Virus record (IMG/VR): IMGVR_UViG_3300033149_006617
Coordinates: 1 to 64,000 of that record
DNA from: a virus
DNA: 64,000 nt
Reading direction: 5' to 3' (one strand)
Every line of letters starts with the position of its first letter. Within the stretch, counting starts at the first letter, position 1. Both the position numbers and the translations under genes were made by a program. This document shows, piece by piece, positions 1 to 64,000 of this stretch. The notes beneath the pieces were generated by a model. It had not been told where the DNA came from and did no database searches. It saw only the letters and a program-made list of their open reading frames with translations.

Positions 1-1
1 C

Positions 2-589
2 GGCGCAGAGCCGGTCGTACAACCCACGGTAACGGGCGTGCGCGGCGGCGGGGGAACCGCCAACCTTCTGTCGGCCTTGGCAGGCATGGGACTTATAGAA
101 GACAACACGACCGCTGCAAAGGGCGAAATCAAGTTGCCTGTCGGCTCGCCTGCCGAGATGGCCGCCCAGATTGACCAGGACAAAGACCTGCGGCTACTCT
201 TCGACGACACCACAGTAGAGCACGCCGTCTGGCAGTTCAGGATGCCCGACGATTACGGCGGCAACCTCGTCGCCAAGATTCAATACGCGATGGCTTCCGC
301 GACGAGCGGCAAGGTGGACTTTGAGGTCTCGGTCATGGCGGTCAGCGGCGATGACGAGCAAGACTTGGACGCCGATTCCTACGACGCGGCGAACGCGGCC
401 AACGCTACTGTGCCTGGAACGGCGGGCTACCTTGGCGAATTGACCATAACACTGACGAACGACGACGACGTAGCCGCCGGTGACTACGTGCGTATCAAGC
501 TGGAACGCGACGCCGACGACGCGACCGACGACACCGCAACCGGCGACTGCGAAGTCCGCAACGTCGTCTTAGAGTACGAGGTGGCGTGA
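2..589 (+). CDS. Virion-associated protein, 5' end outside window
   Basis: The frame is open from base 2, so the gene begins before the window; a GTG at 38 lies inside it and is probably not the start. The visible part is rich in Ala, Asp, Gly and Thr, with alternating hydrophobic and polar residues typical of a beta-rich virion protein, and ends in an acidic segment. Base composition is clearly more GC-rich than most of the window. I recognise no named family; a structural role is inferred from position next to other virion genes. The stop overlaps the next start by one base (TGATG). Confidence 0.6.
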   Translation, partial: GAEPVVQPTVTGVRGGGGTANLLSALAGMGLIEDNTTAAKGEIKLPVGSPAEMAAQIDQDKDLRLLFDDTTVEHAVWQFRMPDDYGGNLVAKIQYAMASATSGKVDFEVSVMAVSGDDEQDLDADSYDAANAANATVPGTAGYLGELTITLTNDDDVAAGDYVRIKLERDADDATDDTATGDCEVRNVVLEYEVA

Positions 590-1206
590 TGGCGATTGAG
601 TTTGACGGGACTAATCAATATGTGGACTGTGGTGATGTGGAAGCGATTGACGGAACTACAGAATTGACGGTGGTTGCTCTTTTCTGGCGGGATGAAATAG
701 TCGGTAGCGGTTCATCACAGCAAGGCAATGTTGATTGTTTGTCAGTCCTTGTTTATGATGGGGACACACAAGCTTGGAGCAGCTCACCTGACGGGAGCCT
801 CAATGATACTAATTGGCACCACGTCGCCTTTACTTTTGTAGCTAATGATTCCCAAGGTTTGAAACCCTATGTAGATGGAATCAATGTCAATTCGGCCTCC
901 ACGATTGGTTGCGATTCGATATACGCAACATCGAATCCCTTCATTATAGCAGCCGCTATTGACAGTACAGCTTATTTAGCGGGTTTGGTTGACGAAGTAT
1001 GCGTTTGGAACATTGCCCTAACTGCCGACGAAATTGCCACACTTGCTAAGAGCAAGCGCCGTCTGGCCCTATCCGTTCGCGGCGACCACATTGTAGGTTA
1101 TTGGCGTCTCGACGGGCCTAACGGAGCAGTAGCGACGGGCGCGAACAGTGGTACGCCGTACAACGACCCAGTTTACAGGGGCAGTATTCTGACGTATCCT
1201 GAATAA
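589..1206 (+). CDS. LamG-like jelly-roll domain protein
   Basis: A 205-residue protein that is essentially one concanavalin-A-like (LamG/pentraxin) sandwich. Family signatures seen: FDGTNQYVDCG at the N-terminus, WHHVAFTF near residue 84, YVDGINVNS near 100 and LVDEVCVWNIALTADEI near 140, the usual order in LamG-type folds. Such domains in phages usually sit on tail or capsid decorations and bind glycans. The ATG at 589 overlaps the previous stop and has GAGGTGG upstream; the GTG at 586 is less likely. It is noticeably more AT-rich than the genes on both sides. Confidence 0.8.
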   Translation: MAIEFDGTNQYVDCGDVEAIDGTTELTVVALFWRDEIVGSGSSQQGNVDCLSVLVYDGDTQAWSSSPDGSLNDTNWHHVAFTFVANDSQGLKPYVDGINVNSASTIGCDSIYATSNPFIIAAAIDSTAYLAGLVDEVCVWNIALTADEIATLAKSKRRLALSVRGDHIVGYWRLDGPNGAVATGANSGTPYNDPVYRGSILTYPE

Positions 1207-1221
1207 CAGGAGATGTGCGCG

Positions 1222-1512
1222 ATGGACATTGTAATCACGATACCCGACGACAACGCGCAGACGGTCATAGACTGCTTGTGCAAGGCGGGCGATTATAAGG
1301 CGACAATCGTTGACGAGGAAACCGGCGAGGAACGCCCGAACCCCATCACGCCTCTGCAGTTCGCCCAAGTGCGCATTCACAAGCACATCCGCGATGTGGT
1401 CAGGGCGCAACTGCAGAAGGAGTACGTCAAGCCGATTATCGTGAAGGCGGCGGAAGATGCAGACGTCGCCGTCGGGCGGGTAAGGCCGATTAAGAGGGAT
1501 GCACTCCGATGA
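1222..1512 (+). CDS. Small conserved phage protein, function unknown
   Basis: 96 residues beginning MDIVITIPDDNAQTVIDCLC. The AGGAG at 1208-1212 fits the ATG at 1222 and is too close to the ATG at 1213. The N-terminal beta strand followed by a helix, and the mention of GEERPNPITPLQFAQ, resemble short proteins found beside phage tail-fibre genes, but no function is known to me. The gene is GC-rich like the gene at the left edge. Its stop overlaps the next start by ATGA. Confidence 0.6.
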   Translation: MDIVITIPDDNAQTVIDCLCKAGDYKATIVDEETGEERPNPITPLQFAQVRIHKHIRDVVRAQLQKEYVKPIIVKAAEDADVAVGRVRPIKRDALR

Positions 1513-1625
1513 AGCGGATTAAACCTTGGTGGAAAGACTGTGCCGTTTGGTTCGGGATCGGACTTATAGTTGGAATGGTTTTAATGGCTAATGCCATGTC
1601 TCTTTTCACCGAGCAGTATTGGTAG
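1509..1625 (+). CDS. 38-residue single-span membrane protein
   Basis: The ATG at 1509 overlaps the preceding stop (ATGA). The product has a basic, Trp-containing N-terminus (MKRIKPWWKDC) and then one hydrophobic segment of about 20 residues (residues 13-33). A coupled start and membrane topology argue that it is real. It could be a small holin-like or membrane-anchoring peptide; that is a guess. Confidence 0.5.
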   Translation: MKRIKPWWKDCAVWFGIGLIVGMVLMANAMSLFTEQYW

Positions 1626-1636
1626 GATAGATTACA

Positions 1637-3349
1637 TTGAAAATAACGGTAGCGGGCAAAAATAACAGCAAGAGGATATTTATAGACAGCAAGAGATTCA
1701 TCCTGCGGCATGGAATGCCGTTGGATGTACCAGACGATATTGGGTTGCGATTGATTAATTCAGGGGTAGCCATGTTATATGATGATGGGGGTCCTCCTGA
1801 GTTTGCCGGAAAATTTTCGGACAAGGATTGCACCATTATAATTGTGACTTATTCCGATATGAGGGACCTCCCTTATGCGGTAAAATGCGCGGAAGAGGCT
1901 GCACCGAGAGGTAAAATAATAGTTTATGGTAACGGTGCTACTAAGGAAGTTGCAGATTGGGTTGATGCCTACCCTAGCGGTGTAAATGTACCTGCGCACA
2001 AAAGTATAGCCGCCGCTTGGAACGCCGCTATAAAGCTGGCCGAGACGCGCATAGTCATATTGCTCAATGATGATGCATTTCTTAAGAGGGATGGCGTAGC
2101 GAGGCTCATTCAGCCGTTGCAGTATGATGACGTAGGAGCTACGGGGGCCACCGGAGGCATATTGAGTGTGAGTTTGGACCATGTAGGCACCACCCTGAAT
2201 AGCAACGAGGCTCATTACATTGAGGGCTATTGTATAGCATTTCGTAAGAAGGTCTGGCGTGAGTTGGGTGGATTTGACGAGGAATTCATACCGGCTTATT
2301 GTGAAGATTCTGACTTTGGGTTGCGGCTTAAAAAGGCAGGATATAGGTTAATAGTTGTACCTGGGACTTGTGCGCATGTCGGAAGCGCGACGTTCAAGCC
2401 TGGCAATACTTTAGCCGAGCACAGCAAAATAAGGCTACGGGAAAAGCATAAGGCATTACCAGTGCCCGCGAGATCGTTAAGAGACCAACTTGGTTATGAT
2501 GTCTGTGTGCAATGCCACCCAGCTCATAAGTGGATAGTTGACGCCACTCCAGGGGTACGATTTGGGAATACAGGAGACCTTGTGGTAGATTTAGATGGTG
2601 TCTACGAGGTACCGGAATCCCAGGGAAATTTTGGTTGCCATCCAGTATTGCGAATGTGCAATAAAGCGGGGGTAGCACCGCTTAATGAACATTACTTGAT
2701 AGTGCCGCCTCAGCATATAATAGATAAGGCCAATAACTTCATGCGTAAGTTCGATGATGGTAAGATAAATATTGCAACAGCCATTAGGGCGGCACACAGG
2801 CCTGCTAGTAACTGGTCGGGAGAGAAATTTTTCCAGGTTATGAAAGGGCTCCCTGAATACCGCTTTTTTCTCTTCGACGCCGAAAAAAATCCCCCCGCAG
2901 ATGTAAACGGTGGGCACTGGCAGGGATTTGATAAATTGCCCAATGTGGTCAATCTCACAGGGGCTACGCCAGACTTATTTTACTTATTTGCGTTGGTATC
3001 AAAGTGTCACGTTGCGTTGACGGTAGATACATTAATGTCCACATTGGCAAATGCCGCTGGTATTCCGCAAGTGTTGTTGCTGGCTGGGTTGCCCCCAACG
3101 TCACGCAAGCATCCATTCGGCCCTGAATGCAGGGTATTAGGGCCGGATCCAAAGCCCCCCTGCTGGCCCTGCAGGGCAAGAGGGGCATGTCCCAACGTGC
3201 ACGGGAGCACCAATAAGGTCAAGGACAACACGGGCAAAGTTATCTTTGAGCAGAGGGTGGGGGGAGGCCCCCATTGTTTGAGCAATATATCGCCGGAAAG
3301 GGTAATCAAAGTACTGAAAGCCTTAGTGAAAAATAGTGAGCCAAAATGA
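1637..3349 (+). CDS. GT2-GT9 fusion glycosyltransferase
   Basis: A 570-residue protein from a TTG start. Residues about 65-270 form a GT-A family 2 glycosyltransferase: IIIVTYSDM near the start, the metal-binding region as LLNDDAF, then GGFDEEFIPAYCEDSDFG, the typical acceptor-side ED motif of rhamnosyl/galactofuranosyltransferase-like enzymes. Residues about 330-570 look like a family 9 heptosyltransferase C-terminal half: VALTVDTLMSTLANAAG matches the D-S/T-hxHLAAA region, and a Cys cluster (CWPCRARGACP) follows, as in many GT9 proteins. The fusion suggests sequential addition of two sugars. It heads a run of sugar genes placed among virion genes. Confidence 0.75.
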   Translation: MKITVAGKNNSKRIFIDSKRFILRHGMPLDVPDDIGLRLINSGVAMLYDDGGPPEFAGKFSDKDCTIIIVTYSDMRDLPYAVKCAEEAAPRGKIIVYGNGATKEVADWVDAYPSGVNVPAHKSIAAAWNAAIKLAETRIVILLNDDAFLKRDGVARLIQPLQYDDVGATGATGGILSVSLDHVGTTLNSNEAHYIEGYCIAFRKKVWRELGGFDEEFIPAYCEDSDFGLRLKKAGYRLIVVPGTCAHVGSATFKPGNTLAEHSKIRLREKHKALPVPARSLRDQLGYDVCVQCHPAHKWIVDATPGVRFGNTGDLVVDLDGVYEVPESQGNFGCHPVLRMCNKAGVAPLNEHYLIVPPQHIIDKANNFMRKFDDGKINIATAIRAAHRPASNWSGEKFFQVMKGLPEYRFFLFDAEKNPPADVNGGHWQGFDKLPNVVNLTGATPDLFYLFALVSKCHVALTVDTLMSTLANAAGIPQVLLLAGLPPTSRKHPFGPECRVLGPDPKPPCWPCRARGACPNVHGSTNKVKDNTGKVIFEQRVGGGPHCLSNISPERVIKVLKALVKNSEPK

Positions 3350-4310
3350 ACGTGCTGTTATATGGTCATTGGTATAATGACAGCCCAGGTAATCTTATTA
3401 TACTATCAAACAATGTGCAGAGAATTTGTTTAGTGAATTGGGATTCAATTGTGCATTTGATGGGCCTAATAGTGGGGTGTGGACGCGTCAAAAAGCCGAA
3501 GAAGTTGCCGAGCAATATGATGTAATTTGCTTCGCAGGATGCGGTCAATTGATACCGTGGGATACTACACCTAGCGGTTGGGCTTGGCAGGGTGATGTAG
3601 ATATATCACCTATTATTGGAAAGAAAGTAATCGCGCTGGCGATAGGGGTCAATGAAAGGCATCCATCAGCCGTAGCAGGTGAGAACATAGCATCCCTTTG
3701 CAACGCGGGGGCGATATTTACCGGCAGGGATGACGTAACCACCAGATGGTTATCGCAATACTGTAACGATGTGATGCTTGTGCCTGATTTGGCATTTCTA
3801 TCTGATAGGATACAGCGTGATTCCACGGGCAAAATAGGGATATTGGTGGGAAAACCCATCCCAGGGCAATTACCAGAAATGATCGCGCAGATTTCGGGTA
3901 AAGATATAGTGTTATTTACACACAGTGAGTTTGACCTCTATCGAAATGTGTGGAGCGATGTAGCGGAGGTTTTACAGCCTACTAACATTGACGAATTGGC
4001 AGAGATATACGCCACTTGCGATGCAATTGTAGGCCATCGCTACCATAACGGTATATTGGCATTAGTTCATAGGAAACCTTTTGTATGGGTTATACGTAAT
4101 ATAAAGACTGGTGCATTTGCAGATACTTGGCCTGTGCTTACAGACCATATTGTACCCAGAGGGGATATGACTATTGACGAATGGGCTGAACAAATTGTGG
4201 CGCGTGTCAGCACGCCATTGTCGAGGTACGAAATGTCATTTGCGGATATGCGCAAACATGAAATAAGGAACAAAATGGCGGCATTATTGGAGAGGAGATT
4301 GTCAAAATGA
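3346..4310 (+). CDS. Polysaccharide pyruvyl-transferase-like protein, 5' end in another frame
   Basis: The main frame (usable from TTG 3426) encodes a pyruvyl-transferase-like protein: CFAGCGQLIP, VIALAIGVN, AIFTGRDDVTTRWLSQ, then AIVGHRYHNGILALVHRKPF, the conserved GxRxHxxI-like region near the C-terminus. The N-terminus expected for the family (MNVLLYGHWYNDSPGN) starts at ATG 3346, overlapping the previous stop, but in a different frame. Joining the two needs one extra base near 3392-3396; a second C there would read GNPYYTIKQCAENLF. So the gene is either broken by a 1-nt deletion, carries an assembly error, or is shifted during translation. Family members transfer pyruvate ketals to sugars. 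Confidence 0.6.
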
Positions 4311-5308
4311 CTATATTGATAACTGGCGGATGTGGATTTTTGGGGCACCACTTGGTAGAACATGTACTTAAAAATACCGATTGGGATGTAATAATTTTCG
4401 ATAAGTTGACCTACGCTAGCAGCGGGTATGACAGGCTGAGGGATATTAATGTGTTTGACGACCGGCGGGTAAGGTGTTTTGATGTTGATATAACTCAGCC
4501 CATATCAGAGGGGATAGGAAAAGAAACACCACACGTGGATTATATTGTTCATGCTGCTGCAGAAACACATGTGGATAGAAGCATTGAAGATCCTATACCG
4601 TTTGTTATGACGAATGTCGTAGGGACGACTAATATGCTTCAGTTTGCCCGTTTGTTGCCGGATTTAAAATGGTTTCATTACTTCTCTACTGATGAGGTAT
4701 TTGGGCCAGCACCGTCGGGAGTGGCGTACAAGGAATGGGACAGATATAATTCCGGTAATCCATATGCAGCGTCAAAGGCAGGCGCGGAGGAAATAGTATT
4801 AGCGTTCGGCAATACATATAAGTTACCGATATTTGTGACCCATACCATGAATTTATTTGGTGAACGGCAACATCCTGAGAAGTTCATTCCAAAGGTGATC
4901 CGTAGCGTTCTGAAAGGGGATGTAGTCACCATCCATGCTGACCCCACCAAGACCAAATCTGGAAGTCGCTTCTATTTACATTGTAGGAATGCCGCTGCTG
5001 CTACGTTGTTCCTATTAGAAAACGCCGAACAAAGGGACAAATACAACATAGTAGGAGAAAAGGAAGTCAGCAACCTTGAACTGGCGCAATTCATTGCAGA
5101 TGTGCTTGGTAAACCATTGTCTTATAGACTTGTGGACTTCCATAGTAGCAGACCTGGCCATGACTTGAGGTATGCTCTGGACGGCAGTAAGTTGGCCAGT
5201 ATGGGCTTCAGCTTTCCCAAAACGTTTGAGGAAAGTTTAGAAAAAACTATATTGTGGACGATAGAGCACCTAGAGTGGTTGGGGCCGAAGTGGGGAATAC
5301 CCTTGTGA
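4307..5308 (+). CDS. Nucleotide-sugar 4,6-dehydratase (RmlB-like extended SDR)
   Basis: 333 residues of the extended short-chain dehydrogenase family. Rossmann motif ITGGCGFLGHHL at the N-terminus binds NAD; VHAAAETHVDRSI is the hallmark of dTDP-glucose 4,6-dehydratases; FSTDEVFG carries the Thr-Asp-Glu catalytic triad of dehydratases; YAASKAGAE supplies the Tyr-x3-Lys pair. Length is normal. It probably makes a 4-keto-6-deoxy nucleotide sugar. ATGA overlap with the previous gene and GTGA overlap with the next show one operon of sugar genes. Epimerase/decarboxylase activity is less likely given the TDE motif. Confidence 0.85.
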   Translation: MTILITGGCGFLGHHLVEHVLKNTDWDVIIFDKLTYASSGYDRLRDINVFDDRRVRCFDVDITQPISEGIGKETPHVDYIVHAAAETHVDRSIEDPIPFVMTNVVGTTNMLQFARLLPDLKWFHYFSTDEVFGPAPSGVAYKEWDRYNSGNPYAASKAGAEEIVLAFGNTYKLPIFVTHTMNLFGERQHPEKFIPKVIRSVLKGDVVTIHADPTKTKSGSRFYLHCRNAAAATLFLLENAEQRDKYNIVGEKEVSNLELAQFIADVLGKPLSYRLVDFHSSRPGHDLRYALDGSKLASMGFSFPKTFEESLEKTILWTIEHLEWLGPKWGIPL

Positions 5309-6522
5309 ATGCGTTATTTTATACCCACAACGATAGCGAGTGGTATGCATTCGCCGCAGTGAGCAAGGAATTAGAGCGGCGAGGGTGGCATACGGTAGCA
5401 ATGACTATGTATGATAAGGATAAGGTCATACTTGCCCGTGAGCCTAAGAAGAGATTAATTGGGGGCAAAGAATATGCCGTATGTCGGCCCCTCACTATCG
5501 GCGGAAAAATGAGCCGCATTTCACCCCGTATCGGAACAATGGCTGATATGGTGGTTGAATTCGGCCCTGGTGGCCCTACGGCAACGGAATTGTTTGACTT
5601 GGTGAAGCCTGATATATTGATATTGCGGACTGAACGAGGATTTATTTGGAGAGAATTGGCGGAATTAGCCCGCAGGAAAGGTGTGCCGGTGGCGATAGTC
5701 GCATGCGCAATGTGTCATCTACCAGCATATACTGAAGGGCCGTTAGGCGGTGTTGCCCCATTCCTGGGTGATGTTCATTGTATAATAAGTCAAGGAGCCT
5801 ATGATATATTGAAACATCGAGGTTATAAGTATTTGGATAAGGTAGTAGTAACCGGCACCGCAGTGCCGGAGGCTCCTTGGCTGGATGTGACGGGCAATCA
5901 ATGGCAGCCAGATAAGGAAGCAGGCCCGATATTATTCACTGAGCAACATGATTTTCCGCCCGACCAAAAGGCCAGAATAAATATGCTCAAGGCGCTACAT
6001 TCATTAGCATTGGCATTCCCAGATCGGCAAGTATTAGTGCGCCCTCACTTTGAACGGGCATGGAACGATGAATTGGATTTGAACTTGATGCTGGAATACC
6101 CTGTAGGAATGCTTAAGTTACCGGCGGTGGCCCCTAACTTAGCAATGGCTAATCGAGGGGTGTGTATATTTGATGCGTGCAGAGCCGCCTGGCGGATGGT
6201 GACAGTAGCGTCGCTGTCATCGGTAGATGCCGCTGTATGTGGCACACCAGTTGTGAGTATGGGATGGTTGCATGACTTTCCTAGCCCCGAATATAAACCT
6301 ACAGATGTAGGTGAACCAGCGGGGTCAACCTCGTATTGGCATAGACCATTGCAATGGTTCTTTGATGAATCAGTGCCGGTAGCTATGTCGGTGGACGAGT
6401 TGATATATGATGTGGAGGAGGCTTCCCTTGGCCCGCGTTTTTTGGAGTATTATTGTGGGGTAGATGGTGAGCCTAGTTCGGTACGCATCGCAGACGTATT
6501 GGAGGACCTTGTGGATGCCTAG
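5305..6522 (+). CDS. Putative GT-B-fold glycosyltransferase / surface-carbohydrate protein
   Basis: 405 residues from GTG 5305, chosen because it overlaps the upstream stop as GTGA and has a GGGG stretch 9 nt upstream; the longer frame from 5254 would overlap by 55 nt. Two Rossmann-like halves are visible: LFYTHNDSEWYAFAAVSKEL at the N-terminus, and a C-terminal part with ILFTEQHDFPPDQ, VLVRPHFE and SSVDAAVCGTPVVSMG, which resembles the donor-binding region of CDP-glycerol/sialyl-type GT-B transferases. Donor and acceptor cannot be assigned. Context points to assembly of the same glycan. Confidence 0.55.
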   Translation: MNALFYTHNDSEWYAFAAVSKELERRGWHTVAMTMYDKDKVILAREPKKRLIGGKEYAVCRPLTIGGKMSRISPRIGTMADMVVEFGPGGPTATELFDLVKPDILILRTERGFIWRELAELARRKGVPVAIVACAMCHLPAYTEGPLGGVAPFLGDVHCIISQGAYDILKHRGYKYLDKVVVTGTAVPEAPWLDVTGNQWQPDKEAGPILFTEQHDFPPDQKARINMLKALHSLALAFPDRQVLVRPHFERAWNDELDLNLMLEYPVGMLKLPAVAPNLAMANRGVCIFDACRAAWRMVTVASLSSVDAAVCGTPVVSMGWLHDFPSPEYKPTDVGEPAGSTSYWHRPLQWFFDESVPVAMSVDELIYDVEEASLGPRFLEYYCGVDGEPSSVRIADVLEDLVDA

Positions 6523-7297
6523 GCCAACGTTTGAGGAGCCACCTGAATCTGCAGATTTGTCATCATCGCTCACTGTGGCGTTGGTGGTAGCACGGGCAGG
6601 CAGTAAATCCCTCCCTGGGAAGAATATTGTTCCTATACACGGTGTGCCGTCTGTAATGTATGCAATAGAGGCGGCACTGAGGTGCAAATCCATAGATGAA
6701 GTTTGGATTAGCACCGATTGTAAGACGTGCATGTCATTGGCAAGGGAACGCGGTCTGGGTATCATATACAGGCCGATAGCCTATGCTAAGGATAATTCCA
6801 GCATACAGTTGGCATGGCTACACGCATTAGGATTGCTCAAAAAAATCGGGCGGAAGGTACAAACTATGGTCAGCCTCCAAGCGGATAGCCCTATCAGGGA
6901 AATAGACCTGCTCCAGCGGGCAATATTGGCTCATAGAAATAATGAAGATGGCCTTCCTGCGTTATCGGTATTGATTGACCGAGTGCATGTACCTGCATGG
7001 GCGATGACGATGATGGGTGATGGCACCATTGCGGCTGCTGAGTGCTATAAGAGTAGTCCTGACCATAATTCGTTCCCGCCTGGAATATGGCCAACAGGAG
7101 GTGTGGTTGTTTTTGACGCTAAGATAGCAGGGAAATCAATGGCTAATGGCCAGGGCTTGAGCGACTATTATGTGCCGATTGAGGTCCCCATCGCTGTGGA
7201 TATTCACAGCAAGCATGACGTAGAATTGGCAGAGGCCATTCTGGATAAATGGCCAAACAAATTCATAACAATAAAGCATGGTGAGAATAATGACTAA
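6515..7297 (+). CDS. CMP-sugar synthetase-like cytidylyltransferase (NeuA/KdsB type)
   Basis: 260 residues from ATG 6515 (GGAGGA 8 nt upstream). VVARAGSKSLPGKNIVPIHG matches the nucleotide-binding P-loop-like motif of acylneuraminate cytidylyltransferases; VWISTDC, SIQLAWLHAL, VSLQADSPIRE and DIHSKHDVELAE occupy the places of the usual substrate and metal motifs. Such enzymes load a sugar acid onto CMP. Whether the sugar is a sialic-type acid, Kdo or an amino sugar cannot be read here. Its start lies just before the stop of the preceding gene. Confidence 0.75.
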   Translation: MPRPTFEEPPESADLSSSLTVALVVARAGSKSLPGKNIVPIHGVPSVMYAIEAALRCKSIDEVWISTDCKTCMSLARERGLGIIYRPIAYAKDNSSIQLAWLHALGLLKKIGRKVQTMVSLQADSPIREIDLLQRAILAHRNNEDGLPALSVLIDRVHVPAWAMTMMGDGTIAAAECYKSSPDHNSFPPGIWPTGGVVVFDAKIAGKSMANGQGLSDYYVPIEVPIAVDIHSKHDVELAEAILDKWPNKFITIKHGENND

Positions 7298-8831
7298 AGC
7301 GACTGCGATAGCACGATACTTGAAGGAGAAGGGTGCACCTGTATTTACTCTTTTGGGCGCGACTATTTCACCCGTCCTTGCAGCGTTGGGTAGAGAGGCC
7401 GAGGAATTGGTAGTGCCGGTATGTAATGAGTTTACTGCTAGCACAGCGGCAGATGGCTATGCAAGGGCTTCGGGTGAGCCTGCGGTAGTCCTTGTATCTG
7501 GGGGGCCTGGCGCAGTTACAGCCGCTCCTGGCATAGCCGATGCCTATGAGTCAAGATTTCCAATGGTAGTGCTGGTGGGGCAAGAACCTACTGAACATGA
7601 TGGTAGGGAAGTAGTGCATCATTGTGAGCACATTAATATCTTCGAGCCGATAACTGTTGCACAATACATATTGACGCACAATGAAAGTGCTAGAGGGGTG
7701 CTGGATTGGGCATTTGAGCGGGTGATTAGGTCGCGTCAGGGACCGGTCCTGATTGAACTTCCCCGTGATGTACAGGAAAGCACGGAATGTCCTGCGTCAC
7801 CAATCGTCCCTACATCGGAATGTTACTTTGATATAGATGTAAAGGAAGAACTTGGCGAGCTGGCTTCAATGATACGGCAAAGCCGAAAACCTGCTATTTT
7901 AGCGGGAGGAGGGATTGTATCTGCAAATGCGTGGCCATTCCTACGAAAATTCGCGGAGAAGATAGGGGCCGCAGTTTTACTGACGCATACTGCTAATGGA
8001 GTAATTCCTCCAGACCATCCTTGCTATGCTGGTATGGCTCCTATGCCACATGCCAGAGAGATATGGGAGAATGCGGATTTGCTTATTGCTATAGGGACGA
8101 GATTACCCAGCATGTGCACCAACAGTTGGCAATACCCCAGGCCACCTAAGGTGGTGCATATTGACGAGGACCATAACGTGCTTGGGACTGAGTATGAGCC
8201 TGATTTGACGATATGTGATGATGCATGGAACGTATTGTCAGATTTGGTGGGGAGAGATTATGGGGAACACGCTTTATGGCATGTACCGCCTGAATGCCCA
8301 TTGGGCAGGGAAATGCGGTTGATCGCGGATGCATTGGAGGAAGAGGTCCCTCAGCAACGGGTGTTGGCATTAGGGCTGAATCGCGTAGGATCTGCCTTGC
8401 ATGTATTGTGGAACAGGGCTAAGCGCCCTCGAAGGCTCATTAGAGTGAGTGGATTTGACCTGTTAGGGACGGCGTTTGGATTTGGTATAGGGGCATATTA
8501 TGCCACAAAGGAACCTCCAGTTTGGGTGTCTGGCGACGGCGAATTTCTATTCAATCTATCTGACCTTGGTACGATGCGCAGATTGCCTGTAGGTACTGTG
8601 GGTGTTATTGTGTGTAATGGGACGTATGAGGCCGTGAGGGAGTTTTCCATGCGGGCGCAAAATTCCGAGTTCTGTTGTAGGGTGCCCGCAGAAGATATAC
8701 CTGCTATTTGCAGGGCGCTTGGCTTTGATGTAATCATGTCGAATTGTGACAGTTTTAGGATGGACTTGCGGCAGGCTCTTTCCGCAGATAGGCACACCAT
8801 TATCTGCCTACAAATAAGCGGAGATGCATAA
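7290..8831 (+). CDS. Thiamine-diphosphate-dependent enzyme (acetolactate-synthase-like)
   Basis: A complete ThDP enzyme of 513 residues. N-terminal pyrimidine-binding domain with the catalytic Glu in CNEFTASTAADGYARA (about residue 50) and GPGAVTAAPGIADAY; middle domain; C-terminal pyrophosphate domain with WVSGDGEFLFNLSDLGTM and the Asn of VIVCNGTYEA. ATG 7290 is preferred over 7278. Family members act on pyruvate or 2-oxo acids. In a sugar locus, relatives attach two-carbon units to keto sugars for branched-chain sugars; that role is inferred. A metabolic ThDP enzyme is unusual in a phage. Confidence 0.8.
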   Translation: MTKATAIARYLKEKGAPVFTLLGATISPVLAALGREAEELVVPVCNEFTASTAADGYARASGEPAVVLVSGGPGAVTAAPGIADAYESRFPMVVLVGQEPTEHDGREVVHHCEHINIFEPITVAQYILTHNESARGVLDWAFERVIRSRQGPVLIELPRDVQESTECPASPIVPTSECYFDIDVKEELGELASMIRQSRKPAILAGGGIVSANAWPFLRKFAEKIGAAVLLTHTANGVIPPDHPCYAGMAPMPHAREIWENADLLIAIGTRLPSMCTNSWQYPRPPKVVHIDEDHNVLGTEYEPDLTICDDAWNVLSDLVGRDYGEHALWHVPPECPLGREMRLIADALEEEVPQQRVLALGLNRVGSALHVLWNRAKRPRRLIRVSGFDLLGTAFGFGIGAYYATKEPPVWVSGDGEFLFNLSDLGTMRRLPVGTVGVIVCNGTYEAVREFSMRAQNSEFCCRVPAEDIPAICRALGFDVIMSNCDSFRMDLRQALSADRHTIICLQISGDA

Positions 8832-8852
8832 AATCATAGGAGGAAAAGTACA

Positions 8853-9104
8853 ATGAAGACGTTGAATGAAGCCATTGCAGAACATAATAACCTTCGCATG
8901 AGGCTACAACAGATAGATGCCGCCAGGCAGGAAGTTATAGCCAACATGTTGCGGCTTGAGGGACAAATTAGCCTCCTTGAGGAGCAGAAGGCTGAACAGG
9001 AGAAAGCGGCTGAAAAAGAAGCAACTGAAGGGAAAGCAGGAGAGGAAGAATCAACAGGCGAGGAAAAACCGGCAGAAGAAGATACAACCCACGAGGATGA
9101 GTAG
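8853..9104 (+). CDS. Small coiled-coil protein with acidic tail
   Basis: 83 residues with AGGAGG upstream. Residues 1-50 form a helical heptad pattern (NNLRMRLQQIDAARQ, RLEGQISLLEEQKAE); the rest is nearly all Glu, Ala, Gly and Thr. It lies just before the head-tail joining genes. No family recognised; a scaffold or chaperone role is possible. Confidence 0.55.
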   Translation: MKTLNEAIAEHNNLRMRLQQIDAARQEVIANMLRLEGQISLLEEQKAEQEKAAEKEATEGKAGEEESTGEEKPAEEDTTHEDE

Positions 9105-9106
9105 CC

Positions 9107-9679
9107 TTGGATTCTATCTTTAACTCTCTTCTTACCCATAACGTGCGTATCCTCCGCCCTGTGAGGCAGATAGGTAGTAGTCGGCGTATTGCCTATGCCG
9201 ATTACCAAGATGTGTTTGGTGAGGATCAACAGGTATTGATACAGCCTCGTAGCACGAGAGTTGATGGTACTCCATTAGGGCCGGAAAGTGATATGACAAT
9301 TTTTATGTATACCAAGCCGACTCTTTATCTGCAACCTGATTGGGTCGTGCAGCAGACCATCGCTTCTACTTCTGTTGCAGTAGCGTATTCCAAGGGTGAT
9401 ACAACCCTTATTGTCAACAATGCGTCATCGCTGAATATAGGAGATAAAATAATCATTGGGGATACCTCTGCAGATGTAGCCAACGAGCATGTAATCGTGG
9501 ACAAGTCCAATAATACATTGACTGTGGACCCGCCTTTGAAGGAAGACGGTACGGCGGGAACAGCAGTGAGGATCCTCAGGAGATACATTGTATCAGGTAT
9601 ATTTAGGGACGTTGCGGGGCAGGGCCATCATAATAAGTATAGATTGATTGAGCCCGAAACTGTGGCATTCGTGGGGTAG
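9107..9679 (+). CDS. Probable head-closure / head-tail joining protein
   Basis: 190 residues from TTG 9107 with GAGGATGAG upstream. The outer parts (HNVRILRPVRQI...; ...SGIFRDVAGQGHHNKYRLIE) are split by an inserted beta domain at about residues 85-160 (SSLNIGDKIIIGD, NNTLTVDPPL). The same type of inserted motif recurs in the tail protein at 22128. Assignment as a connector rests on its place upstream of the tail-terminator and tail-tube genes. Confidence 0.5.
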   Translation: MDSIFNSLLTHNVRILRPVRQIGSSRRIAYADYQDVFGEDQQVLIQPRSTRVDGTPLGPESDMTIFMYTKPTLYLQPDWVVQQTIASTSVAVAYSKGDTTLIVNNASSLNIGDKIIIGDTSADVANEHVIVDKSNNTLTVDPPLKEDGTAGTAVRILRRYIVSGIFRDVAGQGHHNKYRLIEPETVAFVG

Positions 9680-9688
9680 ATGGTAATC

Positions 9689-10393
9689 ATGGCCTACTCA
9701 ACTAAGTTTGGTAACTTGAATGATATTATGACCTCGTTGGTGTGGTTGGTGCAAAGCGCCGTATTACTCAAGGAGGATTGCAATAAAAGTTCCACCGTCA
9801 CCGTTGGTAGTAATGAATTATTCAAAGATGAAAATGATGCAGATGGATTCGTCGCCGAGGCAACAATAGAGGATGATAACGGCTCAGAGGATGTGACGAT
9901 TTCGTCGTTGACGGGCTTAACCACGATTACTTTAGCGTCCCCAACCACAGGTGTATATACAGTGAGCAATAACGCTAGGATAAGGCTCCGCACACCTATT
10001 CTAGATCTGGAGGATGACAGTGTTATCCCAACTTATGCCGTTGACGAGGACATTATTGATTATGCCCCGATTGTAGCTATCACTGCCGACGAGATGAGAA
10101 TTGAGCCGTATACAAATGTGGCGGGGTTACAGGTATATCCGTTTACTGTCTCTATATGGAGACGGCTTACAGAGGGTACCGACCCCCAGATTCAGGGAGG
10201 CAACGATATGGCGGCGTTGTTGGAGGTGTTGACGCGAGATGTCTACCTAAATGGTAATGCAGATGATGTGAATATAATAGATGCCGAAGGAGGGGATTGG
10301 CCTCTTGATTTCACTGAGGGTAAGCCCTTCACATGGGCATTTGTAGAGATAGTCGTTAATAAAGTTGACTTGTGGTATCGCCATAGGTCGTAG
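9689..10393 (+). CDS. Probable tail-terminator / tail-completion protein
   Basis: 234 residues; ATG 9689 gives MAYSTKFGNLND and better spacing than ATG 9680. Residues 35-110 look like an extra beta domain, while the rest (VYPFTVSIWRRL, MAALLEVLTRDVYLNG, FTWAFVEIVVNKVDLWYRH) resembles the conserved body of small siphovirus tail terminators. Position directly before the tail-tube gene supports this. No unique motif was seen. Confidence 0.45.
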   Translation: MAYSTKFGNLNDIMTSLVWLVQSAVLLKEDCNKSSTVTVGSNELFKDENDADGFVAEATIEDDNGSEDVTISSLTGLTTITLASPTTGVYTVSNNARIRLRTPILDLEDDSVIPTYAVDEDIIDYAPIVAITADEMRIEPYTNVAGLQVYPFTVSIWRRLTEGTDPQIQGGNDMAALLEVLTRDVYLNGNADDVNIIDAEGGDWPLDFTEGKPFTWAFVEIVVNKVDLWYRHRS

Positions 10394-10433
10394 TTGGTTG
10401 TAGTGGTATACCATACAATTTAGGAGAATTGAA

Positions 10434-11375
10434 ATGACTATTACCCTTCCACTCTCTAAATTTGGGTCGTTTGTGTTCGGGCTTAATTCTAGCCCCTACG
10501 CTATGGAGGACGACGCTACATGCACAGACAAGTTACCTCTTACCGAACCGGAAAGCCTCACCCGTAGGACTAATATCACGCCCTATGATACTGCGGATAC
10601 GCGGGAATATGAAAGCGTGACCTATAGTGCGGGTGAATGGGCCGAGGGGTCAGTATCACCAGGATTGATCCCAGGTTCGGTAACTAATCTCCTTTCATGG
10701 ATTCAGGATAGGAACGATGACAACCAAGGAGTATTCGCCACATGTGCTGTAGACTTCGGGCATGGCGAATATAAAAAGATATACAATGCAAAGGTAAAAA
10801 CTGCGGTGTTTACATTCCGCAAGGGTGAACCAGTGACTGTAAGGCTGGATATTGTCGGGCAGAGAATGGTTGACGCGGTTTATGTGGGTTCACCCGATAT
10901 GCCGGTGCCATCACTATATCTTTTCAAAGAAGCCACCGTGGGGTACGGCTCCACAGGCGGGGCTTATCCCACAACTTATGATTTCGAGCAGATCGAAATC
11001 ACTATAGATAATGGGGTAGAGGACCCTGCAGAGGGCTTGAGGCTGGCTCCTTATAACTATCCTTATGTGATATACAATCTCTATGGCATGAGGATTACCG
11101 GAACAGCCCAGATGGATTTTGCCAACGTGGATGCATTCGATGCGTTTATGGCAAGTTACAGTGACATCGGCCCTCCGTCATCGTCAGATAGACAACTCAG
11201 GATAGCCCTCGCCAGAGGTGCGAATACCTGCACATTGACGCTACCTCGAATCCAATTTGAGAATGTTACCCCTGCATTGGCAGGAGACCATAGTTCGAGA
11301 ATAGTATTGCCGATTGAATTTCGCGGGCTGGCCGACGAGGCCACCGGAGCAACAGCGCCACTCACATTGGCGTAA
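10434..11375 (+). CDS. Major tail (tail tube) protein
   Basis: 313 residues, start supported by AGGAGAATTGAA. Beta-rich, with features of tail-tube proteins: a repeat-like second half (YDFEQIEITIDNGVEDP, RITGTAQMDFANVDAFDAFM), a polar loop-rich first half, and a gene order of tube, frameshifted chaperone, tape measure. It would polymerise into the tube through which DNA leaves. Confidence 0.7.
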   Translation: MTITLPLSKFGSFVFGLNSSPYAMEDDATCTDKLPLTEPESLTRRTNITPYDTADTREYESVTYSAGEWAEGSVSPGLIPGSVTNLLSWIQDRNDDNQGVFATCAVDFGHGEYKKIYNAKVKTAVFTFRKGEPVTVRLDIVGQRMVDAVYVGSPDMPVPSLYLFKEATVGYGSTGGAYPTTYDFEQIEITIDNGVEDPAEGLRLAPYNYPYVIYNLYGMRITGTAQMDFANVDAFDAFMASYSDIGPPSSSDRQLRIALARGANTCTLTLPRIQFENVTPALAGDHSSRIVLPIEFRGLADEATGATAPLTLA

Positions 11376-11398
11376 AAATTACAGAGGAGAGAATAGAA

Positions 11399-11743
11399 AT
11401 GGAGAGGCAGATCGAGGACATTCAGACTGACAATCTGACGTTAGCCACAACCCTTCGTTGCTTGGGGGCGGAATTAATTGCTGTTATTCCACTTAGCCCC
11501 CAGCGGGCAGCCTGGAGGCTGCGTTGCGATATAACTCAAATAGAAGGGGGGCGGGATGCCCTTCTGGATGCCGATAAGAATGATAAGTATGGATTTCATC
11601 GTTATGAGGCCAATCGTAGGAAGAATCTGGATGCCGCTAGAGCGGCATGTTCCAATGTTTACAATGATGCCAAGATAGTCGCAGACGAAAAATTGGTGGA
11701 TGAAAAAAACACCGAAGAGGAGCAGGATGAAGATGGATCTTGA
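11399..11743 (+). CDS. DUF5659-like small protein in tail module
   Basis: 114 residues. TDNLTLATTLRCLGAELIAV followed by a strand, then DALLDADKNDKYGFHRYEANRRKNLDAAR resembles the short DUF5659-like modules found in many phages (a DNA- or nucleotide-interacting fold is only presumed). The C-terminus is acidic. It overlaps the next gene by 17 nt. Function in tail assembly is inferred from position only. Confidence 0.5.
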   Translation: MERQIEDIQTDNLTLATTLRCLGAELIAVIPLSPQRAAWRLRCDITQIEGGRDALLDADKNDKYGFHRYEANRRKNLDAARAACSNVYNDAKIVADEKLVDEKNTEEEQDEDGS

Positions 11744-12239
11744 AAAATTTATTGCCCCACCATTGGGCACAGAAAACGAGCCTGAGATAGTATGGCTCAC
11801 CGATCCCGAAACGGGGGAAAAGGTAGAATTTGAGGGCTGGGAAGTACAACCTCATATTATGGTGAGAGAGCCATATTCCGATGAGGCCCTCAAATTCAAC
11901 TCATTCCTGACTGCAGCCAAAGTCAATATAGATGAAAGCGGGGAAATCAAAACCGGCCAGGCCGAGATGACCATCAATGAGTGGCCCCTCCTTGAGGAGA
12001 TTGCAAAGACCATTGTATTAAGTGGTGTATTGCCGGTCAAATCGGATAAGGAGGGGGAATTGGCAAAGCCGTTTGTATTCAAGAAAGAGGGACGGCGAGC
12101 TAACCATCAATTTATTTCCCTCCTGAAGAGAATAGGGCTTAAGCACCCTATTACCGAATGGTACAGGCGATTCTGCTGGGAACTTATCGTTCGGATTAAT
12201 CCCAGTGACAAGGTGGTAGTTGAGGCAAAAAACTCCTAA
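11727..12239 (+). CDS. Tail assembly chaperone, short form (gpG-like)
   Basis: 170 residues from ATG 11727 (GAGGAG 5 nt upstream; ATG 11700 would lengthen the overlap). Between the tail-tube and tape-measure genes, this is the place of the G chaperone that coats the tape measure. The last codons read GCA AAA AAC TCC TAA and form a slippery heptamer (see 12227-12284), so a minority of ribosomes should continue into the next frame. The protein is mixed alpha/beta without catalytic motifs. Confidence 0.65.
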   Translation: MKMDLEKFIAPPLGTENEPEIVWLTDPETGEKVEFEGWEVQPHIMVREPYSDEALKFNSFLTAAKVNIDESGEIKTGQAEMTINEWPLLEEIAKTIVLSGVLPVKSDKEGELAKPFVFKKEGRRANHQFISLLKRIGLKHPITEWYRRFCWELIVRINPSDKVVVEAKNS

Positions 12240-12601
12240 GGGAAGTGGGGAAGTATTCGCTAAGCGATATTCCCCCACTTCCCTCCCTCCTCATTGAGTT
12301 GAGAACTCCTGAGCATCTTCCCCCAACATTTGTTGAGGGGAAGGATAGCAAGGAAAAACTAAGCCAAGTGAGAAGGGAAACCGAACTAACCCAGGATGAT
12401 TTGGAGTTGTTGCAACTAGTCACCCATTATGTAAGGGAAATTCAATGGATTGAATTTGCCAACGACCTGCCCGATGGGCTGCCAAGAAACAAGCAACCTT
12501 GGTTCCGCCCGATGTTTTGGGATGCCTATTTAGAGGGCAGGGCGGAAGCATTTGATAAGCAACAAAGGGAAGTGACCTCCCATCATGGAGGAACCAAGTG
12601 A
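11727..12601 (+). CDS. Tail assembly chaperone, -1 frameshift product (gpGT-like)
   Basis: Predicted 291-residue fusion made by slipping back one base at A AAA AAC (12227-12233). The -1 frame is open directly from the slip (CTC CTA AGG GAA GTG) into the frame ending at 12601, which contains ELTQDDLELLQLVTHYVREI and an Arg-rich end. The downstream part has a GTG at 12245, but no ribosome site precedes it, so it is probably made only as a fusion. This is the standard G/GT arrangement of long-tailed phages. Confidence 0.7.
12227..12284 (+). promoter_or_regulatory. Programmed -1 ribosomal frameshift signal
   Basis: The canonical heptamer A AAA AAC occupies 12227-12233 in the correct phase. A 5-nt spacer is followed by a 12-bp GC-rich stem: AGGGAAGTGGGG (12239-12250) pairs perfectly with 12273-12284. 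A small inner hairpin (TCGC/GCGA) sits in the loop. Site, spacer and stem match known -1 signals. Confidence 0.85.
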
Positions 12602-13307
12602 ATTTATATTTCGGTGGACCGACGGCACTAGGCGGAGGATACGGTATCTCTTTGGGCTTAGTGATGGGGCTGGTAACTTTCTTGGCCGGATTTTTGAGCT
12701 GTGCAAGCCAGTTTGCCAGGGGATAGCATGGGATGTGATGAAGGAAATCAAGTCCAATATCCCGATATTTACGGGTTGGACTAGGCGGTCCGTGCGAATA
12801 ATAAAGCAGAAGCTTAAGACCACTGGGCATTCCAAGAGCCCAAGGTACGTTGTAACTTTATGGGGGGCCCTCCGGCGTTCAGATGGAGTGAATGTCGCCA
12901 AGATGATGGTAGATGGCATCAAGCCACATAAGGTGTCATTTGAGAACCCACACGTTCGCGATTGGTTTCGCCGGAAGAAAGGCTTCAAATTCTACAAAAG
13001 CACTACTGGAAAGTGGTACGGCGACCCGCTTAGTGGCAAGGTAAAAAAAGGCGGGGAATGGATAATAGCCAACAAAAGCATAGCCAAGAAGGCACAAAGA
13101 ACAAAATTGTGGTGGAGTAAAATTACTGTATACAGAACAGGGATAGGGGGGAAGGGCCGAACATTTGGCAAGAGAAACATCTTCCCAAGCAGTACGTTTA
13201 TCAATGCGCAAATGAACAAGTTAGGCAAAGAAGCCAGAAAGAAAATGGCAGAGGCATGGAAGGAAGGAAATCGTTTCCCAAAGGGAGATAATGGCGGTTT
13301 TATTTGA
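12585..13307 (+). CDS. Basic protein before the tape measure, possible minor tail protein
   Basis: 240 residues, strongly basic. The N-terminal third (SEFIFRWTDGTRRRIRYLFG...WDVMKEIKSNIPIFTGWTRRSV) recalls the HK97 gp10-like neck/tail-completion fold, which often includes a 'TGxLRxS' turn. It overlaps the frameshift product by 17 nt. The assignment is tentative. Confidence 0.4.
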   Translation: MEEPSEFIFRWTDGTRRRIRYLFGLSDGAGNFLGRIFELCKPVCQGIAWDVMKEIKSNIPIFTGWTRRSVRIIKQKLKTTGHSKSPRYVVTLWGALRRSDGVNVAKMMVDGIKPHKVSFENPHVRDWFRRKKGFKFYKSTTGKWYGDPLSGKVKKGGEWIIANKSIAKKAQRTKLWWSKITVYRTGIGGKGRTFGKRNIFPSSTFINAQMNKLGKEARKKMAEAWKEGNRFPKGDNGGFI

Positions 13308-13323
13308 TAGGATGTGACTCAAT

Positions 13324-15306
13324 ATGCCCACTGTTGACCTTATAGGCAAAGTAACAATTGTTCAGGGTGAAGCGGCGGACGAACTCAATAGGATCAGGGC
13401 GAAGCTAATAGCCCTCCAAAACGAATCTAAAAAATCTGGCAAAGAAAGTGCAGAGGCAGCTAAGAAGAGCACCTCTTCATGGGCATTTCTCCCTGGCAAA
13501 TTGGGTATGGCTATCCGCCAGTTTATCCAATTGTGGGTAGTTATCCGGATGGTGCGGACGGTATTTGTGGCACTTACGGCTGTCTTTAGGGCTGGCTTAA
13601 CTATCATAATTACTGAACTAAAGATTGTGTATGGGCTGTTCCAACGTATAACAAAAGGAACAATGGCCCTCACTGCGGCTATCGTCGGGCTTATGGGCTA
13701 TACCATGAAATTGACCGGCGATATGGAGCAACTTAAGGTTATCATGCAGGCCACCTTTGGTGCCGAGGCCGGAAGAATGTGGACGGAATGGGCCGAGAAG
13801 ATGACCCTCTCCACCCGCTTTATTTTGCCAGACCTCATTACGGGTATGATCCAACTCGGTGGTATTCTAAAGAATATCAACATCAGGGCCACTGCTGAGG
13901 ATTGGAAAGCCCTTATTGACCTGGCGACTGCTCGTGGCGTTGAATTTACAAGGATCGCTATGGCAGCGGGTAGGTTTATAATTGGCAGGCCGCAACCAAT
14001 GGCCGTCGCCGCTGGTATCACAACCTCCACCATTGCGCATGAACCAGGTGCTGTCTATAGGGAGAAAGCAACCGGTGAACGAACCCTCTTATATACCCCT
14101 GAGGCGATGAAGCAAAATTGGAAGGTTCTTATGAACTTCATACGAAGGGAATATGGGGGCACTGCAGAGAGGATTAGGGGCACTTGGCAACAAGTATTAT
14201 CCAATATGGCCGACCTGTGGGAAACATTCATTCGCACGTTGGGTGATACTACGTTCTTCAAGCCCATTAGAGACGCATTTAACCTCCTCCAGCAATATGG
14301 TGAGGAATACTATGGCAAGCCCATGAAGAAACTGGCTGAGGCATTAGCCCCTGCATTCCAGCCATTTGTAACCCTTATTCAGGCATTAGCACTTACCATT
14401 AAATCCATATCTGGCGAAGAATTACTAAATATATTCAAGCGGATAGCGCAAGCGGTTGGCCCCATAATGACCAAAGTGGTAGGGGCTATTTGGCGGGCGT
14501 TCCAGTTTATTTATAATTGGGTAAAGTCGGCTGATTTTCAGGCGTTAGCACGTAGTTGGGTAAGTGCCCTACGGCCTGTGTTTGATCTCATCCTAGAGGT
14601 TTTCCGGCAAATCCCCAGCATGGTACGATTTTTGTTAGCCGCCACCAATACAATAGCAATGATGTTTTCAAAGAGTGGTAATTGGGAGGAAGTATTTGTT
14701 AACATTGCCAATGCGTTTAGAGATGTGCTTCCAATAGCAATTAACATTGCGAGGGCATTAGTAGGCGGAGCTTATTACATCGTAGCGCTTCTTTCCCCAA
14801 TTATCAGCCTTATTGCAAGGAAAAATATAATGGGGCTTGTCAATAGGCTGTATGACAAACAAGTACAGCTCTTTGATAGAATGGATGCATTTGCCAAAAA
14901 TCTACCCAAGTTCCAAGTTGGGACGCCTATCGGTGAAACATTATTGCAAGCCCTTCCTGCAGTACAAGCAATGGGGCCTATAGAGCGAAGACCTGGTGCT
15001 GAGGCAAAAGAATTTCTCCATACTCCTTGGGGGGCCCTCTCACGGGCATTGCCAACGGGGAAAGGATATACTAAACCAATAATCCCTAAACTCCCCCCAG
15101 GAGGGGTTATTACATTAGGGACCAAGCTACCGCAAGAGGCAGCACCAATTACAATCAACATCAACGGCCAGAGAATGACCCCTGAGGAAATAGGTCAAGC
15201 AGTGACCAATGCTCTTAGGAAGTATGAGCAAAGCAATAAGCGCCAGCAAGAGGTCGGAGCGACGAATCCGTTGGGACTTACCCCTCAGTATTATGGAGTC
15301 AGATAA
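13324..15306 (+). CDS. Tail tape measure protein
   Basis: 660 residues, the typical tape-measure layout: short N-terminal head, coiled-coil and hydrophobic segments (residues 60-130 and 430-520), the motif TWQQVLSNMADLWETFI near residue 285 that is common in these proteins, and a Pro/Gly-rich C-terminus. By analogy with known tapes the length predicts a tail near 100 nm. Membrane-like helices agree with DNA injection. Confidence 0.85.
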   Translation: MPTVDLIGKVTIVQGEAADELNRIRAKLIALQNESKKSGKESAEAAKKSTSSWAFLPGKLGMAIRQFIQLWVVIRMVRTVFVALTAVFRAGLTIIITELKIVYGLFQRITKGTMALTAAIVGLMGYTMKLTGDMEQLKVIMQATFGAEAGRMWTEWAEKMTLSTRFILPDLITGMIQLGGILKNINIRATAEDWKALIDLATARGVEFTRIAMAAGRFIIGRPQPMAVAAGITTSTIAHEPGAVYREKATGERTLLYTPEAMKQNWKVLMNFIRREYGGTAERIRGTWQQVLSNMADLWETFIRTLGDTTFFKPIRDAFNLLQQYGEEYYGKPMKKLAEALAPAFQPFVTLIQALALTIKSISGEELLNIFKRIAQAVGPIMTKVVGAIWRAFQFIYNWVKSADFQALARSWVSALRPVFDLILEVFRQIPSMVRFLLAATNTIAMMFSKSGNWEEVFVNIANAFRDVLPIAINIARALVGGAYYIVALLSPIISLIARKNIMGLVNRLYDKQVQLFDRMDAFAKNLPKFQVGTPIGETLLQALPAVQAMGPIERRPGAEAKEFLHTPWGALSRALPTGKGYTKPIIPKLPPGGVITLGTKLPQEAAPITININGQRMTPEEIGQAVTNALRKYEQSNKRQQEVGATNPLGLTPQYYGVR

Positions 15307-15309
15307 TTC

Positions 15310-16179
15310 ATGAAACGGGTACTAGTAGCTGGCGACGTGATGCTTGATAAATATACATTTGTAGCCGACAATGGGAGGTCGGCAGAGGCCCCCATTCTTT
15401 GTTGGCGCGAAATTGACGAGCCTAAATATTTCCTAGGCGGTGCGGCAAATGTCGCGTATCATCTGGCTCAATCCGGAATGGATGTATCCCTGCTTGGGAC
15501 GATAGGACGCGATGACGAAGGGGTGTTGGTAGAAAATATATGCAATGAGAACGGCATCCAGCCGTTTCTGGTTAGGGTTGATGGTAGACCAACGACTCTG
15601 AAGCACAGAATAATGCACTCTCACCGGCAACTTATACGCATAGATAGGGAATCGCGGGGGGCCGTAGATGATACCACCATAGAAATATTGACGGGGCTTC
15701 TGGGTGGTATAGAAGTTGACGGCATAGTAATAGCAGATCATGCGAAGGGGATGTTGGTGCCTCCTTTGTGCGCGAAAATTTCCGCGATGGGAGAAGGCAT
15801 ACCTATCATCCTAGATCCCCATCCCAACGGCTATCGTGATTGGGAATACCTAACCGGTATAACACCCAATATAGGAGAGGCAGAGTTGATAGTAGGGCGG
15901 CATGATGTGGATTACATGGCCAACGCCCTGCGTAGCATATATAAGACCGATTCCGTATTGATTACGATGAGTGAAAAAGGCGCATATTATCTGGATGGGC
16001 ACACTGAGTGCCAAATCCAGGCTCCACAAGTAGTTACTGTTGATGTATGTGGGGCAGGGGATTTTTTGGTGGCTACTTGGATGGCGAAAATTTTAGATGG
16101 GCTCCTACTTTTGGATGCCGCAAAAATCGCGGTAGAAAAGGCATCAAAATCAACCGGAATATATCGCTTCCAAAGGTAA
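15310..16179 (+). CDS. PfkB-family sugar kinase, HldE/RfaE kinase-domain-like
   Basis: 289 residues. Signatures: LVAGDVMLDKY at the N-terminus, FLGGAANVAYHLA (substrate-binding GG), LKHRIMHSHRQLIRID, as in heptose-7-phosphate kinases, and the catalytic VDVCGAGDFLVAT, where the usual DTTGAGD Thr residues are replaced. It would make heptose 1,7-bisphosphate or phosphorylate a related sugar. The nucleotidyltransferase half of HldE is absent. It sits alone between the tape measure and tail genes, with four other sugar modules elsewhere, and two GT9 enzymes could use its product. Confidence 0.75.
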   Translation: MKRVLVAGDVMLDKYTFVADNGRSAEAPILCWREIDEPKYFLGGAANVAYHLAQSGMDVSLLGTIGRDDEGVLVENICNENGIQPFLVRVDGRPTTLKHRIMHSHRQLIRIDRESRGAVDDTTIEILTGLLGGIEVDGIVIADHAKGMLVPPLCAKISAMGEGIPIILDPHPNGYRDWEYLTGITPNIGEAELIVGRHDVDYMANALRSIYKTDSVLITMSEKGAYYLDGHTECQIQAPQVVTVDVCGAGDFLVATWMAKILDGLLLLDAAKIAVEKASKSTGIYRFQR

Positions 16180-16185
16180 ATAATA

Positions 16186-19100
16186 ATGGCAACAGTTTAC
16201 GGGCCGTGGTGTAAGACTAACTTGGTGGTAAATCCATCATGCTCCCTTACATTACGCCAATACAATCCCGAGGACCCGCATGGCCGTCACACGCAACAAG
16301 TGCTCTCAGTAACATTTGATTGTGGGTATGGTTGGCGTGCGACTTGGCGTTGTGAATGGCGCTTGCAGCCAATGCCCCCATTCCAGACGGAATTATATCA
16401 ATACTGGCGGTTGGGCTATTGGTGGGCAACGGAGGAATGGTTTGTCGAGCATGAAAGCATAACCAGCCCTGCACCCGATTCCGCGACTACCGAATTCTCT
16501 GCATGGTTTAACGGAATTATCATACAAAAGAGGGGCTTGGAAAATGCTGTCCGTGGCGATGCTGGGATCCAACATCCCGATGAGTTGGATATAGAGTATC
16601 GTTATTTGGCCGAAGCAGATTCGGTAACGACCACGGCCACATTTGGTCCACTAAGCGGATATAGGGGAATTGGCCAAGCATTTGGCGATGATGTTTCATT
16701 TGACAACCCAACATTATCCTTGGATTATGCCCGCGAATCTGTTAACGAGGGGTATGGTAGCGGGGTATTCAATGACATCAAAATTAATGGTGACGACGCT
16801 CCATGCTATGGATTAGATAATCCTCACGAATATGGTTCTGGGAATAGCATCTATGTTGGCCAAAACAATCCGCCAGCATCCCCTGACGGGGGGTGGAGCG
16901 GCTGGATATGGCCTCCTTATAAGGTTCATTATTACGGTATGCCGGTGCACATGTGGGACGACGATTATACAACTGCGCAGATAAGGGACGCATTGTATTC
17001 AATGCACAATCACGATGAGAATGAGTTGTTTGGGGATCCTCTTTGGGCCGGAGATTTTGACGGTAAATCATGGGAGATTTGGAACAGAAGTTGGGGGGCC
17101 TACCCAGAGGATTATGATGACTTTACATCCGACCCAACGTTGTGGTTCAATCTTCACCCTGCATGGCTATTGGGCACCCTCGAGAAGAATTTGGACGATA
17201 GAATAGTTTGTGATGAATATCCATTGGATAACTTTGATCCCGCCGATGGCCGTTTCAAGGCAATCGTATGGGATCATAAGCCCGAATTGGAAGTACACTA
17301 CCCAGATGGCCATCAACCTACACCTTGGGTTGGGTCAACGGGAATAGATGTTACCAACGATGGGGCCACTACTTACATAGAAGCATTTGGTCCAGGCTAT
17401 GTAGAGCGGACGCTTAGGTCATATTATTTCACACGGTTGGATTTCAACCCCGATGAAGGACCCCCTTACCCTTGGGATTATGTTGACTGGAAATTCCACA
17501 ATGGGGAGACTTACGAAGGATCGGGCATCTACTATACCGATGAGGATGTATTCAATTACAGTAATTATTCCTATCTAGTCATCAACATGAAAGCCAATTG
17601 GAGCGGGAGTGCTCTAAGTAGGGATTGGTACTTTCAGATTTACTATTATGACCTAACCATTAATGACAATCATCTTACGGGTGGAAGGGATTTTTCCTAT
17701 AGCGTTACACCGAGGGTAGTGACATATACAATATCCGTTGACTACGATGAAAGAAGCACATCGGTGGATAAGGTTATAGACCTTGCTTTTCCCGCCGAAA
17801 AATATCTCCCCCGCCTGTACCACGTCTACAAGCTGAGGATAAGCAACTTGGTGAATGGGGACACAATTCAGTTCAACAGCATTAAGCTGACGAGATATAA
17901 TCCGGCCACCAACAAGTTCGGGGAAGATACCAATAGTGTAGAGATGGGGATTGTCTTTCCAGATTCCTATCCTGGGGATGAGGATGACCATTTTTCCGTT
18001 GCTACTACCGTTGACGGTGTGCTCACATTCGACCGTAGTACAGATAACGTGGGTCAAAATGGCGTAGAGAAAGGGCTTCCGCATGTATATTACCTGGAGG
18101 GGGCTGCCAGCGGGTTGGACCTCTCCACCGAGCAGACTCTTGATGACTTTGCGGAACAACTAAGCCGCCAAGAAGGATTTTCCGCGCAGAAAGTAGCCTC
18201 CATAAGTGACAATGGGGGGCCATTAAAAGATAGCGATGGGAATTCACTGCAACCTGAATATTGGTGCTTGCTCCAGGAAACAGTAGGCACACAGGGTACA
18301 ACGCTGTATGCCTGCCCTAAGGCAAGAACAATTAAATTAGCCGCAGGAATGACCTATTACGCCCGCCCCAGAAAAATACTCCGAGGTGGCATCCAAGGAT
18401 TGGCATATTATGGTGATAATGAGCAACGGGCCAGGGCCAATCTCAGGGTAAATGCCTATCGTTGTGAAGATGATGCTAAGGGAGATATATTAGAGGACTA
18501 TGCCATTACCAATGAATGGGGTCATTTTATAGTTAGAAGGCTATATGAAACCCAGACCTATGCCCTTTTAGGCGCAGGCGACCCTACAGCCTGCCTTGAT
18601 ATACGGAATGTGGAGACCAATTGGCGTAATGTACCTGTCTCTGGGATTTCTAATCCTGTATTGGTACAGTTAAGAGAAGGGCCTGTGGTGCTGTTTTATC
18701 TTTCCGGCGGCGATATTTGGTCTGTGATGCAAACTACGCCGCCTCTGGATTTCAGCAATAGCATGCAACATACAACTTATGGGGACGTGCAAAACATAGA
18801 TGCAATAGCCACTAATGATGGTAAGATTTGTGTGGCATTTGATAGGGGAGGCACAATATATTTCCTCTTTCTGGAATCAGCAAGCAGACGGACTATAGGA
18901 GGAATAAAAACCGTGAAGGAAAATTGGACAAAGCCAGCATTGTTGGATCACATGGGGATATTATTCCTTGCTGGAATAGACGACCCTGACGTAAAGCTGA
19001 CAAGATTGCATTCTTATGGCTCCGGCCAATTGCCATTTTCAGATGGTTCGTATGATAGAACGATAGTGGACGGGGAAGATGTGGATATAATCGGCCTTTC

Positions 19101-19209
19101 AGGCTATGGCAATTATCTGGAAGTTGCGGTGCAAACCGCAGGTGGGATTGCAATATATTGCTCTGCAGACCTTGGCGAGACTTGGGTACAGAAGCAAGTG
19201 GTGACTTAG
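16186..19209 (+). CDS. Large tail protein with C-terminal beta-propeller-like repeats
   Basis: 1007 residues, beta-rich and Trp/Tyr-rich. After an N-terminal tail-attachment region (residues 1-130, ELYQYWRLGYWWATEEW) come two or three carbohydrate-module-like segments (YYFTRLDF..., VINMKANWSGS). Residues about 800-1007 look like propeller blades and end with the Asp-box CSADLGETW, a motif of sialidase-type propellers. Gene order, after the tape measure, fits a distal tail or receptor-facing protein. No catalytic sialidase residues were confirmed. Confidence 0.6.
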   Translation: MATVYGPWCKTNLVVNPSCSLTLRQYNPEDPHGRHTQQVLSVTFDCGYGWRATWRCEWRLQPMPPFQTELYQYWRLGYWWATEEWFVEHESITSPAPDSATTEFSAWFNGIIIQKRGLENAVRGDAGIQHPDELDIEYRYLAEADSVTTTATFGPLSGYRGIGQAFGDDVSFDNPTLSLDYARESVNEGYGSGVFNDIKINGDDAPCYGLDNPHEYGSGNSIYVGQNNPPASPDGGWSGWIWPPYKVHYYGMPVHMWDDDYTTAQIRDALYSMHNHDENELFGDPLWAGDFDGKSWEIWNRSWGAYPEDYDDFTSDPTLWFNLHPAWLLGTLEKNLDDRIVCDEYPLDNFDPADGRFKAIVWDHKPELEVHYPDGHQPTPWVGSTGIDVTNDGATTYIEAFGPGYVERTLRSYYFTRLDFNPDEGPPYPWDYVDWKFHNGETYEGSGIYYTDEDVFNYSNYSYLVINMKANWSGSALSRDWYFQIYYYDLTINDNHLTGGRDFSYSVTPRVVTYTISVDYDERSTSVDKVIDLAFPAEKYLPRLYHVYKLRISNLVNGDTIQFNSIKLTRYNPATNKFGEDTNSVEMGIVFPDSYPGDEDDHFSVATTVDGVLTFDRSTDNVGQNGVEKGLPHVYYLEGAASGLDLSTEQTLDDFAEQLSRQEGFSAQKVASISDNGGPLKDSDGNSLQPEYWCLLQETVGTQGTTLYACPKARTIKLAAGMTYYARPRKILRGGIQGLAYYGDNEQRARANLRVNAYRCEDDAKGDILEDYAITNEWGHFIVRRLYETQTYALLGAGDPTACLDIRNVETNWRNVPVSGISNPVLVQLREGPVVLFYLSGGDIWSVMQTTPPLDFSNSMQHTTYGDVQNIDAIATNDGKICVAFDRGGTIYFLFLESASRRTIGGIKTVKENWTKPALLDHMGILFLAGIDDPDVKLTRLHSYGSGQLPFSDGSYDRTIVDGEDVDIIGLSGYGNYLEVAVQTAGGIAIYCSADLGETWVQKQVVT

Positions 19210-19210
19210 G

Positions 19211-21886
19211 ATGGCTACTATCTCAAGAGGAACGGTTAGGATATGGGATGCCGGTAGAACATACAAGCCGCTTGGTGGGGGAATAGGCAAATACGTCCGC
19301 CTGCAGGATGAATTAAGGACCGAAAAACTCCAACAAGAGGAAAATGATGATGCCAGCCAGTTCCTCCAACGATATATAAGAGCAAACGAGATATATCCCA
19401 CTGAGGACTACGCCAGTATTTATGGCTTGGCAGAAAATTGGATTAGTGCAGGAATACTATCGAGTATGAGGCTTAGCGATGATCCTGAATTTTATGTATG
19501 TAGGCCATTTGTGAACCAAAGCCAGAATGTGGATGTTGATAGGTTTGATTACTACGTAGATGGTGAACAAGTAACCTATATAGGGGATTCGTCATCCCCT
19601 ACTCTAAGGCAATGTATTCTTCCTCTTCCTGGCGAATTTGTTGGGGACAATCCGATCTCGGTAGCATCGGTCGTGCAGGATACCAGTGTTGGGGATAGTG
19701 CAGAAGAGGAGGGGGAAGAATATGGGGGGGAAGAAGGAGATTTGGCAGAGACCTACAGCCTATCGGCATTAGGGTCATTATCACATGTGAAAACTAAATT
19801 TGTATTACCTCCCGACCCCACCATCATAATGCAACTTCACCTTGGGGCTCCCCCTGCAAATGTAAACGACGAGCAGGGCATGGCATGGTTCGCTACCCCG
19901 CCATCGTTCGAGATATGTTTTGGTGGTGAAAGCCCAGGCAACTATGAGATGCCGGAGTATTCACTATACTTCACCCCTAGTGGTGGTAGCGGGTATGAAA
20001 GTAGCCTTTATTGGCACAATAATGCCACTAACGAATGGAAGAAACTCGAACCGGAACGAGGTTCGGCCCTGAAATTTTCGCAGGGGAAAAAGGCGCAAAT
20101 GCAATCCACATGGTTATACATAACAAGAGTGGGGGACTTTATTGTCATTGCCGATAATTATGATTATAAGGATGCGGCTGTTTATAGAATACCCATCAGT
20201 GATGATGCTTCTTGGCACCCTGTGATTCTGGAGGGAAAATTGCATATTGTAGCACGAGGCATACCATACATATTTTCGCTATATGCCACCAAAATGGTGT
20301 ATGCCCAAGTGCAGTCCCCTTATTACTATACGGGATACAGCCTGTCAAATTCAGGTTATGATTCGGATAACCCATTCTTCACTAATTGCTATGGCCTGGC
20401 AGTACAACTCTATGACGACGCCACGGGCGAGCCGACTATGACGCTAAAAGTACCGCAGATAAGCATCAAGGCTAAGGAGGATACCCAGGTTGCTTGGGTG
20501 CTCACACTCAATCCTCACACATGGTATTGCAGAACTTATGGGGCAAAACCCACCGTGGCACAAGATGGGCCGGTCCAGGATAGTGTAGAGCCCATCCTAA
20601 TGGATACATCACCTCAGGCCGCAACAGTCAACATTTGGCAATATATGAAGTTCGAGGTTGAATCCAGAGGTTACTCAGACCATCAAACGGACATCAAGGC
20701 TTACCAGGGGGCTCATAGTAGGGATAGAGGAGCAGATTATGGCATATGGATGGACAATATGTTAGGGCAAGTGGCTGATTTCAAGGACGGAACATGCATC
20801 CAGATATACGTTGGCGATGCCCCAGGGCCTTATTCGACGCTATTGGCTACATTATACACCGTCCAGAATAATCCCAGTCTGGTGGATGGTTCATTAGAAA
20901 TACATGCCGTTGACGGATATGCCAAGCTGTCTGCCACTAAGAATTTTGGTTTTTGGCCCTGTTTTGATGGCTGGAAGGAGGCCGATGTCATCCGTTTCCT
21001 GGCAGGTTGCGCATATCTAGGCTTCCCTGTCTACACCAAACCTGAATTAGACCCATCTGAATATGTTCAATATCAGCTCAGCCTTGAGGATATATCTGGC
21101 GAATGGGGCACTGATCTCGGCAGGATTCCGGTAGGGAAGCCTGGGAAGGAGCGATTGATGCCCGACGAGGGCAAGAATGCCCTCGATGTGATGCGCCAGG
21201 CTGTGAAGATGGGCTCTGGAGCCGAAATATGGTTTGATGAAAATGATATTTTGCATACGGGGTGCCCATTTTGCCGCGAAAAAAGGACCCAAGATAATTA
21301 CATTTACCACAATGGTACGATGTGGACAGGTGCTGTAGCAGGCAAGCCCCAATCGCTATGTAACAATACTGTCGTGAGGAATTTTTGGTCTAGGCACAGC
21401 GTGCGGCCCGCTCCTACCAATGAAGGTTGGATACATGCAGCGGCCTCACCAAGGATGAGCGTAAGCTCTTATGAGATGGCTAATCGTATTTCGATCAAGA
21501 GCACGTCACCTGACGGCACTACTATGACCGTCCATTACGTGGATTACGCATCATTGCACGACCCCACCTCTACTAGATATAAGGGGTATCCAGTTGACTA
21601 CGTTGAGGACTACAACGTGGCCACTAATTACCAACAGTTGGTACAATATGCCCAGATAAAAATCTGGGAATTGACCCATCCATCTGAGTACATACAACTG
21701 ACTACCCCCCTTGACGAAGACATAAAAATTGGAGATGTGATAAAGGTATATGGGGCTGAGCCATTGAACGCCAACGAGAAATATTATCGTGTTGAATCGG
21801 TCCATCACGAGTTCAATATCAGAACATTACGCAATCCACGGACCACAATTACCGCTAAGAGAATACTGGAGGATTCCGATGCCTGA
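19211..21886 (+). CDS. Tail hub / baseplate protein
   Basis: 891 residues. The C-terminal third (DGYAKLSATKNFGFWPC, EDYNVATNYQQLVQYAQIK, LDEDIKIGDVIKVYG..., KYYRVESVHHEF) matches the pattern of gp27/gpD-like tail hubs, in which a late beta barrel follows a domain that defines an orientation. An acidic loop near residue 165 (EEEGEEYGGEEGD) is an insertion. The Cys pair GCPFCREK near residue 690 may bind metal. It follows the propeller-bearing tail protein by one base. Confidence 0.6.
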   Translation: MATISRGTVRIWDAGRTYKPLGGGIGKYVRLQDELRTEKLQQEENDDASQFLQRYIRANEIYPTEDYASIYGLAENWISAGILSSMRLSDDPEFYVCRPFVNQSQNVDVDRFDYYVDGEQVTYIGDSSSPTLRQCILPLPGEFVGDNPISVASVVQDTSVGDSAEEEGEEYGGEEGDLAETYSLSALGSLSHVKTKFVLPPDPTIIMQLHLGAPPANVNDEQGMAWFATPPSFEICFGGESPGNYEMPEYSLYFTPSGGSGYESSLYWHNNATNEWKKLEPERGSALKFSQGKKAQMQSTWLYITRVGDFIVIADNYDYKDAAVYRIPISDDASWHPVILEGKLHIVARGIPYIFSLYATKMVYAQVQSPYYYTGYSLSNSGYDSDNPFFTNCYGLAVQLYDDATGEPTMTLKVPQISIKAKEDTQVAWVLTLNPHTWYCRTYGAKPTVAQDGPVQDSVEPILMDTSPQAATVNIWQYMKFEVESRGYSDHQTDIKAYQGAHSRDRGADYGIWMDNMLGQVADFKDGTCIQIYVGDAPGPYSTLLATLYTVQNNPSLVDGSLEIHAVDGYAKLSATKNFGFWPCFDGWKEADVIRFLAGCAYLGFPVYTKPELDPSEYVQYQLSLEDISGEWGTDLGRIPVGKPGKERLMPDEGKNALDVMRQAVKMGSGAEIWFDENDILHTGCPFCREKRTQDNYIYHNGTMWTGAVAGKPQSLCNNTVVRNFWSRHSVRPAPTNEGWIHAAASPRMSVSSYEMANRISIKSTSPDGTTMTVHYVDYASLHDPTSTRYKGYPVDYVEDYNVATNYQQLVQYAQIKIWELTHPSEYIQLTTPLDEDIKIGDVIKVYGAEPLNANEKYYRVESVHHEFNIRTLRNPRTTITAKRILEDSDA

Positions 21887-22115
21887 CCCTAGGATAATGA
21901 ATGTAAATGCCAACCCTTTAGTGCCGCAGGAGGGCAGTGCCATCGTAGTCCCTCTCAATAAGATAACGTATGATGGTACGTCCTTTTCCGAGTATGTTTA
22001 TTGGAGGTTGGGGCGCATTTCATTCGGCGAAAATCCACGCCTGATGGACATGCCCCGCAAAGTCCCCGTCAGAACCGGTATAAAATTGTTCTTTAGCACG
22101 CCGACTGTCACATAG
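21879..22115 (+). CDS. Small tail-module protein
   Basis: 78 residues starting at ATG 21879 inside the end of the hub gene, with GGAGGAT upstream. Short beta pattern (YDGTSFSEYVYWRLGRISFG), no family recognised. Co-translated with the hub; a baseplate accessory is likely. Confidence 0.5.
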   Translation: MPDPRIMNVNANPLVPQEGSAIVVPLNKITYDGTSFSEYVYWRLGRISFGENPRLMDMPRKVPVRTGIKLFFSTPTVT

Positions 22116-22127
22116 AGGTGAAATACA

Positions 22128-23048
22128 ATGGCCACACCAACTCCAAATTATGCAATGCAGGTTGACCATGTAAATGATGATATAGTTACTCCAACCGAGT
22201 TTGATAAGGTGAGGAGGATTGTTGATAATGTATTAGGCGAATTCCTCCAAAATCTGTTTGCCGACGGAGTAATTTCCGGCTGGACGATTGCAGCCACTGG
22301 CACAATTGATGCTGGCTCTGGGATGATTGATGGGGCCTATTGCAGAACCACTGCCGTTGAGACCACTTTGGCAGAGGGATTGGACGCCAGCGAGACCGAT
22401 ATAACCGTCACCGACGGCTCTGCTTATTATGCCGATGTGGTGTTCAGGATAGATTCGGAATTATTCCACGTAACTGACGTGAACGGAAACACACTCACAG
22501 TGGAAAGAGGATACCGAGGCACAACGGCCACAACACACTCCAATGGTGCTACGTTGAGTTATGTGGGCCATCATATTTCCAATATCTCCCCAGGCGCGAA
22601 AAATTACATATATGGTCATAAGATTGATTCATCCGCTACTTATGGGAGACCATCGTTCCGCGCCAACACTACCGGCACGAAAGCAAGTGGGGACATCTAT
22701 CTTGGCTATGGTGCTGCAGATGCTAATGGAAACTTATCGGATATTGTCTGCAGTAGCCTCGATGGCTATGCTGACCGGAATTGCTACCCGTTCGAGATAC
22801 TAATGATTTCCGGCACCGGCGAAGTGGCCCCGATCCCAGCCGGTACGTATGTTGATATTACAATTGACCACTCTGCAATACAGTCGTTCAAATTATTCGG
22901 GAAGATAGAGGTAACTGTAAACGAACCCGACTTTAGTGTGGAGTATCCTTATTATCCCACTGAGACCTCATTCAAGGTTAGGATAACCAACAATGGTTCC
23001 TATAGTGGGAATGTTACATATTCATGGGTTCGGAGAGGCAACATATAA
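22128..23048 (+). CDS. Virion protein with repeated structural-domain motif
   Basis: 306 residues. Residues 80-140 (DASETDITVTDGSAYYADVV, VNGNTLTVERGYRGTTAT) match a small beta domain seen in many phage tail and collar proteins and in the connector at 9107. The C-terminal third (KIEVTVNEPDFSVEYP) is Ig-like. The start has GAGGTGAAATACA. A tail-fibre or collar component is probable. Confidence 0.6.
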   Translation: MATPTPNYAMQVDHVNDDIVTPTEFDKVRRIVDNVLGEFLQNLFADGVISGWTIAATGTIDAGSGMIDGAYCRTTAVETTLAEGLDASETDITVTDGSAYYADVVFRIDSELFHVTDVNGNTLTVERGYRGTTATTHSNGATLSYVGHHISNISPGAKNYIYGHKIDSSATYGRPSFRANTTGTKASGDIYLGYGAADANGNLSDIVCSSLDGYADRNCYPFEILMISGTGEVAPIPAGTYVDITIDHSAIQSFKLFGKIEVTVNEPDFSVEYPYYPTETSFKVRITNNGSYSGNVTYSWVRRGNI

Positions 23049-23057
23049 AGGAGAACG

Positions 23058-24146
23058 ATGATGAGACCACAGATAAATATAACCACTGCAAATATCGTTA
23101 GGGATAACGAAGGAAACATTATATTCAAGCAACAAGTTGCTCCTATTTTTCAGCCTAAAAAAATGAATATATTGTTAGACCCAGCAACTGCAAATGGCAC
23201 TGTGGGGATAGTAAGAAATGCCGGTCTAGGAGATATTCTAATGATTACTCCTGCTATAAAGGCGCTCAAGAAACGCAGGCCGGATTTAGAAATTGATTAT
23301 TGGGTTCCCCCCTATCACATAGGGCTGTTGGACCATAATCCATATTGCAATGGGAAGGCCCTCTCTGAGGGGATGGCACTCCCACCTGATAATGTATGTG
23401 ATGAGTATGATCATTTCTGTATATTGAATAATTATGTTGAGATGCACCAATTGAACTTTACCATTCCCAGGCCGGATTTATTTGCGATGGCATTAGGGGT
23501 AACAATTGAGGATACCACTCCTCTTTATTACATAGAGGAATCGGAAAGGGATTGGGCGTTAGGATGGCTTTTAAGCCAAGGGCTCGATCCTAACAAGAAA
23601 ACAGTGGGTATTTGTGGGCGCGGAATTTGGTTCTGGCGCTCGTGGCCCATTCGTCACATAAAAACCGCTACACTTATGCTCGTTGACGATTATAACGTTG
23701 TCATAACAGACCATAACAACCAATTTGATATAGGCGTTCCAGGGCCTATTTATGCTTGTGGATTTCCACTAAGGCAAATTGCAGCGATAATGAGCCATTT
23801 CGACGTTATGGTCAGTCCCGATTCTGGGATGTACCACCTGGCTGCTGCCCTTGGTGTTGATATGGTGGTATTGTTCAGCGCCATCAAGCCGGACTTACGG
23901 GTAAGCAAATATCATAACTTTACTGCAATCGCGGCGGGCTTGCCATGCCAGCCATGCAACAGTGATGATGGAAGACTTATGGCTACATGCGGTGCCAAAT
24001 GCATAACAGAACTAGACCCATCATTGGTTGTGGCTGAGATAAAGAGGAGATTGGAAGGAAAAGCCCAAGTAAAAGAATATGTCACGCAAGGGATGCAACT
24101 CCCAGGGTTTGTGGCTAGTGGTGAAAAATTTCGTGTAGTGGGTTGA
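23058..24146 (+). CDS. Family 9 glycosyltransferase (heptosyltransferase-like)
   Basis: 362 residues. After a 45-residue lead, GLGDILMITPAIKALKKRRP is the N-terminal GT9 signature; VGICGRG and VMVSPDSGMYHLAAALG (donor site) follow; CQPCNSDDGRLMATCGAKC provides the Cys cluster seen in many GT9 proteins. Substrate is likely an ADP-heptose or similar donor. It follows tail genes, apart from the main sugar cluster. The promoter of the lysis genes overlaps its stop codon. Confidence 0.8.
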   Translation: MMRPQINITTANIVRDNEGNIIFKQQVAPIFQPKKMNILLDPATANGTVGIVRNAGLGDILMITPAIKALKKRRPDLEIDYWVPPYHIGLLDHNPYCNGKALSEGMALPPDNVCDEYDHFCILNNYVEMHQLNFTIPRPDLFAMALGVTIEDTTPLYYIEESERDWALGWLLSQGLDPNKKTVGICGRGIWFWRSWPIRHIKTATLMLVDDYNVVITDHNNQFDIGVPGPIYACGFPLRQIAAIMSHFDVMVSPDSGMYHLAAALGVDMVVLFSAIKPDLRVSKYHNFTAIAAGLPCQPCNSDDGRLMATCGAKCITELDPSLVVAEIKRRLEGKAQVKEYVTQGMQLPGFVASGEKFRVVG

Positions 24147-24171
24147 CATTTTTGCCCAATTGGTGTATCAT
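24143..24171 (+). promoter_or_regulatory. Sigma-70-type promoter of the lysis module
   Basis: TTGACA at 24143-24148, a 17-nt spacer, and TATCAT at 24166-24171. It overlaps the GT9 stop codon and precedes the holin-like genes by about 27 nt, so it likely drives lysis transcription. Confidence 0.7.
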
Positions 24172-24197
24172 AATAGCGGGGCAGAGGTGAATTTCAA

Positions 24198-24458
24198 ATG
24201 CCCAATGGTGTCACGTTCGATGACGTCAAAAAAATGAGCGAAGAGGAATTCAGGACATTATACGCCATGAATTACAGCGCCAACAAGGAAAGGTTCGACC
24301 GGATAGAAAGAAAGCTGGAATCCATTGATAGTAAGTTGGATGGATTAATCCAATGGAAAATATCCATGACTACTAAGATCATCGTTGTATCAGGGGCAGT
24401 AGGTGCTATTGTGTCAGTGTTGTTGCGAGTTTTGGGTGATAGATTATTTGGTCTGTAA
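24198..24458 (+). CDS. XhlA-like membrane-associated lysis protein
   Basis: 86 residues: an N-terminal amphipathic coiled coil (RFDRIERKLESIDSKLDGLI) and one C-terminal hydrophobic helix (IIVVSGAVGAIVSVLLRVL). This is the layout of XhlA/hemolysin-like proteins that work with a holin in cell lysis. It is followed by a two-span holin candidate. Confidence 0.65.
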   Translation: MPNGVTFDDVKKMSEEEFRTLYAMNYSANKERFDRIERKLESIDSKLDGLIQWKISMTTKIIVVSGAVGAIVSVLLRVLGDRLFGL

Positions 24459-24473
24459 AGGAGGTGGCATACT

Positions 24474-24728
24474 TTGGGTATCGAGCTAGCGGCTGGAGCG
24501 GTTGTTTCTGCACTGACGGAGATCATTGGTTCCATTACCATCGGGGGGAAGAGCCTCCCCACGTGGGCAAAATACTTGTGTGTAATCCTGCTTGGGTCTA
24601 TCATTACCACCGTGCTGGTCTATGGTAACTTCACCAATGATACATTCACTAAGGCACTGGTCGCAGTCATCACCGCAGCATTTGGAACTCATGCAACAGC
24701 CAAAGCCATAACAAAGACCGCAGGATAG
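24474..24728 (+). CDS. Holin candidate
   Basis: 84 residues from TTG 24474, with an ideal AAAGGAGGTGG. Hydrophobic N-terminal helix (residues 3-20), a second span (YLCVILLGSIITTVLVYG), and an Ala-rich C-terminal helix. Size, membrane spans and neighbours fit a holin that times lysis. Confidence 0.65.
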   Translation: MGIELAAGAVVSALTEIIGSITIGGKSLPTWAKYLCVILLGSIITTVLVYGNFTNDTFTKALVAVITAAFGTHATAKAITKTAG

Positions 24729-24738
24729 GGGTAGAAAA

Positions 24739-26019
24739 TTGGATATAGAGAAGTTCAGAAATGTTGGCATCAAAAACATTTCGGTTGATGAACTTTATGA
24801 CCTAGCGGTGGCGTGCGGGAGTATCCGTGCTGCCGCTAGAGTTATTAATGCATCGCAGGGATGGGTAAACGAAAAGTTACATAACTATTGCAAGAAAACC
24901 GGCAAGCCGTTTCCCGCGCACGCCCCCAGTAGCAAAGAAGATAAGGAACCTCAGCCCCCTAGTATTACATCACTTTTAAAGGCCAACACTGCCCTTCGCC
25001 GCGAAAATGAGCGGTTGCTGGGGAAGGTAGATATAATTATTGATATTCTACGGACAGAGATACAAGCATTACCCCCCGCACCTTCTCCTAAGATACACAC
25101 CCCCAAGAAAGCAAAAGGAAGGGAGCAAATAGCGTCATTATTATTGGGCGATTGGCATGTAGGCGAGAAGGTCGAGTCAACAACCGTCGCAGGATTGACT
25201 GAATATAATTACGGCATATTTCTCGAAAGGGTAGACATGATCCAGAATGCGATCTATAGTATCATCGAAAAGGAGCGCACCAGTTGCCCCATTAATAGGT
25301 TGATAATAAACATCCTTGGGGATATGATAACTGGGGAGATATGCTTTGACGGCCAAGCCCAGCAAATTGATCTTGCGCTGTACCACCAATATACATTAGG
25401 GGCGCGGCGGCTTGCGCTCTTCATTAGAGATATGGCCGGATTCTTCAACCAGGTAGACGTGCGGGCCATCCCTGGAAATCACCCCGAAGGCAGGAAGGGG
25501 CAACAGAAAAAACACCCTCTAAGTAAGGAAGAAGTAGTTTTCCTGTTTATGACTGGCATGTACTTGGCCGAGCAAGATAATGTAACTTTCGTTATCAGTC
25601 CGTGTACATACATGGTGTATGAGATATTCGATAAGAAATTCTTATTGCTACATGGCCATGAGGCTCGGCGTCACATGAGGGTGCCCTATTATGCTATGGA
25701 TAGACTTGTGCCTCAATTCGTGCAACTTTTCAGGATCAACTTGGATTATGTATATCTTGGGCACCACCATGTCGGCGCGGAAATCGAGCAAATGTACACG
25801 GAGAGATTTCATAATGGTAGCCTAGTAGGGGGTAGTCATTATAGTATTACTGGCCTCCAGGAGGTGTCATTCCCGCTCCAAAAATTGCATGGGATTCATC
25901 CAGACTGGGGGGTCACGTGGAGATACAATTTGAAGGCAGGTGAACCGGTTGAACTGACTCCAGATGAAAACGGTATCTATACACCAACGGTAGATGTGAA
26001 AGATTTAGGAAAACTATAA
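24739..26019 (+). CDS. Metallophosphoesterase with N-terminal helix-turn-helix
   Basis: 426 residues from TTG 24739. Calcineurin-type metal motifs in order: LLLGDWHVGE (DxH), INILGDMITG (GD), VRAIPGNHPEG (GNH), LLLHGHE and YVYLGHHHVG (GHxH). Residues 14-55 look like a helix-turn-helix (SIRAAARVINASQGWVNEKL), and residues 80-110 form a coiled coil. Phage relatives are poorly characterised; DNA or nucleotide phosphodiesters are plausible substrates. Location beside lysis genes is unusual for a nuclease. Confidence 0.75.
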   Translation: MDIEKFRNVGIKNISVDELYDLAVACGSIRAAARVINASQGWVNEKLHNYCKKTGKPFPAHAPSSKEDKEPQPPSITSLLKANTALRRENERLLGKVDIIIDILRTEIQALPPAPSPKIHTPKKAKGREQIASLLLGDWHVGEKVESTTVAGLTEYNYGIFLERVDMIQNAIYSIIEKERTSCPINRLIINILGDMITGEICFDGQAQQIDLALYHQYTLGARRLALFIRDMAGFFNQVDVRAIPGNHPEGRKGQQKKHPLSKEEVVFLFMTGMYLAEQDNVTFVISPCTYMVYEIFDKKFLLLHGHEARRHMRVPYYAMDRLVPQFVQLFRINLDYVYLGHHHVGAEIEQMYTERFHNGSLVGGSHYSITGLQEVSFPLQKLHGIHPDWGVTWRYNLKAGEPVELTPDENGIYTPTVDVKDLGKL

Positions 26020-26030
26020 AGGAGATGAAA

Positions 26031-26606
26031 ATGGAAAAAGAAGTAGAAAACGAATTGCGTAAGGTATTCGACGAGGTGCTCCATGATGTGTTGGAGAAGA
26101 TGGAGAATACTGCCAGTAAACTCCCCCCATATACATTCACCAAGCATGATTGCGCCGCAGAGGAGCTGGATGAATATAAGGATGCCATCGCTTGGTCAAT
26201 CTTGCACCTTGTGAGCCGGAAATTACACTTCAAAAACATATTCGAGGCACTCAGCCCATATTCCCCTGATAATAAGTGTTTTAGGCTAGGTGTAGATTTC
26301 GATGGGGTAGTAGTCGAGAATGGCCATTACCCTGAGATAGGGCCTCTACTCCCTGGGGCAAAAGAAACGCTACAGAGGTTGCGCGATGCAGGCTACTACA
26401 TAATTATATGGTCATGCCGATGGAATCCATTTTTTGATGATGCTGATGAGCAATATGAATTGGTCAGGCAATTTCTGGATGACAACAACGTACCCTATGC
26501 CGAAATTGCGCGGGAAGGGGGGAAGATATTAGTAAACGCCTACATTGATGACCTAGCCATTGAGTTCAGAAATTGGAAGGGAGTTGAAAGACTATTCTTA
26601 AAATAG
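26031..26606 (+). CDS. HAD-superfamily phosphatase-like protein
   Basis: 191 residues; ATG 26031 is 6 nt from GGAG. LGVDFDGVVVENG is HAD motif I (DxD), YYIIIWSCR motif II, EGGKILVNAYIDDLAIEF motifs III/IV. The 80-residue helical N-terminus (EVENELRKVFDEVLHDVLEK) is extra. Substrate unknown; polynucleotide 5'/3' phosphatase or nucleotidase are options. It follows the metallophosphoesterase directly. Confidence 0.7.
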   Translation: MEKEVENELRKVFDEVLHDVLEKMENTASKLPPYTFTKHDCAAEELDEYKDAIAWSILHLVSRKLHFKNIFEALSPYSPDNKCFRLGVDFDGVVVENGHYPEIGPLLPGAKETLQRLRDAGYYIIIWSCRWNPFFDDADEQYELVRQFLDDNNVPYAEIAREGGKILVNAYIDDLAIEFRNWKGVERLFLK

Positions 26607-26618
26607 GGAGGGCCTGTT

Positions 26619-26747
26619 GTGGCCAACTTCAAGCGTAAGCGCTCCAGGAAATCCACCAATAGAAATTCCAAACCTGTGCAAAAAACCGGCAACGGCAAAG
26701 AGAGATATTCCTTCCGTGAGAGGCGTCGGAGAATGATATACCACTAG
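26619..26747 (+). CDS. 42-residue basic protein
   Basis: GTG start with GGGAGGG 6 nt upstream. About one third of residues are Arg or Lys (KRKRSRKS, RERRRRM). Its stop TAG is part of the ribosome site of the next gene. Probably nucleic-acid binding; no family recognised. Confidence 0.5.
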   Translation: MANFKRKRSRKSTNRNSKPVQKTGNGKERYSFRERRRRMIYH

Positions 26748-26758
26748 GAGGATGTTCA

Positions 26759-27394
26759 ATGGCAATCCAAGTGTATCAGGAGGATATAGCCCGTGTGGCC
26801 GAAAAAGTAATTACCGCCCGCCAATCAGGGGCTAGGAGCTATACTATTGGAGAAACAGTATTCAGGCTGGATGTTGGTGGCTATTGCGCACGTTTTGTAA
26901 GGCAATGCCATGAGGCGGCGATGGGCCTGCATCCCTTCAGATGGGAATTTTGTGCCCCTGACGCCATTGAAATGGAAGAGAATCTAAGGTTGGCCCGCCA
27001 TCAAGTAGAAAACGCTCAGCGCGGGGACATCATTGCATTCAATCGCAATAGCGGCCCACACGGGCATATTGGCATTTATTTGGGAAACGGCAAGGTTGCC
27101 GAGAATACCATTTCAGGCAGGAGGGGTAATCCACGCAAGCCAGGGACTAAAATTTCCCGCATAGATGAAATAGGCCGGTGGAGAATAACCGGCTTCTACC
27201 GCCCGTTACCCAATGGAGACGAAATAAGGCTTATTAATTTGGATTCGCCAGGTTATACCCAGGTCATAGAATGTAATCTATCCATAGAACAGGGAACCGC
27301 AAGGGCTGATGTCCGTCCCTTGTTAGAGGCACTAGGTTATGAGGTGATCCCCCATATAATTGACCAGAGGAAGATTTATGTGAGGAAAATTTAG
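26759..27394 (+). CDS. Cysteine cell-wall hydrolase (CHAP/NlpC-P60-like endolysin)
   Basis: 211 residues. Catalytic Cys in VGGYCARFVRQCHEA near residue 45; His in GPHGHIGIYLGNGKVAEN near residue 101; QRGDIIAFN just before, the usual order of CHAP/NlpC-P60 peptidases. Residues 150-211 form a copper-amine-oxidase-N-like stalk domain (RADVRPLLEALGYEV). It would cut peptidoglycan peptides at the end of infection. The gene meets the polymerase gene tail to tail, sharing stop-codon bases. Confidence 0.7.
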   Translation: MAIQVYQEDIARVAEKVITARQSGARSYTIGETVFRLDVGGYCARFVRQCHEAAMGLHPFRWEFCAPDAIEMEENLRLARHQVENAQRGDIIAFNRNSGPHGHIGIYLGNGKVAENTISGRRGNPRKPGTKISRIDEIGRWRITGFYRPLPNGDEIRLINLDSPGYTQVIECNLSIEQGTARADVRPLLEALGYEVIPHIIDQRKIYVRKI

Positions 27395-29766
27395 CCTTTC
27401 TTTTGGCGTTTTTCTTCGCCCCAAGCCGATGTTACGGCCATGTCAATCGGCATAGAAATATGGATGAATGGCATGGGGGCTTCCATCATTTCCTTGATGA
27501 TTTCCTTGGCTAGCGGTACGCTCTCTTCCAGCACCTCAAAACACAATTCATCGTGTGTCTGGAGCACTACATGAGCGTCCAACCCTTGGGCCGCGAGGGC
27601 GTACTCACACCGTAATTGGGCCACAAATACCAAATCCGACGCTCCACCCTGAATAGGGGTATTGCATGCCTCGCGCTTAGCCTTTTCTCTGCGCCATTTA
27701 TCGGGGCTATTTGCACCAGGTATATGTCTTATCCTGCCAAGCGGATTTCGGACTATTCCAGTCCTCACCGCTGTCTTCCATGTATCATTCTGCCAGCGCC
27801 TTACCATAGGAAATCTACCGAGGAAATTCTCTATGAGAGCCTCCGCTTCACCAACTGTAACCCCGATGTTTTTTGCTAGACCATAAGGGGTCTCACCATA
27901 TAGGATCCCGAAAACAACTGCCTTGGCCCTTGTCCGGTCACTTGGTGTTTGCTTTTCCTTTGGTATGCCGAAAACGGCTTTGCACATTTCTGCATGTATA
28001 TCTTCCTGCCGTATGCTGGCAAGCATAGCAGGGTCGTTTGCTACCGCTGCCTGTACTCGTACTTCTGCTTGCTTGAAGTCAGCCTCAATAAACTTGTAGC
28101 CCTCCCTGGGGACGAACATCTTACGCTCTTCTTTGGGGACATTTTGGAGATTAGGATTACTGGAACTAAGCCTTCCTGTAACCGTTCCACCAACATCCTC
28201 ATCGCGCTCGGCTTCCGCCCGCGCTAGATGGTAGTTGGTATGGATTATATCCTCGCCGATGTAACGTTGCACGTAAGTGCTGTTGGACTTTACAATGCTT
28301 CTATATTCCAATATGAGGTCTATTATGGGATGTTCTAATGCTTTTAATGTACTCTCATCGGTACTCCACCCTGTTTTAGTAGCCTTGACTGGCTGGAGCC
28401 CCAATTCATCAAAAAGTATTTCCTGTAATTGTTTTGGGGAACCGATATTAAATTCTCTTCCTGCCATAATGTAGATTTCTTTCTTTAGTTCCTCCAGCCG
28501 CGCTTTTTGTTGAACGTTGGTCTCCTCAACTGTACTTGTATCTATTCGCACTCCCCTAAGTTCAACGTTTATAAGGCTCCTTTGCATTGGCATCATTATA
28601 CAACGCATGAATTTGTCTAACTTCAATTGCTTTAGCTTCTTACTAAACACTTTATAAAGCCTTATAGTAGCATCAGCATCTCTCGCCGCATAAGGCTCCA
28701 ATATTTTCGGTGGAATGGAGCCGAAGTTCCTCTTCTCCTCTGGGATTTTTTTGTTGTTTTTAATGTGGCTAAACAGATCGTCAACTTCCCTCGACCATGC
28801 TGGCATCCTAGCATACCTCACCGCCGCATGCTTGAGGGAATGAGATTCGAGTTCATTAATAAGGTGATGCGCAAGCAATGTATCCCAATAGTATCCATTT
28901 ATCTTCATGCCTTTGTTGCGGAGCACCTTTACATCAAATGCACCAAAATGTGCCACTTTCCTCCATTTGTAGGAGCCAAATAATTCTAATAGCCTCTTAG
29001 CAATCTCCAACTTGTCATGCTCCCCCCACACCGATTTAAATTCGCGCATAATAGGGAGCACATATCCTCTCCCAGGTTTATCCGAAAACGAAAAGCAAAT
29101 AACATCTGTATCATAAGGATTAGTGCTGGTAGTCTCCAGATCAAATGACCAGATTTTGGAGCCATAGAGCACATTCCACAAGTCGTCCAACTTATCGTGG
29201 GTATCAATGATTATTACGTTGGTGTCAACTGTTTCTACTTTTTTGCCGACCAAAAAATCGCGCAAAGAACGGATACCCACCATAAACTCCGGTATATTAC
29301 CTGGATTATGTAGGCAAGCAGATGGATGAATTATGGGGAGGAGCATACAGTCAAATTCTTCGTTGTATTCCCATATCGCATTGGCCTTATTTATACCGGT
29401 CCTGCCGGTCAATGTTTGATATGCAACGGCACCGAAGGCCACAATTGCCTTGCGTGGATACTTTCTGATGACCTTCTCCAGGTATTCCCTGCACGCATTG
29501 ATGGTAGCAGTTGTAGCCTTGTAATTTTCGCCGCCAGGAAAGCACCTCGTAGCATTCGTAACCAAAAATGACTTCCTATCAAGTCCTACAGATGCTAATG
29601 CCTTATCCAGAAACTTACCGGCAGGACCTGTAAAAACCCTGCCGGTCTCGTTTTCCGTTTCTCCAGGCTCCTGGCCTACCATCACAATATCAGCCTTGGC
29701 GGGGCCAGTGTCCTTTACCTTTCCCTGTAGCCCCAAATGATTCAATGGGCAGTCATTACATCCCAT
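27391..29766 (-). CDS. Uracil-DNA glycosylase (family 4) / DNA polymerase I fusion
   Basis: 791 residues. Residues 1-180: family-4 UDG with Cys pair (MGCNDCPLN), VGQEPGETENETGRVFTGPA, FLVTNATRCFPGG, IHPSACL. Residues 195-370: 3'-5' exonuclease, WSFDLETTSTN (DxE) and YAARDADATIRLY (YxxxD). Residues 400-791: family-A polymerase, motif A IEADFKQAEVR, motif B RAKAVVFGILYG with Phe at the 762-equivalent, motif C VLQTHDELCFEV. No 5' nuclease domain. The start overlaps the stop of the small upstream gene. The N-terminal UDG resembles SPO1-type phage polymerases and may tether repair to replication. Confidence 0.9.
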   Translation of the reverse strand: MGCNDCPLNHLGLQGKVKDTGPAKADIVMVGQEPGETENETGRVFTGPAGKFLDKALASVGLDRKSFLVTNATRCFPGGENYKATTATINACREYLEKVIRKYPRKAIVAFGAVAYQTLTGRTGINKANAIWEYNEEFDCMLLPIIHPSACLHNPGNIPEFMVGIRSLRDFLVGKKVETVDTNVIIIDTHDKLDDLWNVLYGSKIWSFDLETTSTNPYDTDVICFSFSDKPGRGYVLPIMREFKSVWGEHDKLEIAKRLLELFGSYKWRKVAHFGAFDVKVLRNKGMKINGYYWDTLLAHHLINELESHSLKHAAVRYARMPAWSREVDDLFSHIKNNKKIPEEKRNFGSIPPKILEPYAARDADATIRLYKVFSKKLKQLKLDKFMRCIMMPMQRSLINVELRGVRIDTSTVEETNVQQKARLEELKKEIYIMAGREFNIGSPKQLQEILFDELGLQPVKATKTGWSTDESTLKALEHPIIDLILEYRSIVKSNSTYVQRYIGEDIIHTNYHLARAEAERDEDVGGTVTGRLSSSNPNLQNVPKEERKMFVPREGYKFIEADFKQAEVRVQAAVANDPAMLASIRQEDIHAEMCKAVFGIPKEKQTPSDRTRAKAVVFGILYGETPYGLAKNIGVTVGEAEALIENFLGRFPMVRRWQNDTWKTAVRTGIVRNPLGRIRHIPGANSPDKWRREKAKREACNTPIQGGASDLVFVAQLRCEYALAAQGLDAHVVLQTHDELCFEVLEESVPLAKEIIKEMMEAPMPFIHISMPIDMAVTSAWGEEKRQKKG

Positions 29767-29885
29767 TAACGATTCCTACCTTTACGCCCACCTTTGGGCG
29801 GATTGCATCCTCCTCGGCCTCTATTGGCCCCTACGCCTCTTCCACTGCCGTCTTTCTTTGGAACGCCCTTTTTTGATTTGGCCAT
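29766..29885 (-). CDS. 39-residue Gly/Arg/Lys-rich protein
   Basis: ATG at 29885 with GGGAGGTGAT upstream; the stop overlaps the polymerase start (TAATG). Composition is Gly, Lys and Arg with repeated GRG/GGRKGR motifs (RGVGANRGRGGCNPPKGGR), like RNA-binding RGG tails. Too short for a known family. Between thioredoxin and polymerase in the Ro60 operon, so RNA or DNA binding is a reasonable guess. Confidence 0.6.
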   Translation of the reverse strand: MAKSKKGVPKKDGSGRGVGANRGRGGCNPPKGGRKGRNR

Positions 29886-29891
29886 ACTCTA

Positions 29892-30227
29892 TCACCTCCC
29901 ATCATTTAAGGCCCTCTCGATTGCTTGGATAATTTGCTCCTTAGATCGAGACCCCACAATCATCTCGGCCACGTTGCCGCTCTTAAGAAGTAACAATGTC
30001 GGGAGGCTCCTAATACCAAAGCGTGTGGCTAGCCTTGGATTGTCATTTACATCTACCTCCCCGACCCTAAGTCGCCCACTATATTCATTAGCGATAGCCT
30101 CTACGATAGGGGCAATTATTTTACATGGCTTACACCAATCCGCCCCAAAGTCCAAAAGCACCGGCTGTTTCGATTGAATAACCTCCGATTCAAAGTTATC
30201 AGTTGTAATCGTGATGATGTCAGCCAT
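29892..30227 (-). CDS. Thioredoxin
   Basis: 111 residues, a complete thioredoxin: VLLDFGADWCKPCKIIAPIV with the redox CxxC (CKPC instead of the usual CGPC), VDVNDNPRLATRFGIRSLPT with the cis-Pro, and LLLLKSGNVAEMIVG. Normal length. It may reduce ribonucleotide reductase or other proteins. Placement just before a family-A polymerase recalls T7, where host thioredoxin is the processivity factor, but I see no thioredoxin-binding-domain insertion to support that. Confidence 0.9.
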   Translation of the reverse strand: MADIITITTDNFESEVIQSKQPVLLDFGADWCKPCKIIAPIVEAIANEYSGRLRVGEVDVNDNPRLATRFGIRSLPTLLLLKSGNVAEMIVGSRSKEQIIQAIERALNDGR

Positions 30228-30242
30228 TTACTTGCCCCCGTT

Positions 30243-31850
30243 TCAAGCCCGAATAAAATCAGAAATCAAATTTGGTGTAGCCATATCAAATCCCACCACG
30301 TCCAACATACCAGCATCGTTAGGATCAGCAATTGAAAATCCTGTGCTGGTCATAGCTACCACAATTAATTTAGCAGGGATGCCTGTCTCTCGGCGATATT
30401 TCTGCAATGCTTGGCAAGGATGAATGTCACCTGCCCATGTTTCATTATCGGTATAAATGACAAACGCATCAATCTCCAAGCCATCCTTGAGCGCGGACAG
30501 CATGGGCAAGGCACAATCAGTGCCACCCCACGGTATATCCTCAATTTGACGAATAACATCATCAAGCCGTTGCCTGCTACTTATGCTAACCGGCACTAAG
30601 AGGGAATCCTCCCACCAATTAGAAGGCCCGCTAGCAAAAGCCGTCACAATAGAATTAAGCTCCACCCGTTGAGTAACCAATGCCATAGCAGCAGATGCCC
30701 CCCTGGGGGTTAGGTTAGGAATACCACTAACACCCGCAGCCCCCATAGAGCCTGATACATCCAATGCCAACATTATCCGTTTATTCGTAGGTTCTACATT
30801 ACCAAATGCCATGTAGAATGCTCCATCAAGAGCATCTACAATAGACGCTATAGGTGCCCATCTCAATTTCCCACGAGCTCCCTGACCGGATTTATATGTA
30901 GTCAATGCCGCCAGCACGCCGATAGGATGCACCCGTGCTCTACGGAGTGCCGCTTCATCAGATACCTTTTCAATTACCTTTGACGTTACACTACTCAGTG
31001 GTTTGAGTGCCCCATTTGCCGTCATGCGCCCCAAATTGCGGATGAGCGCGGTGAGTGGCATATTGGGCACTAATGCTTGCCAAACATCCGGAGAGTTAAT
31101 TACATCACCAGGTACCATCTCCCAAGTAACCCACGGATGGTTATTAATTATTCTTATTGTTTCCTTGGGATTTCGCGCTTTCTGGAGAGCCTCGAATACT
31201 TTGATAGTTTCGGGTAGGTCCTCAGTGCTCTCGTGCTGAGTAACCCAATGGAACAACGCATTTAATGCGGGATCAATTGCCTTCGGATGGGCTAATCTCA
31301 ACAAATCCCTATGAGTCCAGCCATATCTTTGGCGATATTTGACTATTTGGTAGGCAAGTCTCTCAACTTCCTTATCAGTATACCATCGGGCTACTGCCCG
31401 TCTAAGGCTCCGCCCCCAGCCACGAAACGACTCTACTGCATCTGCAAATTGAAAGATATGGGTTCCGATACGGCATACTTGTGGGAGCGCATCCAATGCC
31501 GCCTTCTTGGTCTTATCATCCCCCATACCTGCAGCCATCGCTAGCACAAAGATGGCAGCGTCATTTTTAGGTGCTCTGCCCTCCTCACTGATTTCAACGG
31601 TTCGATTAACTACTCGTTGCCCGTCTGCTTGTATGCACCGCAGGACCGCCTGGGCATTATCCTTGGTGAATTCATGCTCACCCACATAGTAAGTACCACC
31701 CTCACTTCCCAGAATCAAAAAGCGGTCAAGTCGGACCCAATCATCAACCTCAAATACATACCCACCCGCATCGTTTACTACCTGAGACTTACCTGGGATC
31801 GGCTCTGATTGTGGGGTCTTTTGGGTTTGGAAGTGCTTTGCGTACCGCAT
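30243..31850 (-). CDS. rsr: Ro60 / Rsr orthologue (TROVE-vWA RNA-binding protein)
   Basis: 535 residues, full length for the family. ATG 31850 is 8 nt from GGAG; ATG 31856 is too close. The N-terminal TROVE HEAT-repeat ring includes VDDWVRLDRFLILGSEGGTY, VLAMAAGMGDDKTKKAALD, RTHIFQFADA-like (GTHIFQFADAVESFRGWGR) and YRQRYGWTHRDLLRLAHP, all Ro60 hallmarks. The C-terminal vWA domain (from about residue 360) has the MIDAS: ALDVSGSMG, GGTDC, YTDNETW. Ro60 binds misfolded RNAs in its ring and Y RNAs outside, and in bacteria tethers PNPase. The gene is preceded by three Y-RNA-like RNAs. Confidence 0.92.
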   Translation of the reverse strand: MRYAKHFQTQKTPQSEPIPGKSQVVNDAGGYVFEVDDWVRLDRFLILGSEGGTYYVGEHEFTKDNAQAVLRCIQADGQRVVNRTVEISEEGRAPKNDAAIFVLAMAAGMGDDKTKKAALDALPQVCRIGTHIFQFADAVESFRGWGRSLRRAVARWYTDKEVERLAYQIVKYRQRYGWTHRDLLRLAHPKAIDPALNALFHWVTQHESTEDLPETIKVFEALQKARNPKETIRIINNHPWVTWEMVPGDVINSPDVWQALVPNMPLTALIRNLGRMTANGALKPLSSVTSKVIEKVSDEAALRRARVHPIGVLAALTTYKSGQGARGKLRWAPIASIVDALDGAFYMAFGNVEPTNKRIMLALDVSGSMGAAGVSGIPNLTPRGASAAMALVTQRVELNSIVTAFASGPSNWWEDSLLVPVSISSRQRLDDVIRQIEDIPWGGTDCALPMLSALKDGLEIDAFVIYTDNETWAGDIHPCQALQKYRRETGIPAKLIVVAMTSTGFSIADPNDAGMLDVVGFDMATPNLISDFIRA

Positions 31851-31873
31851 GTTCATCTCTCCTTAGATTTTAA

Positions 31874-31977
31874 TTCTGGGCAAGGGATGCGATGCGGAGT
31901 ATTGCCCCCATATTGGGCTAGCAAGGCATATACCTTGCAGGAATCGAACCTGATAACCACATCGCTCCGGCCCAGAA
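31874..31977 (-). ncRNA. Y-RNA-like RNA 1 with tRNA-mimic domain (YrlA type)
   Basis: A 104-nt RNA. Ends pair: 31971-31977 with 31874-31880 (7 bp). Next a conserved internal bulge (CCGGAG on the 5' side, ATCCCTTG on the 3' side), then a stem 31957-31965 with 31889-31897 (8 of 9 pairs), then TTATC. Inside it: T-arm with loop TTCGATT (31938-31952), a closed stem in the acceptor position (31922-31937), TA, and a GCCC/GGGC D-arm (31904-31918). T-arm, acceptor, D-arm order is circularly permuted relative to tRNA, as known for bacterial YrlA. It ends 11 nt before the Ro60 ribosome site. Confidence 0.8.
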
Positions 31978-31991
31978 AATTTAGTGCTTAA

Positions 31992-32118
31992 TGTCGGGCA
32001 AGGGATGTGGGGCGGAAATTCGCGCTCTACCATTGAGCTACTGGGGAGACCCCCAGACGGGACTCGAACCCGCAACCACGCCATTCCAAGTGGATAACCG
32101 CCCCACTCCGGCCCGACA
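31992..32118 (-). ncRNA. Y-RNA-like RNA 2 with tRNA-mimic domain (YrlA type)
   Basis: A 127-nt RNA with the same plan. Terminal stem 32112-32118 with 31992-31998 (7 bp); bulge CCGGAG opposite CATCCCTTG; second stem 32098-32105 with 32008-32015 (8 perfect bp); then TTATC. tRNA-like part: T-arm 32057-32073 with the classic loop TTCGAGT, a 6-bp stem closed by GTCT (32041-32056) replacing the acceptor ends, T8-A9-like TA, then GCTC-AATGGTA-GAGC (32024-32038), an almost perfect tRNA D-arm. There is no free acceptor or CCA, so it cannot be a normal tRNA. The sequence between D-arm and Y stem stands in for the anticodon arm. Confidence 0.85.
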
Positions 32119-32126
32119 AACATAGG

Positions 32127-32197
32127 GTTCTGGATAAGTAAACGGGTAGCCGAGTGCTCTTTGTCCTAAAGATAACGGCTCCCCTCCGACCCAGAAC
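32127..32197 (-). ncRNA. Minimal Y-RNA-like RNA 3 without tRNA mimic
   Basis: A 71-nt RNA, first in the transcript. Terminal stem 32191-32197 with 32127-32133 (7 bp), 5' bulge GTCGGAG and 3' CTTA-containing bulge as in the other two, second stem GGG-A-GCCG with CGGC-TA-CCC, then TTATC, and only a short hairpin (TCTTT/AAAGA) in place of the tRNA-like domain. Thus it holds only the presumed Ro60-binding part, like metazoan Y RNAs. On the plus strand it mimics a tRNA acceptor ending in ACCA by chance, but has no T-arm. Confidence 0.65.
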
Positions 32198-32219
32198 ACC
32201 AAAATTTCAATGCTATCGT

Positions 32220-32248
32220 AGTCTACACCAATTTGGGTGGTTTGTCAA
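32220..32248 (-). promoter_or_regulatory. Promoter of the Y RNA-Ro60-polymerase operon
   Basis: On the minus strand TTGACA (32248-32243), a 17-nt spacer and TAGACT (32225-32220). Transcription would start near 32213, about 16 nt before Y RNA 3. No other promoter was seen before the Ro60 gene, so the RNAs and the mRNA probably share a transcript that is processed. Confidence 0.7.
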
Positions 32249-32293
32249 CCCCTTTTACCAACTTTTTTCGGGGATTTTTTCGGGCTGTGGGGG

Positions 32294-32322
32294 TTGACTT
32301 TTGGGGTGGTGTGTGGTATACT
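32294..32322 (+). promoter_or_regulatory. Promoter of the replication module
   Basis: TTGACT at 32294-32299, 17-nt spacer, TATACT at 32317-32322. It diverges from the Ro60-operon promoter; the -35 boxes are 45 nt apart, which invites joint control. The start site near 32329 leaves a leader of about 57 nt before the initiator gene. Confidence 0.7.
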
Positions 32323-32385
32323 GTTTTCCCCAAAACCTTACCGGTGCGCTTGCTATCGGCAATTACTAACCAAAAGGTGATGCAG

Positions 32386-33840
32386 ATGTATGCACAGGCA
32401 GTACAGGAACCCCCCCAACTAAGACCCCAAAGCACCACGTCCAAAGGATTCACCGCAGTGCCTTATGAATTTCCTCAGCACCTGATGACACAACTGACTC
32501 CGGTTGAACTGAAGGTATGCCTTCTGATTATTCGTGATAGCATTGGCCGCAATCGCGAATACACAAAAATCCGGCCAAAAGAAATACAAAATATATTAAA
32601 TGAATACAGCATAGGCACCATATACAAAGCATTAGGAAGGCTAAAAAAATCCGGCATCATAGAGAAGAAAGGAACAGGCTACAGACTATCACCATCAATA
32701 GTGCCTCCTGGCACAATTCCACTTCAATTCATAAAGGTCCCCGATTCATTCTTTGATGTTCTGCACGAGTTCACTTACAGCGAGATAAGACTCCTGCTAA
32801 AAATATTCCAAATATTCGACAATGGCGAATACCGCCCGATGCCGATGCGCCGATTAGCAAAATATTGCAACACGGCTCTTGCCACGGTATGCGGGGCAAT
32901 GATGCGGCTGAGGGAAAAGGGCATCATCTTTCCAGAAAATCCTGATAGATGCTCTACAGAGCCTTTTAGATATTCTCGTCAGAATATTTATATTGCCCTC
33001 GCAACATATTGCAAATTACATCGGGAGAATACCATAATCAGGGAACTAAATAATTCAAATCAATCTGAAAACAATTTATATGAAAATAATTCAGGGTCAT
33101 TTCAGTATTATGAATTTGGTACTGAGGCGAACGCACCTAGCACTCAGACGAACGCAATTTGGTACTCAGACGAACGCAATTTGGTACTGAGGCGAACGCA
33201 CCTAGACGGAAATTCGGGCCAGGAAGCCCCGTCATTACTGGGCTCTTCAATATTTTGCAGTTTCCCCTTAAACAGTTCTTTTAAACAGCTTTTAAACACT
33301 AGTTCTCGCGCTTCGGAACCCTTTAGCGGATACGGCTCGCTTTCGGGTTCCTCGCGCAACTCAGCGCTTTGCGCTAACGACTTTGCTGAAGGGAAAATAA
33401 ATATTGAAGGGAAGATAAATATTGAGGGAGGAATAAATATGTTGAACCCAAAGGTATTCGTCTCAGATGAGAATAAAAAGAAAAGTGTTGTGCGCCCGCG
33501 CCAAAATAATAAAAATTCTTCTTGGCGCGAAAAGACACGTTATACTATGACCCCAGCCGACTGGCTGGATGCCTTCACTGATCTGGTGAAGGAAAAATAC
33601 GGTAAGAATGTCCCACATTCCGACCGAGTGCAGGTCCCCCAGGTGAGGAGATTATTGGCCGACCACGGCCCCGATTTGTTTGCGAAGGCGTTCAACTTCT
33701 ATATTTTGAACTTCAAGGGTAAAAAATTGCGGGATAGAAGGGTCCCCATAGACGAGCAGACGAATGCTCCTTCCCTGCGGATTTTCTTGTCCGATTATTA
33801 CTTCGGGCATATTTTGGAGGCCGCATGTGGTAATGATTAA
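32386..33840 (+). CDS. O-type replication initiator with winged-helix N-terminus
   Basis: 484 residues. ATG 32386 is 6 nt after AAGGTGA and lies downstream of the promoter; the open frame back to 32233 is not transcribed. Two winged-helix units: LTPVELKVCLLIIRDSIGRN...IYKALGRLKKSGIIEKKG, and YSEIRLLLKIFQIFDNGEYR...ATVCGAMMRLREKGIIFP. A low-complexity linker (residues about 225-365) carries DNA iterons in its coding sequence; a C-terminal domain (MTPADWLDAFTDLVKEKYG) may contact the helicase. This parallels lambda O, which binds an origin inside its own gene and recruits DnaB. Confidence 0.75.
   Translation: MYAQAVQEPPQLRPQSTTSKGFTAVPYEFPQHLMTQLTPVELKVCLLIIRDSIGRNREYTKIRPKEIQNILNEYSIGTIYKALGRLKKSGIIEKKGTGYRLSPSIVPPGTIPLQFIKVPDSFFDVLHEFTYSEIRLLLKIFQIFDNGEYRPMPMRRLAKYCNTALATVCGAMMRLREKGIIFPENPDRCSTEPFRYSRQNIYIALATYCKLHRENTIIRELNNSNQSENNLYENNSGSFQYYEFGTEANAPSTQTNAIWYSDERNLVLRRTHLDGNSGQEAPSLLGSSIFCSFPLNSSFKQLLNTSSRASEPFSGYGSLSGSSRNSALCANDFAEGKINIEGKINIEGGINMLNPKVFVSDENKKKSVVRPRQNNKNSSWREKTRYTMTPADWLDAFTDLVKEKYGKNVPHSDRVQVPQVRRLLADHGPDLFAKAFNFYILNFKGKKLRDRRVPIDEQTNAPSLRIFLSDYYFGHILEAACGND
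33113..33200 (+). repeat. Four iterons, probable replication origin
   Basis: Four direct repeats ending in CGAACGCA at 33128, 33149, 33171 and 33193. Units 1, 3 and 4 share ATTTGGTACT(G/C)AG(G/A)C before this core; unit 2 has CCTAGCACTCAGA. Spacing is 21, 22 and 22 bp, about two helical turns and not a multiple of three, so repetition is at DNA level, not protein level. An AT-rich stretch (about 33040-33112) lies next to them, suitable for strand opening. Confidence 0.7.
33388..33441 (+). repeat. Three AT-rich 18-bp tandem repeats
   Basis: Units of GAAGGGAAAATAAATATT type at 33388, 33406 and 33424, the third more divergent. They code for KINIEG repeats in frame. They may be an unwinding element of the origin 190 bp upstream, or just a coding repeat. 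Confidence 0.5.
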
Positions 33841-34645
33841 TGTTGTTCCGATTCGGGATGTTAAGTGTATAGACGATGCTGTCGGAAAAATTGTGTGTGG
33901 TGACTGTAGGGAGTTGTTTCCCAAGTTACCCGAAAAATCAATTGGATTGGTTATTCAGGACCCTCCTTACGGTGATGTGCTTGATGTTGATTGGGATGAC
34001 AGGTCATCATTCAGGGAAGTGCAGGAGATGCTTGCGCCTAAATTGTCGGATAGAGCCAGCATCTACACATGGTGTGGTATAGGGGAAAAGAGTCAGTCGT
34101 TGATTGATTTCTTTATTATCTTGCGCGAATTTTTCCATTTCAAGGACCTAATAACTTGGAAAAAACGGCGCGGAATAGGGATGAGAAAAGGATGGTTGTA
34201 TGCAAGAGAAGAGATATTATGGCATGTCGTTGACAATAATAAGTTTGTTTGGAACACCAAATATCAATATAGTGATGAACCAAACCAATTTTCGGTTGGG
34301 ATGTCCGGTTATAGATGCAAATCCAAATTCAAAAGAATCCCTAATGTGTGGACCGATATACCAGAGAAGCTGGTACATGGGATAAAGCATCTCACACCAA
34401 AACCCATTGAAGCACTGTTGCGTATGATTCGGGTTCATTATTTTGAAGGCTGTATTGTATTGGACCCGTTTGCCGGTAGCTTCAGCACGGCTGTTGCATG
34501 TGAAATGTTGGGGGTGCCTTGGATTTGTTGCGAGATTAACAGAGATTATTGTGAAGTAGGTTTAGAACGATTGGCAGATAGTAATAAGCATTTATTTACC
34601 GCAGAAGGGGGAGCAACGTGGAGCCTAAAATCCCACACGATATAG
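33827..34645 (+). CDS. DNA methyltransferase (beta-class, N4-cytosine/N6-adenine)
   Basis: 272 residues. GTG 33827 is 6 nt from GGAGG; ATG 33833 is also possible. IQDPPYGDVLDVDWDD near the N-terminus is catalytic motif IV (DPPY); VLDPFAGSFSTAVACEMLG near the C-terminus is the AdoMet motif I; this order defines the beta class. The middle holds the target-recognition region (ITWKKRRGIGMRKGWL). No restriction enzyme is adjacent, so it is likely an orphan enzyme protecting phage DNA or marking the origin. Confidence 0.8.
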   Translation: MVMINVVPIRDVKCIDDAVGKIVCGDCRELFPKLPEKSIGLVIQDPPYGDVLDVDWDDRSSFREVQEMLAPKLSDRASIYTWCGIGEKSQSLIDFFIILREFFHFKDLITWKKRRGIGMRKGWLYAREEILWHVVDNNKFVWNTKYQYSDEPNQFSVGMSGYRCKSKFKRIPNVWTDIPEKLVHGIKHLTPKPIEALLRMIRVHYFEGCIVLDPFAGSFSTAVACEMLGVPWICCEINRDYCEVGLERLADSNKHLFTAEGGATWSLKSHTI

Positions 34646-35919
34646 GGGCAGAACAGGCATTTATCGGTTGTTGCCTTGAGCATAGACCTGCTCTTATTGC
34701 AGGGTTGCAGAATCTTTCTCCGCGATTTTTTTACGACCCCGCGCATAAGGATATATGGAAGGCTATCCAATCATTGGCGGCGCGTAGTGTTGATGTTAAT
34801 AAGGATACCCTCGCCGCTGAATTGGAGCGCACTGGTAAATTAGCGGCAGTGGGGGGAAAGGTTAGGATCGCCCAAATACTCAAAGCGGTAATCAACCCCA
34901 TTGAGTACGACGGCCTGCTGGATATAATTATTTCGCGGGGAAGAAAGAGGATGGTAGGCGAGGTCGCCCAGAAGATTATTGATAGAGTCTATGAAGGAGA
35001 TTCCAACGCAGATGAAGATATTGAATTTGGAATTTCACAACTGTCATCGTTGGTAGACCCCCATGAAACCGACATTGAATTGTTCAGGGATGAAAGCGCC
35101 ATCTCTTATTATATGGCGAGAAGGGAAAAGAAGTTTGGTGTCGAAACCCCCTGGGATACGTTTAATGATGAAATCGGCCCCATCCCACCTGGTGGTATAT
35201 TAGTGTTGATAGCGCCCCCTAAGGTGCGGAAAACTTTTTGGGCTATTCAATTTGGTATAACAGCAAATAATGCGGGGAAAAATGTACTCTTCATAAATCT
35301 CGAAAATCCACCCGATATGGTAGCCGCCAGAGCACATGCGCTCAAATTTGGGCTTAGATATTCCGAATTGCGTAGAGGGGATCTTGCCTCTGAGAATGAC
35401 TTTACTGGTTGGTTGGACCAAATAAAAAATTGGTATGGCAAGCAATTCATAATTTCGACGCCAGACATGCGAGATGGAACCCGAAAAGCATTGCAGACCA
35501 AAATTGAGCAATACCGCCCAGACTTGCTCATAATAGATGGCCTTTATATGGCGGAATATTTGGATAGGAGCGAATGGTCGGAATTACTTGAACGCTATAG
35601 GTTCCTGCAGGAATTGGCATTGCGATACCAAATACCTATTTTGTCTACCCACCAACTCACTAAGGAGACATGGCAGCCAGGTACGAGACCATCTTTAGGT
35701 AACATTGCAATAGGCAGTTATATTGCGTGGTTTGTTTTCGCTATGGTTGGCGTGTATAAAATGGTAGATGATTGGTGGGATGATGAATATGGGTTCACGG
35801 TGATGTGCTCTAGGGAAGGTAGGCCGGTAGAATGGTTTTGTGATTGGGATTTGGATCCCCCGAAATATGTTGAGCGTAAGACGCCCCGCCCAAGGGAGGC
35901 GGGAAGCGAACTACTATAG
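34618..35919 (+). CDS. DnaB-like replicative helicase
   Basis: 433 residues from GTG 34618 (AAGGGGGAGC upstream). N-terminal DnaB domain (IPHDIGAEQAFIGCCLEHRP, FFYDPAHKDIWKAIQSLA) and a RecA-like ATPase domain. The Walker A place reads IAPPKVRKTFWAIQFG: the invariant Gly before Lys is Arg. Walker B is DLLIIDGLYMAEY; STHQLTKE is the sensor-like motif, and the Arg-rich finger lies near RPSLGNIAIGS. It would unwind the fork and load with the initiator. The deviant P-loop may alter ATP use. Confidence 0.75.
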   Translation: MEPKIPHDIGAEQAFIGCCLEHRPALIAGLQNLSPRFFYDPAHKDIWKAIQSLAARSVDVNKDTLAAELERTGKLAAVGGKVRIAQILKAVINPIEYDGLLDIIISRGRKRMVGEVAQKIIDRVYEGDSNADEDIEFGISQLSSLVDPHETDIELFRDESAISYYMARREKKFGVETPWDTFNDEIGPIPPGGILVLIAPPKVRKTFWAIQFGITANNAGKNVLFINLENPPDMVAARAHALKFGLRYSELRRGDLASENDFTGWLDQIKNWYGKQFIISTPDMRDGTRKALQTKIEQYRPDLLIIDGLYMAEYLDRSEWSELLERYRFLQELALRYQIPILSTHQLTKETWQPGTRPSLGNIAIGSYIAWFVFAMVGVYKMVDDWWDDEYGFTVMCSREGRPVEWFCDWDLDPPKYVERKTPRPREAGSELL

Positions 35920-37371
35920 GTGGGCAATAGGTTGAGTTTCCACGGTAAATTATACCCATATCAAGTGGAGGATGCCACCAAGATGCTAAGGCTTGGCAGG
36001 TGCCTTAACGCATCGGAGGTAGGCACAGGGAAAACCGTTGAGTCGGCGGCTGTGTTGGATACACTCTTCTCAAAGGGATATGCAAAGCGGGCACTGATTT
36101 TGGCTCCTCAGATTGATGTGCTTTTTCAGTGGGAGAGGATATTGTCAGATATGACGGATCTTTCGATTGCAGTGCTTGATGGTACTCCTCCTGAGCGCAA
36201 AAAAATCCTGCAATCGGAACCACCAGTCATTATTACTAACTTTGCCAAGTTGATGACGGTTGATTGGGATCCAATAAGGTTTATAGATTGGGACGTGGTG
36301 ATTGTTGATGAATGCCAACGCGGGCTGGCGGATTATAGGACGAAAACGAACCGTCGTGTGAGGGCGTTACCGGCTAGATTCAAGTATGGCCTCTCTGCGT
36401 CGCCGATTTTGAATAAGGCTGAGGATTTGTATAATATAATGTATTGGATTGACAAGAGGATATTGGGCCCGTGGCCCGATTTTGAACGCAGGTACATAAT
36501 ACGCGGTAGGTTCAAGGAGATTAAGGCGTACAGGAACATGCACGAGCTTCATCGGAGGGTGTCGGATTACATTATACGCCGCACATTTGATGATATTGAA
36601 GACCAGAGGCCGGAATTGACGGAGGAGGTGAGGCTGGTTGAATTGCGGCGTGACGAGATGGACATTTATAATTATTGCGCCCGCGAGTTGGCCGCACAAA
36701 TCCGCACTGCGCTCAAGAAGTGCCAATCTCGCAAGGTATTATGGCGTACAGAGGGGCCTATCTTCAGGGCTTATGTGGCCGCACGGCAGGCTTGCGTGGA
36801 TTGTCGGCTATTGGCGGACACCGGCAGTCAATTCAAAGTAAACGTCCCTTCGGATACGCTATCCCAGCCTGGGTCCAAGGCAAAATATCTGGAAAAATTG
36901 TTGGCGAGCGGGTTGACTAAGGAGGGTGATTGTGGTATACTTTGCTTTAGTCGGTTTGCGGGTGTGCTCCCTTTGTTGGCCGAAAAATTTGGAGGGCTCG
37001 AATATCATGGGCAGATGCCCAAGAAAAAGAGGACCGCCAACCTCCAAAAATTCCGCGAGGAAGGAGGAATCTTGTTCTCAAGCGATGCAGGGGAAGTAGG
37101 GCTTGATTTACCAGGGGCCCGATATGTTATTCATTTTGACCCTGCATGGCATCCGAGCGGCTCGTATCAACGTACTGGCAGGATAAGGAGGGCATCGTCT
37201 AAGTACAAGCACGTCCATGCTATACATCTTATTGCCGCCGGTACGGTCGAGGAATATATTATGAGGCGGAGCTTCAAAAAGGGGAAGGTCTCGGAAGGGA
37301 TACTTGATGGCGGGGTTGACAGTGTTGATTTTGATAGTAGCCTTCTGAGGTTTTTGGAAAGGAGAGGATAA
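35920..37371 (+). CDS. SNF2/DEAD-type superfamily-2 helicase
   Basis: 483 residues; the start may be GTG 35920 or TTG 35932, the latter with AGGTGG 8 nt upstream. Motifs: Q-like YPYQVEDATKML, I (ASEVGTGKTVE), Ia (LILAPQ), II (VIVDECQRG), III (GLSASPI), IV-V (ILCFSRFAG, SSDAGEVGLDLPGA) and VI (YQRTGRIRRASS). This is the compact SNF2-family set common in phages, with roles in replication restart, recombination or fork remodelling. Confidence 0.85.
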   Translation: MGNRLSFHGKLYPYQVEDATKMLRLGRCLNASEVGTGKTVESAAVLDTLFSKGYAKRALILAPQIDVLFQWERILSDMTDLSIAVLDGTPPERKKILQSEPPVIITNFAKLMTVDWDPIRFIDWDVVIVDECQRGLADYRTKTNRRVRALPARFKYGLSASPILNKAEDLYNIMYWIDKRILGPWPDFERRYIIRGRFKEIKAYRNMHELHRRVSDYIIRRTFDDIEDQRPELTEEVRLVELRRDEMDIYNYCARELAAQIRTALKKCQSRKVLWRTEGPIFRAYVAARQACVDCRLLADTGSQFKVNVPSDTLSQPGSKAKYLEKLLASGLTKEGDCGILCFSRFAGVLPLLAEKFGGLEYHGQMPKKKRTANLQKFREEGGILFSSDAGEVGLDLPGARYVIHFDPAWHPSGSYQRTGRIRRASSKYKHVHAIHLIAAGTVEEYIMRRSFKKGKVSEGILDGGVDSVDFDSSLLRFLERRG

Positions 37372-37667
37372 TGGAGCCAGCAACTGTTTCCATGAGGGTT
37401 GTGATGACGTTTCAACCAGAGGCGTATAACAGCCTCAGCGTTGAGCTGGGTGGGAATAATTTGCCTTTGAACCCCAGCAAGGAGCAAATAAATGAGGTCA
37501 AGAAATCGTGGGCCGCCTACTATAAGATAGCGGGGCAGGAGATCACGAAACTGGGGCGGGAGGCATTGGCCGACTGGCGTGACGTAAAGCACGAGCACGA
37601 AGTTGAACAGGCTAAGGTTCAACTAGAAACCAAAAAGGAAATTGAGGAGATGAGTCAGGATGGGTAG
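37371..37667 (+). CDS. Conserved-looking small protein, unknown
   Basis: 98 residues, GGAGAGG 4 nt upstream. A beta N-terminus (TVSMRVVMTFQPEAYNSLSVE) followed by a long helix with charged C-terminus. Lies between a helicase and the SSB-like gene and overlaps the latter by 8 nt, so it probably acts in replication or recombination. No family recognised. Confidence 0.5.
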   Translation: MEPATVSMRVVMTFQPEAYNSLSVELGGNNLPLNPSKEQINEVKKSWAAYYKIAGQEITKLGREALADWRDVKHEHEVEQAKVQLETKKEIEEMSQDG

Positions 37668-38601
37668 ATTCAAGCAAGGATTAGACCAGATAGTGGAAGA
37701 TGGCGAGAAAAATTTTGCGGGTAGCCCGAGGTGGGGAGTAGTATTACAGCCCCATCCAGGTGCTGTAGCGCGAGTTAGGCTCATGGAATTACCTTGGTCT
37801 GTCCAGGTCCACTACATGTACTTGACGGGCAAGGGTACCCATTCGAGGGCATGTTTGGCCGATGACCAAGGCACAATATGCCCTTATTGCCAGAAATTGG
37901 GTAGCCCTAAGGTGCGGGGGATAGCCAATGTGGTTGTAAAGGAAATAAAGTCAGATAACCAATATGAGCAGTGGGATACGCCCTGTGTCAGGCTAATGGA
38001 CGAGTCTGCCACATTTTGGCAGGAATTGAATGAGCAACTTATAGTGGAAGCCGAGAAGCAATTCCCTACGCTCTACGAGAAGGCAAGTGCATTAGTGAGG
38101 AAGTCTATTGCGTCAGGTAAAGATATTTCTGAGTCAACACGACAGAAATTGGCACAGAAAGGGCTGGAGATCACAAGCAAGAACGAAGTGCGTATAAATC
38201 CATTGAGTGTTGACTTGAGGTTGCAACGTACTGCCAACAGGAGTGGGGGCAAGAAATGGTTCCTCACTGTTATGAATGTTTCCGGCTATGATATTTCGGG
38301 CTTTGAGCCTATTCCACTTGATACCATTTTACCCGAAGAGGATGAGGCTACGGCCAAAGCCAACGCAACTATAGCCGTTGACCCGTATGCCAATCGGGGC
38401 AAGGGGCGCAAGGACGTACCTGCGAATGCACCCGATACAAGCGATATTTCTGACGTAGACGAGCTGGACATTGATGAGGCTGAAGTGGAGGAGCCTGTGC
38501 CGGAATTACCGGCTGAGGAACTACCAGACGAGGAATTGGATATAGACGAGGACATTGATGTAGATGATGCGGATGTGGAATTGGAACTCGATGAGGAGTA
38601 G
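37660..38601 (+). CDS. Single-stranded DNA-binding protein candidate (gp32-like)
   Basis: 313 residues. A zinc-ribbon-like site, THSRACLADDQGTICPYCQK (near residues 60-85), inside an OB-like beta region, then helices, and a strongly acidic tail (residues 255-313, mostly Asp and Glu). Zn insertion plus acidic C-terminal tail is the layout of T4 gp32-type SSBs; the tail would recruit replication partners. Immediately followed by RecA. Confidence 0.65.
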   Translation: MGRFKQGLDQIVEDGEKNFAGSPRWGVVLQPHPGAVARVRLMELPWSVQVHYMYLTGKGTHSRACLADDQGTICPYCQKLGSPKVRGIANVVVKEIKSDNQYEQWDTPCVRLMDESATFWQELNEQLIVEAEKQFPTLYEKASALVRKSIASGKDISESTRQKLAQKGLEITSKNEVRINPLSVDLRLQRTANRSGGKKWFLTVMNVSGYDISGFEPIPLDTILPEEDEATAKANATIAVDPYANRGKGRKDVPANAPDTSDISDVDELDIDEAEVEEPVPELPAEELPDEELDIDEDIDVDDADVELELDEE

Positions 38602-38603
38602 TT

Positions 38604-39674
38604 ATGATAGATGATGCTGTTGCGTTGATACAAAAGAAAATGGGCAAGGGGAGGATTTGCAAGGCATCCGAATTGCCCCCAGAGCGAAGACTCCCCACAG
38701 GCTCTCTTTCGCTTGATTTGTTCACTGGTGGATGGGTGTTAGGGGGGTTCCATTTGTTTGTGGGTGCCCCTGGTGCGGGAAAAAGTTCCTTGGCCTATGC
38801 CGCTGCAGCTAACGCCGAGAAGTTGGGCCTCAAGTGGGCTATCGTGGATGTAGAAGGCTCACTGAGCGAGCAGAAGATGGGGTATATAGGGCTAGAGGAT
38901 GGAGTTGTTTCCCGCCCAGAAAATCTGGAGGAAGCAGCCGATATAGCCAACATTCTGGTCAGAAGCGGGGAGTTTGGGGTGGTGATTTTTGATTCCATTG
39001 AAGCCCCCGCTACTATGGATGAGTTGGATATATCTAAGCCCCTGGAAGGTAAGCAATATCCTGTTGGGGCTATGGTGACGAACAGGCTATGTAGGCTGAT
39101 ATGCTCAGGATTAGCACCGGCTGCAGATGGAACCCCCAACGAGACGTGTGTGATTGTTATTAATCAACTACGGGAATCCCTCTCCCCATTCAAGAAAAAT
39201 CGGCCCCCGCGAGGGCTAGGCCAACTCTATCATAATACGTTCCACGTTGAGCTGAGCAGGATAGGCAAGATGGAGGTCACAGAAAAAGCGGGAGGAGAGA
39301 AAGTCAAGCGAGTTGTCGGGATCCAAACGCAATGGCATATACCAAAGAGTAAGAGGTCTGCCCCTTTTCAGAGGGGCGTTTTTGGCCTGTGGACTGATGA
39401 GACGTCTAATGGGCTATTCAAGCCATGTCAGATTGACGTTGAGGGTGAAATTTTGTTATATGGGCAGGTTTTCGGCTTTATCAAGAGACGAGGAGCGATG
39501 TTTGAGTACGGTGATATTACCCTTGGTCGCGGTGAATTCGCGGCGAAGAGTTTTCTGAGGGAGAATAAGGAAGTAAGGGATGAAATTGAGCGGAATATCA
39601 GAGAGGAAGCGGTTGTCGCTGAAGAAAGAAAGAAAAGCGGCAAAGAAGATAAAGGGCAGACTGACCCCAAGTAG
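38604..39674 (+). CDS. recA: RecA/UvsX-like recombinase
   Basis: 356 residues. TGSLSLDLFTGGWVLGGFHL, Walker A VGAPGAGKSSLAYAAA, IVDVEGSLSEQKM, Walker B FGVVIFDSIEAPA, VIVINQLRESL as the L1-adjacent strand and PRGLGQLYHN in the L2 region. The order matches RecA. A charged C-terminal tail (residues 320-356) follows. It would promote strand exchange in repair and recombination-dependent replication. Confidence 0.85.
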   Translation: MIDDAVALIQKKMGKGRICKASELPPERRLPTGSLSLDLFTGGWVLGGFHLFVGAPGAGKSSLAYAAAANAEKLGLKWAIVDVEGSLSEQKMGYIGLEDGVVSRPENLEEAADIANILVRSGEFGVVIFDSIEAPATMDELDISKPLEGKQYPVGAMVTNRLCRLICSGLAPAADGTPNETCVIVINQLRESLSPFKKNRPPRGLGQLYHNTFHVELSRIGKMEVTEKAGGEKVKRVVGIQTQWHIPKSKRSAPFQRGVFGLWTDETSNGLFKPCQIDVEGEILLYGQVFGFIKRRGAMFEYGDITLGRGEFAAKSFLRENKEVRDEIERNIREEAVVAEERKKSGKEDKGQTDPK

Positions 39675-39921
39675 CGGAAGCATCCCAGGGTCGGCTGGGG
39701 ATTATTCCAAGGGGACGTTGCCTATTGAGCACAAGTACACTAACAGGGTGAAATGGGCACTGGAGAGGGTGGTTATAGATAAGATACGCAAGGAGGCCAT
39801 CCAAGTGGGGTCTGCTTGGTGGGCCATTCATGTCCAATTCACTCATGGCATAAAGGGGGATGACGAGGTATTCATAATCCCCAGGGAAATGTTTGAGGCC
39901 ATGATTGATTTAGAGGAGTGA
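39580..39921 (+). CDS. Small basic protein, start uncertain
   Basis: Up to 113 residues; the ATG at 39580 overlaps RecA by 95 nt, and TTG codons at 39613 or 39718 (AAGGGG nearby) are alternatives. The conserved-looking part is HKYTNRVKWALERVVIDKIR...VFIIPREMFEAMIDL. Unknown function. Confidence 0.45.
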   Translation: MKLSGISERKRLSLKKERKAAKKIKGRLTPSSGSIPGSAGDYSKGTLPIEHKYTNRVKWALERVVIDKIRKEAIQVGSAWWAIHVQFTHGIKGDDEVFIIPREMFEAMIDLEE

Positions 39922-39925
39922 TGGG

Positions 39926-40168
39926 GTGGACTTTTGGAGTGCGCGAAAAATCGCCGAAAGGGAACTAAGAAAAATAGGCAAGATCCCGCTGAAGGATATG
40001 TCCCATCCGTTTTGGGAATACGTAGATGTCGCCATCCAAGCGGCGCTGAAAAATTGCGGCAAGGAAGAGTTCCTCGAAAAAACCACGGTATTCTTCCTCG
40101 ACCCCATGAATACTATTGATTTTGCTATCGCATATAGATTGAGAAAAAGGAGGGCAACGGATGTCTGA
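39926..40168 (+). CDS. Small protein, unknown
   Basis: 80 residues from GTG 39926 with AGAGGAGT upstream, overlapping the next start by 8 nt. Mostly helical (SARKIAERELRKIGKI, FWEYVDVAIQAALKNCG), ending in RLRKRRATDV. No family recognised. Confidence 0.5.
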   Translation: MDFWSARKIAERELRKIGKIPLKDMSHPFWEYVDVAIQAALKNCGKEEFLEKTTVFFLDPMNTIDFAIAYRLRKRRATDV

Positions 40169-40532
40169 GAATGTTAGATTGGCAAGGCAGGTAAGGGCTA
40201 TGTGGCGGGATGTACGGCGACTTAGGGTGGAATCAGTGGTGCGGTTGGGGGCATGCGGGGAGCACTTAGACCTTATGCTTAAGTTATATGGTGTGGTTCG
40301 TGCGCTTGATGACTTAGCTGAGGCTATATATAACCTAAGTTATGCTAGCGTTGGGTGGGACTTTAGTGGGGCCGTGCTTAGTGATGAAGTGGACTCACAT
40401 TCCGTGGCTGAAATTACTAACTTGCTGGACAAACTGAGCAAAGGATGGGAGGAGAAAGATGATACTGGGGCAGATGCTACAGCCCCACGTAAGAGGCCAA
40501 TGCGTGGGAAACCTATCCATGTGGGTATCTAA
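40161..40532 (+). CDS. Small helical protein, unknown
   Basis: 123 residues. Basic helical N-terminus (RLARQVRAMWRDVRRLRVE), a hydrophobic centre, and a disordered end (DATAPRKRPMRGKP). Between RecA-associated small genes and a methyltransferase. No motif identified. Confidence 0.45.
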   Translation: MSENVRLARQVRAMWRDVRRLRVESVVRLGACGEHLDLMLKLYGVVRALDDLAEAIYNLSYASVGWDFSGAVLSDEVDSHSVAEITNLLDKLSKGWEEKDDTGADATAPRKRPMRGKPIHVGI

Positions 40533-40604
40533 ACTGAGGAGGGGTAAGGGGGATGCTATGTAGGACCTCTCCCTCCTGCCACAAAAAATGAAAAGGAGTG
40601 CATT

Positions 40605-41397
40605 GTGATATTTCCATCGGTTAGGTATGAGTCGGATGGGTTCATTTTGTGTGAGGGGGATTCGTTTGCATTGTTGCCCCAATTCCCTGCGGAATATTTT
40701 GATATGATATGTACCGACCCACCTTATTTTATTTCTAAGAAAGGGCATAGTATTCATAGAGGGGCAGGGAAATTTACCGATGGGGGGTAACATAACGGGT
40801 GACTTCGGGGAATGGGACTATGCTGGTAACCCCGAAAATGCCACCCAACGTTGGTTGGAACTTGTTGACCATTGCTTGAAGCCTGGTGGGGCTATAGCCA
40901 CCTATTATAATCGGTATCGCTTAGAGCATGTTATCAGGCCTCTTGAAGAGCGGGGATATATTGTTCGTAATATAGTGGCTGATTGCAAAACAAATCCTGC
41001 CCCGCAGGCGAGAAAAGTAGCGTGGCAAGTAGGGTGGGAGGCCATAGTTATTGCAACGAAAGAAGGAGGCAACCCATATCAATGGGAAGAGGGCCAGTGT
41101 AAAGATTGGTTTAGTCATCCGGTGATGTGGGGAGGTAGAAAAAAGCGCAGGCATCCTACTGAGAAGCATATAGATACCGTTTCTGCATTGATACGTTGGT
41201 GGAGTCCTAAGGGAGGACTTGTGTTGGACCCGTTTCTTGGTACTGGTACCACTGCTGTTGCTTGTAAGTTGTTGGGGAGGAATTGTGTTGGCATTGAAAG
41301 TGATAGCCATTGGTGTGATGTTGCAATTGAAAGATTTAAAGAATTAATATCTTCCCCCGCATTGCCCTATGAAACCGAGGTAATGTTATTAATATGA
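40605..41397 (+). CDS. DNA methyltransferase split by a frameshift at a G6 run
   Basis: GTG 40605 has AAAAGGAGTG upstream. The first frame holds motif IV (MICTDPPYFISKKG) and stops at 40788-40790 just after six G (40782-40787). The second frame (from ATG 40780) continues GNITGDFGEWDY..., the target region, and motif I (VLDPFLGTGTTAVACKLLG). Removing one G joins them into a normal beta-class enzyme of about 263 residues. So the gene is inactivated, mis-assembled, or switched by G-tract length. It resembles the enzyme at 33827 in layout only. Confidence 0.65.
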
Positions 41398-42143
41398 AAA
41401 AGAGCATAGGGGCCGCTTTGGCCGAGATGACTACCAAGCCCGTCCCAGATGTTGATACTGCTGCCATAGCAAAATTTGTGCTTGATAAGCTGGAGGCTTA
41501 TTGTAAAGCTGAGGTGCGTAAGCCCCAGGAAAAAGTGTCAGGCATACGCGCCAGCATGGTATCGGATTGCCCCAGGAAGATAGTGTATTCTCTTATCGGG
41601 GCGGAAGAAAATCCTGTTGGAAATGCAGATGATTTCTTTAATTTTGCTATGGGCAATAAGCACCATGATTTGGTAGAGGAAATCCTGCAGAAGATTTTTC
41701 CGTCGTGTAAGGTTGAAAAGCGTATAAGAAAGGACAACGTGACAGGGAAGTTCGATGGCCTTATAACGCTCAAGACCAGTAAAGGTAAATTCCGTGTTGT
41801 AATTGAGATAAAAGGTTTGAAAAATGAAACGTGGACGAGATGTAAATTATATGGTGTGAAGGAGGCCACGCCTTACTATTATGACCAAGCACAACTGTAT
41901 TGTCATCTCCATTCCGCCGATTTTGTAGTATTCCTGATTTTCAATAAAGGTGATTCCTGGAAGCGGTATGCTGAATGCGTTGCCAGGGATGACACCCACA
42001 TTAAAAAACTCCTCACAAGAATAGCAAAAATTAAAGCCCATGTTGCTAATGGCACACTACCAAAAAGGGAATGTGTGAAGAGTACCGATTACAGGGCAAG
42101 GCGTTGCCCATATAGAAAGGTATGCTTTGGGCTTCGGAAGTGA
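41394..42143 (+). CDS. Cas4-like PD-(D/E)XK nuclease
   Basis: 249 residues, ATGA overlap with the previous gene. GIRASMVSDCPRKIVYSL carries the first Cys; TGKFDGLITLKTSKGKF then VVIEIKGLK give the Asp and E-x-K of the nuclease core; YYYDQAQLYCHL is the Q-x3-Y motif; CVKSTDYRARRCPYRKVC ends with three Cys. This Cys pattern around a PD-(D/E)XK core is that of the Cas4/AddB iron-sulphur exonucleases. Near RecA and helicases, so recombination is likely. Confidence 0.75.
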   Translation: MKKSIGAALAEMTTKPVPDVDTAAIAKFVLDKLEAYCKAEVRKPQEKVSGIRASMVSDCPRKIVYSLIGAEENPVGNADDFFNFAMGNKHHDLVEEILQKIFPSCKVEKRIRKDNVTGKFDGLITLKTSKGKFRVVIEIKGLKNETWTRCKLYGVKEATPYYYDQAQLYCHLHSADFVVFLIFNKGDSWKRYAECVARDDTHIKKLLTRIAKIKAHVANGTLPKRECVKSTDYRARRCPYRKVCFGLRK

Positions 42144-42154
42144 GGTAGAGATTG

Positions 42155-42589
42155 ATGTCGGCTAAGAAGTCTGTTCCTACCATCCCTATTGTAGGGGAAG
42201 ATAAAGAGATACTTGACCTCTTTCATAGCGTGTGCAGGGAGCCGTGGAAAGTGCCCGATTTACCACTCCCGCTATTGCGGCAGGTTCATGCGTTTGTGGG
42301 TGCGTGGGCGTCTTATCTTATGGTGCGTGTGGGGGATATAGAGGCTCGCGTAAAAACATTGGAGGCCGATCTGGAAATAAATGAGGCTATGGCATATACT
42401 GAATCGGGCAAGAGTGGCATGGAGGCAAGGAAATACGCTACTGCCGCTGTAGCATCTATCAAGCGGGAATTGGCAGAGGCCCAGGCGGAATTGGCACGGT
42501 TCAGAGGAAGGCTCGGTGCGTTCCAGGGATGGGAAAGCAGGTTGAGCAGAGAAGGGAGTCTACGAAAAATCGAGCCAGGAGGAAGCTAG
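42155..42589 (+). CDS. Coiled-coil protein, unknown
   Basis: 144 residues from ATG 42155 (GAGGTAGAG upstream). Residues 55-125 are a long heptad helix (RVGDIEARVKTLEADLEI, AAVASIKRELAEAQAELARF). Probably a structural or partner-binding protein; lies before the primase pair. Confidence 0.5.
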   Translation: MSAKKSVPTIPIVGEDKEILDLFHSVCREPWKVPDLPLPLLRQVHAFVGAWASYLMVRVGDIEARVKTLEADLEINEAMAYTESGKSGMEARKYATAAVASIKRELAEAQAELARFRGRLGAFQGWESRLSREGSLRKIEPGGS

Positions 42590-42590
42590 T

Positions 42591-42875
42591 GTGATTGACG
42601 ATGCCGATTTGATCTCCGTATTCGATACGTTGGTGCGCAATAAAGGGACGTGTTCCCCTGCACACGCCAACGAAGTGATTAATAAATTGCTGAAAGGGCA
42701 GGATATAATAGACGTAGAGAATTTTCTTTTGAGATATGCATTTGTAATGAAATTACCAACAGATATAATACAGATGATGATGAGTTTTTGCCATCTGGCT
42801 TACCTTGCCGGATTTATCGCCGGAAGAGAATCCTTTATGCTAGGCGAAATTGATGAATTATCGTCAGATAATTGA
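42591..42875 (+). CDS. Small helical protein, unknown
   Basis: 94 residues from GTG 42591, overlapping the primase start by 23 nt. Helical with Met-rich centre (IQMMMSFCHLAYLAGFIAG). No family recognised; translational coupling suggests a primase-associated role. Confidence 0.45.
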   Translation: MIDDADLISVFDTLVRNKGTCSPAHANEVINKLLKGQDIIDVENFLLRYAFVMKLPTDIIQMMMSFCHLAYLAGFIAGRESFMLGEIDELSSDN

Positions 42876-44346
42876 ACAAATTCCTATTGTAGATGTCATT
42901 AGTAAATATTGCACCCTCAAGCGTGCGGGCCGAAAAGAGGTCCGCACTGTTTGTCCATTCCATCCCGATTCTAACCCCAGTCTTTATGCCAACCCAGCTA
43001 AGAATGTCTGGCATTGCCACGGATGTGGCAGAGGCGGTAATGTTATTACATTTGTATCTGAAATTGAACGTATACCATATCGGGATGCCGCGTTGCAATT
43101 GGCAGAACAGTATGATATTCAAATAGTAGATATGTTCGATTTTTTTCGGGCGGAAAGGCGATGTTTAGTTGCTACAAAAATTTTTTATTCGAGAATGTTG
43201 CATGCCCGCCTAGCGACATGCGTAATGGACTACGTCCTAAACAGGGGTATACGACCAGATATAGTCGAGAAATTTGAGTTGGGTTATTCACCCGAACAAA
43301 TAGGGATAAAAAAATATCTACATAAATATAATATATCGTGGCAAGTTGCTGAGAATGTTGGGTTGCTCAGCAATAATAGAGAGGTATTGAGGGGGAGGAT
43401 CATCTTTCCCATATATCACCAGGGGCAACTTGTGTCTTTTGCGGGCCGAAAAGTTCGTGGCAACGGCCCCAAGTATCTTAATCTAAAAAATACGGAGATA
43501 TTCGATAGAAATTCCGTTTTATACGGGATGAACAGGGCTTACGCCAGTTTCCGCAAGAGCGGGGAAATATACATAGTTGAGGGGCAGATGGACGTGCTTG
43601 CTATGCACTCTATCGGGATCGAGAATACCGTGGGGCTAATGGGCACTTCATTTTCCGCAGAAAGGGCGGCGCAACTTTCTGGAGCGAAGAAAACAACTAT
43701 AGTGCTAGATGCTGACCAAGCAGGTTCTAACCGGCTGAGGGAAATTGTATGTACACTTGAGGATTATAATCTCAATCCGCATATTGTGTTGTTGCCATCA
43801 GGCGACCCTGCGGAGAATGCACTGAAGGATTCAGGGGGGTTTCTCCGAATGTTGTATAACGCTTCCCCTGGATTTTTGCACCTTCTCCATATCGCGAAAA
43901 ATGCCGAGGATATGTCAAGGTTACTTGCCAGGATTAGGAATCGCCTCCGCCGTAGCGAATGGGTAAGAGTTGCGGCCAACATAATGGGAGGCGGAGAGCG
44001 CATAGAATCCATTTTGGAGGCGGGGGCGCTCAGATTTTCGGCTGGCAAGGAGTGGGTCGAAATCACTGAGACCAACGGCAGGGAAGAATTGGAGAGGAGG
44101 GTATTGGGAAGTGTGAGCAGGGACTTTCGGTTGCGGAAAAAATTGATAGGTGCGCTTCCCTTCTATAAAGGGAAGCGCACCTTGAGGTTCTTCACTAATC
44201 CGAAGCTCGCCAAGGCCGTGATAATGGGCGGGGAAGCGTTGGATATTTATTCCGCGAACTTCCCCGCCGACCTTGAGCGGCTCCGCGTGCTGATGGAGCG
44301 TGACAGCAAGGCCGCTGAGCTGGATGAGTGGGCGGCGTCGGATTAG
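42853..44346 (+). CDS. dnaG: DNA primase (DnaG-like)
   Basis: 497 residues from ATG 42853. Zinc finger TVCPFHPDSNPSL...WHCHGCGRGG (CHCC), the RNA-polymerase basic patch RGRIIFPIYHQGQLVSFAGR, and TOPRIM EIYIVEGQMDVLAM and TIVLDADQAG. The C-terminal helicase-binding part is present but divergent. It makes primers for lagging-strand synthesis. It ends tail to tail with the first leftward gene. Confidence 0.9.
   Translation: MNYRQIIEQIPIVDVISKYCTLKRAGRKEVRTVCPFHPDSNPSLYANPAKNVWHCHGCGRGGNVITFVSEIERIPYRDAALQLAEQYDIQIVDMFDFFRAERRCLVATKIFYSRMLHARLATCVMDYVLNRGIRPDIVEKFELGYSPEQIGIKKYLHKYNISWQVAENVGLLSNNREVLRGRIIFPIYHQGQLVSFAGRKVRGNGPKYLNLKNTEIFDRNSVLYGMNRAYASFRKSGEIYIVEGQMDVLAMHSIGIENTVGLMGTSFSAERAAQLSGAKKTTIVLDADQAGSNRLREIVCTLEDYNLNPHIVLLPSGDPAENALKDSGGFLRMLYNASPGFLHLLHIAKNAEDMSRLLARIRNRLRRSEWVRVAANIMGGGERIESILEAGALRFSAGKEWVEITETNGREELERRVLGSVSRDFRLRKKLIGALPFYKGKRTLRFFTNPKLAKAVIMGGEALDIYSANFPADLERLRVLMERDSKAAELDEWAASD
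44149..44181 (+). repeat. Perfect 14-bp hairpin inside the primase gene
   Basis: GGTGCGCTTCCCTT (44149-44162), 5-nt loop CTATA, and a perfect complement (44168-44181). It codes for an ordinary stretch of primase. No T-run follows. Possible RNA structure or origin-like hairpin. Confidence 0.5.
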
Positions 44347-44594
44347 AATATGGCTAACTTGCCGGCAGGCTCCTCGAAGTACTGCACCCGCTTGGTATTG
44401 CTCGTCCACGGGATGCGCTTGACTGCGCCATTGTCGAGGCGCAGGCCACAATTGATAAACCTGCCGTAAGCCCGCACATCCGGCTTGCGCGGATTTTTCG
44501 GCGAAGGAAGAACCACCCCCACATATTCCTTCTTCGTCTTCATGTCCACTACCTTGATCCTGTCATTTACCTTCGGATACCCATGAATCTGCAT
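44343..44594 (-). CDS. Small beta-rich protein, unknown
   Basis: 83 residues; GGAGGCGATGTATA upstream. KVNDRIKVVDMKTKKEYVGV at the start is an SH3/OB-like beta pattern. Last gene of the long leftward operon. No family recognised. Confidence 0.5.
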   Translation of the reverse strand: MQIHGYPKVNDRIKVVDMKTKKEYVGVVLPSPKNPRKPDVRAYGRFINCGLRLDNGAVKRIPWTSNTKRVQYFEEPAGKLAIF

Positions 44595-44896
44595 TATACA
44601 TCGCCTCCTTCTTCATCATTTTGCATGGGTTGCCTACGATAAATTCGCGCCCCCGAAAGGCCTATTATATGTGTCGGTTCCTCCTCATTTATATCTGCCC
44701 ACACGTAGAGCACAAATTCCCCATTCTTGGACTCAAGCCATATTTGGCTACACACGAAGTCGTCGTCCAATGCGTACATCCCGTGTTCAGGCAGGAAAAA
44801 CCCTATCCCATTCTTTGTAGATTGGACAATTACTTTTGTGGCTTTGTCTGTGATGATGTCATTTATCTGTTCTTTTTGGAGTTTTTGTGTTGCCAT
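44594..44896 (-). CDS. Small protein, unknown
   Basis: 100 residues; GGAGGCGATGTAA upstream; the next start follows at its stop. Mixed alpha/beta with WADINEEEPTHIIGLSGARI. Adjacent to the clamp gene. No recognised domain. Confidence 0.45.
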   Translation of the reverse strand: MATQKLQKEQINDIITDKATKVIVQSTKNGIGFFLPEHGMYALDDDFVCSQIWLESKNGEFVLYVWADINEEEPTHIIGLSGARIYRRQPMQNDEEGGDV

Positions 44897-44914
44897 TTAC
44901 ATCGCCTCCTTTAT

Positions 44915-46078
44915 CTAATCATCGAGTAGCGGCATTAGAAGATATATGTATCCGGTGTCATTTGGGTCAGCCCCCTGGATGAGCACCGGCTTATCACTAC
45001 CATCGAATTGGAATTGGATACGTTCTGTATCAAAACTCTCTACTGCGTCGAGCAATTGATAATCAATGAACGCTATCTTGAATGGTTCGCCCTCGAGCTC
45101 GATTCCACCTAAACTCCCACTGACGCTCCCAACATTAATGTCATTGATCTCGGCGGATAGTTCCCCAGGGCTTATGCTGAGGTGTATGTGGCTTGCCTTG
45201 CTCCCCCAGGCGTTTTTTAACCGCCCAATCAAGCATTGTAATTTCTCCCTGTCTGCTACGACGCTTTGTCCTCCCTCCCGTTCGATTACCTTCTGGATTA
45301 TTTTGTCAACATTCGGATAGACGAGGGATGTTCGCGACTCACCGGTATAATAACGCGCCCAAGCAGTTACATTACTAAATTTGGTTAGCATGTGGGCATC
45401 CCCGAATGCCACTGCAACAGGGCCGTTGCTTATGGATTGCACCAGGAACTTCATGCCTCGTGTTGAGATTAGAGCAGGTTTCATGTCATCATGGCAATTG
45501 TATTTGATTGCTATATCAGCAAGCCTCCATGTATCGGTGGTGACAAATTCTAATGATTCACCTGCTGGCCTTATATAGACGGTTTGCAATATAGGTCGTG
45601 TTTCATCAGTAGACGCCGCGTGGAGTATGCGTTTTATGGTCTGTTTGAATAATGCCCCATCTAGTGTATTCGCATCAGATTGGGCATCAAACAACGAATC
45701 ATTAAGCAACTCATCGTGTGGTTTAGGGTATTCGTCTGTTGGGTAACAATTTAGGTTGAGGTGAATCCCTTCTGCGCTGGTCTTGAGCGTATATTCCCAT
45801 GTGTCAGATTCTAACGTGATTGGCACCTTCGGCATCTTTTTGAGAAACGTTTTCATTTGCTTTATGGGAACTACGATGGGGTCTAGTTCTCCTTCTGCGG
45901 GAATTTTTGAGATTGTGCCTATCTCAAGGTCGGTCGCAATTATCCTCAGTACCCCATCCGTGGGTTGGTCGAAGAGGGCATTGCTGAGAATAGGCAGAGA
46001 TGACTTTTTCCCCCGGCATTTATCCGCAAGGGAAATGGCCTGGAACAGATCATCACGACTGACTATCATCTTACTCAT
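44915..46078 (-). CDS. dnaN: DNA polymerase sliding clamp (beta subunit)
   Basis: 387 residues, normal clamp length. AAAGGAGGCGG upstream. Three repeated clamp folds are visible: SLPILSNALFDQ...IIATDLEIGTISKIP, then FKQTIKRILHAASTDETRPILQTVYI...VTTDTWRLADIAIKY, and a C-terminal third ending YIYLLMPLLDD, corresponding to the YVIMPMRL end of bacterial clamps. It confers processivity, presumably on the phage polymerase. A beta clamp with a Pol I-type enzyme is unusual. Confidence 0.9.
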   Translation of the reverse strand: MSKMIVSRDDLFQAISLADKCRGKKSSLPILSNALFDQPTDGVLRIIATDLEIGTISKIPAEGELDPIVVPIKQMKTFLKKMPKVPITLESDTWEYTLKTSAEGIHLNLNCYPTDEYPKPHDELLNDSLFDAQSDANTLDGALFKQTIKRILHAASTDETRPILQTVYIRPAGESLEFVTTDTWRLADIAIKYNCHDDMKPALISTRGMKFLVQSISNGPVAVAFGDAHMLTKFSNVTAWARYYTGESRTSLVYPNVDKIIQKVIEREGGQSVVADREKLQCLIGRLKNAWGSKASHIHLSISPGELSAEINDINVGSVSGSLGGIELEGEPFKIAFIDYQLLDAVESFDTERIQFQFDGSDKPVLIQGADPNDTGYIYLLMPLLDD

Positions 46079-46091
46079 TTTACCGCCTCCT

Positions 46092-46904
46092 TTATTTGCC
46101 TAATTGCACTTCGCGGAGCATAGCAATATCTACGTCCGCGTACAATTGTGTGGTGATGGGGCTTGCGTGCCCTAATTGCTTCTGGACGTGTAGCGTGCTT
46201 GCACCTCTCCTGAGCATCTCCCTTGCACAGGTGGCCCTGAGGGCATGGGTGGAAAATTCATGGCTATCCCACCCTTCGATCTCGGCTAACCGCGCAGCAC
46301 GCTTGAAATGCCTCCTGGCAGTCTCGTAACTGGCTTTCCTGCCATTGATTTGTATAACATACCCCTGGCCGAACCAAGGTAATTCGCGCAACATGCGCTC
46401 GATATTTGGGGGCAACGGGACTGTCCTATCACCTGTTTTTGCCCCGATGATGTCAATGGTCTTTTCCTTCCAATTAATATGCTCCCACTTGAGGCTCAGC
46501 ACCTCGCTTATCCTGAGGCCACAATATGTTTGTATCGCAAACGCTACATTAAATGGTGGCTCGGCACATTGTATAATTCTCTCGGCTTCCTCCAGTGTTG
46601 GATAGTGCTTTCGTCTTTTCGACTTCTTTGTGGCTACCAATTTTGCTGTGATGGGCTTGTCTCTGTAACCGTTTTCAACTGCCCACTTGGAAAACATTTT
46701 CAACGAAGTCAATCGCCTGTTGGTAGTGGCAGGAGAAAATCCTGCCCGCTTCAGCCATTCTATGACTTCGTCATTGGTGATTTTGTCGAGTGGCCCAACG
46801 CTCCGCTCAACGAGAAGTAGATCCTCCTTCCGTGCACGATAAGTATTGTCTGTCCATCTAAGTGAATAGTCTTTGAGGAACTCCTGAATCATTTCCTCGG
46901 TCAT
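46092..46904 (-). CDS. Tyrosine recombinase (XerC/D-like integrase)
   Basis: 270 residues; ATG 46904 overlaps the upstream stop (ATGA). N-terminal SAM-like core-binding domain (FLKDYSLRWTDNTYRARKED) and catalytic domain with the full set: Arg in YCGLRISEVLSLKW, Lys in IIGAKTGDRTVP, THALRATCAREML, QLGHASPITTQLYADV with nucleophile Tyr. It can act as an integrase or as a dimer resolvase. No directly repeated attachment site was found near it. Confidence 0.85.
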   Translation of the reverse strand: MTEEMIQEFLKDYSLRWTDNTYRARKEDLLLVERSVGPLDKITNDEVIEWLKRAGFSPATTNRRLTSLKMFSKWAVENGYRDKPITAKLVATKKSKRRKHYPTLEEAERIIQCAEPPFNVAFAIQTYCGLRISEVLSLKWEHINWKEKTIDIIGAKTGDRTVPLPPNIERMLRELPWFGQGYVIQINGRKASYETARRHFKRAARLAEIEGWDSHEFSTHALRATCAREMLRRGASTLHVQKQLGHASPITTQLYADVDIAMLREVQLGK

Positions 46905-47404
46905 TTTGAACACCTCACTCTCGCCTCATTTACAATCTCCGCAATGCTCATCCCCTTTCTATAGATTGCCCGCGCAATATCTTCTACGCCTTCGTCCGGT
47001 ATCCAGCTCTTCAGCACCTCAATGGCATTTCTAAGTTCCGGTGGTTCCCTATTTATCTTCCCTCGTGCCGTTGGGATGGGCAATTCAGTCAACTCCATTC
47101 CCATTTTAATAGCCCTCCAGTATTCTGCGTACAATTTATCTATGGCCTTTCCTGCGACGGACTTTGATTTCATTGAAGTGACCTTGCAGGCATTTGGGTC
47201 GAACGTAAATTCGTAGAGCTGAGTAATCGGCTCTCCATTGCACGACCCATCTATCAGCATCTTCCCGTTCCGCAAAAATTTCGGCCCTGCAGGAAGATCC
47301 CAACTCCACCAAGCTATCCTATGGAAATGCCTACTCTGTGGTATCCTCAGGAGCTTCCTGAGAAGCTCATCTTTTGTTTGCGCGGTTACTTCTATCTTCT
47401 GCAT
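46901..47404 (-). CDS. Unknown protein upstream of recombinase
   Basis: 167 residues; start at 47404 chosen for GGAGGAGGCAAC. Contains a beta region (HFHRIAWWSWDLPAGP, SCNGEPITQLYEFTFDP) and a helical C-terminus. Translationally coupled to the recombinase; could be a co-factor. No family recognised. Confidence 0.5.
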   Translation of the reverse strand: MQKIEVTAQTKDELLRKLLRIPQSRHFHRIAWWSWDLPAGPKFLRNGKMLIDGSCNGEPITQLYEFTFDPNACKVTSMKSKSVAGKAIDKLYAEYWRAIKMGMELTELPIPTARGKINREPPELRNAIEVLKSWIPDEGVEDIARAIYRKGMSIAEIVNEARVRCSK

Positions 47405-47415
47405 GTTGCCTCCTC

Positions 47416-47829
47416 CTATGCCGGTACTTTTCTTTTGCGCCTCTCCTCCTTGTAAACATTTCGCCAAAATTGTTCTGCAGTCTCCCACTCAAAGCCAAAT
47501 TCATCCAAGAATCTCATCTCGGCTACATGTTTTGCCTCCTCACGCCGCCTCCGTTCCCGTTCCTTGTCGTGCTCAATTTGTCTTTTACGATATTCTGGAT
47601 GAGTTTTCCTATAGTGTGTATAATAGCAATTCCAGCAAAGGCCATTACAATACTTTTCTGTGTACTTCTCCTTTGGTTTGCCGCATTTTTCACACTTGTA
47701 CCCTATTGGATATTTGATTATTGATGCTAATCTACACTCGTTGCTACAGAATTTTTGTCCTGCTTTGCTAGGAACCAGTTCCATGATCTTACCACAGTAT
47801 TCACATTCCTTCCTGATCCTCTTTGTCAT
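47416..47829 (-). CDS. Zinc-finger protein with basic coiled-coil tail
   Basis: 137 residues. Three Cys pairs: CEYCGK, CSNEC, YKCEKCGKPKEKY, CNGLCWNC, predicting two zinc ribbons; then a highly charged helix (RKRQIEHDKERERRRREEA). ATG 47829 is preferred to 47835 because AAAGGAGG is too close to the latter. Nucleic-acid binding or HNH-like scaffold without catalytic His-Asn-His. Overlaps ruvB by 29 nt. Confidence 0.55.
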   Translation of the reverse strand: MTKRIRKECEYCGKIMELVPSKAGQKFCSNECRLASIIKYPIGYKCEKCGKPKEKYTEKYCNGLCWNCYYTHYRKTHPEYRKRQIEHDKERERRRREEAKHVAEMRFLDEFGFEWETAEQFWRNVYKEERRKRKVPA

Positions 47830-48721
47830 TACCATACACCTCCTTTAGTTTTCGTGTGGCAACACGCCCTATTCTCTTGCGGGCAACAAATCCCGCATAA
47901 AGAAGATAAGGTTCAACCAACGTCTCAATTGTGCTTACATTCTCCCCGATTGTGTTTGCAATTGCATTCACACCGGCGGGGCCTCCGTCAAACGTATCTA
48001 ATAGTGCTCTTACGTATCTTCTTTGTAGTCTGTCCAGCCCATTTTCGTCTATTCCCATTTTACTTAGGAAGTCCTCGATTGTGCCTTTCTGGCCGGAGAG
48101 TTTGAAGTCCTCCACCTGATAGGCGATATTTATCGCCACACGAGGAGTCCCTCTCCCCCTCTCGCCTATGATTCTTGCCTCCTCATCGGTGAGGCTTGCT
48201 ATGCCTGCGCGCTTCACGATTTGTGTCAATTCTTCCGGCGAATATAGCTCGAACTCCAACTTGTACGTGATTCTATCCAGGAATGGTTTCGTCAACTGCG
48301 CAGGTTCTGTAGTGGCTCCTACGAAACAAAATTCCTTCAAGTCCATCTCGAATGTCCCGTTGCTGTGCTCTACGTGGATTTTTCCGTCTTCCAGGGCGGG
48401 GTATAGTTGCTCCTGGATTATGATGGGCAACCTATGCACTTCATCAACAAATATGATGGTCTTGTCGGCGTCCATAAGCATATTTATCACGGACAAAGGG
48501 GACTCCAACGAAGGCGCATTTGCCTTCATAAATTTCAGCCCAAGCTCAGTAGCGATGATTTCCGAGAGAGTTGTTTTCCCAAGGCCTGGAGGGCCTGCCA
48601 TCAGCATATGCTTGGGCACTGTGCCCATTTTTTTCGCCGCAAGAAGGGCCGGAAATATTGCCTCCTTCACATGCTCCTGCCCTATAAACTCACTGAGCGA
48701 TTTGGGCCTTATATCCCTCAA
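47801..48721 (-). CDS. ruvB: RuvB Holliday-junction branch-migration ATPase
   Basis: 306 residues; TTG 48721 has GGAGG at 7 nt, whereas ATG 48727 is only one base from it. AAA+ motifs MLMAGPPGLGKTTLSEIIA, TIIFVDEVHRLP, sensor 1 FCFVGATTEPAQL, Arg finger region, RGTPRVAINI as sensor 2, and the winged-helix end LVEPYLLYAGFVARKRIGRVAT, diagnostic for RuvB. No ruvA or ruvC is visible, so it may join host RuvAC or act with RecA. Confidence 0.9.
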   Translation of the reverse strand: MRDIRPKSLSEFIGQEHVKEAIFPALLAAKKMGTVPKHMLMAGPPGLGKTTLSEIIATELGLKFMKANAPSLESPLSVINMLMDADKTIIFVDEVHRLPIIIQEQLYPALEDGKIHVEHSNGTFEMDLKEFCFVGATTEPAQLTKPFLDRITYKLEFELYSPEELTQIVKRAGIASLTDEEARIIGERGRGTPRVAINIAYQVEDFKLSGQKGTIEDFLSKMGIDENGLDRLQRRYVRALLDTFDGGPAGVNAIANTIGENVSTIETLVEPYLLYAGFVARKRIGRVATRKLKEVYGNDKEDQEGM

Positions 48722-48785
48722 ATACATCCCTCCTTTCATCCGCTTCTACAGGCTATGTGTTGTACAGCCTGTAGATGTTATAGTA

Positions 48786-49043
48786 TTAACACTCTTCCTC
48801 TACTACTTTGCGGCATTGTTCCGGCAAGTCCTCAAAAGAAATTTCGCGCCCAAGATGAGGCCCTACTAGTGCCTCCACATGAATGCAAAATTCCTGTGTT
48901 GGATTTTCCGACATAGCAAGAGCCGTGAACATACCCTTGCCTATTGGTTCATTCATGAAAACCACCGTATAACGGTCAATAACATCAGGCCCGTAATCAA
49001 AGATACGGATGGCGTTCGAGCACACTTGCCTGTTACCAGCCAT
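48786..49043 (-). CDS. Small protein, unknown
   Basis: 85 residues; AAAGGAGGGTAC upstream. Ends in an acidic Cys-containing helix (DLPEQCRKVVEEEC). First of the small genes above ruvB. No family recognised. Confidence 0.45.
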   Translation of the reverse strand: MAGNRQVCSNAIRIFDYGPDVIDRYTVVFMNEPIGKGMFTALAMSENPTQEFCIHVEALVGPHLGREISFEDLPEQCRKVVEEEC

Positions 49044-49075
49044 TTATTTGTACCCTCCTTTTCTCTTGTGGGTTT

Positions 49076-49300
49076 TTATGGTTTGTTTTGCCATTCGGCA
49101 ATTTTGCTGCCAATGGCGCTCGCAAATTCGTTGTCGCTTGCCTCCTGTACGAGAGCAACCTCGTGCTCCAATTCTTCCGGCACGTCCATCATGCTCGTCC
49201 GAACGTCTACCAGGAACTTCTCCATATAATTGGGCCGACGTTCGCTGGTAAGAAAGAAACGCCACTCCACAAGCCGATCCACAGCTTCCTGTAACGTCAT
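49076..49300 (-). CDS. Small helical protein of a three-member paralogue family
   Basis: 74 residues from ATG 49300 (AAAAGGAGGGAAC). TLQEAVDRLVEWRFFL at the start, DVPEELEHEVALVQEA and a C-terminal helix IGSKIAEWQ. Similar layout in genes at 58341 (TTKEAVERLLAWYGG) and 58604 (RLREAVQKIAEYFND). Likely duplicates within the operon. Confidence 0.5.
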   Translation of the reverse strand: MTLQEAVDRLVEWRFFLTSERRPNYMEKFLVDVRTSMMDVPEELEHEVALVQEASDNEFASAIGSKIAEWQNKP

Positions 49301-49491
49301 TATTTGTTCCCTCCTTTTCTGGCTATATTTTGCTTCCGAGGATTGCCCAGTATTTCCCCGCATTTCGGGCAGATAATTACTTCTGTCCCGTCGTCGTACA
49401 CAACAGATTCCACCTCGCTACCCGTCCATGTGATCCCACACTTTTCACAATAGAATTCTTCATCTTCCTCATCGTCCCACTCGAAAGGCAC
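49300..49491 (-). CDS. Small zinc-ribbon protein
   Basis: 63 residues from GTG 49491 (GGAGGGAGAGCC). YCEKCGITWTGSEVE and VIICPKCGEIL form a rubredoxin-like zinc ribbon, preceded by an acidic N-terminus. It ends inside the next start. Function unknown. Confidence 0.55.
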   Translation of the reverse strand: MPFEWDDEEDEEFYCEKCGITWTGSEVESVVYDDGTEVIICPKCGEILGNPRKQNIARKGGNK

Positions 49492-49664
49492 GGCTCTCCC
49501 TCCTTTCCCGCCCTCCTCCACCCTGAAATTTTTATTCCCGTATCTTCCCACTACTTGCCGTAGACAATGAAACCGCAGTCCAGCCATATATTTTCCGGCA
49601 CAATGGGGGAACATATATTCCCACACATACCTACAATATAATTACTTGAGTAGAATCACTTTAT

Positions 49665-50183
49665 TTATCGGCGGCTATAATATGATACATCTCCCGTGTG
49701 CAGAGCGAGGATTTCTCCTCGTTCTGCTGCCTCCTCTACTAATTCGCAATCGGAACGATCCTCATAATAGAAATACTGGTCATCATCCATCGCGTCAAGC
49801 TCCTCCTCGCTTGGCCGGAGGTGAAGATAGTCCACGATATAGGGGCAATCACAATCTCCGCTCCAGCAACGCCCAAGATATTCTGCCCCACAGTGGGGGC
49901 AGGCTTCAGAATCACCGTTGATAATTTTCCCGCAAGAAGCACAGATAGCTGGGGAGCTATCTATGATGTAAACCTTCCCCCTCTGCCTATCCTGCGCCTC
50001 GGCAAGCAATACACCTCCCTCCAGGGCTGTTTCCTTGTCAGTATTGAACCTTTTGAGGAAATCCTCAAACTCCCTTTGCGAAAGGCGCAACGTGGGCATG
50101 TCAAAATCCACTGCCAAATCCCACGGGCCTGCCTGTCCCACCACATTTTCATTGTTGTCATCATGCCAATGGATTTCCAACAT
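49665..50183 (-). CDS. Zinc-ribbon protein, paralogue of the gene at 54965
   Basis: 172 residues. The C-terminal half holds ICASCGKIINGDSEACPHCG then AEYLGRCWSGDCDCPYIVDY, ending with SYYSRR. The gene at 54965 has the same order (CGNCGKVI, CPHCGAEYLG, VGDCDCEYI, end SWYSR). The N-terminal part differs. A metal-binding domain of unknown role, duplicated in the operon. Confidence 0.55.
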   Translation of the reverse strand: MLEIHWHDDNNENVVGQAGPWDLAVDFDMPTLRLSQREFEDFLKRFNTDKETALEGGVLLAEAQDRQRGKVYIIDSSPAICASCGKIINGDSEACPHCGAEYLGRCWSGDCDCPYIVDYLHLRPSEEELDAMDDDQYFYYEDRSDCELVEEAAERGEILALHTGDVSYYSRR

Positions 50184-50185
50184 AT

Positions 50186-50656
50186 TTATCCCTCCTCTAT
50201 GGTGTGGTAGTAGTATGTTACCTTTTTGGGCCGCGAAATGATAGGGGCCCCATCCGGCTCTGGAATATCTACCTTTTCCACTAATCCTGTAATTGGGCTT
50301 ATCACCTTATATGCCTCAACTTCCCCACCCTCAACCACATACATAAAGTCAATATCCGATGGGTCACGACGCGCGATGCCAATTGATAGAAAATCAAGGG
50401 CGTGGGGCTTCTTTACATCTTCCTTTGCGCCAAACCCATACTGCCGAGTGTGGTCTGCAGACCACACCACAAATTTCGCGGCTAAATAAGATGGATCACC
50501 AAGCCTCGTATCATTAAGGCTTTCCCTAACCTCTTCAAGAAAGAGCTTAATGTCTATCCCTAATCCCTCAGGGTCTCCATCTGTGTGACGATAAATAATT
50601 GCTTCGGGGCACGAGGCCCCGATGTGCTGAAAATGGACGGTTGCTCTTGTACCCAT
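50186..50656 (-). CDS. Conserved phage protein of unknown function
   Basis: 156 residues beginning MGTRATVHFQ, then AIIYRHTDGDPEG; this opening is shared by a group of small phage and bacterial proteins. Beta-rich core. No function known to me. Ribosome site GGAGGGATGATTA. Confidence 0.5.
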   Translation of the reverse strand: MGTRATVHFQHIGASCPEAIIYRHTDGDPEGLGIDIKLFLEEVRESLNDTRLGDPSYLAAKFVVWSADHTRQYGFGAKEDVKKPHALDFLSIGIARRDPSDIDFMYVVEGGEVEAYKVISPITGLVEKVDIPEPDGAPIISRPKKVTYYYHTIEEG

Positions 50657-50659
50657 TAA

Positions 50660-50887
50660 TCATCCCTCCTCGTTGGTTTTCTCCTCTTTGATTTTGCGGA
50701 TTATTTCCTCTGCGAACGGGGCCAATTCAGCCCTTGACGCACCAACAATTTTGATCGCAGCATCCTGTTCATAAGTGCTACTGCTATTGTGGAGTATCCA
50801 ACGCACTTCCTCAATTATACCGCTGATAATGAGTTCCTTTGGGTCAAGCTCGCCTATTTCGTCGAACGCATCTTTGAGGTTATTCAT
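50660..50887 (-). CDS. Small acidic helical protein
   Basis: 75 residues; AGGAGGTGATAAA upstream; overlaps the next-upstream gene by 4 nt. Two acidic helices. No family recognised. Confidence 0.45.
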   Translation of the reverse strand: MNNLKDAFDEIGELDPKELIISGIIEEVRWILHNSSSTYEQDAAIKIVGASRAELAPFAEEIIRKIKEEKTNEEG

Positions 50888-51141
50888 TTTATCACCTCCT
50901 CGTTGCGCGTTTTTATTTGTTCAATAACCTCATCAATATAATCATACTCAAACCCCAAATTGTATAGGGTTTCCCTCAGATTGCTAAGGGCTTCTTCCTC
51001 CGTGTTGAAATGGGCGTCGCATACGTCATCATCAGTATGTTCCCACGGGGATGTCATGGAGACGTCATAGAACCATCCCCATTTTCCATTTTGTTCAAAC
51101 ACTGCGGCCTCGTCAATATAAATATGTGCTTTTACTTCCAT
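50884..51141 (-). CDS. Small protein, unknown
   Basis: 85 residues from ATG 51141, with GAGGAGGTG. Starts with a strand (EVKAHIYIDEAAVFE) and contains FNTEEEALSNLRETLYNLGF. Resembles the general 'YcfA/HicB-like' beta start but is not assignable. Confidence 0.45.
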   Translation of the reverse strand: MEVKAHIYIDEAAVFEQNGKWGWFYDVSMTSPWEHTDDDVCDAHFNTEEEALSNLRETLYNLGFEYDYIDEVIEQIKTRNEEVIK

Positions 51142-51173
51142 CAGCACACCTCCTCGAAGTATTTTTACTGCCG

Positions 51174-51548
51174 TCAGTACAACTCATCCGGCTTAAACAT
51201 CTCAAAAATAGCGTCCACAGCGTCAGGGTGATTAAGATCGTTCTCAATATAAGATAGTAACCAATCGAGGTCCCTGGCGTCCCATGCTTCTTGATATGCT
51301 TGGGCGCGACGCTCTGCCAAAACCGTTAGTGCTACTTCCTCCACCTCTACGAGGGCCTCCTCAGGCGACAGAGATTCCTTTGAAAGATCCCCACGGGAAT
51401 ATATATCAATGGTATCTCCGTTGCCATCAACGACGACGACTGCATGTCCCTCTCCCCAATACGCTATTATTTTCTCCTCCGGCGTAGCGAATGGGTCAGA
51501 TATTACTTTCACAACCTTGGCATCCCTTAGGGCGTTGAGCAATTTCAT
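51174..51548 (-). CDS. Unknown protein
   Basis: 124 residues, AAAGGAGGCC upstream. N-terminal beta part (VVKVISDPFAT, HAVVVVDGNG) and a helical acidic C-terminus. A hairpin GCCCGCAAAAACGGGC follows the next upstream gene's end in the spacer. No family recognised. Confidence 0.45.
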   Translation of the reverse strand: MKLLNALRDAKVVKVISDPFATPEEKIIAYWGEGHAVVVVDGNGDTIDIYSRGDLSKESLSPEEALVEVEEVALTVLAERRAQAYQEAWDARDLDWLLSYIENDLNHPDAVDAIFEMFKPDELY

Positions 51549-51637
51549 TTTCCGGCCTCCTTTTGCCCGTTTTTGCGGGCTTAGTGTGTTGAACCCTCAC
51601 CAGAGGGCGGGTTTGCGCCTGCCCTCGGCTTGAAGGC

Positions 51638-51892
51638 TCAGAATGAATAATGAACAATCCCTCGGTGAATCTTCCTTTGGAGCTTCCTGGCCGCTTTCAT
51701 AGCAAGCACAAGGTCCAGGTGCTTGCCTGGGTAGGTCCTTACTAACTTGCCTGCCCAGGTGACTATCCGCATATCCTCACCCTCTCGCCAGTAAATAATG
51801 ACCTGCTTGCTATCCGGCTGCGTCGCTGTAACAACGACATTCGCGTCTTTTGTACACCTCGGCAACCATCGAATGTGTTTCACTGCTGTCAT
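51638..51892 (-). CDS. Small basic protein
   Basis: 84 residues, AGGAGGAAAGTAGG upstream; start overlaps the stop of the upstream micro-gene (ATGA). Beta N-terminus, basic helical C-terminus (KAARKLQRKIHRG). Unknown. Confidence 0.5.
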   Translation of the reverse strand: MTAVKHIRWLPRCTKDANVVVTATQPDSKQVIIYWREGEDMRIVTWAGKLVRTYPGKHLDLVLAMKAARKLQRKIHRGIVHYSF

Positions 51893-52002
51893 CCTACTTT
51901 CCTCCTTTGCCCGTTTTTGCGGGCTAACGATATGATGTCCTCAACGGCCATTTGCAGAAGGCGTTGCATCGCCCTCTGTATGACTTCATCTATGCTCCTC
52001 AT
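51889..52002 (-). CDS. 37-residue helical protein
   Basis: ATG 52002 with GGGAGGAGGTG. Amphipathic helix (MRSIDEVIQRAMQRLLQMA) with basic end; ATGA-coupled to the next gene. Its final codons include the hairpin GCCCGCAAAAACGGGC, a spacer motif of this operon. Confidence 0.5.
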   Translation of the reverse strand: MRSIDEVIQRAMQRLLQMAVEDIISLARKNGQRRKVG

Positions 52003-52063
52003 TATACACCTCCTCCCCGCTTAGGTCAAGTCTTTTTTGCTACTTTTTTTGAAAACCCCCTCT

Positions 52064-52081
52064 GCGCGAAAATTTCCGCGC
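52064..52081. repeat. Intergenic palindrome (GCGCG family)
   Basis: GCGCGAAAATTTCCGCGC, one mismatch from a perfect palindrome, just past the stop of the gene at 52082. Same family as 55876-55918, 58552-58595 and 58831-58848. Confidence 0.5.
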
Positions 52082-52174
52082 TCAAGAGGCCACCAAATAC
52101 ACCAACGTCCCAAGCACCACCACCATAAACCCGCAGAAAATACCTGCAACGATCCTTTGGATGCTCTCTACCAT
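52082..52174 (-). CDS. 30-residue membrane peptide
   Basis: ATG 52174 with GGGAGGTGATAAC. MVESIQRIVAG then a hydrophobic span (IFCGFMVVVLGTLVYLVAS). Ends in the spacer palindrome. Likely a small membrane protein; role unknown. Confidence 0.5.
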   Translation of the reverse strand: MVESIQRIVAGIFCGFMVVVLGTLVYLVAS

Positions 52175-52178
52175 GTTA

Positions 52179-52823
52179 TCACCTCCCTATCAAAAGTTTC
52201 TCTTTGTGAAGTATCCACTTGCCATCTTTCACATCGAGGTGGAATTCATGTGTTATTGTCCATTCTGTATATGGATCATTTGGTGGATGTGTGAGCCGAA
52301 AAAGATACAGCATCTCGCGCATACCTGAGATTATATGGACCTGTCTTATATTACCTAGCCCTTTTTCTACCTTAACTATGGCAATATCTGCGCCGTCAGG
52401 CAGTGTTTCTGCTATCTTTCTCTCTGCCAATTTTCGCGTGAACCGAGGAGGAGTATATGGTGGAAAAGAAGGAACCTCCATCCATTTCTCTACCACCATT
52501 CTATAGTGCTTACAAAATTGCTCCCCATGTAGATCTTTTCCAACATTTGGCCCGCGCCAGCAATGCAGGTGGTGGGCAAATTCATGGAGAAGTGCCCCCA
52601 TGTTTAATGTGCTGGCATCCAGTACAATTGTGTCCCCAGGGATATATTTCCCTCCGTCATGTGCCACGATTTCCACGCGTGGGGCTGGCACCCCAAATTC
52701 TTCTGCCAATTTCTTTACTATTTTCTTTGCTTTGTTAGGGGCTACCCGTTCACCGGTGAGGCGCTCCTCGACTAGCACTAATCCTGGGCACCATCTATAT
52801 GTATAGTCGTGAGCCGCTTTCAA
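52179..52823 (-). CDS. HExxH zinc-metallopeptidase-like protein
   Basis: 214 residues. MGALLHEFAHHLHCWRG carries HExxH, and LHGEQFCKHYRMVVE follows with the third ligand candidate, as in SprT/minimal metallopeptidase families of phages and actinobacteria. The N-terminus (KIVKKLAEEFGVPAPRVEIV) is typical for that group. The C-terminal 80 residues are a separate beta domain. Substrate unknown. Confidence 0.65.
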   Translation of the reverse strand: MKAAHDYTYRWCPGLVLVEERLTGERVAPNKAKKIVKKLAEEFGVPAPRVEIVAHDGGKYIPGDTIVLDASTLNMGALLHEFAHHLHCWRGPNVGKDLHGEQFCKHYRMVVEKWMEVPSFPPYTPPRFTRKLAERKIAETLPDGADIAIVKVEKGLGNIRQVHIISGMREMLYLFRLTHPPNDPYTEWTITHEFHLDVKDGKWILHKEKLLIGR

Positions 52824-52835
52824 TTAATTCCTCCT

Positions 52836-53654
52836 TTACAGGTCTGCGCATGTTTCGGCCAATTGCGGCCCTATGCGATACCAATAGCACCGGAATTTTC
52901 CACCCCCTACAAGAGGCACAAATACCCAGTCGGTATAAACCTCAAATGGTACATAAGCAGACTGAGGCATGGGAGGAGCCACCTCCGCAAACGTTTTCTT
53001 GCACCATTCTTTCGTTGCTACATGAAGACCACATCCACATTCTGCTGTGGGTGAAAGGTCTACATAATCTACCTTAACCACTGTACCCTCAGTCACATCT
53101 GCGGGAATTTCTTGATAGGGTGTCATCCATCGGTCATCGAAAGTATGTAGAAAAACCTTACATAATGCAAATTCGCCTTTCTCGTTGCGAGGGATACCAG
53201 CCAAAATTTCTCGTACATTAGGCAAGCCGGTAACTCCTGAGAGTGCCGCCCCATGCAATACCACTCCTGTAATGTCGGAGTTTGTTATGTCGGCATTACG
53301 CAGATTTGCATGTTGCATACGTGCAAATCGCAGGCTGGCATTTATTAGAATGGCATGTTCCAGGTCTGCATAAGCCATAGAAGAATAAAATGCGTTCACT
53401 CTAGGCATATTGGCGAATCTTAGGTTAGCATATGATAGTCTGGCATTTTGCAATGACGCATAGTGCAGATTTATTCGTTCCATCTGTGCATTACAAAGAT
53501 TTGCTTCCCTTAAATCTACGTCGTGAAGGTCACGCCCTGACATATCTGCACCAGAAAGGTCCTTTCCGGCTAGGGGTTCGACTTTTTCTCCCTCTTCCCG
53601 CCGGCGGTTCCATTCATCTGCCGTAAGATGTAGAAGGTCTTCTGCTGTCAACAT
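52836..53654 (-). CDS. Pentapeptide-repeat protein
   Basis: 272 residues. Residues 30-145 are tandem A(D/N)LXX pentapeptides (LSGADMSGRDLHDVDLREAN, YANLRFANMPRV, ANLRNADITNSDITG), forming a right-handed quadrilateral helix. The C-terminal half is a distinct domain with CGCGLHVATKEWCKK. Some pentapeptide proteins mimic DNA and inhibit gyrase; nothing here proves that role. Confidence 0.8.
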   Translation of the reverse strand: MLTAEDLLHLTADEWNRRREEGEKVEPLAGKDLSGADMSGRDLHDVDLREANLCNAQMERINLHYASLQNARLSYANLRFANMPRVNAFYSSMAYADLEHAILINASLRFARMQHANLRNADITNSDITGVVLHGAALSGVTGLPNVREILAGIPRNEKGEFALCKVFLHTFDDRWMTPYQEIPADVTEGTVVKVDYVDLSPTAECGCGLHVATKEWCKKTFAEVAPPMPQSAYVPFEVYTDWVFVPLVGGGKFRCYWYRIGPQLAETCADL

Positions 53655-53669
53655 ATTTTATTCCCCCTT

Positions 53670-54155
53670 TCAAAACAACATATCATCCATGATAGAATCG
53701 GCTACATCGTTCGGACTCATGCCACTCGTATACATTTCATAGTAGTCAAAATCTGGCAAGTCATCCATCGAGAGCATTAATGTGTTGTTTATCACATTTT
53801 CTACGGCTTTTTTCCATTCGTCGAAACTCTTTTCAGCGGAATTTTGCCGCTGAAAAGGCCCCTCCATTCCAACCTCCTCCCATGTCAATGGTATATTCCT
53901 TTCACAATAATAAGCATATTCCTCTCCTGGGGAACCCACATCAAACCTACATACGACTTCATAATATCTCCCGAAATCGTGATTAAATCCCATTATAATT
54001 AGTTCTGCTCCTTCTGGTTCGGGGCCACATTTCTTACGGATGGCCTCGATGAATAATCTGCACTCCTTTTTGGCCGCAAATTCATACCCCTCGCTTCCTA
54101 CTTGTGCACATTCCTCGTCAGCCGGTGCTGACCCCAATGTGATATAATTCATCAT
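53670..54155 (-). CDS. Unknown protein
   Basis: 161 residues; AAAAGGAGGAATGAG upstream of ATG 54155. Contains ELIIMGFNHDFGRYYEVVC and an acidic C-terminus. No family recognised. Confidence 0.45.
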   Translation of the reverse strand: MMNYITLGSAPADEECAQVGSEGYEFAAKKECRLFIEAIRKKCGPEPEGAELIIMGFNHDFGRYYEVVCRFDVGSPGEEYAYYCERNIPLTWEEVGMEGPFQRQNSAEKSFDEWKKAVENVINNTLMLSMDDLPDFDYYEMYTSGMSPNDVADSIMDDMLF

Positions 54156-54156
54156 C

Positions 54157-54441
54157 TCATTCCTCCTTTTTGAGCCATTTTTGTGTTTTGTTGTCCCATT
54201 CAACCCGAAAAATCGGGCCGTTTTCCCCACACTGGATAAATATCGGCGGTATGGTGCCGTCCATCTTCGCCATGTCTATCTTCAAAGGCGATAGATTTCG
54301 ATCCGCCATCAATAAGAAATCCAGATGGTCAGAATCTACGGCATCATCATACAACCCGTATTTTGTTGCGTCGTTGACCCACAAGATATATCGTGGGTTG
54401 CGGCACAACTTGCCAGGGAATGTGAGGTAATTATATAGCAT
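54157..54441 (-). CDS. Unknown small protein
   Basis: 94 residues; AAGGAGGGG upstream. Ends with VEWDNKTQKWLKKEE, then the next ribosome site directly. N-terminal part has LCRNPRYILWVNDATK. Unknown. Confidence 0.45.
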   Translation of the reverse strand: MLYNYLTFPGKLCRNPRYILWVNDATKYGLYDDAVDSDHLDFLLMADRNLSPLKIDMAKMDGTIPPIFIQCGENGPIFRVEWDNKTQKWLKKEE

Positions 54442-54456
54442 TCCTGTTTCCCCTCC

Positions 54457-54579
54457 TTACTTGATAAGATTCGCGAGAATATCCCCCAAAAATCCGGCCA
54501 AGGAGGACACCACCAGCACCCATACCAGAATTATACACACCTCCTCCATTCCAATGTCCAGATATTCGTCATGCTTCAT
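54457..54579 (-). CDS. 40-residue single-span membrane protein
   Basis: ATG 54579 with GGGGAGGTGACAAT. Acidic N-terminus (KHDEYLDIGMEEV) and one hydrophobic span (IILVWVLVVSSLAGFLG). Follows the repeated 'FACL' micro-gene. Unknown function. Confidence 0.5.
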   Translation of the reverse strand: MKHDEYLDIGMEEVCIILVWVLVVSSLAGFLGDILANLIK

Positions 54580-54607
54580 ATTGTCACCTCCCCTCAAAAT
54601 TTTATTT

Positions 54608-54754
54608 TTACTTCTCTTCCCCGAATTTTTTCAGACAGGCGAAACGGAATCCAAATATATCCTTCCATATATTCTGAGAATATGTCTTCAATAAAATATA
54701 CCGGAAATATATTCCAATATATTCTATCAGAATATATCCCGATGGGGAAGGCAT
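54608..54754 (-). CDS. 48-residue 'FACL' microprotein
   Basis: ATG 54754 with GGAGGGG 7 nt upstream. Tyr/Ile-rich N-terminus, then a C-terminal signature DIFGFRFACLKKFGEEK. Degenerate relatives of that signature occur at 57880-58025 and 59262-59340. The same DNA belongs to a repeated intergenic element. Probably a real peptide family, or a translated repeat. Confidence 0.4.
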   Translation of the reverse strand: MPSPSGYILIEYIGIYFRYILLKTYSQNIWKDIFGFRFACLKKFGEEK

Positions 54755-54840
54755 ACTGATGCCCCTCCATCGGGATTGCCCGACTGGGATATGTACGTGG
54801 GTGTATTGACTGTAGATATTCCTGTGGTCTTTTGTATCAT
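54727..54840 (-). CDS. Possible 37-residue peptide
   Basis: ATG 54840 after GAAGGGGGTG; spacing is short. No hydrophobic or charged pattern. A strong hairpin (54738-54774, CCCGATGG with CCATCGGG) lies in its 3' end and over the next start. Weak candidate. Confidence 0.25.
   Translation of the reverse strand: MIQKTTGISTVNTPTYISQSGNPDGGASVCLPHRDIF
54738..54774 (-). promoter_or_regulatory. Hairpin over the FACL gene start
   Basis: Arms CCCGATGG (54738-54745) and CCATCGGG (54767-54774) with further inner pairing. It covers the ribosome site and ATG of the 48-residue gene, so it could block translation. Confidence 0.4.
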
Positions 54841-54845
54841 CACCC

Positions 54846-54955
54846 CCTTCGGCGTTTATTTTCGTGCCCTGGTAAGGAGGAATTTATTAGATTCCCCCTT
54901 ACCAGAGCGCAAATTATTGCGCTCCGGCATCCCCGCGAAAATCGCGGTGGAGAAA
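54846..54955 (-). repeat. Three-hairpin leader element, copy 1
   Basis: Read on the plus strand: TTTATTTTCGTGCCC, hairpin A (CTGGTAAGG with CCTTACCAG), hairpin B (GAGCGCAA-ATTA-TTGCGCTC) and hairpin C (CCGCGA-AAA-TCGCGG). Copies 2 and 3 keep the order with different base pairs in A. Confidence 0.55.
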
Positions 54956-54964
54956 ATTACCTCT

Positions 54965-55402
54965 CTATCTTGAGGGCAATCTGGAATACCAAGATATTTG
55001 CCCTCTGTGCGTTATCGTCTGGGCAATTTGGCCAGAAATCGCGGCCTCCTCCACGGCTGCGCAGACGCAACCGTCGTCAGGAATCTCCAGACCAAGCTTC
55101 TCACAAATATATTCGCAATCACAATCACCGACCACCGCGCAACAACCAAGATATTCGGCACCACAATGCGGGCAGATTTCTTCTATATCCTCCTGTATCA
55201 CTTTGCCACAATTGCCGCAATGTGCATAACCCCACCGCAGGTGCCAAAGATCAAATTCCTCGTCAGCAAGCGTGACAACGCCTGCTTTCTTTGCGTCGGC
55301 GGCGGTTTCCTCATCACCAAAATAGTGGATCACCTCCGGCCATGTTAATATCCTGTCATCGGTCTCATCTTGAAGCAATTGTCTGCGTTCCTCCAGATTC
55401 AT
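54965..55402 (-). CDS. Zinc-ribbon protein, paralogue of the gene at 49665
   Basis: 145 residues from ATG 55402 (AAAAGGAGGGTACC). YAHCGNCGKVIQEDIEEICP, CGAEYLGCCAVVGDCDCEYI and the end ISWYSRLPSR match the 49665 product in order and spacing. The N-terminal 60 residues differ (acidic, helical). Function unknown. Confidence 0.55.
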   Translation of the reverse strand: MNLEERRQLLQDETDDRILTWPEVIHYFGDEETAADAKKAGVVTLADEEFDLWHLRWGYAHCGNCGKVIQEDIEEICPHCGAEYLGCCAVVGDCDCEYICEKLGLEIPDDGCVCAAVEEAAISGQIAQTITHRGQISWYSRLPSR

Positions 55403-55445
55403 TCTTCTGGTACCCTCCTTTTGTGTTGATTTTACCCGCGAGGAA

Positions 55446-55859
55446 TTAATAGCCGTACATCCGCAGGACTGCATTTCTTATTCTTTCCCAATCTTTATTG
55501 TCCCATCCCTCCTTCCGCTTTATTTTCGGGATGGGGGTGACGTATGCGCCTCTATATGGGGGCATCTCGTTGCGAAATGATATTGCGGGTGCCCAACCAT
55601 ATCCAAATCCAGGAGCGCCAATTGATCCCGATGTTTCTACATCTTCAGCATAAAGGCCCGTGTGTTCAATAAACTCATCGAATTCTTCCTTGCTCAAAAT
55701 GGCCGCCCATTTTGCGCATTTGAGCCAAAGTCCCTCATCATATTCTTCAATATATTCTTCCGTCTTTTCCCACAAATTTTCTTGCTTCCACGGTGGGCCA
55801 TATTTTTCTACATCCTCGTCCATTTCACATTCCACATCGTAGATAATTGAGAATTCCAA
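55446..55859 (-). CDS. Unknown acidic/aromatic protein
   Basis: 137 residues from TTG 55859, placed 6 nt after AGGAGGCACAAAG; the longer frame has no ribosome site. Rich in Glu, Trp and Tyr (EYIEEYDEGLWLKCAKWAAI). Unknown. Confidence 0.5.
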   Translation of the reverse strand: MEFSIIYDVECEMDEDVEKYGPPWKQENLWEKTEEYIEEYDEGLWLKCAKWAAILSKEEFDEFIEHTGLYAEDVETSGSIGAPGFGYGWAPAISFRNEMPPYRGAYVTPIPKIKRKEGWDNKDWERIRNAVLRMYGY

Positions 55860-55875
55860 CTTTGTGCCTCCTTTT

Positions 55876-55918
55876 GCGCGGAAATTTCCGCGCTGATTTT
55901 GTCCGCGAAAAATCGCGG
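55876..55918. repeat. Pair of spacer palindromes
   Basis: GCGCGGAAATTTCCGCGC (55876-55893, perfect 18-bp palindrome) and CCGCGA-AAAA-TCGCGG (55903-55918). Between a stop codon and the next ribosome site; the 18-mer recurs identically at 58831-58848. Confidence 0.65.
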
Positions 55919-55931
55919 GAAAAGAAAACAA

Positions 55932-56054
55932 CTACCCCCTCAACATTGCCCTCCTTTCCTTCTCCAGCTTCTTGCGGTAGATTCTTTCCCTCCGCTTTAT
56001 CTTCTGGAGATTTCTATCCTCTGCGGTTAGAACAGCTCGGTGCTTATTCTTCAT
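55932..56054 (-). CDS. 40-residue basic protein
   Basis: ATG 56054 overlaps the stop of the amidotransferase gene; GGAGGG lies 11 nt upstream. Helical and basic (NLQKIKRRERIYRKKLEKER). One of several basic microproteins of the operon. Confidence 0.5.
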   Translation of the reverse strand: MKNKHRAVLTAEDRNLQKIKRRERIYRKKLEKERRAMLRG

Positions 56055-56659
56055 AGCTCATCCCACCCTCCATATAGATAGTATCCTTTCGACTCCTTCA
56101 GGTAAAATTTCCACGGAGATGACGAATACAGAATATCGTCTTTCTTCTCGAAGCGGCCATAGGTACGAATATCTGTGGGGGTGACTATGACCCATTTGCC
56201 TGGAGCAACGTCTAAAATATCTTCCCCTGCTATGGACACAATTGACGCAATCACGCGAGTATCTGTCCAGGCCGACCACGGTTCTCCATTTTCTTTAAGC
56301 GTTATTGCCAAATTTAGCAATAGCGATTCCCATTCGGGGACTACGCCGTTGTGAAATAATATCTTTTCGGCATAGCCCTCCTTATCTACCCGTGGAATTA
56401 ATTCCACGGGGAAAGGATGCGTGGATTCTTTGTCCACTTTTCCGCAAGACGCCGCGCGAAAGTGAACCACATGCGGAATAACATCAACATTTTCCCTGTA
56501 AAATTTCCATGCGCTTTTTTCCTCCATAAATCCTTTGGCCCAATATGCGGCATCGCCATCGGGCCACCCAAATCCAGCCCCGTCAGAATTCCCTGTCCAA
56601 CAGTCAGAGAATTCTGCCTTTGTAAGTTTCCGTTCCCTGCAAACTGCAATCACGCACAT
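56051..56659 (-). CDS. Class-II (Ntn) glutamine amidotransferase-like protein
   Basis: 202 residues; ATG 56659 puts Cys at position 2 (MCVIAVCRERKLT), the N-terminal nucleophile of Ntn amidotransferases after Met removal. SDGAGFGW, VVHFRAASCGKVDKESTHPF and ILFHNGVVP follow as the conserved GATase-II strands (glutamine-binding region). GGAGGTAAAGAAAGT upstream. Overlaps the amidoligase gene by 10 nt. Together they likely form or cleave amide bonds. Confidence 0.75.
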   Translation of the reverse strand: MCVIAVCRERKLTKAEFSDCWTGNSDGAGFGWPDGDAAYWAKGFMEEKSAWKFYRENVDVIPHVVHFRAASCGKVDKESTHPFPVELIPRVDKEGYAEKILFHNGVVPEWESLLLNLAITLKENGEPWSAWTDTRVIASIVSIAGEDILDVAPGKWVIVTPTDIRTYGRFEKKDDILYSSSPWKFYLKESKGYYLYGGWDEL

Positions 56660-57777
56660 ACTTTCTTTACCTCCTCCGCAATTATATCCACCACTGTTTT
56701 CCATATATCTGTCAAGATAGGGCCTCGCCCGACCCTCCATGCTTGCGGGATTCCATAGGTTAGGAATCCGCCGCATGGATTTTCAGATTCTGGGATTCGG
56801 GGAGCATATATTCCTCTATCCAGAGGGATTGTAAATCCCGCCGTGCATATTCCCCTGTCCGCATGGAGGCCAAATAATGTTACTGTCTTCCCAGCCGGAA
56901 TTTTCGGCGCAAGAAGATCCCGTACTACCTTCTGCGTATCGAGGTCCCACTCGTCTTGGAATACAATATGCCCCTTCGGCTTGAATTGAGGATCTTCGAG
57001 CCAATTTCTGCAAATTCCAGAGGGGTTAGGAATATCATGGCCTGCTATAAAGGCCAAATATTCTGCCGCCCTATAGGACGAGACTCCAATACCTCGGAAT
57101 TCGTCTGGGGTTGCTACTACGTTTCCCCGAATATTTACAACCTTCGGGATTTCCACCCATTTCTTACGGAGTAGCGATTCCGCGAGTTGTTGAGCGATAT
57201 TCAGCACTGTTGCGGTAATTTTCGGCTCAGCAAAAGGGAACGAAGGAGGAGTCCTATATTCAAAGCCGTGATAATTTGTTCGGTAATCTGATAGAAATCC
57301 ATATCCTTCTTCCCTTCTTGCCGAGCCATTATATTTTTGTAGCGGTTCCCCAAGCACAATATCAAAAGCTTCTATAATTTCGTGCCCAGGTGTGGGTTCA
57401 GTTCCGTTATACGAATCATTATATTCTTCCCTGGTTTGGTTCGACGGCCATGCAATATGAATATGCCCCCCAAGGGGATAAACATCTCCCTCGACAGAAA
57501 GGTCATATCCGTCCCACGTTATGCGATGAAACTCAGCAATAAGTGACGAAATATTTGATGCTACATCTACGGCGCTTACTGACGGCTCAGGACGGAGCTC
57601 AACCTGGCATTTTGCCCCGTCTAATCCGACCGGAGATCCCCAGTAGTGATCTTCGGGAAAATAAGTCCCAGCGTCAACTACTTCCCCATCAACCAATAAT
57701 TCAAATTCTGGGTCAGCACCGACGAGTACATCCGGCGCTGCTCGCCCCAAATTTCTTCCAGGGAACCGGTACGTCAT
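56650..57777 (-). CDS. Amidoligase (phage COOH-NH2 ligase, glutamine-synthetase fold)
   Basis: 375 residues. LVGADPEFELLVDGEVVDAG, GLDGAKCQVELRPEPS, YPLGGHIHIAWPS and FEYRTPPSFPFAEP are the conserved Glu/His motifs of the COOH.NH2 ligase type-2 family (metal and ATP binding). Known comparative work links such ligases with class-II amidotransferases in phages; the partner gene is next door. Predicted to join a carboxylate to an amine on a peptide, protein or cell-wall precursor. Target unknown. Confidence 0.75.
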   Translation of the reverse strand: MTYRFPGRNLGRAAPDVLVGADPEFELLVDGEVVDAGTYFPEDHYWGSPVGLDGAKCQVELRPEPSVSAVDVASNISSLIAEFHRITWDGYDLSVEGDVYPLGGHIHIAWPSNQTREEYNDSYNGTEPTPGHEIIEAFDIVLGEPLQKYNGSARREEGYGFLSDYRTNYHGFEYRTPPSFPFAEPKITATVLNIAQQLAESLLRKKWVEIPKVVNIRGNVVATPDEFRGIGVSSYRAAEYLAFIAGHDIPNPSGICRNWLEDPQFKPKGHIVFQDEWDLDTQKVVRDLLAPKIPAGKTVTLFGLHADRGICTAGFTIPLDRGIYAPRIPESENPCGGFLTYGIPQAWRVGRGPILTDIWKTVVDIIAEEVKKVCA

Positions 57778-57879
57778 TTTGTGCCTCCTTTTTGCGCGGA
57801 TTTTCCCACGCTGATTTTACCCCACGGAAAAATCGCGGGGAAGAAAACAACCACGACTTTATCCTATTTTCATCCCTCC

Positions 57880-58025
57880 CTCAAAAATTTTATTTTCACT
57901 TTCCTCCCCGAATTTTGCCCAGACAGGCAAAACGGAGTCCGAACATATCCTTCCCCCGTACATTCCGAGAATATATCTCATATATTTATCTCCGAGATAT
58001 ATTTTCGGAATATCACCTCCTTTCA
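57880..58025 (-). repeat. Decayed copy of the FACL element
   Basis: Shares a long imperfect match with 54592-54740. In the equivalent frame it reads DMFGLRFACLGKIRGGK, but the upstream part is interrupted by a stop and shifted. A strong AAAGGAGGTGAT has no start codon at usable spacing. It ends at GAGGGAGGGATG, followed at once by a stop. Confidence 0.45.
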
Positions 58026-58036
58026 TTATAAGGAAA

Positions 58037-58072
58037 AACCGCGAAGGTTATTTATTCTTCTTTTTCCTTCGC
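58037..58072 (-). terminator. Possible terminator, minus strand
   Basis: On the minus strand CCGCGAAGG pairs with CCTTCGCGG (58072-58064 with 58045-58037) and TTTTTCC follows. The loop is 18 nt and lies in the 3' end of the small genes, so strength is uncertain. Confidence 0.35.
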
Positions 58073-58128
58073 GGCTTTATTTTGTGAATTTTCTTGTGTT
58101 TCGGCGACTTGCTTATTGGTCGCCCCAT
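58048..58128 (-). CDS. Possible 26-residue basic peptide, overlapping gene
   Basis: ATG 58128 with a strong AAAGGAGGGATAAAT, in another frame within the zinc-ribbon gene at 58052. Product is very basic (SPKHKKIHKIKPRRKKKNK). A good ribosome site inside a gene is hard to explain otherwise. Confidence 0.35.
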   Translation of the reverse strand: MGRPISKSPKHKKIHKIKPRRKKKNK

Positions 58129-58246
58129 ATTTATCCCTCCTTTCTCGGAGCATTAGATGCCCACATTTCGGGCACGTTTTCATGCTATCGCCGCGTTTAT
58201 ATTCGCGGTGATTTCCGCAGTGAACGCAACGATATACTCCTCCCAT
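58052..58246 (-). CDS. Small zinc-ribbon protein
   Basis: 64 residues; CGGAGGTGGAAT upstream. VYRCVHCGNHREYKRGD and KTCPKCGHLMLRERR form one zinc ribbon; the C-terminal 25 residues are charged and low complexity. Preceded by copy 2 of the hairpin leader. Confidence 0.55.
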   Translation of the reverse strand: MGGVYRCVHCGNHREYKRGDSMKTCPKCGHLMLRERRDKYGATNKQVAETQENSQNKAAKEKEE

Positions 58247-58259
58247 ATTCCACCTCCGT

Positions 58260-58330
58260 TATTTATTTTGTACCCCAACGGGAGAGAACTTCGGGATTCC
58301 CTCCCGTTGAGGCGCAAAATTCTGCGCCTC
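58260..58330 (-). repeat. Three-hairpin leader element, copy 2 (A and B)
   Basis: TTTATTTTGTACCCC, hairpin A (CAACGGGAG with CTCCCGTTG), hairpin B (AGGCGCAAAATTCTGCGCCT). Directly upstream of the ribosome site of the gene at 58246. Confidence 0.6.
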
Positions 58331-58340
58331 AACTATAATT

Positions 58341-58532
58341 CTATTTCTCCCTAGCGTAATCCGCGACCGCTTTCAGCAAGTCGCTCGCAAATGCTTGCTG
58401 AACAGTCAATGCCGCCTCCTCTAACTCCGGCGGCAGGGGAACTAAATTTTTGCGGATGCTGGCGAGGAAGTCAAATAATTCATCCCCGCCGTACCATGCT
58501 AGCAGTCTTTCGACTGCTTCCTTGGTCGTCAT
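58341..58532 (-). CDS. Small helical protein, paralogue of 49076 and 58604
   Basis: 63 residues, AAAGGAGGGTAGAA upstream. TTKEAVERLLAWYGGDELFD, then PLPPELEEAALTVQQAFASD. Closest to the 49076 product in the LPPELE and VQ-A-SD parts. Unknown. Confidence 0.5.
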   Translation of the reverse strand: MTTKEAVERLLAWYGGDELFDFLASIRKNLVPLPPELEEAALTVQQAFASDLLKAVADYAREK

Positions 58533-58551
58533 TTCTACCCTCCTTTCTTGT

Positions 58552-58595
58552 GCGGAAATTTCCGCGCTTTTTGTTTACCCGCGAAAAATCGCGGG
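58552..58595. repeat. Pair of spacer palindromes
   Basis: GCGGAAATTTCCGC (58552-58565) and CCCGCGA-AAAA-TCGCGGG (58578-58595), in the spacer after the gene at 58604. Same order as at 55876-55918. Confidence 0.6.
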
Positions 58596-58603
58596 AAAGA
58601 AAA

Positions 58604-58810
58604 CTAACAAAAATCCTCCACAGCAAACTCAACCTCACTAAGATCCTCGAGGTTTATGTTTGCCTCTGTAAGCCGCCGGAATGCAGCCACAACATTTTCC
58701 GGCGTGTTGAGAGGGAGATTCGGCATTCTCTTTGCAAACGCATACCAAATCAAATCCTTCGGATCGTTGAAATATTCGGCGATCTTCTGGACGGCCTCTC
58801 GGAGGCGCAT
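58604..58810 (-). CDS. Small helical protein, paralogue family member
   Basis: 68 residues; GGAGGAGGTGAAAAC upstream. RLREAVQKIAEYFNDPKDLI at the start aligns with 58341 and 49076 products. Unknown. Confidence 0.5.
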   Translation of the reverse strand: MRLREAVQKIAEYFNDPKDLIWYAFAKRMPNLPLNTPENVVAAFRRLTEANINLEDLSEVEFAVEDFC

Positions 58811-58830
58811 GTTTTCACCTCCTCCTTTTC

Positions 58831-58848
58831 GCGCGGAAATTTCCGCGC
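58831..58848. repeat. Spacer palindrome
   Basis: GCGCGGAAATTTCCGCGC, identical to 55876-55893, just upstream of the ribosome site of the gene at 58810. Confidence 0.6.
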
Positions 58849-58857
58849 TGAAAATGA

Positions 58858-58980
58858 TTATGCCTCCGGCCCTGGAGGAGCGATAGGCTTGATATTTAAG
58901 CGCCTATAAATCCGCCTTACCCTCCACATATATATTCTTGCCTTCCACGTCCACCACCATACCCCTATCTTCCTTATCAT
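58858..58980 (-). CDS. 40-residue Trp/Arg-rich basic microprotein
   Basis: ATG 58980 with GGAGGGTAGAAA. MIRKIGVWWWTWKARIYMWR then RRIYRR and a Pro-rich tail. It shares the WWW-x-WK core with the next gene. Such Trp/Arg composition suits membrane or nucleic-acid binding; unknown. Confidence 0.5.
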   Translation of the reverse strand: MIRKIGVWWWTWKARIYMWRVRRIYRRLNIKPIAPPGPEA

Positions 58981-59023
58981 TTTCTACCCTCCTTTGCGGA
59001 AATTTTCGCGGCAAAGAAAACGA

Positions 59024-59128
59024 CTACCTCCCCCATTTATTGTTAATGTCCCTCAGCCTCCTTTCCAACCTTCTCATTCTCTTCTTTGTTTTCCATTTCC
59101 ACCACCATGTTTTGATTTTCTTTACCAT
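59024..59128 (-). CDS. 34-residue Trp/Lys-rich basic microprotein
   Basis: ATG 59128 with AAAGGAGAATAGAAA. MVKKIKTWWWKWKTKKRMRR then LERRLRD. Paralogue of the gene at 58858. First gene after leader copy 3 and the 59.5-kb promoter. Confidence 0.5.
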   Translation of the reverse strand: MVKKIKTWWWKWKTKKRMRRLERRLRDINNKWGR

Positions 59129-59144
59129 TTTCTATTCTCCTTTC

Positions 59145-59250
59145 CCGTTTTATTTTGTGCCCCAATAGGAAGGAACCCGAAGATTCTTTCTTATTGAGGC
59201 GCAAAATTCTGCGCCGCCGATTTTACCCGCAATTTTTCGCGGGAAAGAAA
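59145..59250 (-). repeat. Three-hairpin leader element, copy 3
   Basis: TTTATTTTGTGCCCC, hairpin A (CAATAGGAA with TTCTTATTG, one G-T pair), hairpin B (GCGCAAAATTCTGCGC) and hairpin C (CCCGCAATTTTTCGCGGG, imperfect). Ends at the ribosome site of the gene at 59128. Confidence 0.6.
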
Positions 59251-59261
59251 ATCCCCCACAA

Positions 59262-59340
59262 AAAATTTTTAAATTTTTACCCCCCACAAAAAATCGCGCC
59301 AAGACAGGAAAAATCCGCTCCGAACAGATTCTACCCCCCT
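59262..59340 (-). repeat. Third, degenerate FACL-like copy
   Basis: On the minus strand a frame reads LFGADFSCLGAIFCGG, similar to the FACL signature, with no start codon. Same order relative to the hairpins as elsewhere. Weak similarity. Confidence 0.3.
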
Positions 59341-59359
59341 AATACCAGACTCACCTTAG

Positions 59360-59378
59360 TTGATAATAATGCTATCAA
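59360..59378. promoter_or_regulatory. Operator-like inverted repeat
   Basis: TTGATAATAATGCTATCAA: TTGATA and TATCAA arms. Shares TTGATA with the direct repeats at 59465-59494. Lies downstream of the 59.5-kb promoter. Confidence 0.4.
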
Positions 59379-59464
59379 CATTGTTGCTATTGGTAGGTTT
59401 GCATAAGTTTATAGGCATTTTCTTGCATATATAAGTTTGACTATATTTTCTTATGCAAATCTGT

Positions 59465-59506
59465 ATTGATATATGTTGATATATTTGTTGATATTATTAT
59501 TGTCAA
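59465..59506 (-). promoter_or_regulatory. Internal leftward promoter with TTGATAT repeats
   Basis: Minus strand TTGACA (59506-59501), 17-nt spacer, TATATC (59483-59478). Three TTGATAT direct repeats (plus strand, 59465, 59476 and 59488) overlap the -10 and spacer at 11-12 bp intervals, as expected for a repressor array. Confidence 0.6.
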
Positions 59507-59524
59507 GGTGCGCTTGTGAAGGAT

Positions 59525-59636
59525 CGGGCTTGTTGCCCGCAGACGGGCTTAGTGCCCGGGCTTCGGGCTTGTTGCCCGCAGACGGGCTTAGTGCCCGGGC
59601 TTCGGGCTTGTTGCCCGCAGACGGGCTTAGTGCCCG
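59525..59636. repeat. 39-bp tandem repeat, three copies
   Basis: Units start at 59525, 59564 and 59603 (last truncated to 34 bp). Each has two small hairpins, GGGC-TTGTT-GCCC and GGGC-TTAGT-GCCC, joined by GCAGAC. Between a terminator and a promoter. The plus-strand reading frame across it is not considered coding. Confidence 0.75.
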
Positions 59637-59692
59637 ATATTTTCAACGCCATTCCCTTGCGAGAATTGTTTTGTGTGCCTTCTTAAATGCCG

Positions 59693-59727
59693 AAAATCCC
59701 TCCTGCCTTGAAGGCAGGAGGGATTTT
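59693..59727. terminator. Strong bidirectional terminator
   Basis: 17-bp perfect inverted repeat AAAATCCCTCCTGCCTT (59693-59709) around G59710; TTTT on both sides. It lies 20 nt after the stop of the leftward gene at 59747, so it ends transcripts from the 61-kb promoter. Confidence 0.8.
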
Positions 59728-59746
59728 CGCGCCAAAGAGAAAACGA

Positions 59747-60103
59747 CTAACTTATACCAAGTATCCTCTTCGCCTCCTCTATTCGCGCCATTTCTTCTTC
59801 GATCTTCTTGCGCGCTTCTTCCACCGTACTTGCGTTGAATCTGCGCGCAATACGTGCGTCACGCAATTGTTTGGCCTTGGCGTTGATCTTCGCGCCAAGG
59901 GATTCTGCGGTGTCGGCGTTATCCTGGAGGTGTTCGAGAACGACTTCGAGCACCAGATTGCCAACACCGTGTACAGAATAATACTCTTCCTCAACGCCGA
60001 GTGTTTCGTAGAACTCCTTGCGTTCAGAAGGGCGAAGGCTTAGAGGGTAAGTGAACCCCTTCTCGACGGCATTGACTTCTTGTGTGAACTTGCTGGACAT
60101 CAT
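59747..60103 (-). CDS. Helical protein, unknown
   Basis: 118 residues from ATG 60103 (GAAGGAGGCAAC). Helical with a coiled C-terminus (TVEEARKKIEEEMARIEEAK). Start region KFTQEVNAVEKGFTYPLSL. Last gene before the terminator. No family recognised. Confidence 0.5.
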   Translation of the reverse strand: MMSSKFTQEVNAVEKGFTYPLSLRPSERKEFYETLGVEEEYYSVHGVGNLVLEVVLEHLQDNADTAESLGAKINAKAKQLRDARIARRFNASTVEEARKKIEEEMARIEEAKRILGIS

Positions 60104-60158
60104 GTTGCCTCCTTCGGCAAGAATTGTGCGCGAAAAATCGCGCAAACAAGGGAACGGC

Positions 60159-60359
60159 CTAACGACTAATGTTCACCTCCTTTGGCCTCCAAAATTTGCG
60201 CGGAAGAATGATGAACTTAGCCGGGCGAAGGCCACAACGTACGGTGTCTTCGTTTTCGTCACGGGTTTGCGCAAGGCTATACACTTGGCCTTCTCGCAAG
60301 TATGTGTGGCCCTTGCCTATTACTTTAACCCTTACCTCTGTCTCGTCGCGAATTTGCAT
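60159..60359 (-). CDS. Small beta protein, unknown
   Basis: 66 residues; AAGGAGGCGCACAGA upstream. TEVRVKVIGKGHTYLREGQV resembles an SH3/OB-type fold. Unknown. Confidence 0.5.
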   Translation of the reverse strand: MQIRDETEVRVKVIGKGHTYLREGQVYSLAQTRDENEDTVRCGLRPAKFIILPRKFWRPKEVNISR

Positions 60360-60390
60360 TCTGTGCGCCTCCTTGCGGAAATTTTGCGGG

Positions 60391-60690
60391 CTAAGAAGAA
60401 CGACTAACGACAGCCTCTGCTATATCATTCGCCTCCTTTCGGGAAAGCCCAAAGACTTCTGTTAACGCAAGTGCAACTTTTTCGCGGACGAATGTAGGGA
60501 AAAAATGCACAATACAGTCTTTCCCTTCTATCGCAATTCGCTTTTCTGCTATACTGTTGCTAATTACCCACTCGCCCCCACACACACTTATACCGTTGCA
60601 CTTATACAGTTGCTTTAATTTGTACAGCCGGGGAGGGCGTACGTCAGGGTACACCTCCTCTAATTCTGTCACCACAAAAACTTTTTTCAT
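60391..60690 (-). CDS. Small protein, unknown
   Basis: 99 residues; GAAGGAGGCAAAAGA upstream. Starts MKKVFVVTELEEVYPDVRPP, two Cys in CNGISVCGGEW, helical end. Unknown. Confidence 0.5.
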   Translation of the reverse strand: MKKVFVVTELEEVYPDVRPPRLYKLKQLYKCNGISVCGGEWVISNSIAEKRIAIEGKDCIVHFFPTFVREKVALALTEVFGLSRKEANDIAEAVVSRSS

Positions 60691-60731
60691 TCTTTTGCCT
60701 CCTTCGGCAAAATTTTCGCCGGAAAGAAAGA

Positions 60732-60935
60732 CTACCTCCGCCCTCCTTCCTTTAATACGTTAACACCGTAACACCGGTTGAGATGCTTGGCCCATGCCCG
60801 AATCGCCTTGACGTAAGGATCACCAGACCGGCCTTGCGCCTCCGTCCACTGCGCAGAGGCAACCTCGTACGCCCGGGCATTGGCCTTGCCCGCCTTGCGC
60901 AGACCGGCCAACGTCCAAGGTTTGTACACCTTCAC
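60732..60935 (-). CDS. First gene of the long leftward operon, small basic protein
   Basis: 67 residues from GTG or ATG region at 60935, with AAGGAGGAGGCGAT upstream. VYKPWTLAGLRKAGKANARA, Trp/Arg-containing and basic, helical. The first product from an operator-controlled promoter may be a regulator or early host-takeover protein; that is inference. Confidence 0.5.
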   Translation of the reverse strand: MKVYKPWTLAGLRKAGKANARAYEVASAQWTEAQGRSGDPYVKAIRAWAKHLNRCYGVNVLKEGGRR

Positions 60936-60957
60936 GTCTATCGCCTCCTCCTTGCGC

Positions 60958-61001
60958 TATAGTGTAGTATACACTATACCATACTTGCGCGTGTTTGTAA
61001 A
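60958..61001 (-). promoter_or_regulatory. Operator-promoter of the leftward operon
   Basis: Minus strand TTTACA (61001-60996), 17-nt spacer, TATAGT (60978-60973). A perfect 21-bp palindrome TATAGTGTA-GTA-TACACTATA (60958-60978) covers the -10 and start site, an ideal repressor operator. The XRE protein at 62073 is a candidate ligand. Confidence 0.75.
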
Positions 61002-61046
61002 CCCCCTTTACAAAAAAAGTTTAAGTTTTTTTGTTTGAAGGATCGC

Positions 61047-61127
61047 TTGGCCCTTTGGCCCCTTGGCCCCTTGGCCCCTTGGCCCTTTGGCCCCTTGGCC
61101 CCTTGGCCCCTTGGCCCCTTGGCCCCT
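61047..61127. repeat. 9-bp tandem repeat (CCCCTTGGC)n
   Basis: About ten units of CCCCTTGGC or CCCTTTGGC. On one strand it is Gly/Cys-type palindromic (GGCC in each unit). Gene-free; just upstream of the leftward promoter. Confidence 0.75.
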
Positions 61128-61467
61128 TGTTTCCGAGTCTTATACTTTCTTACTTTCTTACTCCGAAAACGCGACCAAAATTTTTGATCGGGATGTGTAG
61201 TATGTTAACAATATCACACAAGTTCCAACGCGCCCCTGTATAAGTTTGTACAAGTTTAGTGCTGTTTACTTGGGCAAACCCTCCTGGGAGGGGGTATATA
61301 CATATATGCGAATATCCGAATATTTTGGGGGGCTGCCCGCATACCCCACCTTCAAACGCGGGTGAACTTTTGAAAATTTCAGAATCAAAAAATTGAAAAG
61401 AATAATGAAGGGGATAATTATTGAAAGAACAACCACGGTGAGGCAGGTAAACTTCTGAGGATTCCAA

Positions 61468-61907
61468 CCTGCCTGTGCGGAGCACGCAGACAGGCAGACA
61501 GGTATAAATACAAAAATAGTTATAAGAATGAGTAGAAGAGTAATGAATAAAGTAATTAGAAGAGTAATGAAAGAAATAATGAACAAAATAAGCAGAAGCA
61601 TAATGAATAGAATAAGTAAAAGTATAACGAACAGAATAATTAGAAAAGTAGTAGATAAAACAAGCAGAAGAATAATGATGAATAAAATGAGAAGAATAAT
61701 GATGAATAAAATGAGAAGAATAATGAATGGGGAGAATAGTAGAGGGAGGAGGATAGTGGAGGTGGTTTTCTTTTTCCCGCGAAATTTTATTTTGGGGGAA
61801 TTTTTTCCGCCCTGCCTGTGCAGAAGGCAGACAGGGAAAAATTTTTATTTTGAGGGAGGGCTAATTTGGCCCGAAGACATGCCTGCCTATGCAGAAGGCA
61901 GACAGGC
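61468..61907. repeat. Dispersed CCTGCCTGTGC / GCAGACAGG palindromic repeats
   Basis: Copies at 61468-61502, 61811-61836 and 61882-61907, each CCTGCCT(G/A)TGC, short spacer, GCAGACAGG. A further set lies inside the gene at 62073 (62146-62193). They look like REP-type elements. Confidence 0.65.
61503..61760. repeat. Purine-rich AT low-complexity tract
   Basis: Plus strand made of AGAATAATGAATAAAATGAG-like units with almost no C. The open frame over it is repetitive Arg/Met/Ile/Asn and is not convincing. The region 61.0-62.07 kb contains no gene I can support. Confidence 0.55.
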
Positions 61908-62001
61908 GTATGTAGCCTACGGGGGTAGCCCCTAGCAAGGCAGACCTGAGCTAGGCCCTCTTAGGGCCACAAAAAATCTTCAAAAAATTCCGCCGAGGGG
62001 G

Positions 62002-62030
62002 TTGACTTTCTTTTTTAGATGTGTTAGAGT
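62002..62030 (+). promoter_or_regulatory. Rightward promoter of the regulator gene
   Basis: TTGACT (62002-62007), 17-nt spacer, TAGAGT (62025-62030), 43 nt before the ATG at 62073. Diverges from the leftward promoter about 1 kb away. Confidence 0.6.
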
Positions 62031-62072
62031 GGCCCCCAGAAGGGCGAAATAATTATTGAAGGAGGGATGAAC

Positions 62073-62774
62073 ATGAGTGCGGAAGACATGGGTAATGAAG
62101 ACATGAGCAAAGACATGGGTAAGGAAGACATGGATAATGGTGGTGGCCTGTCTGCCTGTCTGCCTTCGTCCAGGCAGGCCTCGGCACAGGCAGGTACGAA
62201 GCACCGGACGAACGATGACGCAAAGCAACACATTGCGGCTGTGGTGGCGGGGTACATGGAGATGGCTGGGATTAACAAGTCAGAGATGGGCTGGAGGGCC
62301 CAGATGCATCCCAGCCAAATCAGCACATTGCTGAAGGGCAATTTGGACATCAGGGTGAGCACGGCGATGCGGCTGGCTGACGCCATTGGGATCAGTCTGG
62401 ATGAATTGGTAGGGCGCGAGTTGCCAGAGGAACTACCTGAGGATGAATTACCAGAGGAGGAACTACCAGAGGAGGAACTACCAGAGGAGGAACTACCAGA
62501 GGATGGCGAGAACGTAGGAGAGGAAATAGAAGGGGATGAGGAAATAGAAGGGGATGAGGAAATAGAAGGGGATGAGGAAGGGGAGATGGAAGATGAAGAA
62601 GAGGAATACGACGATGAGGAGGAATATGAGGATGAAGTAGAAGTTGAAAATGATGAAGAAAATAACGAAGAAAATAACGAGGAGAGTAATGAGGAGAATA
62701 ATGAAGAGAATAGCGAAGAAAATAATGAAATAGAAATAGACGATGATGATATAGAGTGGGTATGGGAGGAGTGA
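62073..62774 (+). CDS. XRE-type helix-turn-helix regulator with long acidic repeat tail
   Basis: 233 residues from ATG 62073 (GGAGGG 6 nt upstream). Residues 50-115: AAVVAGYMEMAGINKSEMGW, QMHPSQISTLLKGNLDIRVS and AMRLADAIGISLDELVGREL, a standard HTH_XRE domain. Residues 1-45 contain a REP-like palindrome in the coding DNA. Residues 120-233 are tandem ELPEE, EIEGDE and NEENNEE acidic repeats. Likely a repressor; the acidic tail may mimic DNA or bind partners. Confidence 0.7.
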   Translation: MSAEDMGNEDMSKDMGKEDMDNGGGLSACLPSSRQASAQAGTKHRTNDDAKQHIAAVVAGYMEMAGINKSEMGWRAQMHPSQISTLLKGNLDIRVSTAMRLADAIGISLDELVGRELPEELPEDELPEEELPEEELPEEELPEDGENVGEEIEGDEEIEGDEEIEGDEEGEMEDEEEEYDDEEEYEDEVEVENDEENNEENNEESNEENNEENSEENNEIEIDDDDIEWVWEE

Positions 62775-62853
62775 GGATTTCTTTGGTGCGGAAATTTTTG
62801 GGATTTTTTGTGCGGGAATTTTCTGTGCGGGGATTTTTTGTGGTGCTTTTTTG

Positions 62854-63399
62854 ATGCTGTTGGGGTGTGCGGTAGTGGTAGTAGGTGGGGCTAATGACGA
62901 GCAGATAAGTGACGAGCAAATAAATGAGCAAATAAATAAGGAACAAAAAATAAAATCACAACAAGTAGCACGTATAGAGAACAGGTTGATGGTGGAGTTT
63001 CATTGGGGGCGCGAAAAAGCCCATGCTTGGGCTAATCAGGCGGTGTATCTGGCGCATGAGTATGACGTAAGCCCCTACATTTTATTTGGAGTGTGGATGG
63101 TGGAGACCGGTGGTACCCTTAATCCTAATGTTAAAGGAAGAGCTGGAGAAAGGGGAATATGTCAATTCCTCCCATCCACCGCGAAAAATAATGGCTATGA
63201 TTGGAGCAAGGTCTGCAATCCAAAATATTGGCACTACCAGATGTTAATGACAGCACAACACTTGAGAGGATTGGGGGATAGATGCGGTTCGTTGGAAGGT
63301 GCACTCTATAGGTACAACGGCAATAAAAAATATATAAAATGGGTAAAAAGAGCGGCAAAGAAATGGGAGATATTCCCATTACCAAAGGAGGAAAGATAA
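62854..63399 (+). CDS. Lytic transglycosylase (SLT-like), signal region possibly out of frame
   Basis: 181 residues. VSPYILFGVWMVETGG (catalytic Glu), ERGICQFLPSTAKNNG and EGALYRYNGNKKY are goose-lysozyme/SLT motifs. The N-terminus begins LLGCAVVVVGG, a lipobox-like end without its basic and hydrophobic start; that missing part (VRKFLGFFVREF, FFVVLF) lies just upstream in another frame ending in a T6 run. It would cleave peptidoglycan, perhaps for DNA entry or lysis. Confidence 0.7.
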   Translation: MLLGCAVVVVGGANDEQISDEQINEQINKEQKIKSQQVARIENRLMVEFHWGREKAHAWANQAVYLAHEYDVSPYILFGVWMVETGGTLNPNVKGRAGERGICQFLPSTAKNNGYDWSKVCNPKYWHYQMLMTAQHLRGLGDRCGSLEGALYRYNGNKKYIKWVKRAAKKWEIFPLPKEER

Positions 63400-63677
63400 T
63401 GAAAAAGGCAATATTTTGTAAGGATGTATCTGAGAAGTTCAGTGGAGATGCGGAATTGTATCGAATGGACCCGCCGCTGAATGGATACGAATATGTAGTA
63501 TCTTCTGCGGCGATGGCTATGTTTACCGGCCCAGAGACTTATCTATTTGGTGCTGATGAGAATGGTGAGGTCCTGGATTGGATGGAATTGGATGGTAGCA
63601 TCAGGGGCGTATATGATCCTGAAGGGGCTATTGAGACTGCCGGATATGTTATTGTGGGGAAAGATGACGAAGAATGA
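63399..63677 (+). CDS. Small protein, unknown
   Basis: 92 residues from ATG 63399 (AAAGGAGGAAAGATA), overlapping the previous stop (TAATG). KAIFCKDVSEKFSGD at the start, acidic end. No family recognised. Confidence 0.5.
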   Translation: MKKAIFCKDVSEKFSGDAELYRMDPPLNGYEYVVSSAAMAMFTGPETYLFGADENGEVLDWMELDGSIRGVYDPEGAIETAGYVIVGKDDEE

Positions 63678-63727
63678 ATTTATAAATAAAACGAACTTGT
63701 ATTACGCAATGTTAAAGGAGGGGTCAG

Positions 63728-64000
63728 ATGGATATTCCTCAATGGAATGAAAAGCAAGGTGATGTTATAGATATTGCCAAGTTGTGGCATGATGAGGCAG
63801 AATCAGGGCGGGTTTGGTTGTGGGGGATTTTGGATAAGGATTTGGCATTGCCTATTGTAGCCTATATGAACAAGCTCAACCAGGATGAAAATCTAAAGGC
63901 TATTGTAATATATATAAATTGCCGAGGAGGGAAAGCCGACCAGCTCTTTGCAATAGTAGACCAAATGAGAACGATGAGGACCGGTGTAGTTACTGTGGTT
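63728..64000 (+). CDS. ClpP-like serine protease, 3' end outside window
   Basis: 91 residues seen, ATG 63728 with AAAGGAGGGGTC. VWLWGILDKDLALPIVAYMN and AIVIYINCRGGKADQLFAIV match the first Clp-fold strands; INCRGG is the oxyanion-hole loop (INSPGG in ClpP). The catalytic Ser should lie just beyond the window. In phages this fold is often a capsid maturation protease; with regulator and transglycosylase next to it the role is open. Confidence 0.7.
   Translation, partial: MDIPQWNEKQGDVIDIAKLWHDEAESGRVWLWGILDKDLALPIVAYMNKLNQDENLKAIVIYINCRGGKADQLFAIVDQMRTMRTGVVTVV

What the first reader, a model, noticed from the sequence alone, without database searches (positions are those of the whole stretch)
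30243..32248. Phage-encoded Ro60 ribonucleoprotein locus: three Y RNAs plus TROVE protein in one unit
A full-length Ro60 (TROVE ring plus intact vWA MIDAS) is directly preceded, on the same strand, by three structured RNAs with a shared plan: a terminal 7-bp stem, a conserved bulge (CCGGAG-type opposite CCCTTG-type), a second stem, then TTATC. This matches Y RNAs, the known partners of Ro60. A single promoter sits before the RNAs, so RNAs and protein are probably co-transcribed and processed, which keeps them balanced. Having three Y RNAs in a phage replication operon is a coherent, self-contained RNA quality-control or RNA-remodelling system.
Basis: partly seen in the sequence, partly recalled or inferred. 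Interest (0 to 1): 0.92.

Follow-up and report, generated by a model that had tools for sequence, protein, structure and literature searches.

The report
Phage Ro60 gene with three Y RNAs
This uncultivated phage carries the gene for the ring-shaped RNA-binding protein Ro60 right behind three small RNAs of the kind that partner it (Y RNAs), a known type of phage and bacterial gene cluster; the middle RNA imitates a whole transfer RNA, anticodon arm included, which goes beyond the tRNA likeness described in the sources I could read.

Summary
Window 30243-31850(-) encodes a full-length Ro60 (Pfam TROVE + vWA_Ro60; PDB Ro60 E=1e-131). Directly upstream on the same strand are three separate stem-loop RNAs at 32128-32196, 31992-32118 and 31874-31977. 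A covariance model of minimal Y RNAs built without any window sequence finds the first RNA as its only match in 64 kb (39.5 bits). A model of tRNA-like Y RNAs (training set included the window pair) finds only the other two (114.8 and 66 bits); Rfam YrlA matches the middle one at 54.9 bits, below its cut-off. One promoter precedes the RNAs; none was found between them and Ro60.

As a kind of locus this is known. 344 public phage records encode a relative, and 30 of 37 related viral loci with detectable Y RNAs have two or more. "Three Y RNAs in a phage" is therefore typical.

About 22 related loci, not the window, carry an un-permuted form: a tRNA with the Ro60-binding stem inserted before the anticodon arm. 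I found neither in the papers held, but key primary papers were unavailable. Function is inferred.

The parts
32220..32248 (-). Promoter-like site TTGACA-N17-TAGACT, about 24 nt before the first RNA
   Evidence: 10/12 match; perfect -35 with 17-nt spacing; 25-bp box shared with 24143-24167(+) in another intergenic gap. Consensus match only.
32128..32196 (-). Y RNA 1 (minimal type, no tRNA-like module): 8-bp terminal stem, bulge, inner stem, GUUAUC
   Evidence: Only match in 64 kb of model R2, built without it, 39.5 bits, E=6e-6; fold z -3.1
31992..32118 (-). Y RNA 2 (tRNA-like, permuted YrlA type with anticodon-arm mimic)
   Evidence: Rfam YrlA 54.9 bits, below cut-off 69; model R1 114.8 bits (in training set); fold z -4.4
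32081..32093 (-). Anticodon-arm mimic in Y RNA 2: CCA-CUUGGAA-UGG (3 bp, 7-nt loop with U33, A37, A38), 10 nt before the T stem as in tRNA
   Evidence: Register statistics over relatives; it is the 13-nt insertion relative to Rfam YrlA (alignment)
32057..32073 (-). T-arm mimic of Y RNA 2 (GCGGG UUCGAGU CCCGU)
32041..32056 (-). Acceptor-stem mimic of Y RNA 2, closed by a loop (permuted)
32024..32038 (-). D-arm mimic of Y RNA 2 (GCUC AAUGGUA GAGC)
31874..31977 (-). Y RNA 3 (reduced tRNA-like: T arm, acceptor hairpin, weak D arm, no anticodon arm)
   Evidence: R1 66.0 bits (in training set); Rfam YrlA 22.3 bits, nematode sbRNA model 25.8 bits; fold z -5.9
30243..31850 (-). Ro60 protein (TROVE ring + vWA with MIDAS); an in-frame ATG also lies at 31856
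29892..30227 (-). Thioredoxin gene, 15 nt after Ro60, likely same transcript
   Evidence: Pfam PF00085 1.5e-29
29766..29885 (-). 39-aa basic Gly/Arg-rich ORF, likely same transcript
   Evidence: position only
27391..29766 (-). DNA polymerase A with fused N-terminal uracil-DNA-glycosylase-family domain, likely same transcript
   Evidence: Pfam DNA_pol_A 1.6e-104, UDG 2.3e-27

Best explanation
A phage-encoded Ro60 ribonucleoprotein cassette. One transcript from the promoter at 32248 carries three Y RNAs followed by the Ro60 message (supported by layout; expression not shown). The hairpins are cut out and held by Ro60 through the conserved terminal stem and bulge (inferred from the conserved motif and the conserved Y-RNA-contact residues). 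By analogy with Deinococcus Rsr, Y RNA then gates the Ro60 ring and, through its effector module, tethers Ro60 to a host enzyme such as PNPase, steering decay of structured RNA during infection (inferred). The two tRNA-like modules would be handled by host tRNA enzymes; the minimal RNA would be a simple Ro60 gate or stabiliser (inferred). Identity as a Ro60/Y RNA locus is about 0.95 likely; the confidence given is for the whole mechanism.
For: Ro60 identity and both domains. Xenopus Y-RNA contacts K170, R174 and H187 (residue list from memory) align with K171 and R175 (invariant) and H188 (at least 90%) among 21 sequences. All three RNAs match Y RNA models, one in a test blind to it. Strong covariation. 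RNAs and Ro60 sit side by side in phages and bacteria. GUUAYC lies upstream of 55 of 75 permuted tRNA-like modules found without using it, against 0 of 75 control windows. Rsr-Y RNA-PNPase in Deinococcus is described in PMC8394870 and PMC7790460.
Against: No expression, processing or binding data. The phage's host is unknown, so a PNPase partner cannot be named. PNPase tethering has been shown in Deinococcus only (PMC7790460). The promoter is a consensus match in a region with about as many such matches as shuffles give.
Confidence: 0.6

Rival explanations
1. The tRNA-like Y RNAs are decoys or competitive inhibitors of host anticodon nucleases (or bait for tRNA-modifying enzymes); Ro60 stabilises them. 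The anticodon arm is there because the target enzyme reads it.
For: Anticodon-arm mimic in exact register in 21 of 53 motif-independent tRNA-like Y RNAs and 14 of 27 viral ones in the motif-based set; 13 different anticodons among 20 representatives but mostly A37/A38. Competitive inhibition of an anticodon nuclease was proposed for Salmonella YrlA (PMC7790460).
Against: Many tRNA-like Y RNAs lack the arm, including the third RNA here. Anticodon triplets are diverse, which does not point to one nuclease. Not tested in any phage.
Confidence: 0.2
2. Y RNAs only gate and stabilise Ro60, which works as a chaperone for misfolded phage or host RNA without a nuclease partner.
For: Matches the animal Ro60 model (established knowledge); the first RNA has no effector module.
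Against: Two RNAs keep elaborate tRNA-like modules that simple gating does not need.
Confidence: 0.15
3. The hairpins act in cis as a structured leader: Ro60 binds its own mRNA and tunes its own expression; the RNAs are not separate partners.
For: RNAs lie between promoter and Ro60 with no promoter between them.
Against: Y RNAs also lie downstream of Ro60 in relatives (for example L041, L047, L062), and the intricate tRNA mimicry is not needed for a leader.
Confidence: 0.1
4. Decayed tRNA genes that resemble Y RNAs by chance.
For: tRNA-like arms present; weak Rfam tRNA hit of 18.5 bits.
Against: ARAGORN finds no tRNA; full Ro60-binding stems with strong covariation, and a blind model hit to the RNA without tRNA arms.
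Confidence: 0.02

Closest known systems
YrlA RNA of Salmonella and relatives (Rfam RF02553; PDB 6CU1)
   Same: Ro60-binding terminal stem plus circularly permuted tRNA-like module with T, acceptor and D arms; next to Ro60
   Different: Y RNA 2 has 13 extra nt that form an anticodon-arm mimic and scores 54.9 against a 69-bit cut-off; Y RNA 3 scores 22.3
Ro60/Y RNA loci of mycobacterio-, gordonia- and streptophages
   Same: Ro60 at about 37-52% identity; tandem Y RNAs upstream
   Different: Different gene neighbours; this phage has thioredoxin and DNA polymerase A downstream; host unknown
Deinococcus radiodurans Rsr-Y RNA-PNPase (RYPER)
   Same: Homologous Ro60 (PDB 2nvo, 5e-121); similar RNA plan at the Ro60-binding end (but Rfam Deinococcus_Y_RNA only 18.4 bits, cut-off 80)
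   Different: PNPase partner not shown; three RNAs of three types here
Nematode sbRNA / vertebrate Y RNA
   Same: UUAUC after the inner stem; Rfam RF01656 scores Y RNA 2 at 34.2 bits (cut-off 38)
   Different: No tRNA-like module in those eukaryotic RNAs (established knowledge)

Membership tests
Ro60 / Rsr (TROVE-vWA) | TROVE HEAT-repeat ring and C-terminal vWA domain | tested here: met
Ro60 / Rsr (TROVE-vWA) | MIDAS DxSxS intact | tested here: met
   D364, S366, S368 invariant
Ro60 / Rsr (TROVE-vWA) | Y-RNA-contact residues conserved | tested here: met
   Xenopus K170/R174/H187 aligned with K171/R175/H188; residue list from memory of the 1YVP work
Y RNA | Ro60-binding stem with conserved bulge | tested here: met
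   All three RNAs; covariation in relatives
Y RNA | Encoded beside Ro60 | tested here: met
Y RNA | Bound by Ro60 as a discrete RNA | not testable with these tools
   Needs expression and binding data
YrlA (Rfam RF02553) | Reaches the curated score | tested here: not met
   54.9 and 22.3 bits against 69. So not filed as RF02553 members, although Y RNA 2 aligns over the full model and has its architecture
YrlA-type architecture | Permuted tRNA-like module (T arm, closed acceptor, D arm) | tested here: met
   Y RNA 2 fully, Y RNA 3 in reduced form, Y RNA 1 not at all
RYPER machine | Y RNA tethers Ro60 to PNPase | not testable with these tools
   No host known; needs pull-down
Phage origin | Phage genome context | tested here: met
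   IMG/VR record of 67,755 bp; PHROG tail, tape-measure, helicase, primase and integrase hits

The most novel reading that the evidence does not exclude
Phage and bacterial Y RNAs of this type are complete tRNA mimics, anticodon arm included, with the Ro60-binding stem inserted between D arm and anticodon arm; and they exist in two circularly permuted topologies, one of which (related loci, not the window) has ordinary tRNA ends and is read by Rfam as a tRNA. This would make them candidate decoys for anticodon-reading enzymes or substrates of tRNA-end processing.
Probability: 0.5. Interest if true: 0.78.

Novelty: new member of a known kind. Interest (0 to 1): 0.52.

Why it matters
The locus adds a further phage lineage with a self-contained Ro60/Y RNA set and shows that such sets travel between phages and bacteria. 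The anticodon-arm mimic in the middle RNA, and the un-permuted tRNA-Y hybrids in relatives, make a standing proposal testable: that tRNA-like Y RNAs compete with real tRNAs for anticodon nucleases or other tRNA enzymes.

Tried and rejected
(1) Rfam at gathering score: no hit in the window. (2) ARAGORN on virtual un-permuted molecules to prove the anticodon arm: not discriminating, 67 of 74 real against 58 of 74 with a shuffled arm; replaced by register and swap statistics. (3) A first register script used a wrong linker cut and returned one item; later scripts also read gapped alignment files, so the count was repeated on clean files. (4) An un-permuted reading of the window's own array (R3 hits of 32.5 and 29.3 bits) was rejected: it joins the D arm of one Y RNA to the T arm of the next, while the acceptor strands pair within Y RNA 2 itself. 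(5) Ro60 tree: the window's exact neighbour is unresolved. (7) Chen 2014, Sim & Wolin 2018 and Sim 2020 are not held, so novelty of the anticodon arm and the un-permuted form could not be checked against them.

Full report
What was checked. The window is part of a 67,755-bp IMG/VR virus record. On the minus strand, 30243-31856 encodes a 537-aa protein with Pfam vWA_Ro60 (2e-60) and TROVE (2e-47); PDB hits are Xenopus Ro60 1yvp (1.4e-131), 9nen (7.8e-130) and Deinococcus Rsr 2nvo (5e-121). The likelier start is the second ATG (31850), 8 nt after AGGAG. The AlphaFold2 model has mean pLDDT 90.6. In 21 aligned sequences the MIDAS residues D364, S366, S368 and residues K171, R175 are invariant and H188 is at least 90% conserved; the last three align with Xenopus K170, R174, H187, which I recall as Y-RNA contacts.

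The three RNAs. Upstream on the same strand lie hairpins at 32128-32196, 31992-32118 and 31874-31977. Each has an 8-bp terminal stem, a bulge motif, an inner stem and GUUAUC. Folding energies beat every shuffle (z -3.1, -4.4, -5.9 in that order), and the whole leader folds as three separate hairpins. Rfam at gathering scores gives nothing; at relaxed thresholds YrlA matches the middle RNA over its full length at 54.9 bits (E 1e-11, cut-off 69) and the one next to Ro60 at 22.3. I built covariance models from related loci. R1 (22 tRNA-like RNAs, window pair included) finds only these two in the window, 114.8 and 66.0 bits. R2 (25 minimal Y RNAs, no window sequence) finds only 32128-32196, 39.5 bits, E 6e-6; this is the unbiased test of the RNA that no Rfam Y RNA family matched. 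On the unfitted alignment A1, 87% of cells pair (67% shuffled), 165 cells changed on both sides (56 shuffled), and sliding the partners by one column drops the covariation score from 0.53 to 0.11-0.13.

Context. A promoter-like TTGACA-N17-TAGACT ends about 24 nt before the first RNA. A 25-bp box of the same design occurs once more in the window, in an intergenic gap at 24143(+) (2 found, 0.21 expected), which suggests a phage promoter type. No promoter-like site lies between the RNAs and Ro60. Downstream, thioredoxin, a 39-aa ORF and DNA polymerase A follow closely on the same strand. PHROG matches to tail, tape-measure, helicase, primase and integrase families confirm a phage.

How common it is. 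344 of 50,697 phage records encode a relative of this Ro60, mostly phages of Mycobacterium and Streptomyces; 48 IMG/VR loci and 70 genome-collection loci were fetched. Tandem Y RNAs accompany Ro60 in most. Of 37 viral loci with model hits, 30 have two or more and 21 three or more, up to nine (merged). The virus label changes 17 times on the Ro60 tree, so the cassette has probably moved repeatedly; the window's own position is unresolved. Literature already mentions phage Ro60 and YrlA-like RNAs (PMC7765460, PMC7824862). From memory, Chen et al. 2014 reported Y RNAs near Ro60 in over 250 bacterial and phage species with at least one tRNA-like Y RNA each; that paper could not be opened. The locus is therefore a new member of a known kind.

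The anticodon arm. YrlA is described as mimicking the D, T and acceptor arms (PMC8394870) in circularly permuted order (PMC11472068). In the middle RNA the 13 nt that Rfam's YrlA model treats as an insertion are CCA-CUUGGAA-UGG: three pairs closing a seven-base loop with U33, A37 and A38, exactly ten bases before the T stem, as in tRNA. Among 55 non-redundant tRNA-like Y RNAs defined with GUUAYC, 20 (14 of 27 viral) meet U33 + purine 37 + three pairs at this register; shuffles give 0.47 +/- 0.69, and other offsets 0-2, except +1 with 6. A38 (17 of 20) and A37 rather than G37 (18 of 20) were not required; 13 different anticodon triplets occur. In 53 modules found without the GUUAYC motif, 21 meet the test (other offsets 0-1, except +1 with 8), and three-pair stems occur in 23 against 6.0 +/- 2.0 when 3' strands are swapped among sequences. 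The Ro60-binding stem thus sits between the D arm and the anticodon arm of a whole-tRNA mimic. The window RNA next to Ro60 has the T, acceptor and weak D arms but no anticodon arm; the promoter-proximal one has no tRNA module.

The un-permuted relatives. A descriptor scan and model R3 find RNAs with ordinary tRNA order (acceptor, D arm, then the Ro60 stem as 3' half-loop-5' half, GUUAYC, T arm, acceptor) in about 22 related loci: phage contigs L004, L005 (with L006 and L038), L007, L008, L029, L050, and bacteria including Sorangium, Minicystis, Kofleriaceae, Byssovorax and Brocadia. In 14 aligned cases all seven acceptor pairs form in every sequence and all seven show compensatory changes. Shuffled loci gave none. 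Rfam's tRNA model calls several of them tRNAs at 43-52 bits. On the Ro60 tree the label changes 8 times in the quick tree, at least twice on well-supported branches. The window does not have this form.

Mechanism. Shown here: identity of the protein, presence and conserved structure of the RNAs, adjacency, tRNA mimicry. Inferred: co-transcription, processing, Ro60 binding, gating of the ring, tethering to a nuclease. The RYPER analogy rests on Deinococcus only (PMC7790460). The same paper suggests that YrlA's tRNA-like domain might competitively inhibit an anticodon nuclease; an RNA that keeps an anticodon arm is a better candidate for that role, which makes it the main rival here.

Noticed in passing
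L004:3506-3629, L005:4583-4709, L007:6755-6873, L008:4723-4892, L029:4783-4907, L050:4785-4909, L052:3361-3487, L054:7815-7938, L062:7003-7124, L064:4166-4286 and others: Un-permuted tRNA-Y RNA hybrids: full acceptor, D and T arms in tRNA order with the Ro60-binding stem between D arm and anticodon position. Strong covariation; Rfam reads some as tRNA.
   Followed up: partly
L109:4462-4686: Deinococcales MAG un-permuted tRNA-Y RNA with an encoded ...CCGCUCC-A-CCA 3' end and a long extra hairpin in the Ro60-stem loop.
   Followed up: no
L070:3266-4167: Four tandem un-permuted tRNA-Y RNA copies before Ro60 in a proteobacterial MAG.
   Followed up: no
window 31930-32173: In tandem arrays of permuted Y RNAs the D arm of one RNA and the T arm of the next form an un-permuted frame, which suggests how one topology could turn into the other.
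   Followed up: partly
window 24143-24167 (+) and 32224-32248 (-): The same 25-bp promoter-like box TTGAC-N7-CC-N-AATTGGTGTA in two intergenic gaps; possibly a phage promoter class.
   Followed up: partly
window 31991-32120: The Rfam nematode sbRNA model RF01656 scores the phage Y RNA at 34.2 bits (cut-off 38), sharing GGUUAUC and both stems, although PMC4726728 calls bacterial Y RNAs not homologous with the vertebrate Y RNA clades.
   Followed up: partly
window 27391-29766 (-): DNA polymerase A with a fused N-terminal uracil-DNA-glycosylase-family domain.
   Followed up: no
window 4307-8831, 15310-16179 and 23058-24146 (+): Genes that look by eye like nucleotide-sugar, cytidylyltransferase, TPP-enzyme, sugar-kinase and glycosyltransferase functions amid the tail genes; possibly surface-sugar modification.
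   Followed up: no

What the first reader, a model, noticed from the sequence alone, without database searches (positions are those of the whole stretch)
31992..32118. Circularly permuted tRNA mimic inside Y RNA 2
T-arm (loop TTCGAGT), a closed acceptor-like stem, TA, and a nearly perfect tRNA D-arm occur in that order, with the acceptor ends joined by a tetraloop and the anticodon side opening into the Y stem. Bacterial YrlA RNAs are known to mimic tRNA this way. The phage copy is unusually tRNA-like and may attract tRNA-modifying enzymes or RNase P.
Basis: partly seen in the sequence, partly recalled or inferred. Interest (0 to 1): 0.75.

Follow-up and report, generated by a model that had tools for sequence, protein, structure and literature searches.

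The report
Phage Y RNA mimicking whole tRNA
A phage carries a gene for an RNA-binding ring protein, Ro60, next to a small partner RNA that seems to fold like a tRNA whose two ends were sewn together and whose chain was cut elsewhere; the kind is known, but this form also seems to show an anticodon loop.

Summary
Window 31992-32118 encodes a Y RNA (Rfam YrlA 54.9 bits, E 9e-12, below the 69-bit cut-off) just upstream of a phage Ro60 gene. T-arm, closed acceptor stem, UA and D-arm lie in that order. The permuted module recurs beside Ro60 in phages and bacteria (76 nonredundant examples). Its tRNA tertiary fold is supported by covariation of Levitt pair 15-48 (G-C 41, A-U 20, mixed 2; p=1.7e-14; five neighbouring positions show none).

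Circular permutation and tRNA mimicry of bacterial Y RNAs are already published, phages included (recalled), and this copy is not unusually tRNA-like: 26 of 76 tie at the top score. In 38 of 76 modules a 7-nt-loop hairpin sits at the tRNA position. In 31 of those 38 the two outer stem pairs come from the bases after the D-arm, so the Y stem is inserted between positions 28 and 29. Y2 has all five pairs, but thermodynamic folding of Y2 alone does not favour them. Likely role: a Ro60 tether presenting an unchargeable tRNA shape to host tRNA-binding proteins. RNase P cleavage is untested.

The parts
31992..32118 (-). Y RNA 2: Y stem plus complete permuted tRNA-like module
   Evidence: Rfam YrlA 54.9 bits; fold z -4.2; model R1 places it at 31988-32123, 115.3 bits, but the site is in R1's training set
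32094..32118 (-). Y stem, 5' strand, with GGCCGGAG and GGUUAU motifs
   Evidence: consensus Y stem with compensatory pairs in 42 aligned relatives
31992..32020 (-). Y stem, 3' strand (..CCGCCCCACAUCCCUUGCCCGACA)
32079..32093 (-). candidate anticodon hairpin: 29-31 CCA, loop 32-38 CUUGGAA (triplet UGG), 39-41 UGG, 42-43 CG
   Evidence: register and permutation tests over 76 modules; not favoured by the energy model for this RNA alone
32074..32078 (-). variable loop 44-48 UGGUU; U48 can form the Levitt pair with A15
   Evidence: 15-48 covariation
32057..32073 (-). T-arm, loop UUCGAGU
32041..32056 (-). acceptor-like stem, 6 bp closed by tetraloop GUCU; no CCA
32021..32040 (-). positions 8-9 UA, D-arm GCUC-AAUGGUA-GAGC, 26 G, then 27-28 CG that can pair with 42-43
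31871..31978 (-). Y RNA 1: reduced version (T-, acceptor- and D-like hairpins, no variable or anticodon region)
   Evidence: Rfam YrlA 22.3 bits; R1 50.2 bits at 31870-31982; fold z -5.3
32122..32204 (-). probable Y RNA 3 without tRNA module (GGGUCGGAG..GUUAUC motif, lower stem)
   Evidence: fold z -3.3; motif by eye; not found by R1 at E 0.01
30243..31856 (-). Ro60 gene (TROVE + vWA_Ro60), 537 aa
   Evidence: Pfam E 2e-47 and 2.4e-60; PDB 1yvp E 1.4e-131, 2nvo Rsr E 5e-121
32220..32248 (-). sigma-70-like promoter (TTGACA-17-TAGACT) upstream of Y3-Y2-Y1-Ro60
   Evidence: consensus scan only; 2 sites found, 0.5 expected in the region

Best explanation
Y2 is a Y RNA of the phage's own Ro60 particle. 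Its long stem binds the phage Ro60 ring (inferred from homology). Its far end folds as a whole tRNA: T- and D-loops kiss, the 15-48 Levitt pair forms, the acceptor ends are joined by a tetraloop, and the chain is instead interrupted in the anticodon stem, where the Y stem enters between positions 28 and 29. The module cannot be aminoacylated because it has no free CCA end, so it offers a stable tRNA shape, probably with an anticodon-like tip, to host proteins that bind tRNA (PNPase or tRNA-modifying enzymes, by precedent) and tethers them to Ro60. Shown here: gene neighbourhood, homology, secondary structure, covariation. Inferred: Ro60 binding, transcription, host partner and benefit to the phage. 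Identity as a permuted tRNA-like Y RNA alone: about 0.95; the stated 0.6 is for the whole mechanism.
For: Ro60 next door on the same strand. YrlA match. The same module upstream of Ro60 in many phages, 0 on the opposite strand of any locus searched. RNAalifold on a plain MAFFT alignment of 42 relatives finds Y stem, T-arm, acceptor and D-arm, with 27 of 30 pairs changed on both sides in at least one sequence. Levitt 15-48: G-C 41, A-U 20, A-C 2, G-U 0, p=1.7e-14; positions 44-47 and 49 show nothing. Anticodon hairpin: 38 of 76, permutation mean 11.2, 0 of 5000 reach it; U33 in 33 of 38 although not used in selection. Outer pairs 27-43 and 28-42: 31 of 38 in the tRNA register against 1, 10 and 3 in shifted registers; 0 of 10000 permutations. 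YrlA binds PNPase and is a TruB and DusA substrate (PMC8394870, passages).
Against: YrlA gathering score not reached, and sub-threshold YrlA hits are frequent in the class of genomes searched, many of them to the tRNA core only. Nearest-neighbour energies do not favour the anticodon arm: in Y2 the full arm costs 6.2 kcal/mol against the MFE and its pairs have probability 0.004-0.014; over 38 modules the mean probability is 0.14 (inner) and 0.01 (outer). ARAGORN read on the circle of 76 modules, but also 909 of 1520 with positions 27-48 scrambled, so that test hardly speaks for the anticodon arm. No expression or binding data exist.
Confidence: 0.6

Rival explanations
1. Ordinary YrlA-type mimic without an anticodon arm: only T-, acceptor- and D-arms mimic tRNA, as published, and the 13-nt insertion relative to Rfam YrlA is a spacer hairpin of no set form.
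For: Energy model prefers other hairpins in Y2 and most relatives. 38 of 76 modules lack the 7-nt hairpin. Body and triplet rarely fit one isotype: 6, 3 and 2 of 40 with three feature sets, p 0.007, 0.20, 0.44; real tRNAs 64-73%.
Against: Sharp register peak at loop 7 with variable loop 5 or 4 (26 and 15 of 76), U33, R37, A38, and the outer pairs in exact register.
Confidence: 0.22
2. Decoy: the phage Y RNAs soak up host enzymes that recognise tRNA by elbow and anticodon, such as anticodon nucleases of defence systems, and so protect real tRNAs.
For: Anticodon-like loops are varied (26 different triplets in 38); acceptor is closed; phage tRNAs are reported to evade tRNA-targeting defence (PMC11555353, search listing only); Hughes et al. 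proposed that YrlA could inhibit an anticodon nuclease (PMC7790460, passages).
Against: Bacterial genome loci carry the same form (10 of 24 genome modules, some of which may be prophages). No test of binding. Salmonella YrlA was not cut by the nuclease.
Confidence: 0.2
3. Permuted tRNA gene: RNase P opens the acceptor loop and the product works as a two-piece tRNA.
For: CCA lies at positions 74-76 in 7 of 54 modules with room for it, against 10 of 378 at seven other offsets (Fisher p 0.002). Phages ScoobyDoobyDoo and Phabba show ACCA there.
Against: Y2 has a 4-nt loop and no CCA; UUCG-type loops are commonest (9 of 54); triplet and body seldom agree; the Y stem interrupts the anticodon stem. 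CCA may be a relic of tandem tRNA genes.
Confidence: 0.03
4. Chance or tandem-tRNA artefact: the 3' half of one tRNA gene followed by the 5' half of the next looks permuted.
For: Several raw hits were such pairs and were dropped; many weak YrlA hits cover the core only.
Against: The window holds no tRNA gene; Y stem with compensatory changes and UUAUC motif flank the module; 0 of 400 simulations.
Confidence: 0.01

Closest known systems
YrlA (Rfam RF02553), tRNA-mimicking bacterial Y RNA; Chen et al. 2014 RNA 20:1715 and Wang et al. 2018 Structure 26:1635 (both recalled; not held)
   Same: Beside Ro60; Y stem; order T-arm, closed acceptor, D-arm; conserved tRNA residues; phage copies are, as I recall the 2014 abstract, already included.
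   Different: 54.9 bits, under the cut-off of 69; a 13-nt insertion relative to the Rfam consensus, which here is read as the anticodon hairpin. At least one bacterial YrlA-model locus shows a similar hairpin (L232, module 1711), so it is not phage-specific.
Deinococcus radiodurans Y RNA (RF01053) with Rsr
   Same: Y stem motifs and Ro60 partner (18.4 bits).
   Different: Far below its cut-off of 80.
Permuted tRNA genes of algae and archaea (recalled)
   Same: 3' half precedes 5' half; acceptor ends joined.
   Different: No CCA or processable intervening sequence in Y2; break lies in the anticodon stem with a Y stem inserted; no sign of a functional tRNA.
tmRNA tRNA-like domain (recalled)
   Same: Partial tRNA mimic in an RNA of another job.
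   Different: tmRNA is not permuted in this way and is charged with alanine.

Membership tests
Ro60-associated bacterial Y RNA | Encoded beside a Ro60 (TROVE + vWA) gene | tested here: met
Ro60-associated bacterial Y RNA | Long terminal stem with conserved motifs | tested here: met
Ro60-associated bacterial Y RNA | Binding to Ro60 | not testable with these tools
   needs co-purification
YrlA RF02553 | T-arm, closed acceptor, D-arm in permuted order | tested here: met
YrlA RF02553 | Curated gathering score of 69 bits | tested here: not met
   54.9 bits; also 0 YrlA hits in 16 loci that hold modules and 0 of 8 genomes over the cut-off. So Y2 is called YrlA-like, not a formal RF02553 member.
YrlA RF02553 | Pseudouridine and dihydrouridine by TruB and DusA | not testable with these tools
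   reported for YrlA in PMC8394870 (passages)
Linear tRNA gene | Called as tRNA in the given order | tested here: not met
   ARAGORN 0 in the window; 0 of 76 modules as linear pieces
Permuted tRNA gene | tRNA when the ends are joined | tested here: inconclusive
   Y2 read as a circle is called tRNA-Pro(tgg), but 60% of circles with 27-48 scrambled are called too
Permuted tRNA gene | Discriminator and CCA, or room to add them after processing | tested here: not met
   Y2 loop is GUCU
Permuted tRNA gene | Cleavage by RNase P and rejoining of the ends | not testable with these tools
   assay needed

The most novel reading that the evidence does not exclude
Phages and some bacteria carry Y RNAs that each hold a complete tRNA, with the Y stem threaded into the anticodon stem between positions 28 and 29 and a set of varied anticodon loops on show. 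They would act as unchargeable decoys or sensors for host enzymes that read the anticodon, anti-phage anticodon nucleases among them, and deliver these to the Ro60 ring.
Probability: 0.2. Interest if true: 0.8.

Novelty: new variant of a known kind. Interest (0 to 1): 0.5.

Why it matters
The role of Ro60 and Y RNAs in phages is open. If the mimic is a complete tRNA with an anticodon loop, it points to partners that read anticodons and makes the question testable in phages grown on laboratory hosts (Gordonia phage BearBQ, Mycobacterium smegmatis phages Sparky and ScoobyDoobyDoo). It also warns annotators: a tRNA finder calls some of these RNAs tRNA genes, and the Rfam model misses them at its cut-off.

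Tried and rejected
Isotype capture (each Y RNA copied from one particular tRNA): agreement of triplet and body was 6, 3 and 2 of 40 in three feature sets (permutation p 0.007, 0.20, 0.44) against 65, 73 and 64% for samples of 150 real tRNAs, so the idea is not supported beyond a few Glu-like cases.

ARAGORN on circular modules as proof of an anticodon arm: given up after the scramble control.

An early reading that put the Y stem between 26 and 27, with all five anticodon pairs in the upstream hairpin, was dropped: 27-43 and 28-42 did not pair there but did with the bases after the D-arm. A count of a rival helix with loose registers was too permissive and is not used.

A first, too strict Y-motif filter kept 25 of 107 modules and was replaced by one that kept 90, then 76 after removal of modules over 80% alike. 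Five loci (L115, L125, L185, L188, L205) were kept although ARAGORN calls a linear tRNA there; I read L115, L125 and L205 around the module and saw Y stems. L098 was left out of the 42-sequence alignment by hand. RtcB: none in the record.

Full report
Setting. The window is 64,000 of 67,755 bases of an IMG/VR phage record with replication and tail genes. A Ro60 gene lies at 30243-31856(-): TROVE and vWA_Ro60 domains, and close to the solved Ro60 and Rsr proteins (1yvp E 1.4e-131, 2nvo E 5e-121). Upstream on the same strand lie three Y-like RNAs: Y1 (31871-31978), Y2 (31992-32118, the finding) and probable Y3 (32122-32204), preceded by a promoter-like site at 32248-32220. ARAGORN finds no tRNA gene in the window.

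The observation. Reading the minus strand, Y2 holds T-arm GCGGG-UUCGAGU-CCCGU, hairpin CUGGGG-GUCU-CCCCAG, UA, and D-arm GCUC-AAUGGUA-GAGC, inside a long stem. Rfam YrlA matches the whole RNA with 54.9 bits (E 9.3e-12 in a 491-base search), under its gathering score of 69; Y1 matches with 22.3 bits. A descriptor with this score and UA was met 0 times in 400 simulated 64-kb strands, while matches of any score were met 225 times.

Relatives. Ro60 relatives were fetched from IMG/VR (48 loci; the best 80 of 369; the lists overlap), from GTDB genomes (best 80 of 320) and from named phages (10 loci; 344 phage records hold a match). A descriptor scan of the first sets and two named phages gave 107 distinct modules. 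After removal of modules without a UUA-type motif or overlapping linear tRNAs, 90 remained, and 76 after removal of those over 80% alike: window 2, viral 50, genome 24. No module was found on the strand opposite to Ro60. The scan misses modules with long acceptor loops, such as that of phage Grungle. A covariance model built from 42 of the Y RNAs finds full-length matches at E up to 0.001 in 49 of 60 further viral loci (counted by hand), 24 of them with 50 bits or more; some of the 60 had supplied training sequences, and weak matches of 25-40 bits may lack the tRNA part.

tRNA fold. RNAalifold on a plain MAFFT alignment of the 42 sequences predicts Y stem, T-arm, acceptor stem and D-arm; 27 of 30 pairs are kept through changes on both sides in at least one sequence. 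The acceptor forms 7 of 7 pairs in 52 of 76 modules and 6 of 7 in 15 (the scan itself asked for at least 4). The Levitt pair, a tertiary contact of tRNA between positions 15 and 48, covaries: among 68 modules with canonical 8-9 and D-arm, 63 could be scored: G-C 41, A-U 20, A-C 2, G-U 0 (Fisher p=1.7e-14). Position 15 shows no link to 44, 45, 46, 47 or 49. The sequences are related, so p is optimistic, but the controls share that relatedness.

Anticodon arm. For each module I counted closing hairpins of at least 3 pairs for all variable-loop lengths 1-12 and loop sizes 4-10. The peak is at variable loop 5 with loop 7 (26 of 76); variable loop 4 with loop 7 gives 15; other cells range from 1 to 19. 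Either of the two: 38 of 76, permutation mean 11.2, maximum 22, 0 of 5000. U33 occurs in 33 of 38 and A or G at 37 in 35 of 38, though neither was used for selection (background U 0.29). The two outer pairs of the anticodon stem, 27-43 and 28-42, are made with the two bases that follow position 26 on the D-arm strand: 31 of 38, against 1, 10 and 3 in shifted registers; permutation mean 13.1, maximum 23, 0 of 10000. Pair 28-42 shows C-G 11, U-A 11, G-C 9, U-G 3; pair 27-43 is mostly C-G (29 of 38) and so says little by itself. So the Y stem enters between positions 28 and 29. Y2 has all five pairs: 27-43 C-G, 28-42 G-C, 29-41 C-G, 30-40 C-G, 31-39 A-U, with loop CUUGGAA.

Against this. The energy model does not favour the arm. 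In Y2 the structure with the full anticodon stem has -59.4 kcal/mol against -65.6 for the MFE, which uses a CCAC/GUGG hairpin; pair probabilities are 0.004-0.014. Over 38 modules, 5 have an inner-pair probability above 0.5 and none an outer one; the D-arm itself exceeds 0.5 in only 22 of 38, so the model also undervalues an arm that covariation supports. Half of the modules lack the hairpin. ARAGORN on circles of 76 native, 0 of 76 linear, 0 of 1520 shuffled, but 909 of 1520 when only positions 27-48 are scrambled.

Not plain captured tRNAs. Triplet and body agree in isotype in 6, 3 and 2 of 40 modules for three feature sets (p 0.007, 0.20, 0.44), real tRNAs in 64-73%. CCA stands at 74-76 in 7 of 54 modules with room for it, against 10 of 378 at seven other offsets (p 0.002), and in phages ScoobyDoobyDoo and Phabba. 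This looks like a relic of tandem tRNA genes, whose junction has this very order; that origin is inference.

How unusual is Y2? On a 19-point tRNA-consensus score it shares the top with 25 others of 76; Y1 ranks 73rd. Its YrlA score (54.9) exceeds those of 8 Ro60-bearing genomes (best 33-50 bits). In 369 genomes of one class (that of a Thiotrichaceae genome) 2 exceed the YrlA cut-off and 147 have a match at E up to 0.001, many to the tRNA core only. A YrlA-model locus there also shows an anticodon-like hairpin (L232, loop CUGACAC, both outer pairs), so the form is not confined to phages.

What is known. From a review (passages): YrlA mimics the D, T and acceptor arms, is modified by TruB and DusA, and its tRNA-like domain binds PNPase. 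From Hughes et al. 2020 (passages): YrlA is not cut by the tRNA nuclease and might inhibit it. From a jumbo-phage survey (passages): some jumbo phages carry TROVE proteins. I recall from the abstract of Chen et al. 2014 that Y RNAs with a tRNA-like domain were reported near Ro60 in over 250 bacterial and phage species; that paper, Wang 2018 and Sim and Wolin 2018 could not be read. Eight text searches of the held library showed in their listings no paper on an anticodon hairpin in Y RNAs, but the library lacks the primary papers and I read only passages of four, so novelty of the arm is provisional.

Verdict. Real; a YrlA-like Y RNA of a phage Ro60 particle; permuted tRNA fold strongly supported; anticodon arm supported by comparison and not by energy; function inferred.

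Noticed in passing
L115:2579-2653, L116:2598-2672, L125:2790-2866, L185:125-197, L188:5087-5167, L205:779-849: ARAGORN calls these natural Y RNAs linear tRNA genes (Arg, Arg, Pro, Leu, Asp, Gly), using the Y stem as 5' half; an annotation trap (sequences of L115, L125, L205 read).
   Followed up: partly
L046:3318-3471, L021:3700-3846, window:31930-32047: The Rfam tRNA model matches across two neighbouring Y RNAs, taking the D half of one and the T half of the next (38.2, 31.3 and 18.5 bits).
   Followed up: no
loci L001-L213 except L049-L051: Ro60 genes often sit in tRNA arrays: 599 ARAGORN calls in 88 of 210 loci, some spurious and some loci overlapping.
   Followed up: no
L008:3723, L046:3291, L056:2848, L185:174, L192:2372, L214:2164, L220:2305: Acceptor loops begin ACCA right after the acceptor stem, as if a tRNA 3' end were built in.
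   Followed up: partly
window:31873-31979 and 31991-32120: The Rfam nematode sRNA ceN72-3_ceN74-2 matches Y2 (34.2 bits, cut-off 38) and Y1 (25.8), through the Y stem and the UUAUC motif.
   Followed up: no
window:31871-31978; L029:3584, L032:3613, L036:3746, L040:3722: A reduced class in which UUAUC runs straight into the T-arm, without variable or anticodon region.
   Followed up: no
window:27391-29766: DNA polymerase A with an N-terminal uracil-DNA glycosylase domain in one protein.
   Followed up: no

Follow-up and report, generated by a model that had tools for sequence, protein, structure and literature searches.

A short Y RNA gene adjoining a phage Ro60 gene

This study confirmed that positions 32127-32197 of the analysed stretch of tailed-phage DNA hold a real Y RNA gene, which adjoins a phage Ro60 gene on the minus strand. 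The RNA, called RNA 3 here, lacks a tRNA-like domain, and this short form is genuine and not unique, so that it is no oddity of one phage. The window, meaning the whole 64-kb stretch that was analysed, belongs to a virus record of 67,755 bases, whose source is a tailed phage with genes for a tape measure protein, a DnaB-like helicase, a primase, RecA, RuvB and an integrase. The features that the text refers to are as follows.

32127-32197, minus strand: RNA 3, a 71-nt short Y RNA without tRNA-like domain (fold, covariance model, arm-swap test)
32189-32197, minus strand: RNA 3, 5' arm of the lower (Ro60-type) helix, GUUCUGGGU, paired to 32127-32135
32188, minus strand: RNA 3, bulged C, unpaired in the fold
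32171-32175, minus strand: RNA 3, UUAUC at the 5' edge of the apical loop
32127-32135, minus strand: RNA 3, 3' arm of the lower helix, AUCCAGAAC
31992-32118, minus strand: RNA 2, a YrlA-type Y RNA with T arm, acceptor hairpin and D arm (Rfam YrlA)
31874-31977, minus strand: RNA 1, a YrlA-type Y RNA with a more degenerate tRNA-like domain (Rfam YrlA)
32220-32248, minus strand: promoter-like TTGACA-17-TAGACT just upstream of RNA 3 (10 of 12 positions, a consensus match only)
30243-31856, minus strand: Ro60 gene with TROVE and vWA domains (PF25045, 2.4e-60; PF05731, 2e-47)

The fold of RNA 3 begins with an outer helix of 9 bp (GUUCUGGGU/AUCCAGAAC), where Y RNAs in general have about 7 bp or more, and beside it C32188 stays unpaired on the 5' strand. 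In the inner part of the minimum free energy (MFE) structure, GGA lies opposite UUU and ACUU is left unpaired on the opposite strand, giving the opposite-strand bulge of a Y RNA with 4 nt, versus about 3 nt in Y RNAs in general. The upper stem follows with 8 bp and one bulge (GGGAGCCG/CGGCUACCC) and closes an apical loop of 23 nt, while the 3' flank reads CCTATG. The MFE was -28.6 kcal/mol with a z-score of -3.47, and none of 200 shuffled sequences folded as low. Among the aligned Y RNAs, the column of the bulged C holds C in 82 of 83 sequences, and the binding of animal Y RNAs by Ro60 depends critically on this nucleotide (PMC4030889, PMC11277228). The coordinates and the anatomy given in the preliminary description (both stems, the bulge, TTATC and a length of 71 nt) were borne out by the fold and by a position check. 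The same description had placed a short hairpin where RNAs 1 and 2 carry the tRNA mimic: the mimic is indeed absent, but the apical hairpin of RNA 3 is weak, and the alignment gives no support for it as a conserved element of short Y RNAs.

The Y RNA array and its Ro60 gene

On the minus strand, the order is RNA 3, RNA 2, RNA 1 and then the ATG of Ro60, so the array lies directly 5' of the Ro60 gene. RNA 2 scored 54.9 bits (E 1.1e-11) against Rfam YrlA, whose gathering score is 69, and RNA 1 scored 22.3 bits (E 0.03) with a fold z-score of -4.92; at gathering scores, Rfam gave no match anywhere in the 64-kb window. The loops between the upper stems measure 59 nt in RNA 1 and 82 nt in RNA 2, both with T-arm and D-arm motifs, whereas the 23-nt loop of RNA 3 contains none of these motifs. 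As ARAGORN found no tRNA in the window, RNAs 1-3 are not mistaken tRNAs.

The adjoining gene product matches solved Ro60 and Rsr structures over its full length (E 1.4e-131 against PDB entry 1yvp), and its His190 is aligned with human His187, which is required for Y RNA contact (PMC4030889). Beside ro60, the window also carries a gene for a 791-aa DNA polymerase (27391-30227, phrog_17) together with a thioredoxin gene (PF00085). This pair recalls phages in which thioredoxin serves as a clamp for the polymerase, and the first residues of the polymerase resemble, by eye, uracil-DNA glycosylase.

Only 17 nt separate the end of RNA 1 from the Ro60 ATG, and a search of the minus strand gave no terminator-like site from the array to the gene. 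This arrangement, which is similarly tight in many other loci, would suit an array that acts as the 5' leader of ro60, where Ro60 bound to RNAs 3-1 would feed back on its own mRNA. We consider such autoregulation quite improbable, since known Y RNAs are stable, separate molecules and since they lie downstream of ro60 in some loci (L012, L044, L100 and L104), where leader control is impossible.

Conservation and covariation of the stems

To build the covariance model used in this study (R2), 30 short Y RNAs were taken from other phages, with the window left out, and were aligned by sequence before pairs were counted. Changes on both sides were found in 13 of 15 pairs, and 88% of the cells were paired, compared with 37-47% when the partners were slid. 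The 30 sequences had been chosen partly for pairing, and two independent tests were therefore added. A further model, made from sequence alone with the first ten short Y RNAs, was set aside because RNA 3 was among them.

When R2 was run on the 64-kb window, RNA 3 was the top match (32130-32194, 38.7 bits, E 1.2e-6), followed by RNA 2 (35.3 bits) and RNA 1 (30.8 bits), and nothing beyond these three was matched up to E 10. For the arm-swap test, a search that used only the 5' sequence located 119 Y 5' boxes; the DNA downstream of each box was then scored with the box's own 5' arm and with foreign arms. The own arm of RNA 3 scored 29.7, versus 25.1 for the best of 40 foreign arms; RNAs 1, 2 and 3 each beat all 40, and the mean over all boxes was 26.6 for own versus 18.1 for swapped arms. 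The fold z-score, the match to the leave-out model and the arm-swap test together rule out RNA 3 as a chance hairpin. These data show that RNA 3 has the covarying stems across relatives by which a Y RNA is generally recognised, and they agree with its initial identification as a Y RNA without the tRNA domain, given the motif-free loop and the R2 E-value. Related loci lacking the element, or showing no conserved pairing, had been named beforehand as the outcome that would speak against it. The search of related phages instead recovered the same short form with conserved and covarying stems.

In RNA 3 the inner GGA/UUU pairing is not as strong as in RNAs 1 and 2, which speaks against a functional ligand, and the inner pair of its lower helix has changed from C-G to U-A, a change that is also present in three of the training sequences. 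The weaker pairing, and the fact that RNA 3 is nearest to its own array mates, could fit a functionless, degenerate YrlA copy that has lost its tRNA domain. Compensatory changes keep the stems, however, and dozens of distant loci share the short architecture, so this explanation was already disfavoured and is very improbable.

Distribution of short Y RNAs

With matches accepted up to E 1, R2 found 117 Y RNAs in 42 phage Ro60 loci and 187 in a set that combined 79 loci from bacteria with 10 from GenBank phages. Every one of the 304 lies on the same strand as ro60, which indicates that they are not chance matches. Their lengths are bimodal, at about 56-86 versus 91-145 nt, and short and long forms co-occur in loci. 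The stronger matches comprise 60 short RNAs without tRNA-arm motifs in phages and 82 in the bacterial and GenBank-phage set. At least one short form without recognisable tRNA arms was present in 33 of the 34 phage loci with matches, as were short forms in most sampled bacterial Ro60 loci, although such fractions are favoured by a model built from short forms and some of the sets are near-duplicates (e.g., L100, L104, L105 and L111).

Short forms are also carried by cultured phages. Mycobacterium phage Sparky (L050) has one long and one short Y RNA (1093-1221 and 1241-1305), Nappy and Breeniome each have two short and one long, and Gordonia phage BearBQ also carries a short form. Bacterial Y RNAs have usually been described through their tRNA-like domain, while short forms without this domain are widespread; cultured mycobacteriophages with both forms, such as Sparky, allow the direct question of what the tRNA-like module adds.

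Two further observations concern these loci. Eleven Y-like RNA matches, short and long mixed, are arranged in two clusters (4122-4925 and 1207-1605) in locus L032. In the GenBank phage regions that were retrieved, proteins, tRNAs and one tmRNA are annotated and zero Y RNAs, and this includes the ten Ro60 regions where Y RNAs were found in this study; the Y RNAs beside Ro60 are left unannotated in L050, L051, L052, L133-L135, L137 and L140 next to annotated tRNAs.

Inside-out tRNA-Y chimeras

A pattern search of the Ro60 loci also yielded 27 distinct sequences of an inside-out form, namely tRNA-like RNAs with acceptor, D and T arms in which a Y stem with a short outer loop (closed by GCAA, UUCG and others) replaces the anticodon arm. 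They occur at L047:4658-4781, L001:3507-3628, L002:4584-4708 and L004:6756-6872 and in the bacterial loci L054, L055, L062, L065, L069-L071, L076, L083, L084, L087, L090, L091, L114 (two) and L124-L128; the window contains none. The fold of L047:4654-4790 shows the inside-out arrangement exactly (z -3.24), the L001 and L002 candidates fold less clearly (z about -1.9), and two of the chimeras (L071 and L084) are scored by Rfam as tRNAs interrupted by a long insert. It is known that canonical YrlA represents a circularly permuted tRNA (PMC11472068). For the opposite permutation, with the Y stem inside the tRNA, no description was found in the literature searched, and these chimeras may be more novel than RNA 3 itself.

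Proposed function of RNA 3

The reading that we lean towards, with slightly better than even confidence, is that RNA 3 is a functional minimal Ro60 ligand and that the Y-array makes both tethered and untethered Ro60. Several findings on other systems provide the frame: Ro60 binds the outer helix and the bulged C of Y RNA on the outer surface of its ring, at a site overlapping that for misfolded RNA, and the Deinococcus Y RNA sequesters Rsr (PMC4030889, PMC4726728). In the same bacterium, Y RNA tethers PNPase to Rsr, with the tRNA-like domain described as the effector part (PMC8394870).

On this basis, RNA 3 would be transcribed first in the Y-array/ro60 transcription unit and would fold into the module recognised by Ro60, composed of the outer helix, the bulged C, the inner stem and the UUAUC-edged loop. 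It would then bind to the outer side of the phage Ro60 ring, at the face for Y RNAs, and, since this face overlaps the misfolded-RNA site, it could stabilise Ro60 and limit substrate access as a gate or placeholder. Of the two roles named in the preliminary description, the gate is plausible and the decoy conjectural. As RNA 3 has no tRNA-like module, its particle would presumably be unable to recruit the partners of that module, by PNPase tethering or through tRNA enzymes, and the phage would obtain tethered and untethered Ro60 from one array.

The UUAYC motif was found in 51 of 60 short and 33 of 38 long phage matches and in 72 of 82 short and 39 of 41 long matches of the bacterial and GenBank-phage set. 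Being common to both forms, it is no special mark of RNA 3. Its retention in about 85-95% of short and long forms implies that the loop may bind a partner and that the short form may do more than cap the ring passively; in nematode stem-bulge RNAs (sbRNAs), UUAUC is needed for function, namely for activity in DNA replication in vitro (PMC4726728, PMC4450293). In addition, a regular-expression search within flanks of 3-5 kb, which may miss distant long forms, found a short form as the sole Y RNA near Ro60 in three phage loci (L013, L027 and L135) and three bacterial loci (L053, L056 and L102). Such loci suggest that short forms act on their own rather than merely as decoys for long ones, and they argue against the tethered/untethered view in that a short form need not be the foil to a long one. 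The short Y RNA could thus be an active effector whose conserved UUAYC edge, shared with nematode sbRNAs and vertebrate Y RNAs, binds a partner, with the tRNA-like module as an optional extra. We regard this as rather unlikely, as no bacterial partner is known, UUAYC could merely shape the loop, and the long forms could lie beyond the flanks.

Evolution of short and long forms

Within a locus, the stem identity between short and long forms was 0.674, whereas 0.600 +/- 0.015 was expected; between loci, it was 0.588 for short-short and 0.599 for short-long pairs. The closest relatives of RNA 3 are likewise its own array mates, RNAs 1 and 2. A separate, old lineage of short forms is unsupported, since between-locus identity is no higher among short forms than between short and long ones, and the likeness within loci is more likely to reflect duplication or gene conversion at the locus, or co-evolution with its Ro60. 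Judged from these identities, the short architecture looks as if it has come and gone within individual loci, or has been maintained in concert with the Ro60 of each locus.

A broader reading, which we offer tentatively and with a chance well short of even, is that bacteria and phages share a Y RNA class homologous both to nematode sbRNAs and to vertebrate Y RNAs, UUAUC included, and that short Y RNAs represent its common core. One Ro60 locus could then decorate this core in three ways: bare, as in RNA 3; with a tRNA mimic inside the Y loop, as in YrlA; or with the Y stem in place of a tRNA anticodon arm. If this is true, UUAUC would point to an ancient function, older than the part it plays in the DNA replication of animals.

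Comparison with known Y RNA families

For over 250 bacteria and phages, Chen et al. in 2014 reportedly located Y RNAs in the vicinity of Ro60, and at least one Y RNA per species is said to have carried a tRNA-like domain. This would imply others without the domain, and RNA 3 is therefore filed as belonging to an already known kind of Y RNA. Past descriptions may have understated both how broad the short class is and how it matches the nematode model.

RNA 3 shares with YrlA (RF02553) the Ro60-binding stem with the bulged C and the neighbourhood beside ro60, but it lacks the module of T arm, acceptor and D arm; RF02553 gave no match in RNA 3, while RNAs 1 and 2 do match. Salmonella YrlB is likewise not known to carry a tRNA module. 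It accompanies YrlA in one operon, rsr-yrlB-yrlA-rtcBA (PMC9879122, PMC7790460), which may be compared with the array of RNA 3. In a review, the length of bacterial Y RNAs is put at 90-150 nt, with a tRNA-like domain (PMC8394870), and RNA 3 has 71 nt. Its best Rfam match was the Deinococcus radiodurans Y RNA (RF01053; 17.4 bits, E 0.32, not significant), a 126-position model with a large loop domain, unlike RNA 3.

With nematode sbRNAs (RF01656) and vertebrate Y RNAs, RNA 3 shares the outer helix, the bulged C, the upper stem, UUAUC at the loop edge and the absence of a tRNA domain. It differs from the metazoan RNAs in lacking the upper-stem A/GUG-CAC/U and the 3' oligo-U and in having a shorter loop, and neither RF01656 nor RF00019 matched it up to E 10. 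The suggestion of the preliminary description that the layout is more metazoan than YrlA-like is thus not borne out for RNA 3 itself, given its Deinococcus best match and the missing GUG-CAC and oligo-U, but it holds for the class. Nine bacterial short Y RNAs exceeded the Rfam gathering score for RF01656 (best 50.8 bits), whereas none in the same sequence set passed that for YrlA. Four of the nine are in L056 (2762-2828, 2848-2918, 4752-4815 and 4831-4897), and one each is in L053, L095, L100, L103 and L116. That short bacterial Y RNAs resemble nematode stem-bulge RNAs is relevant to a possible ancient function of the UUAUC loop.
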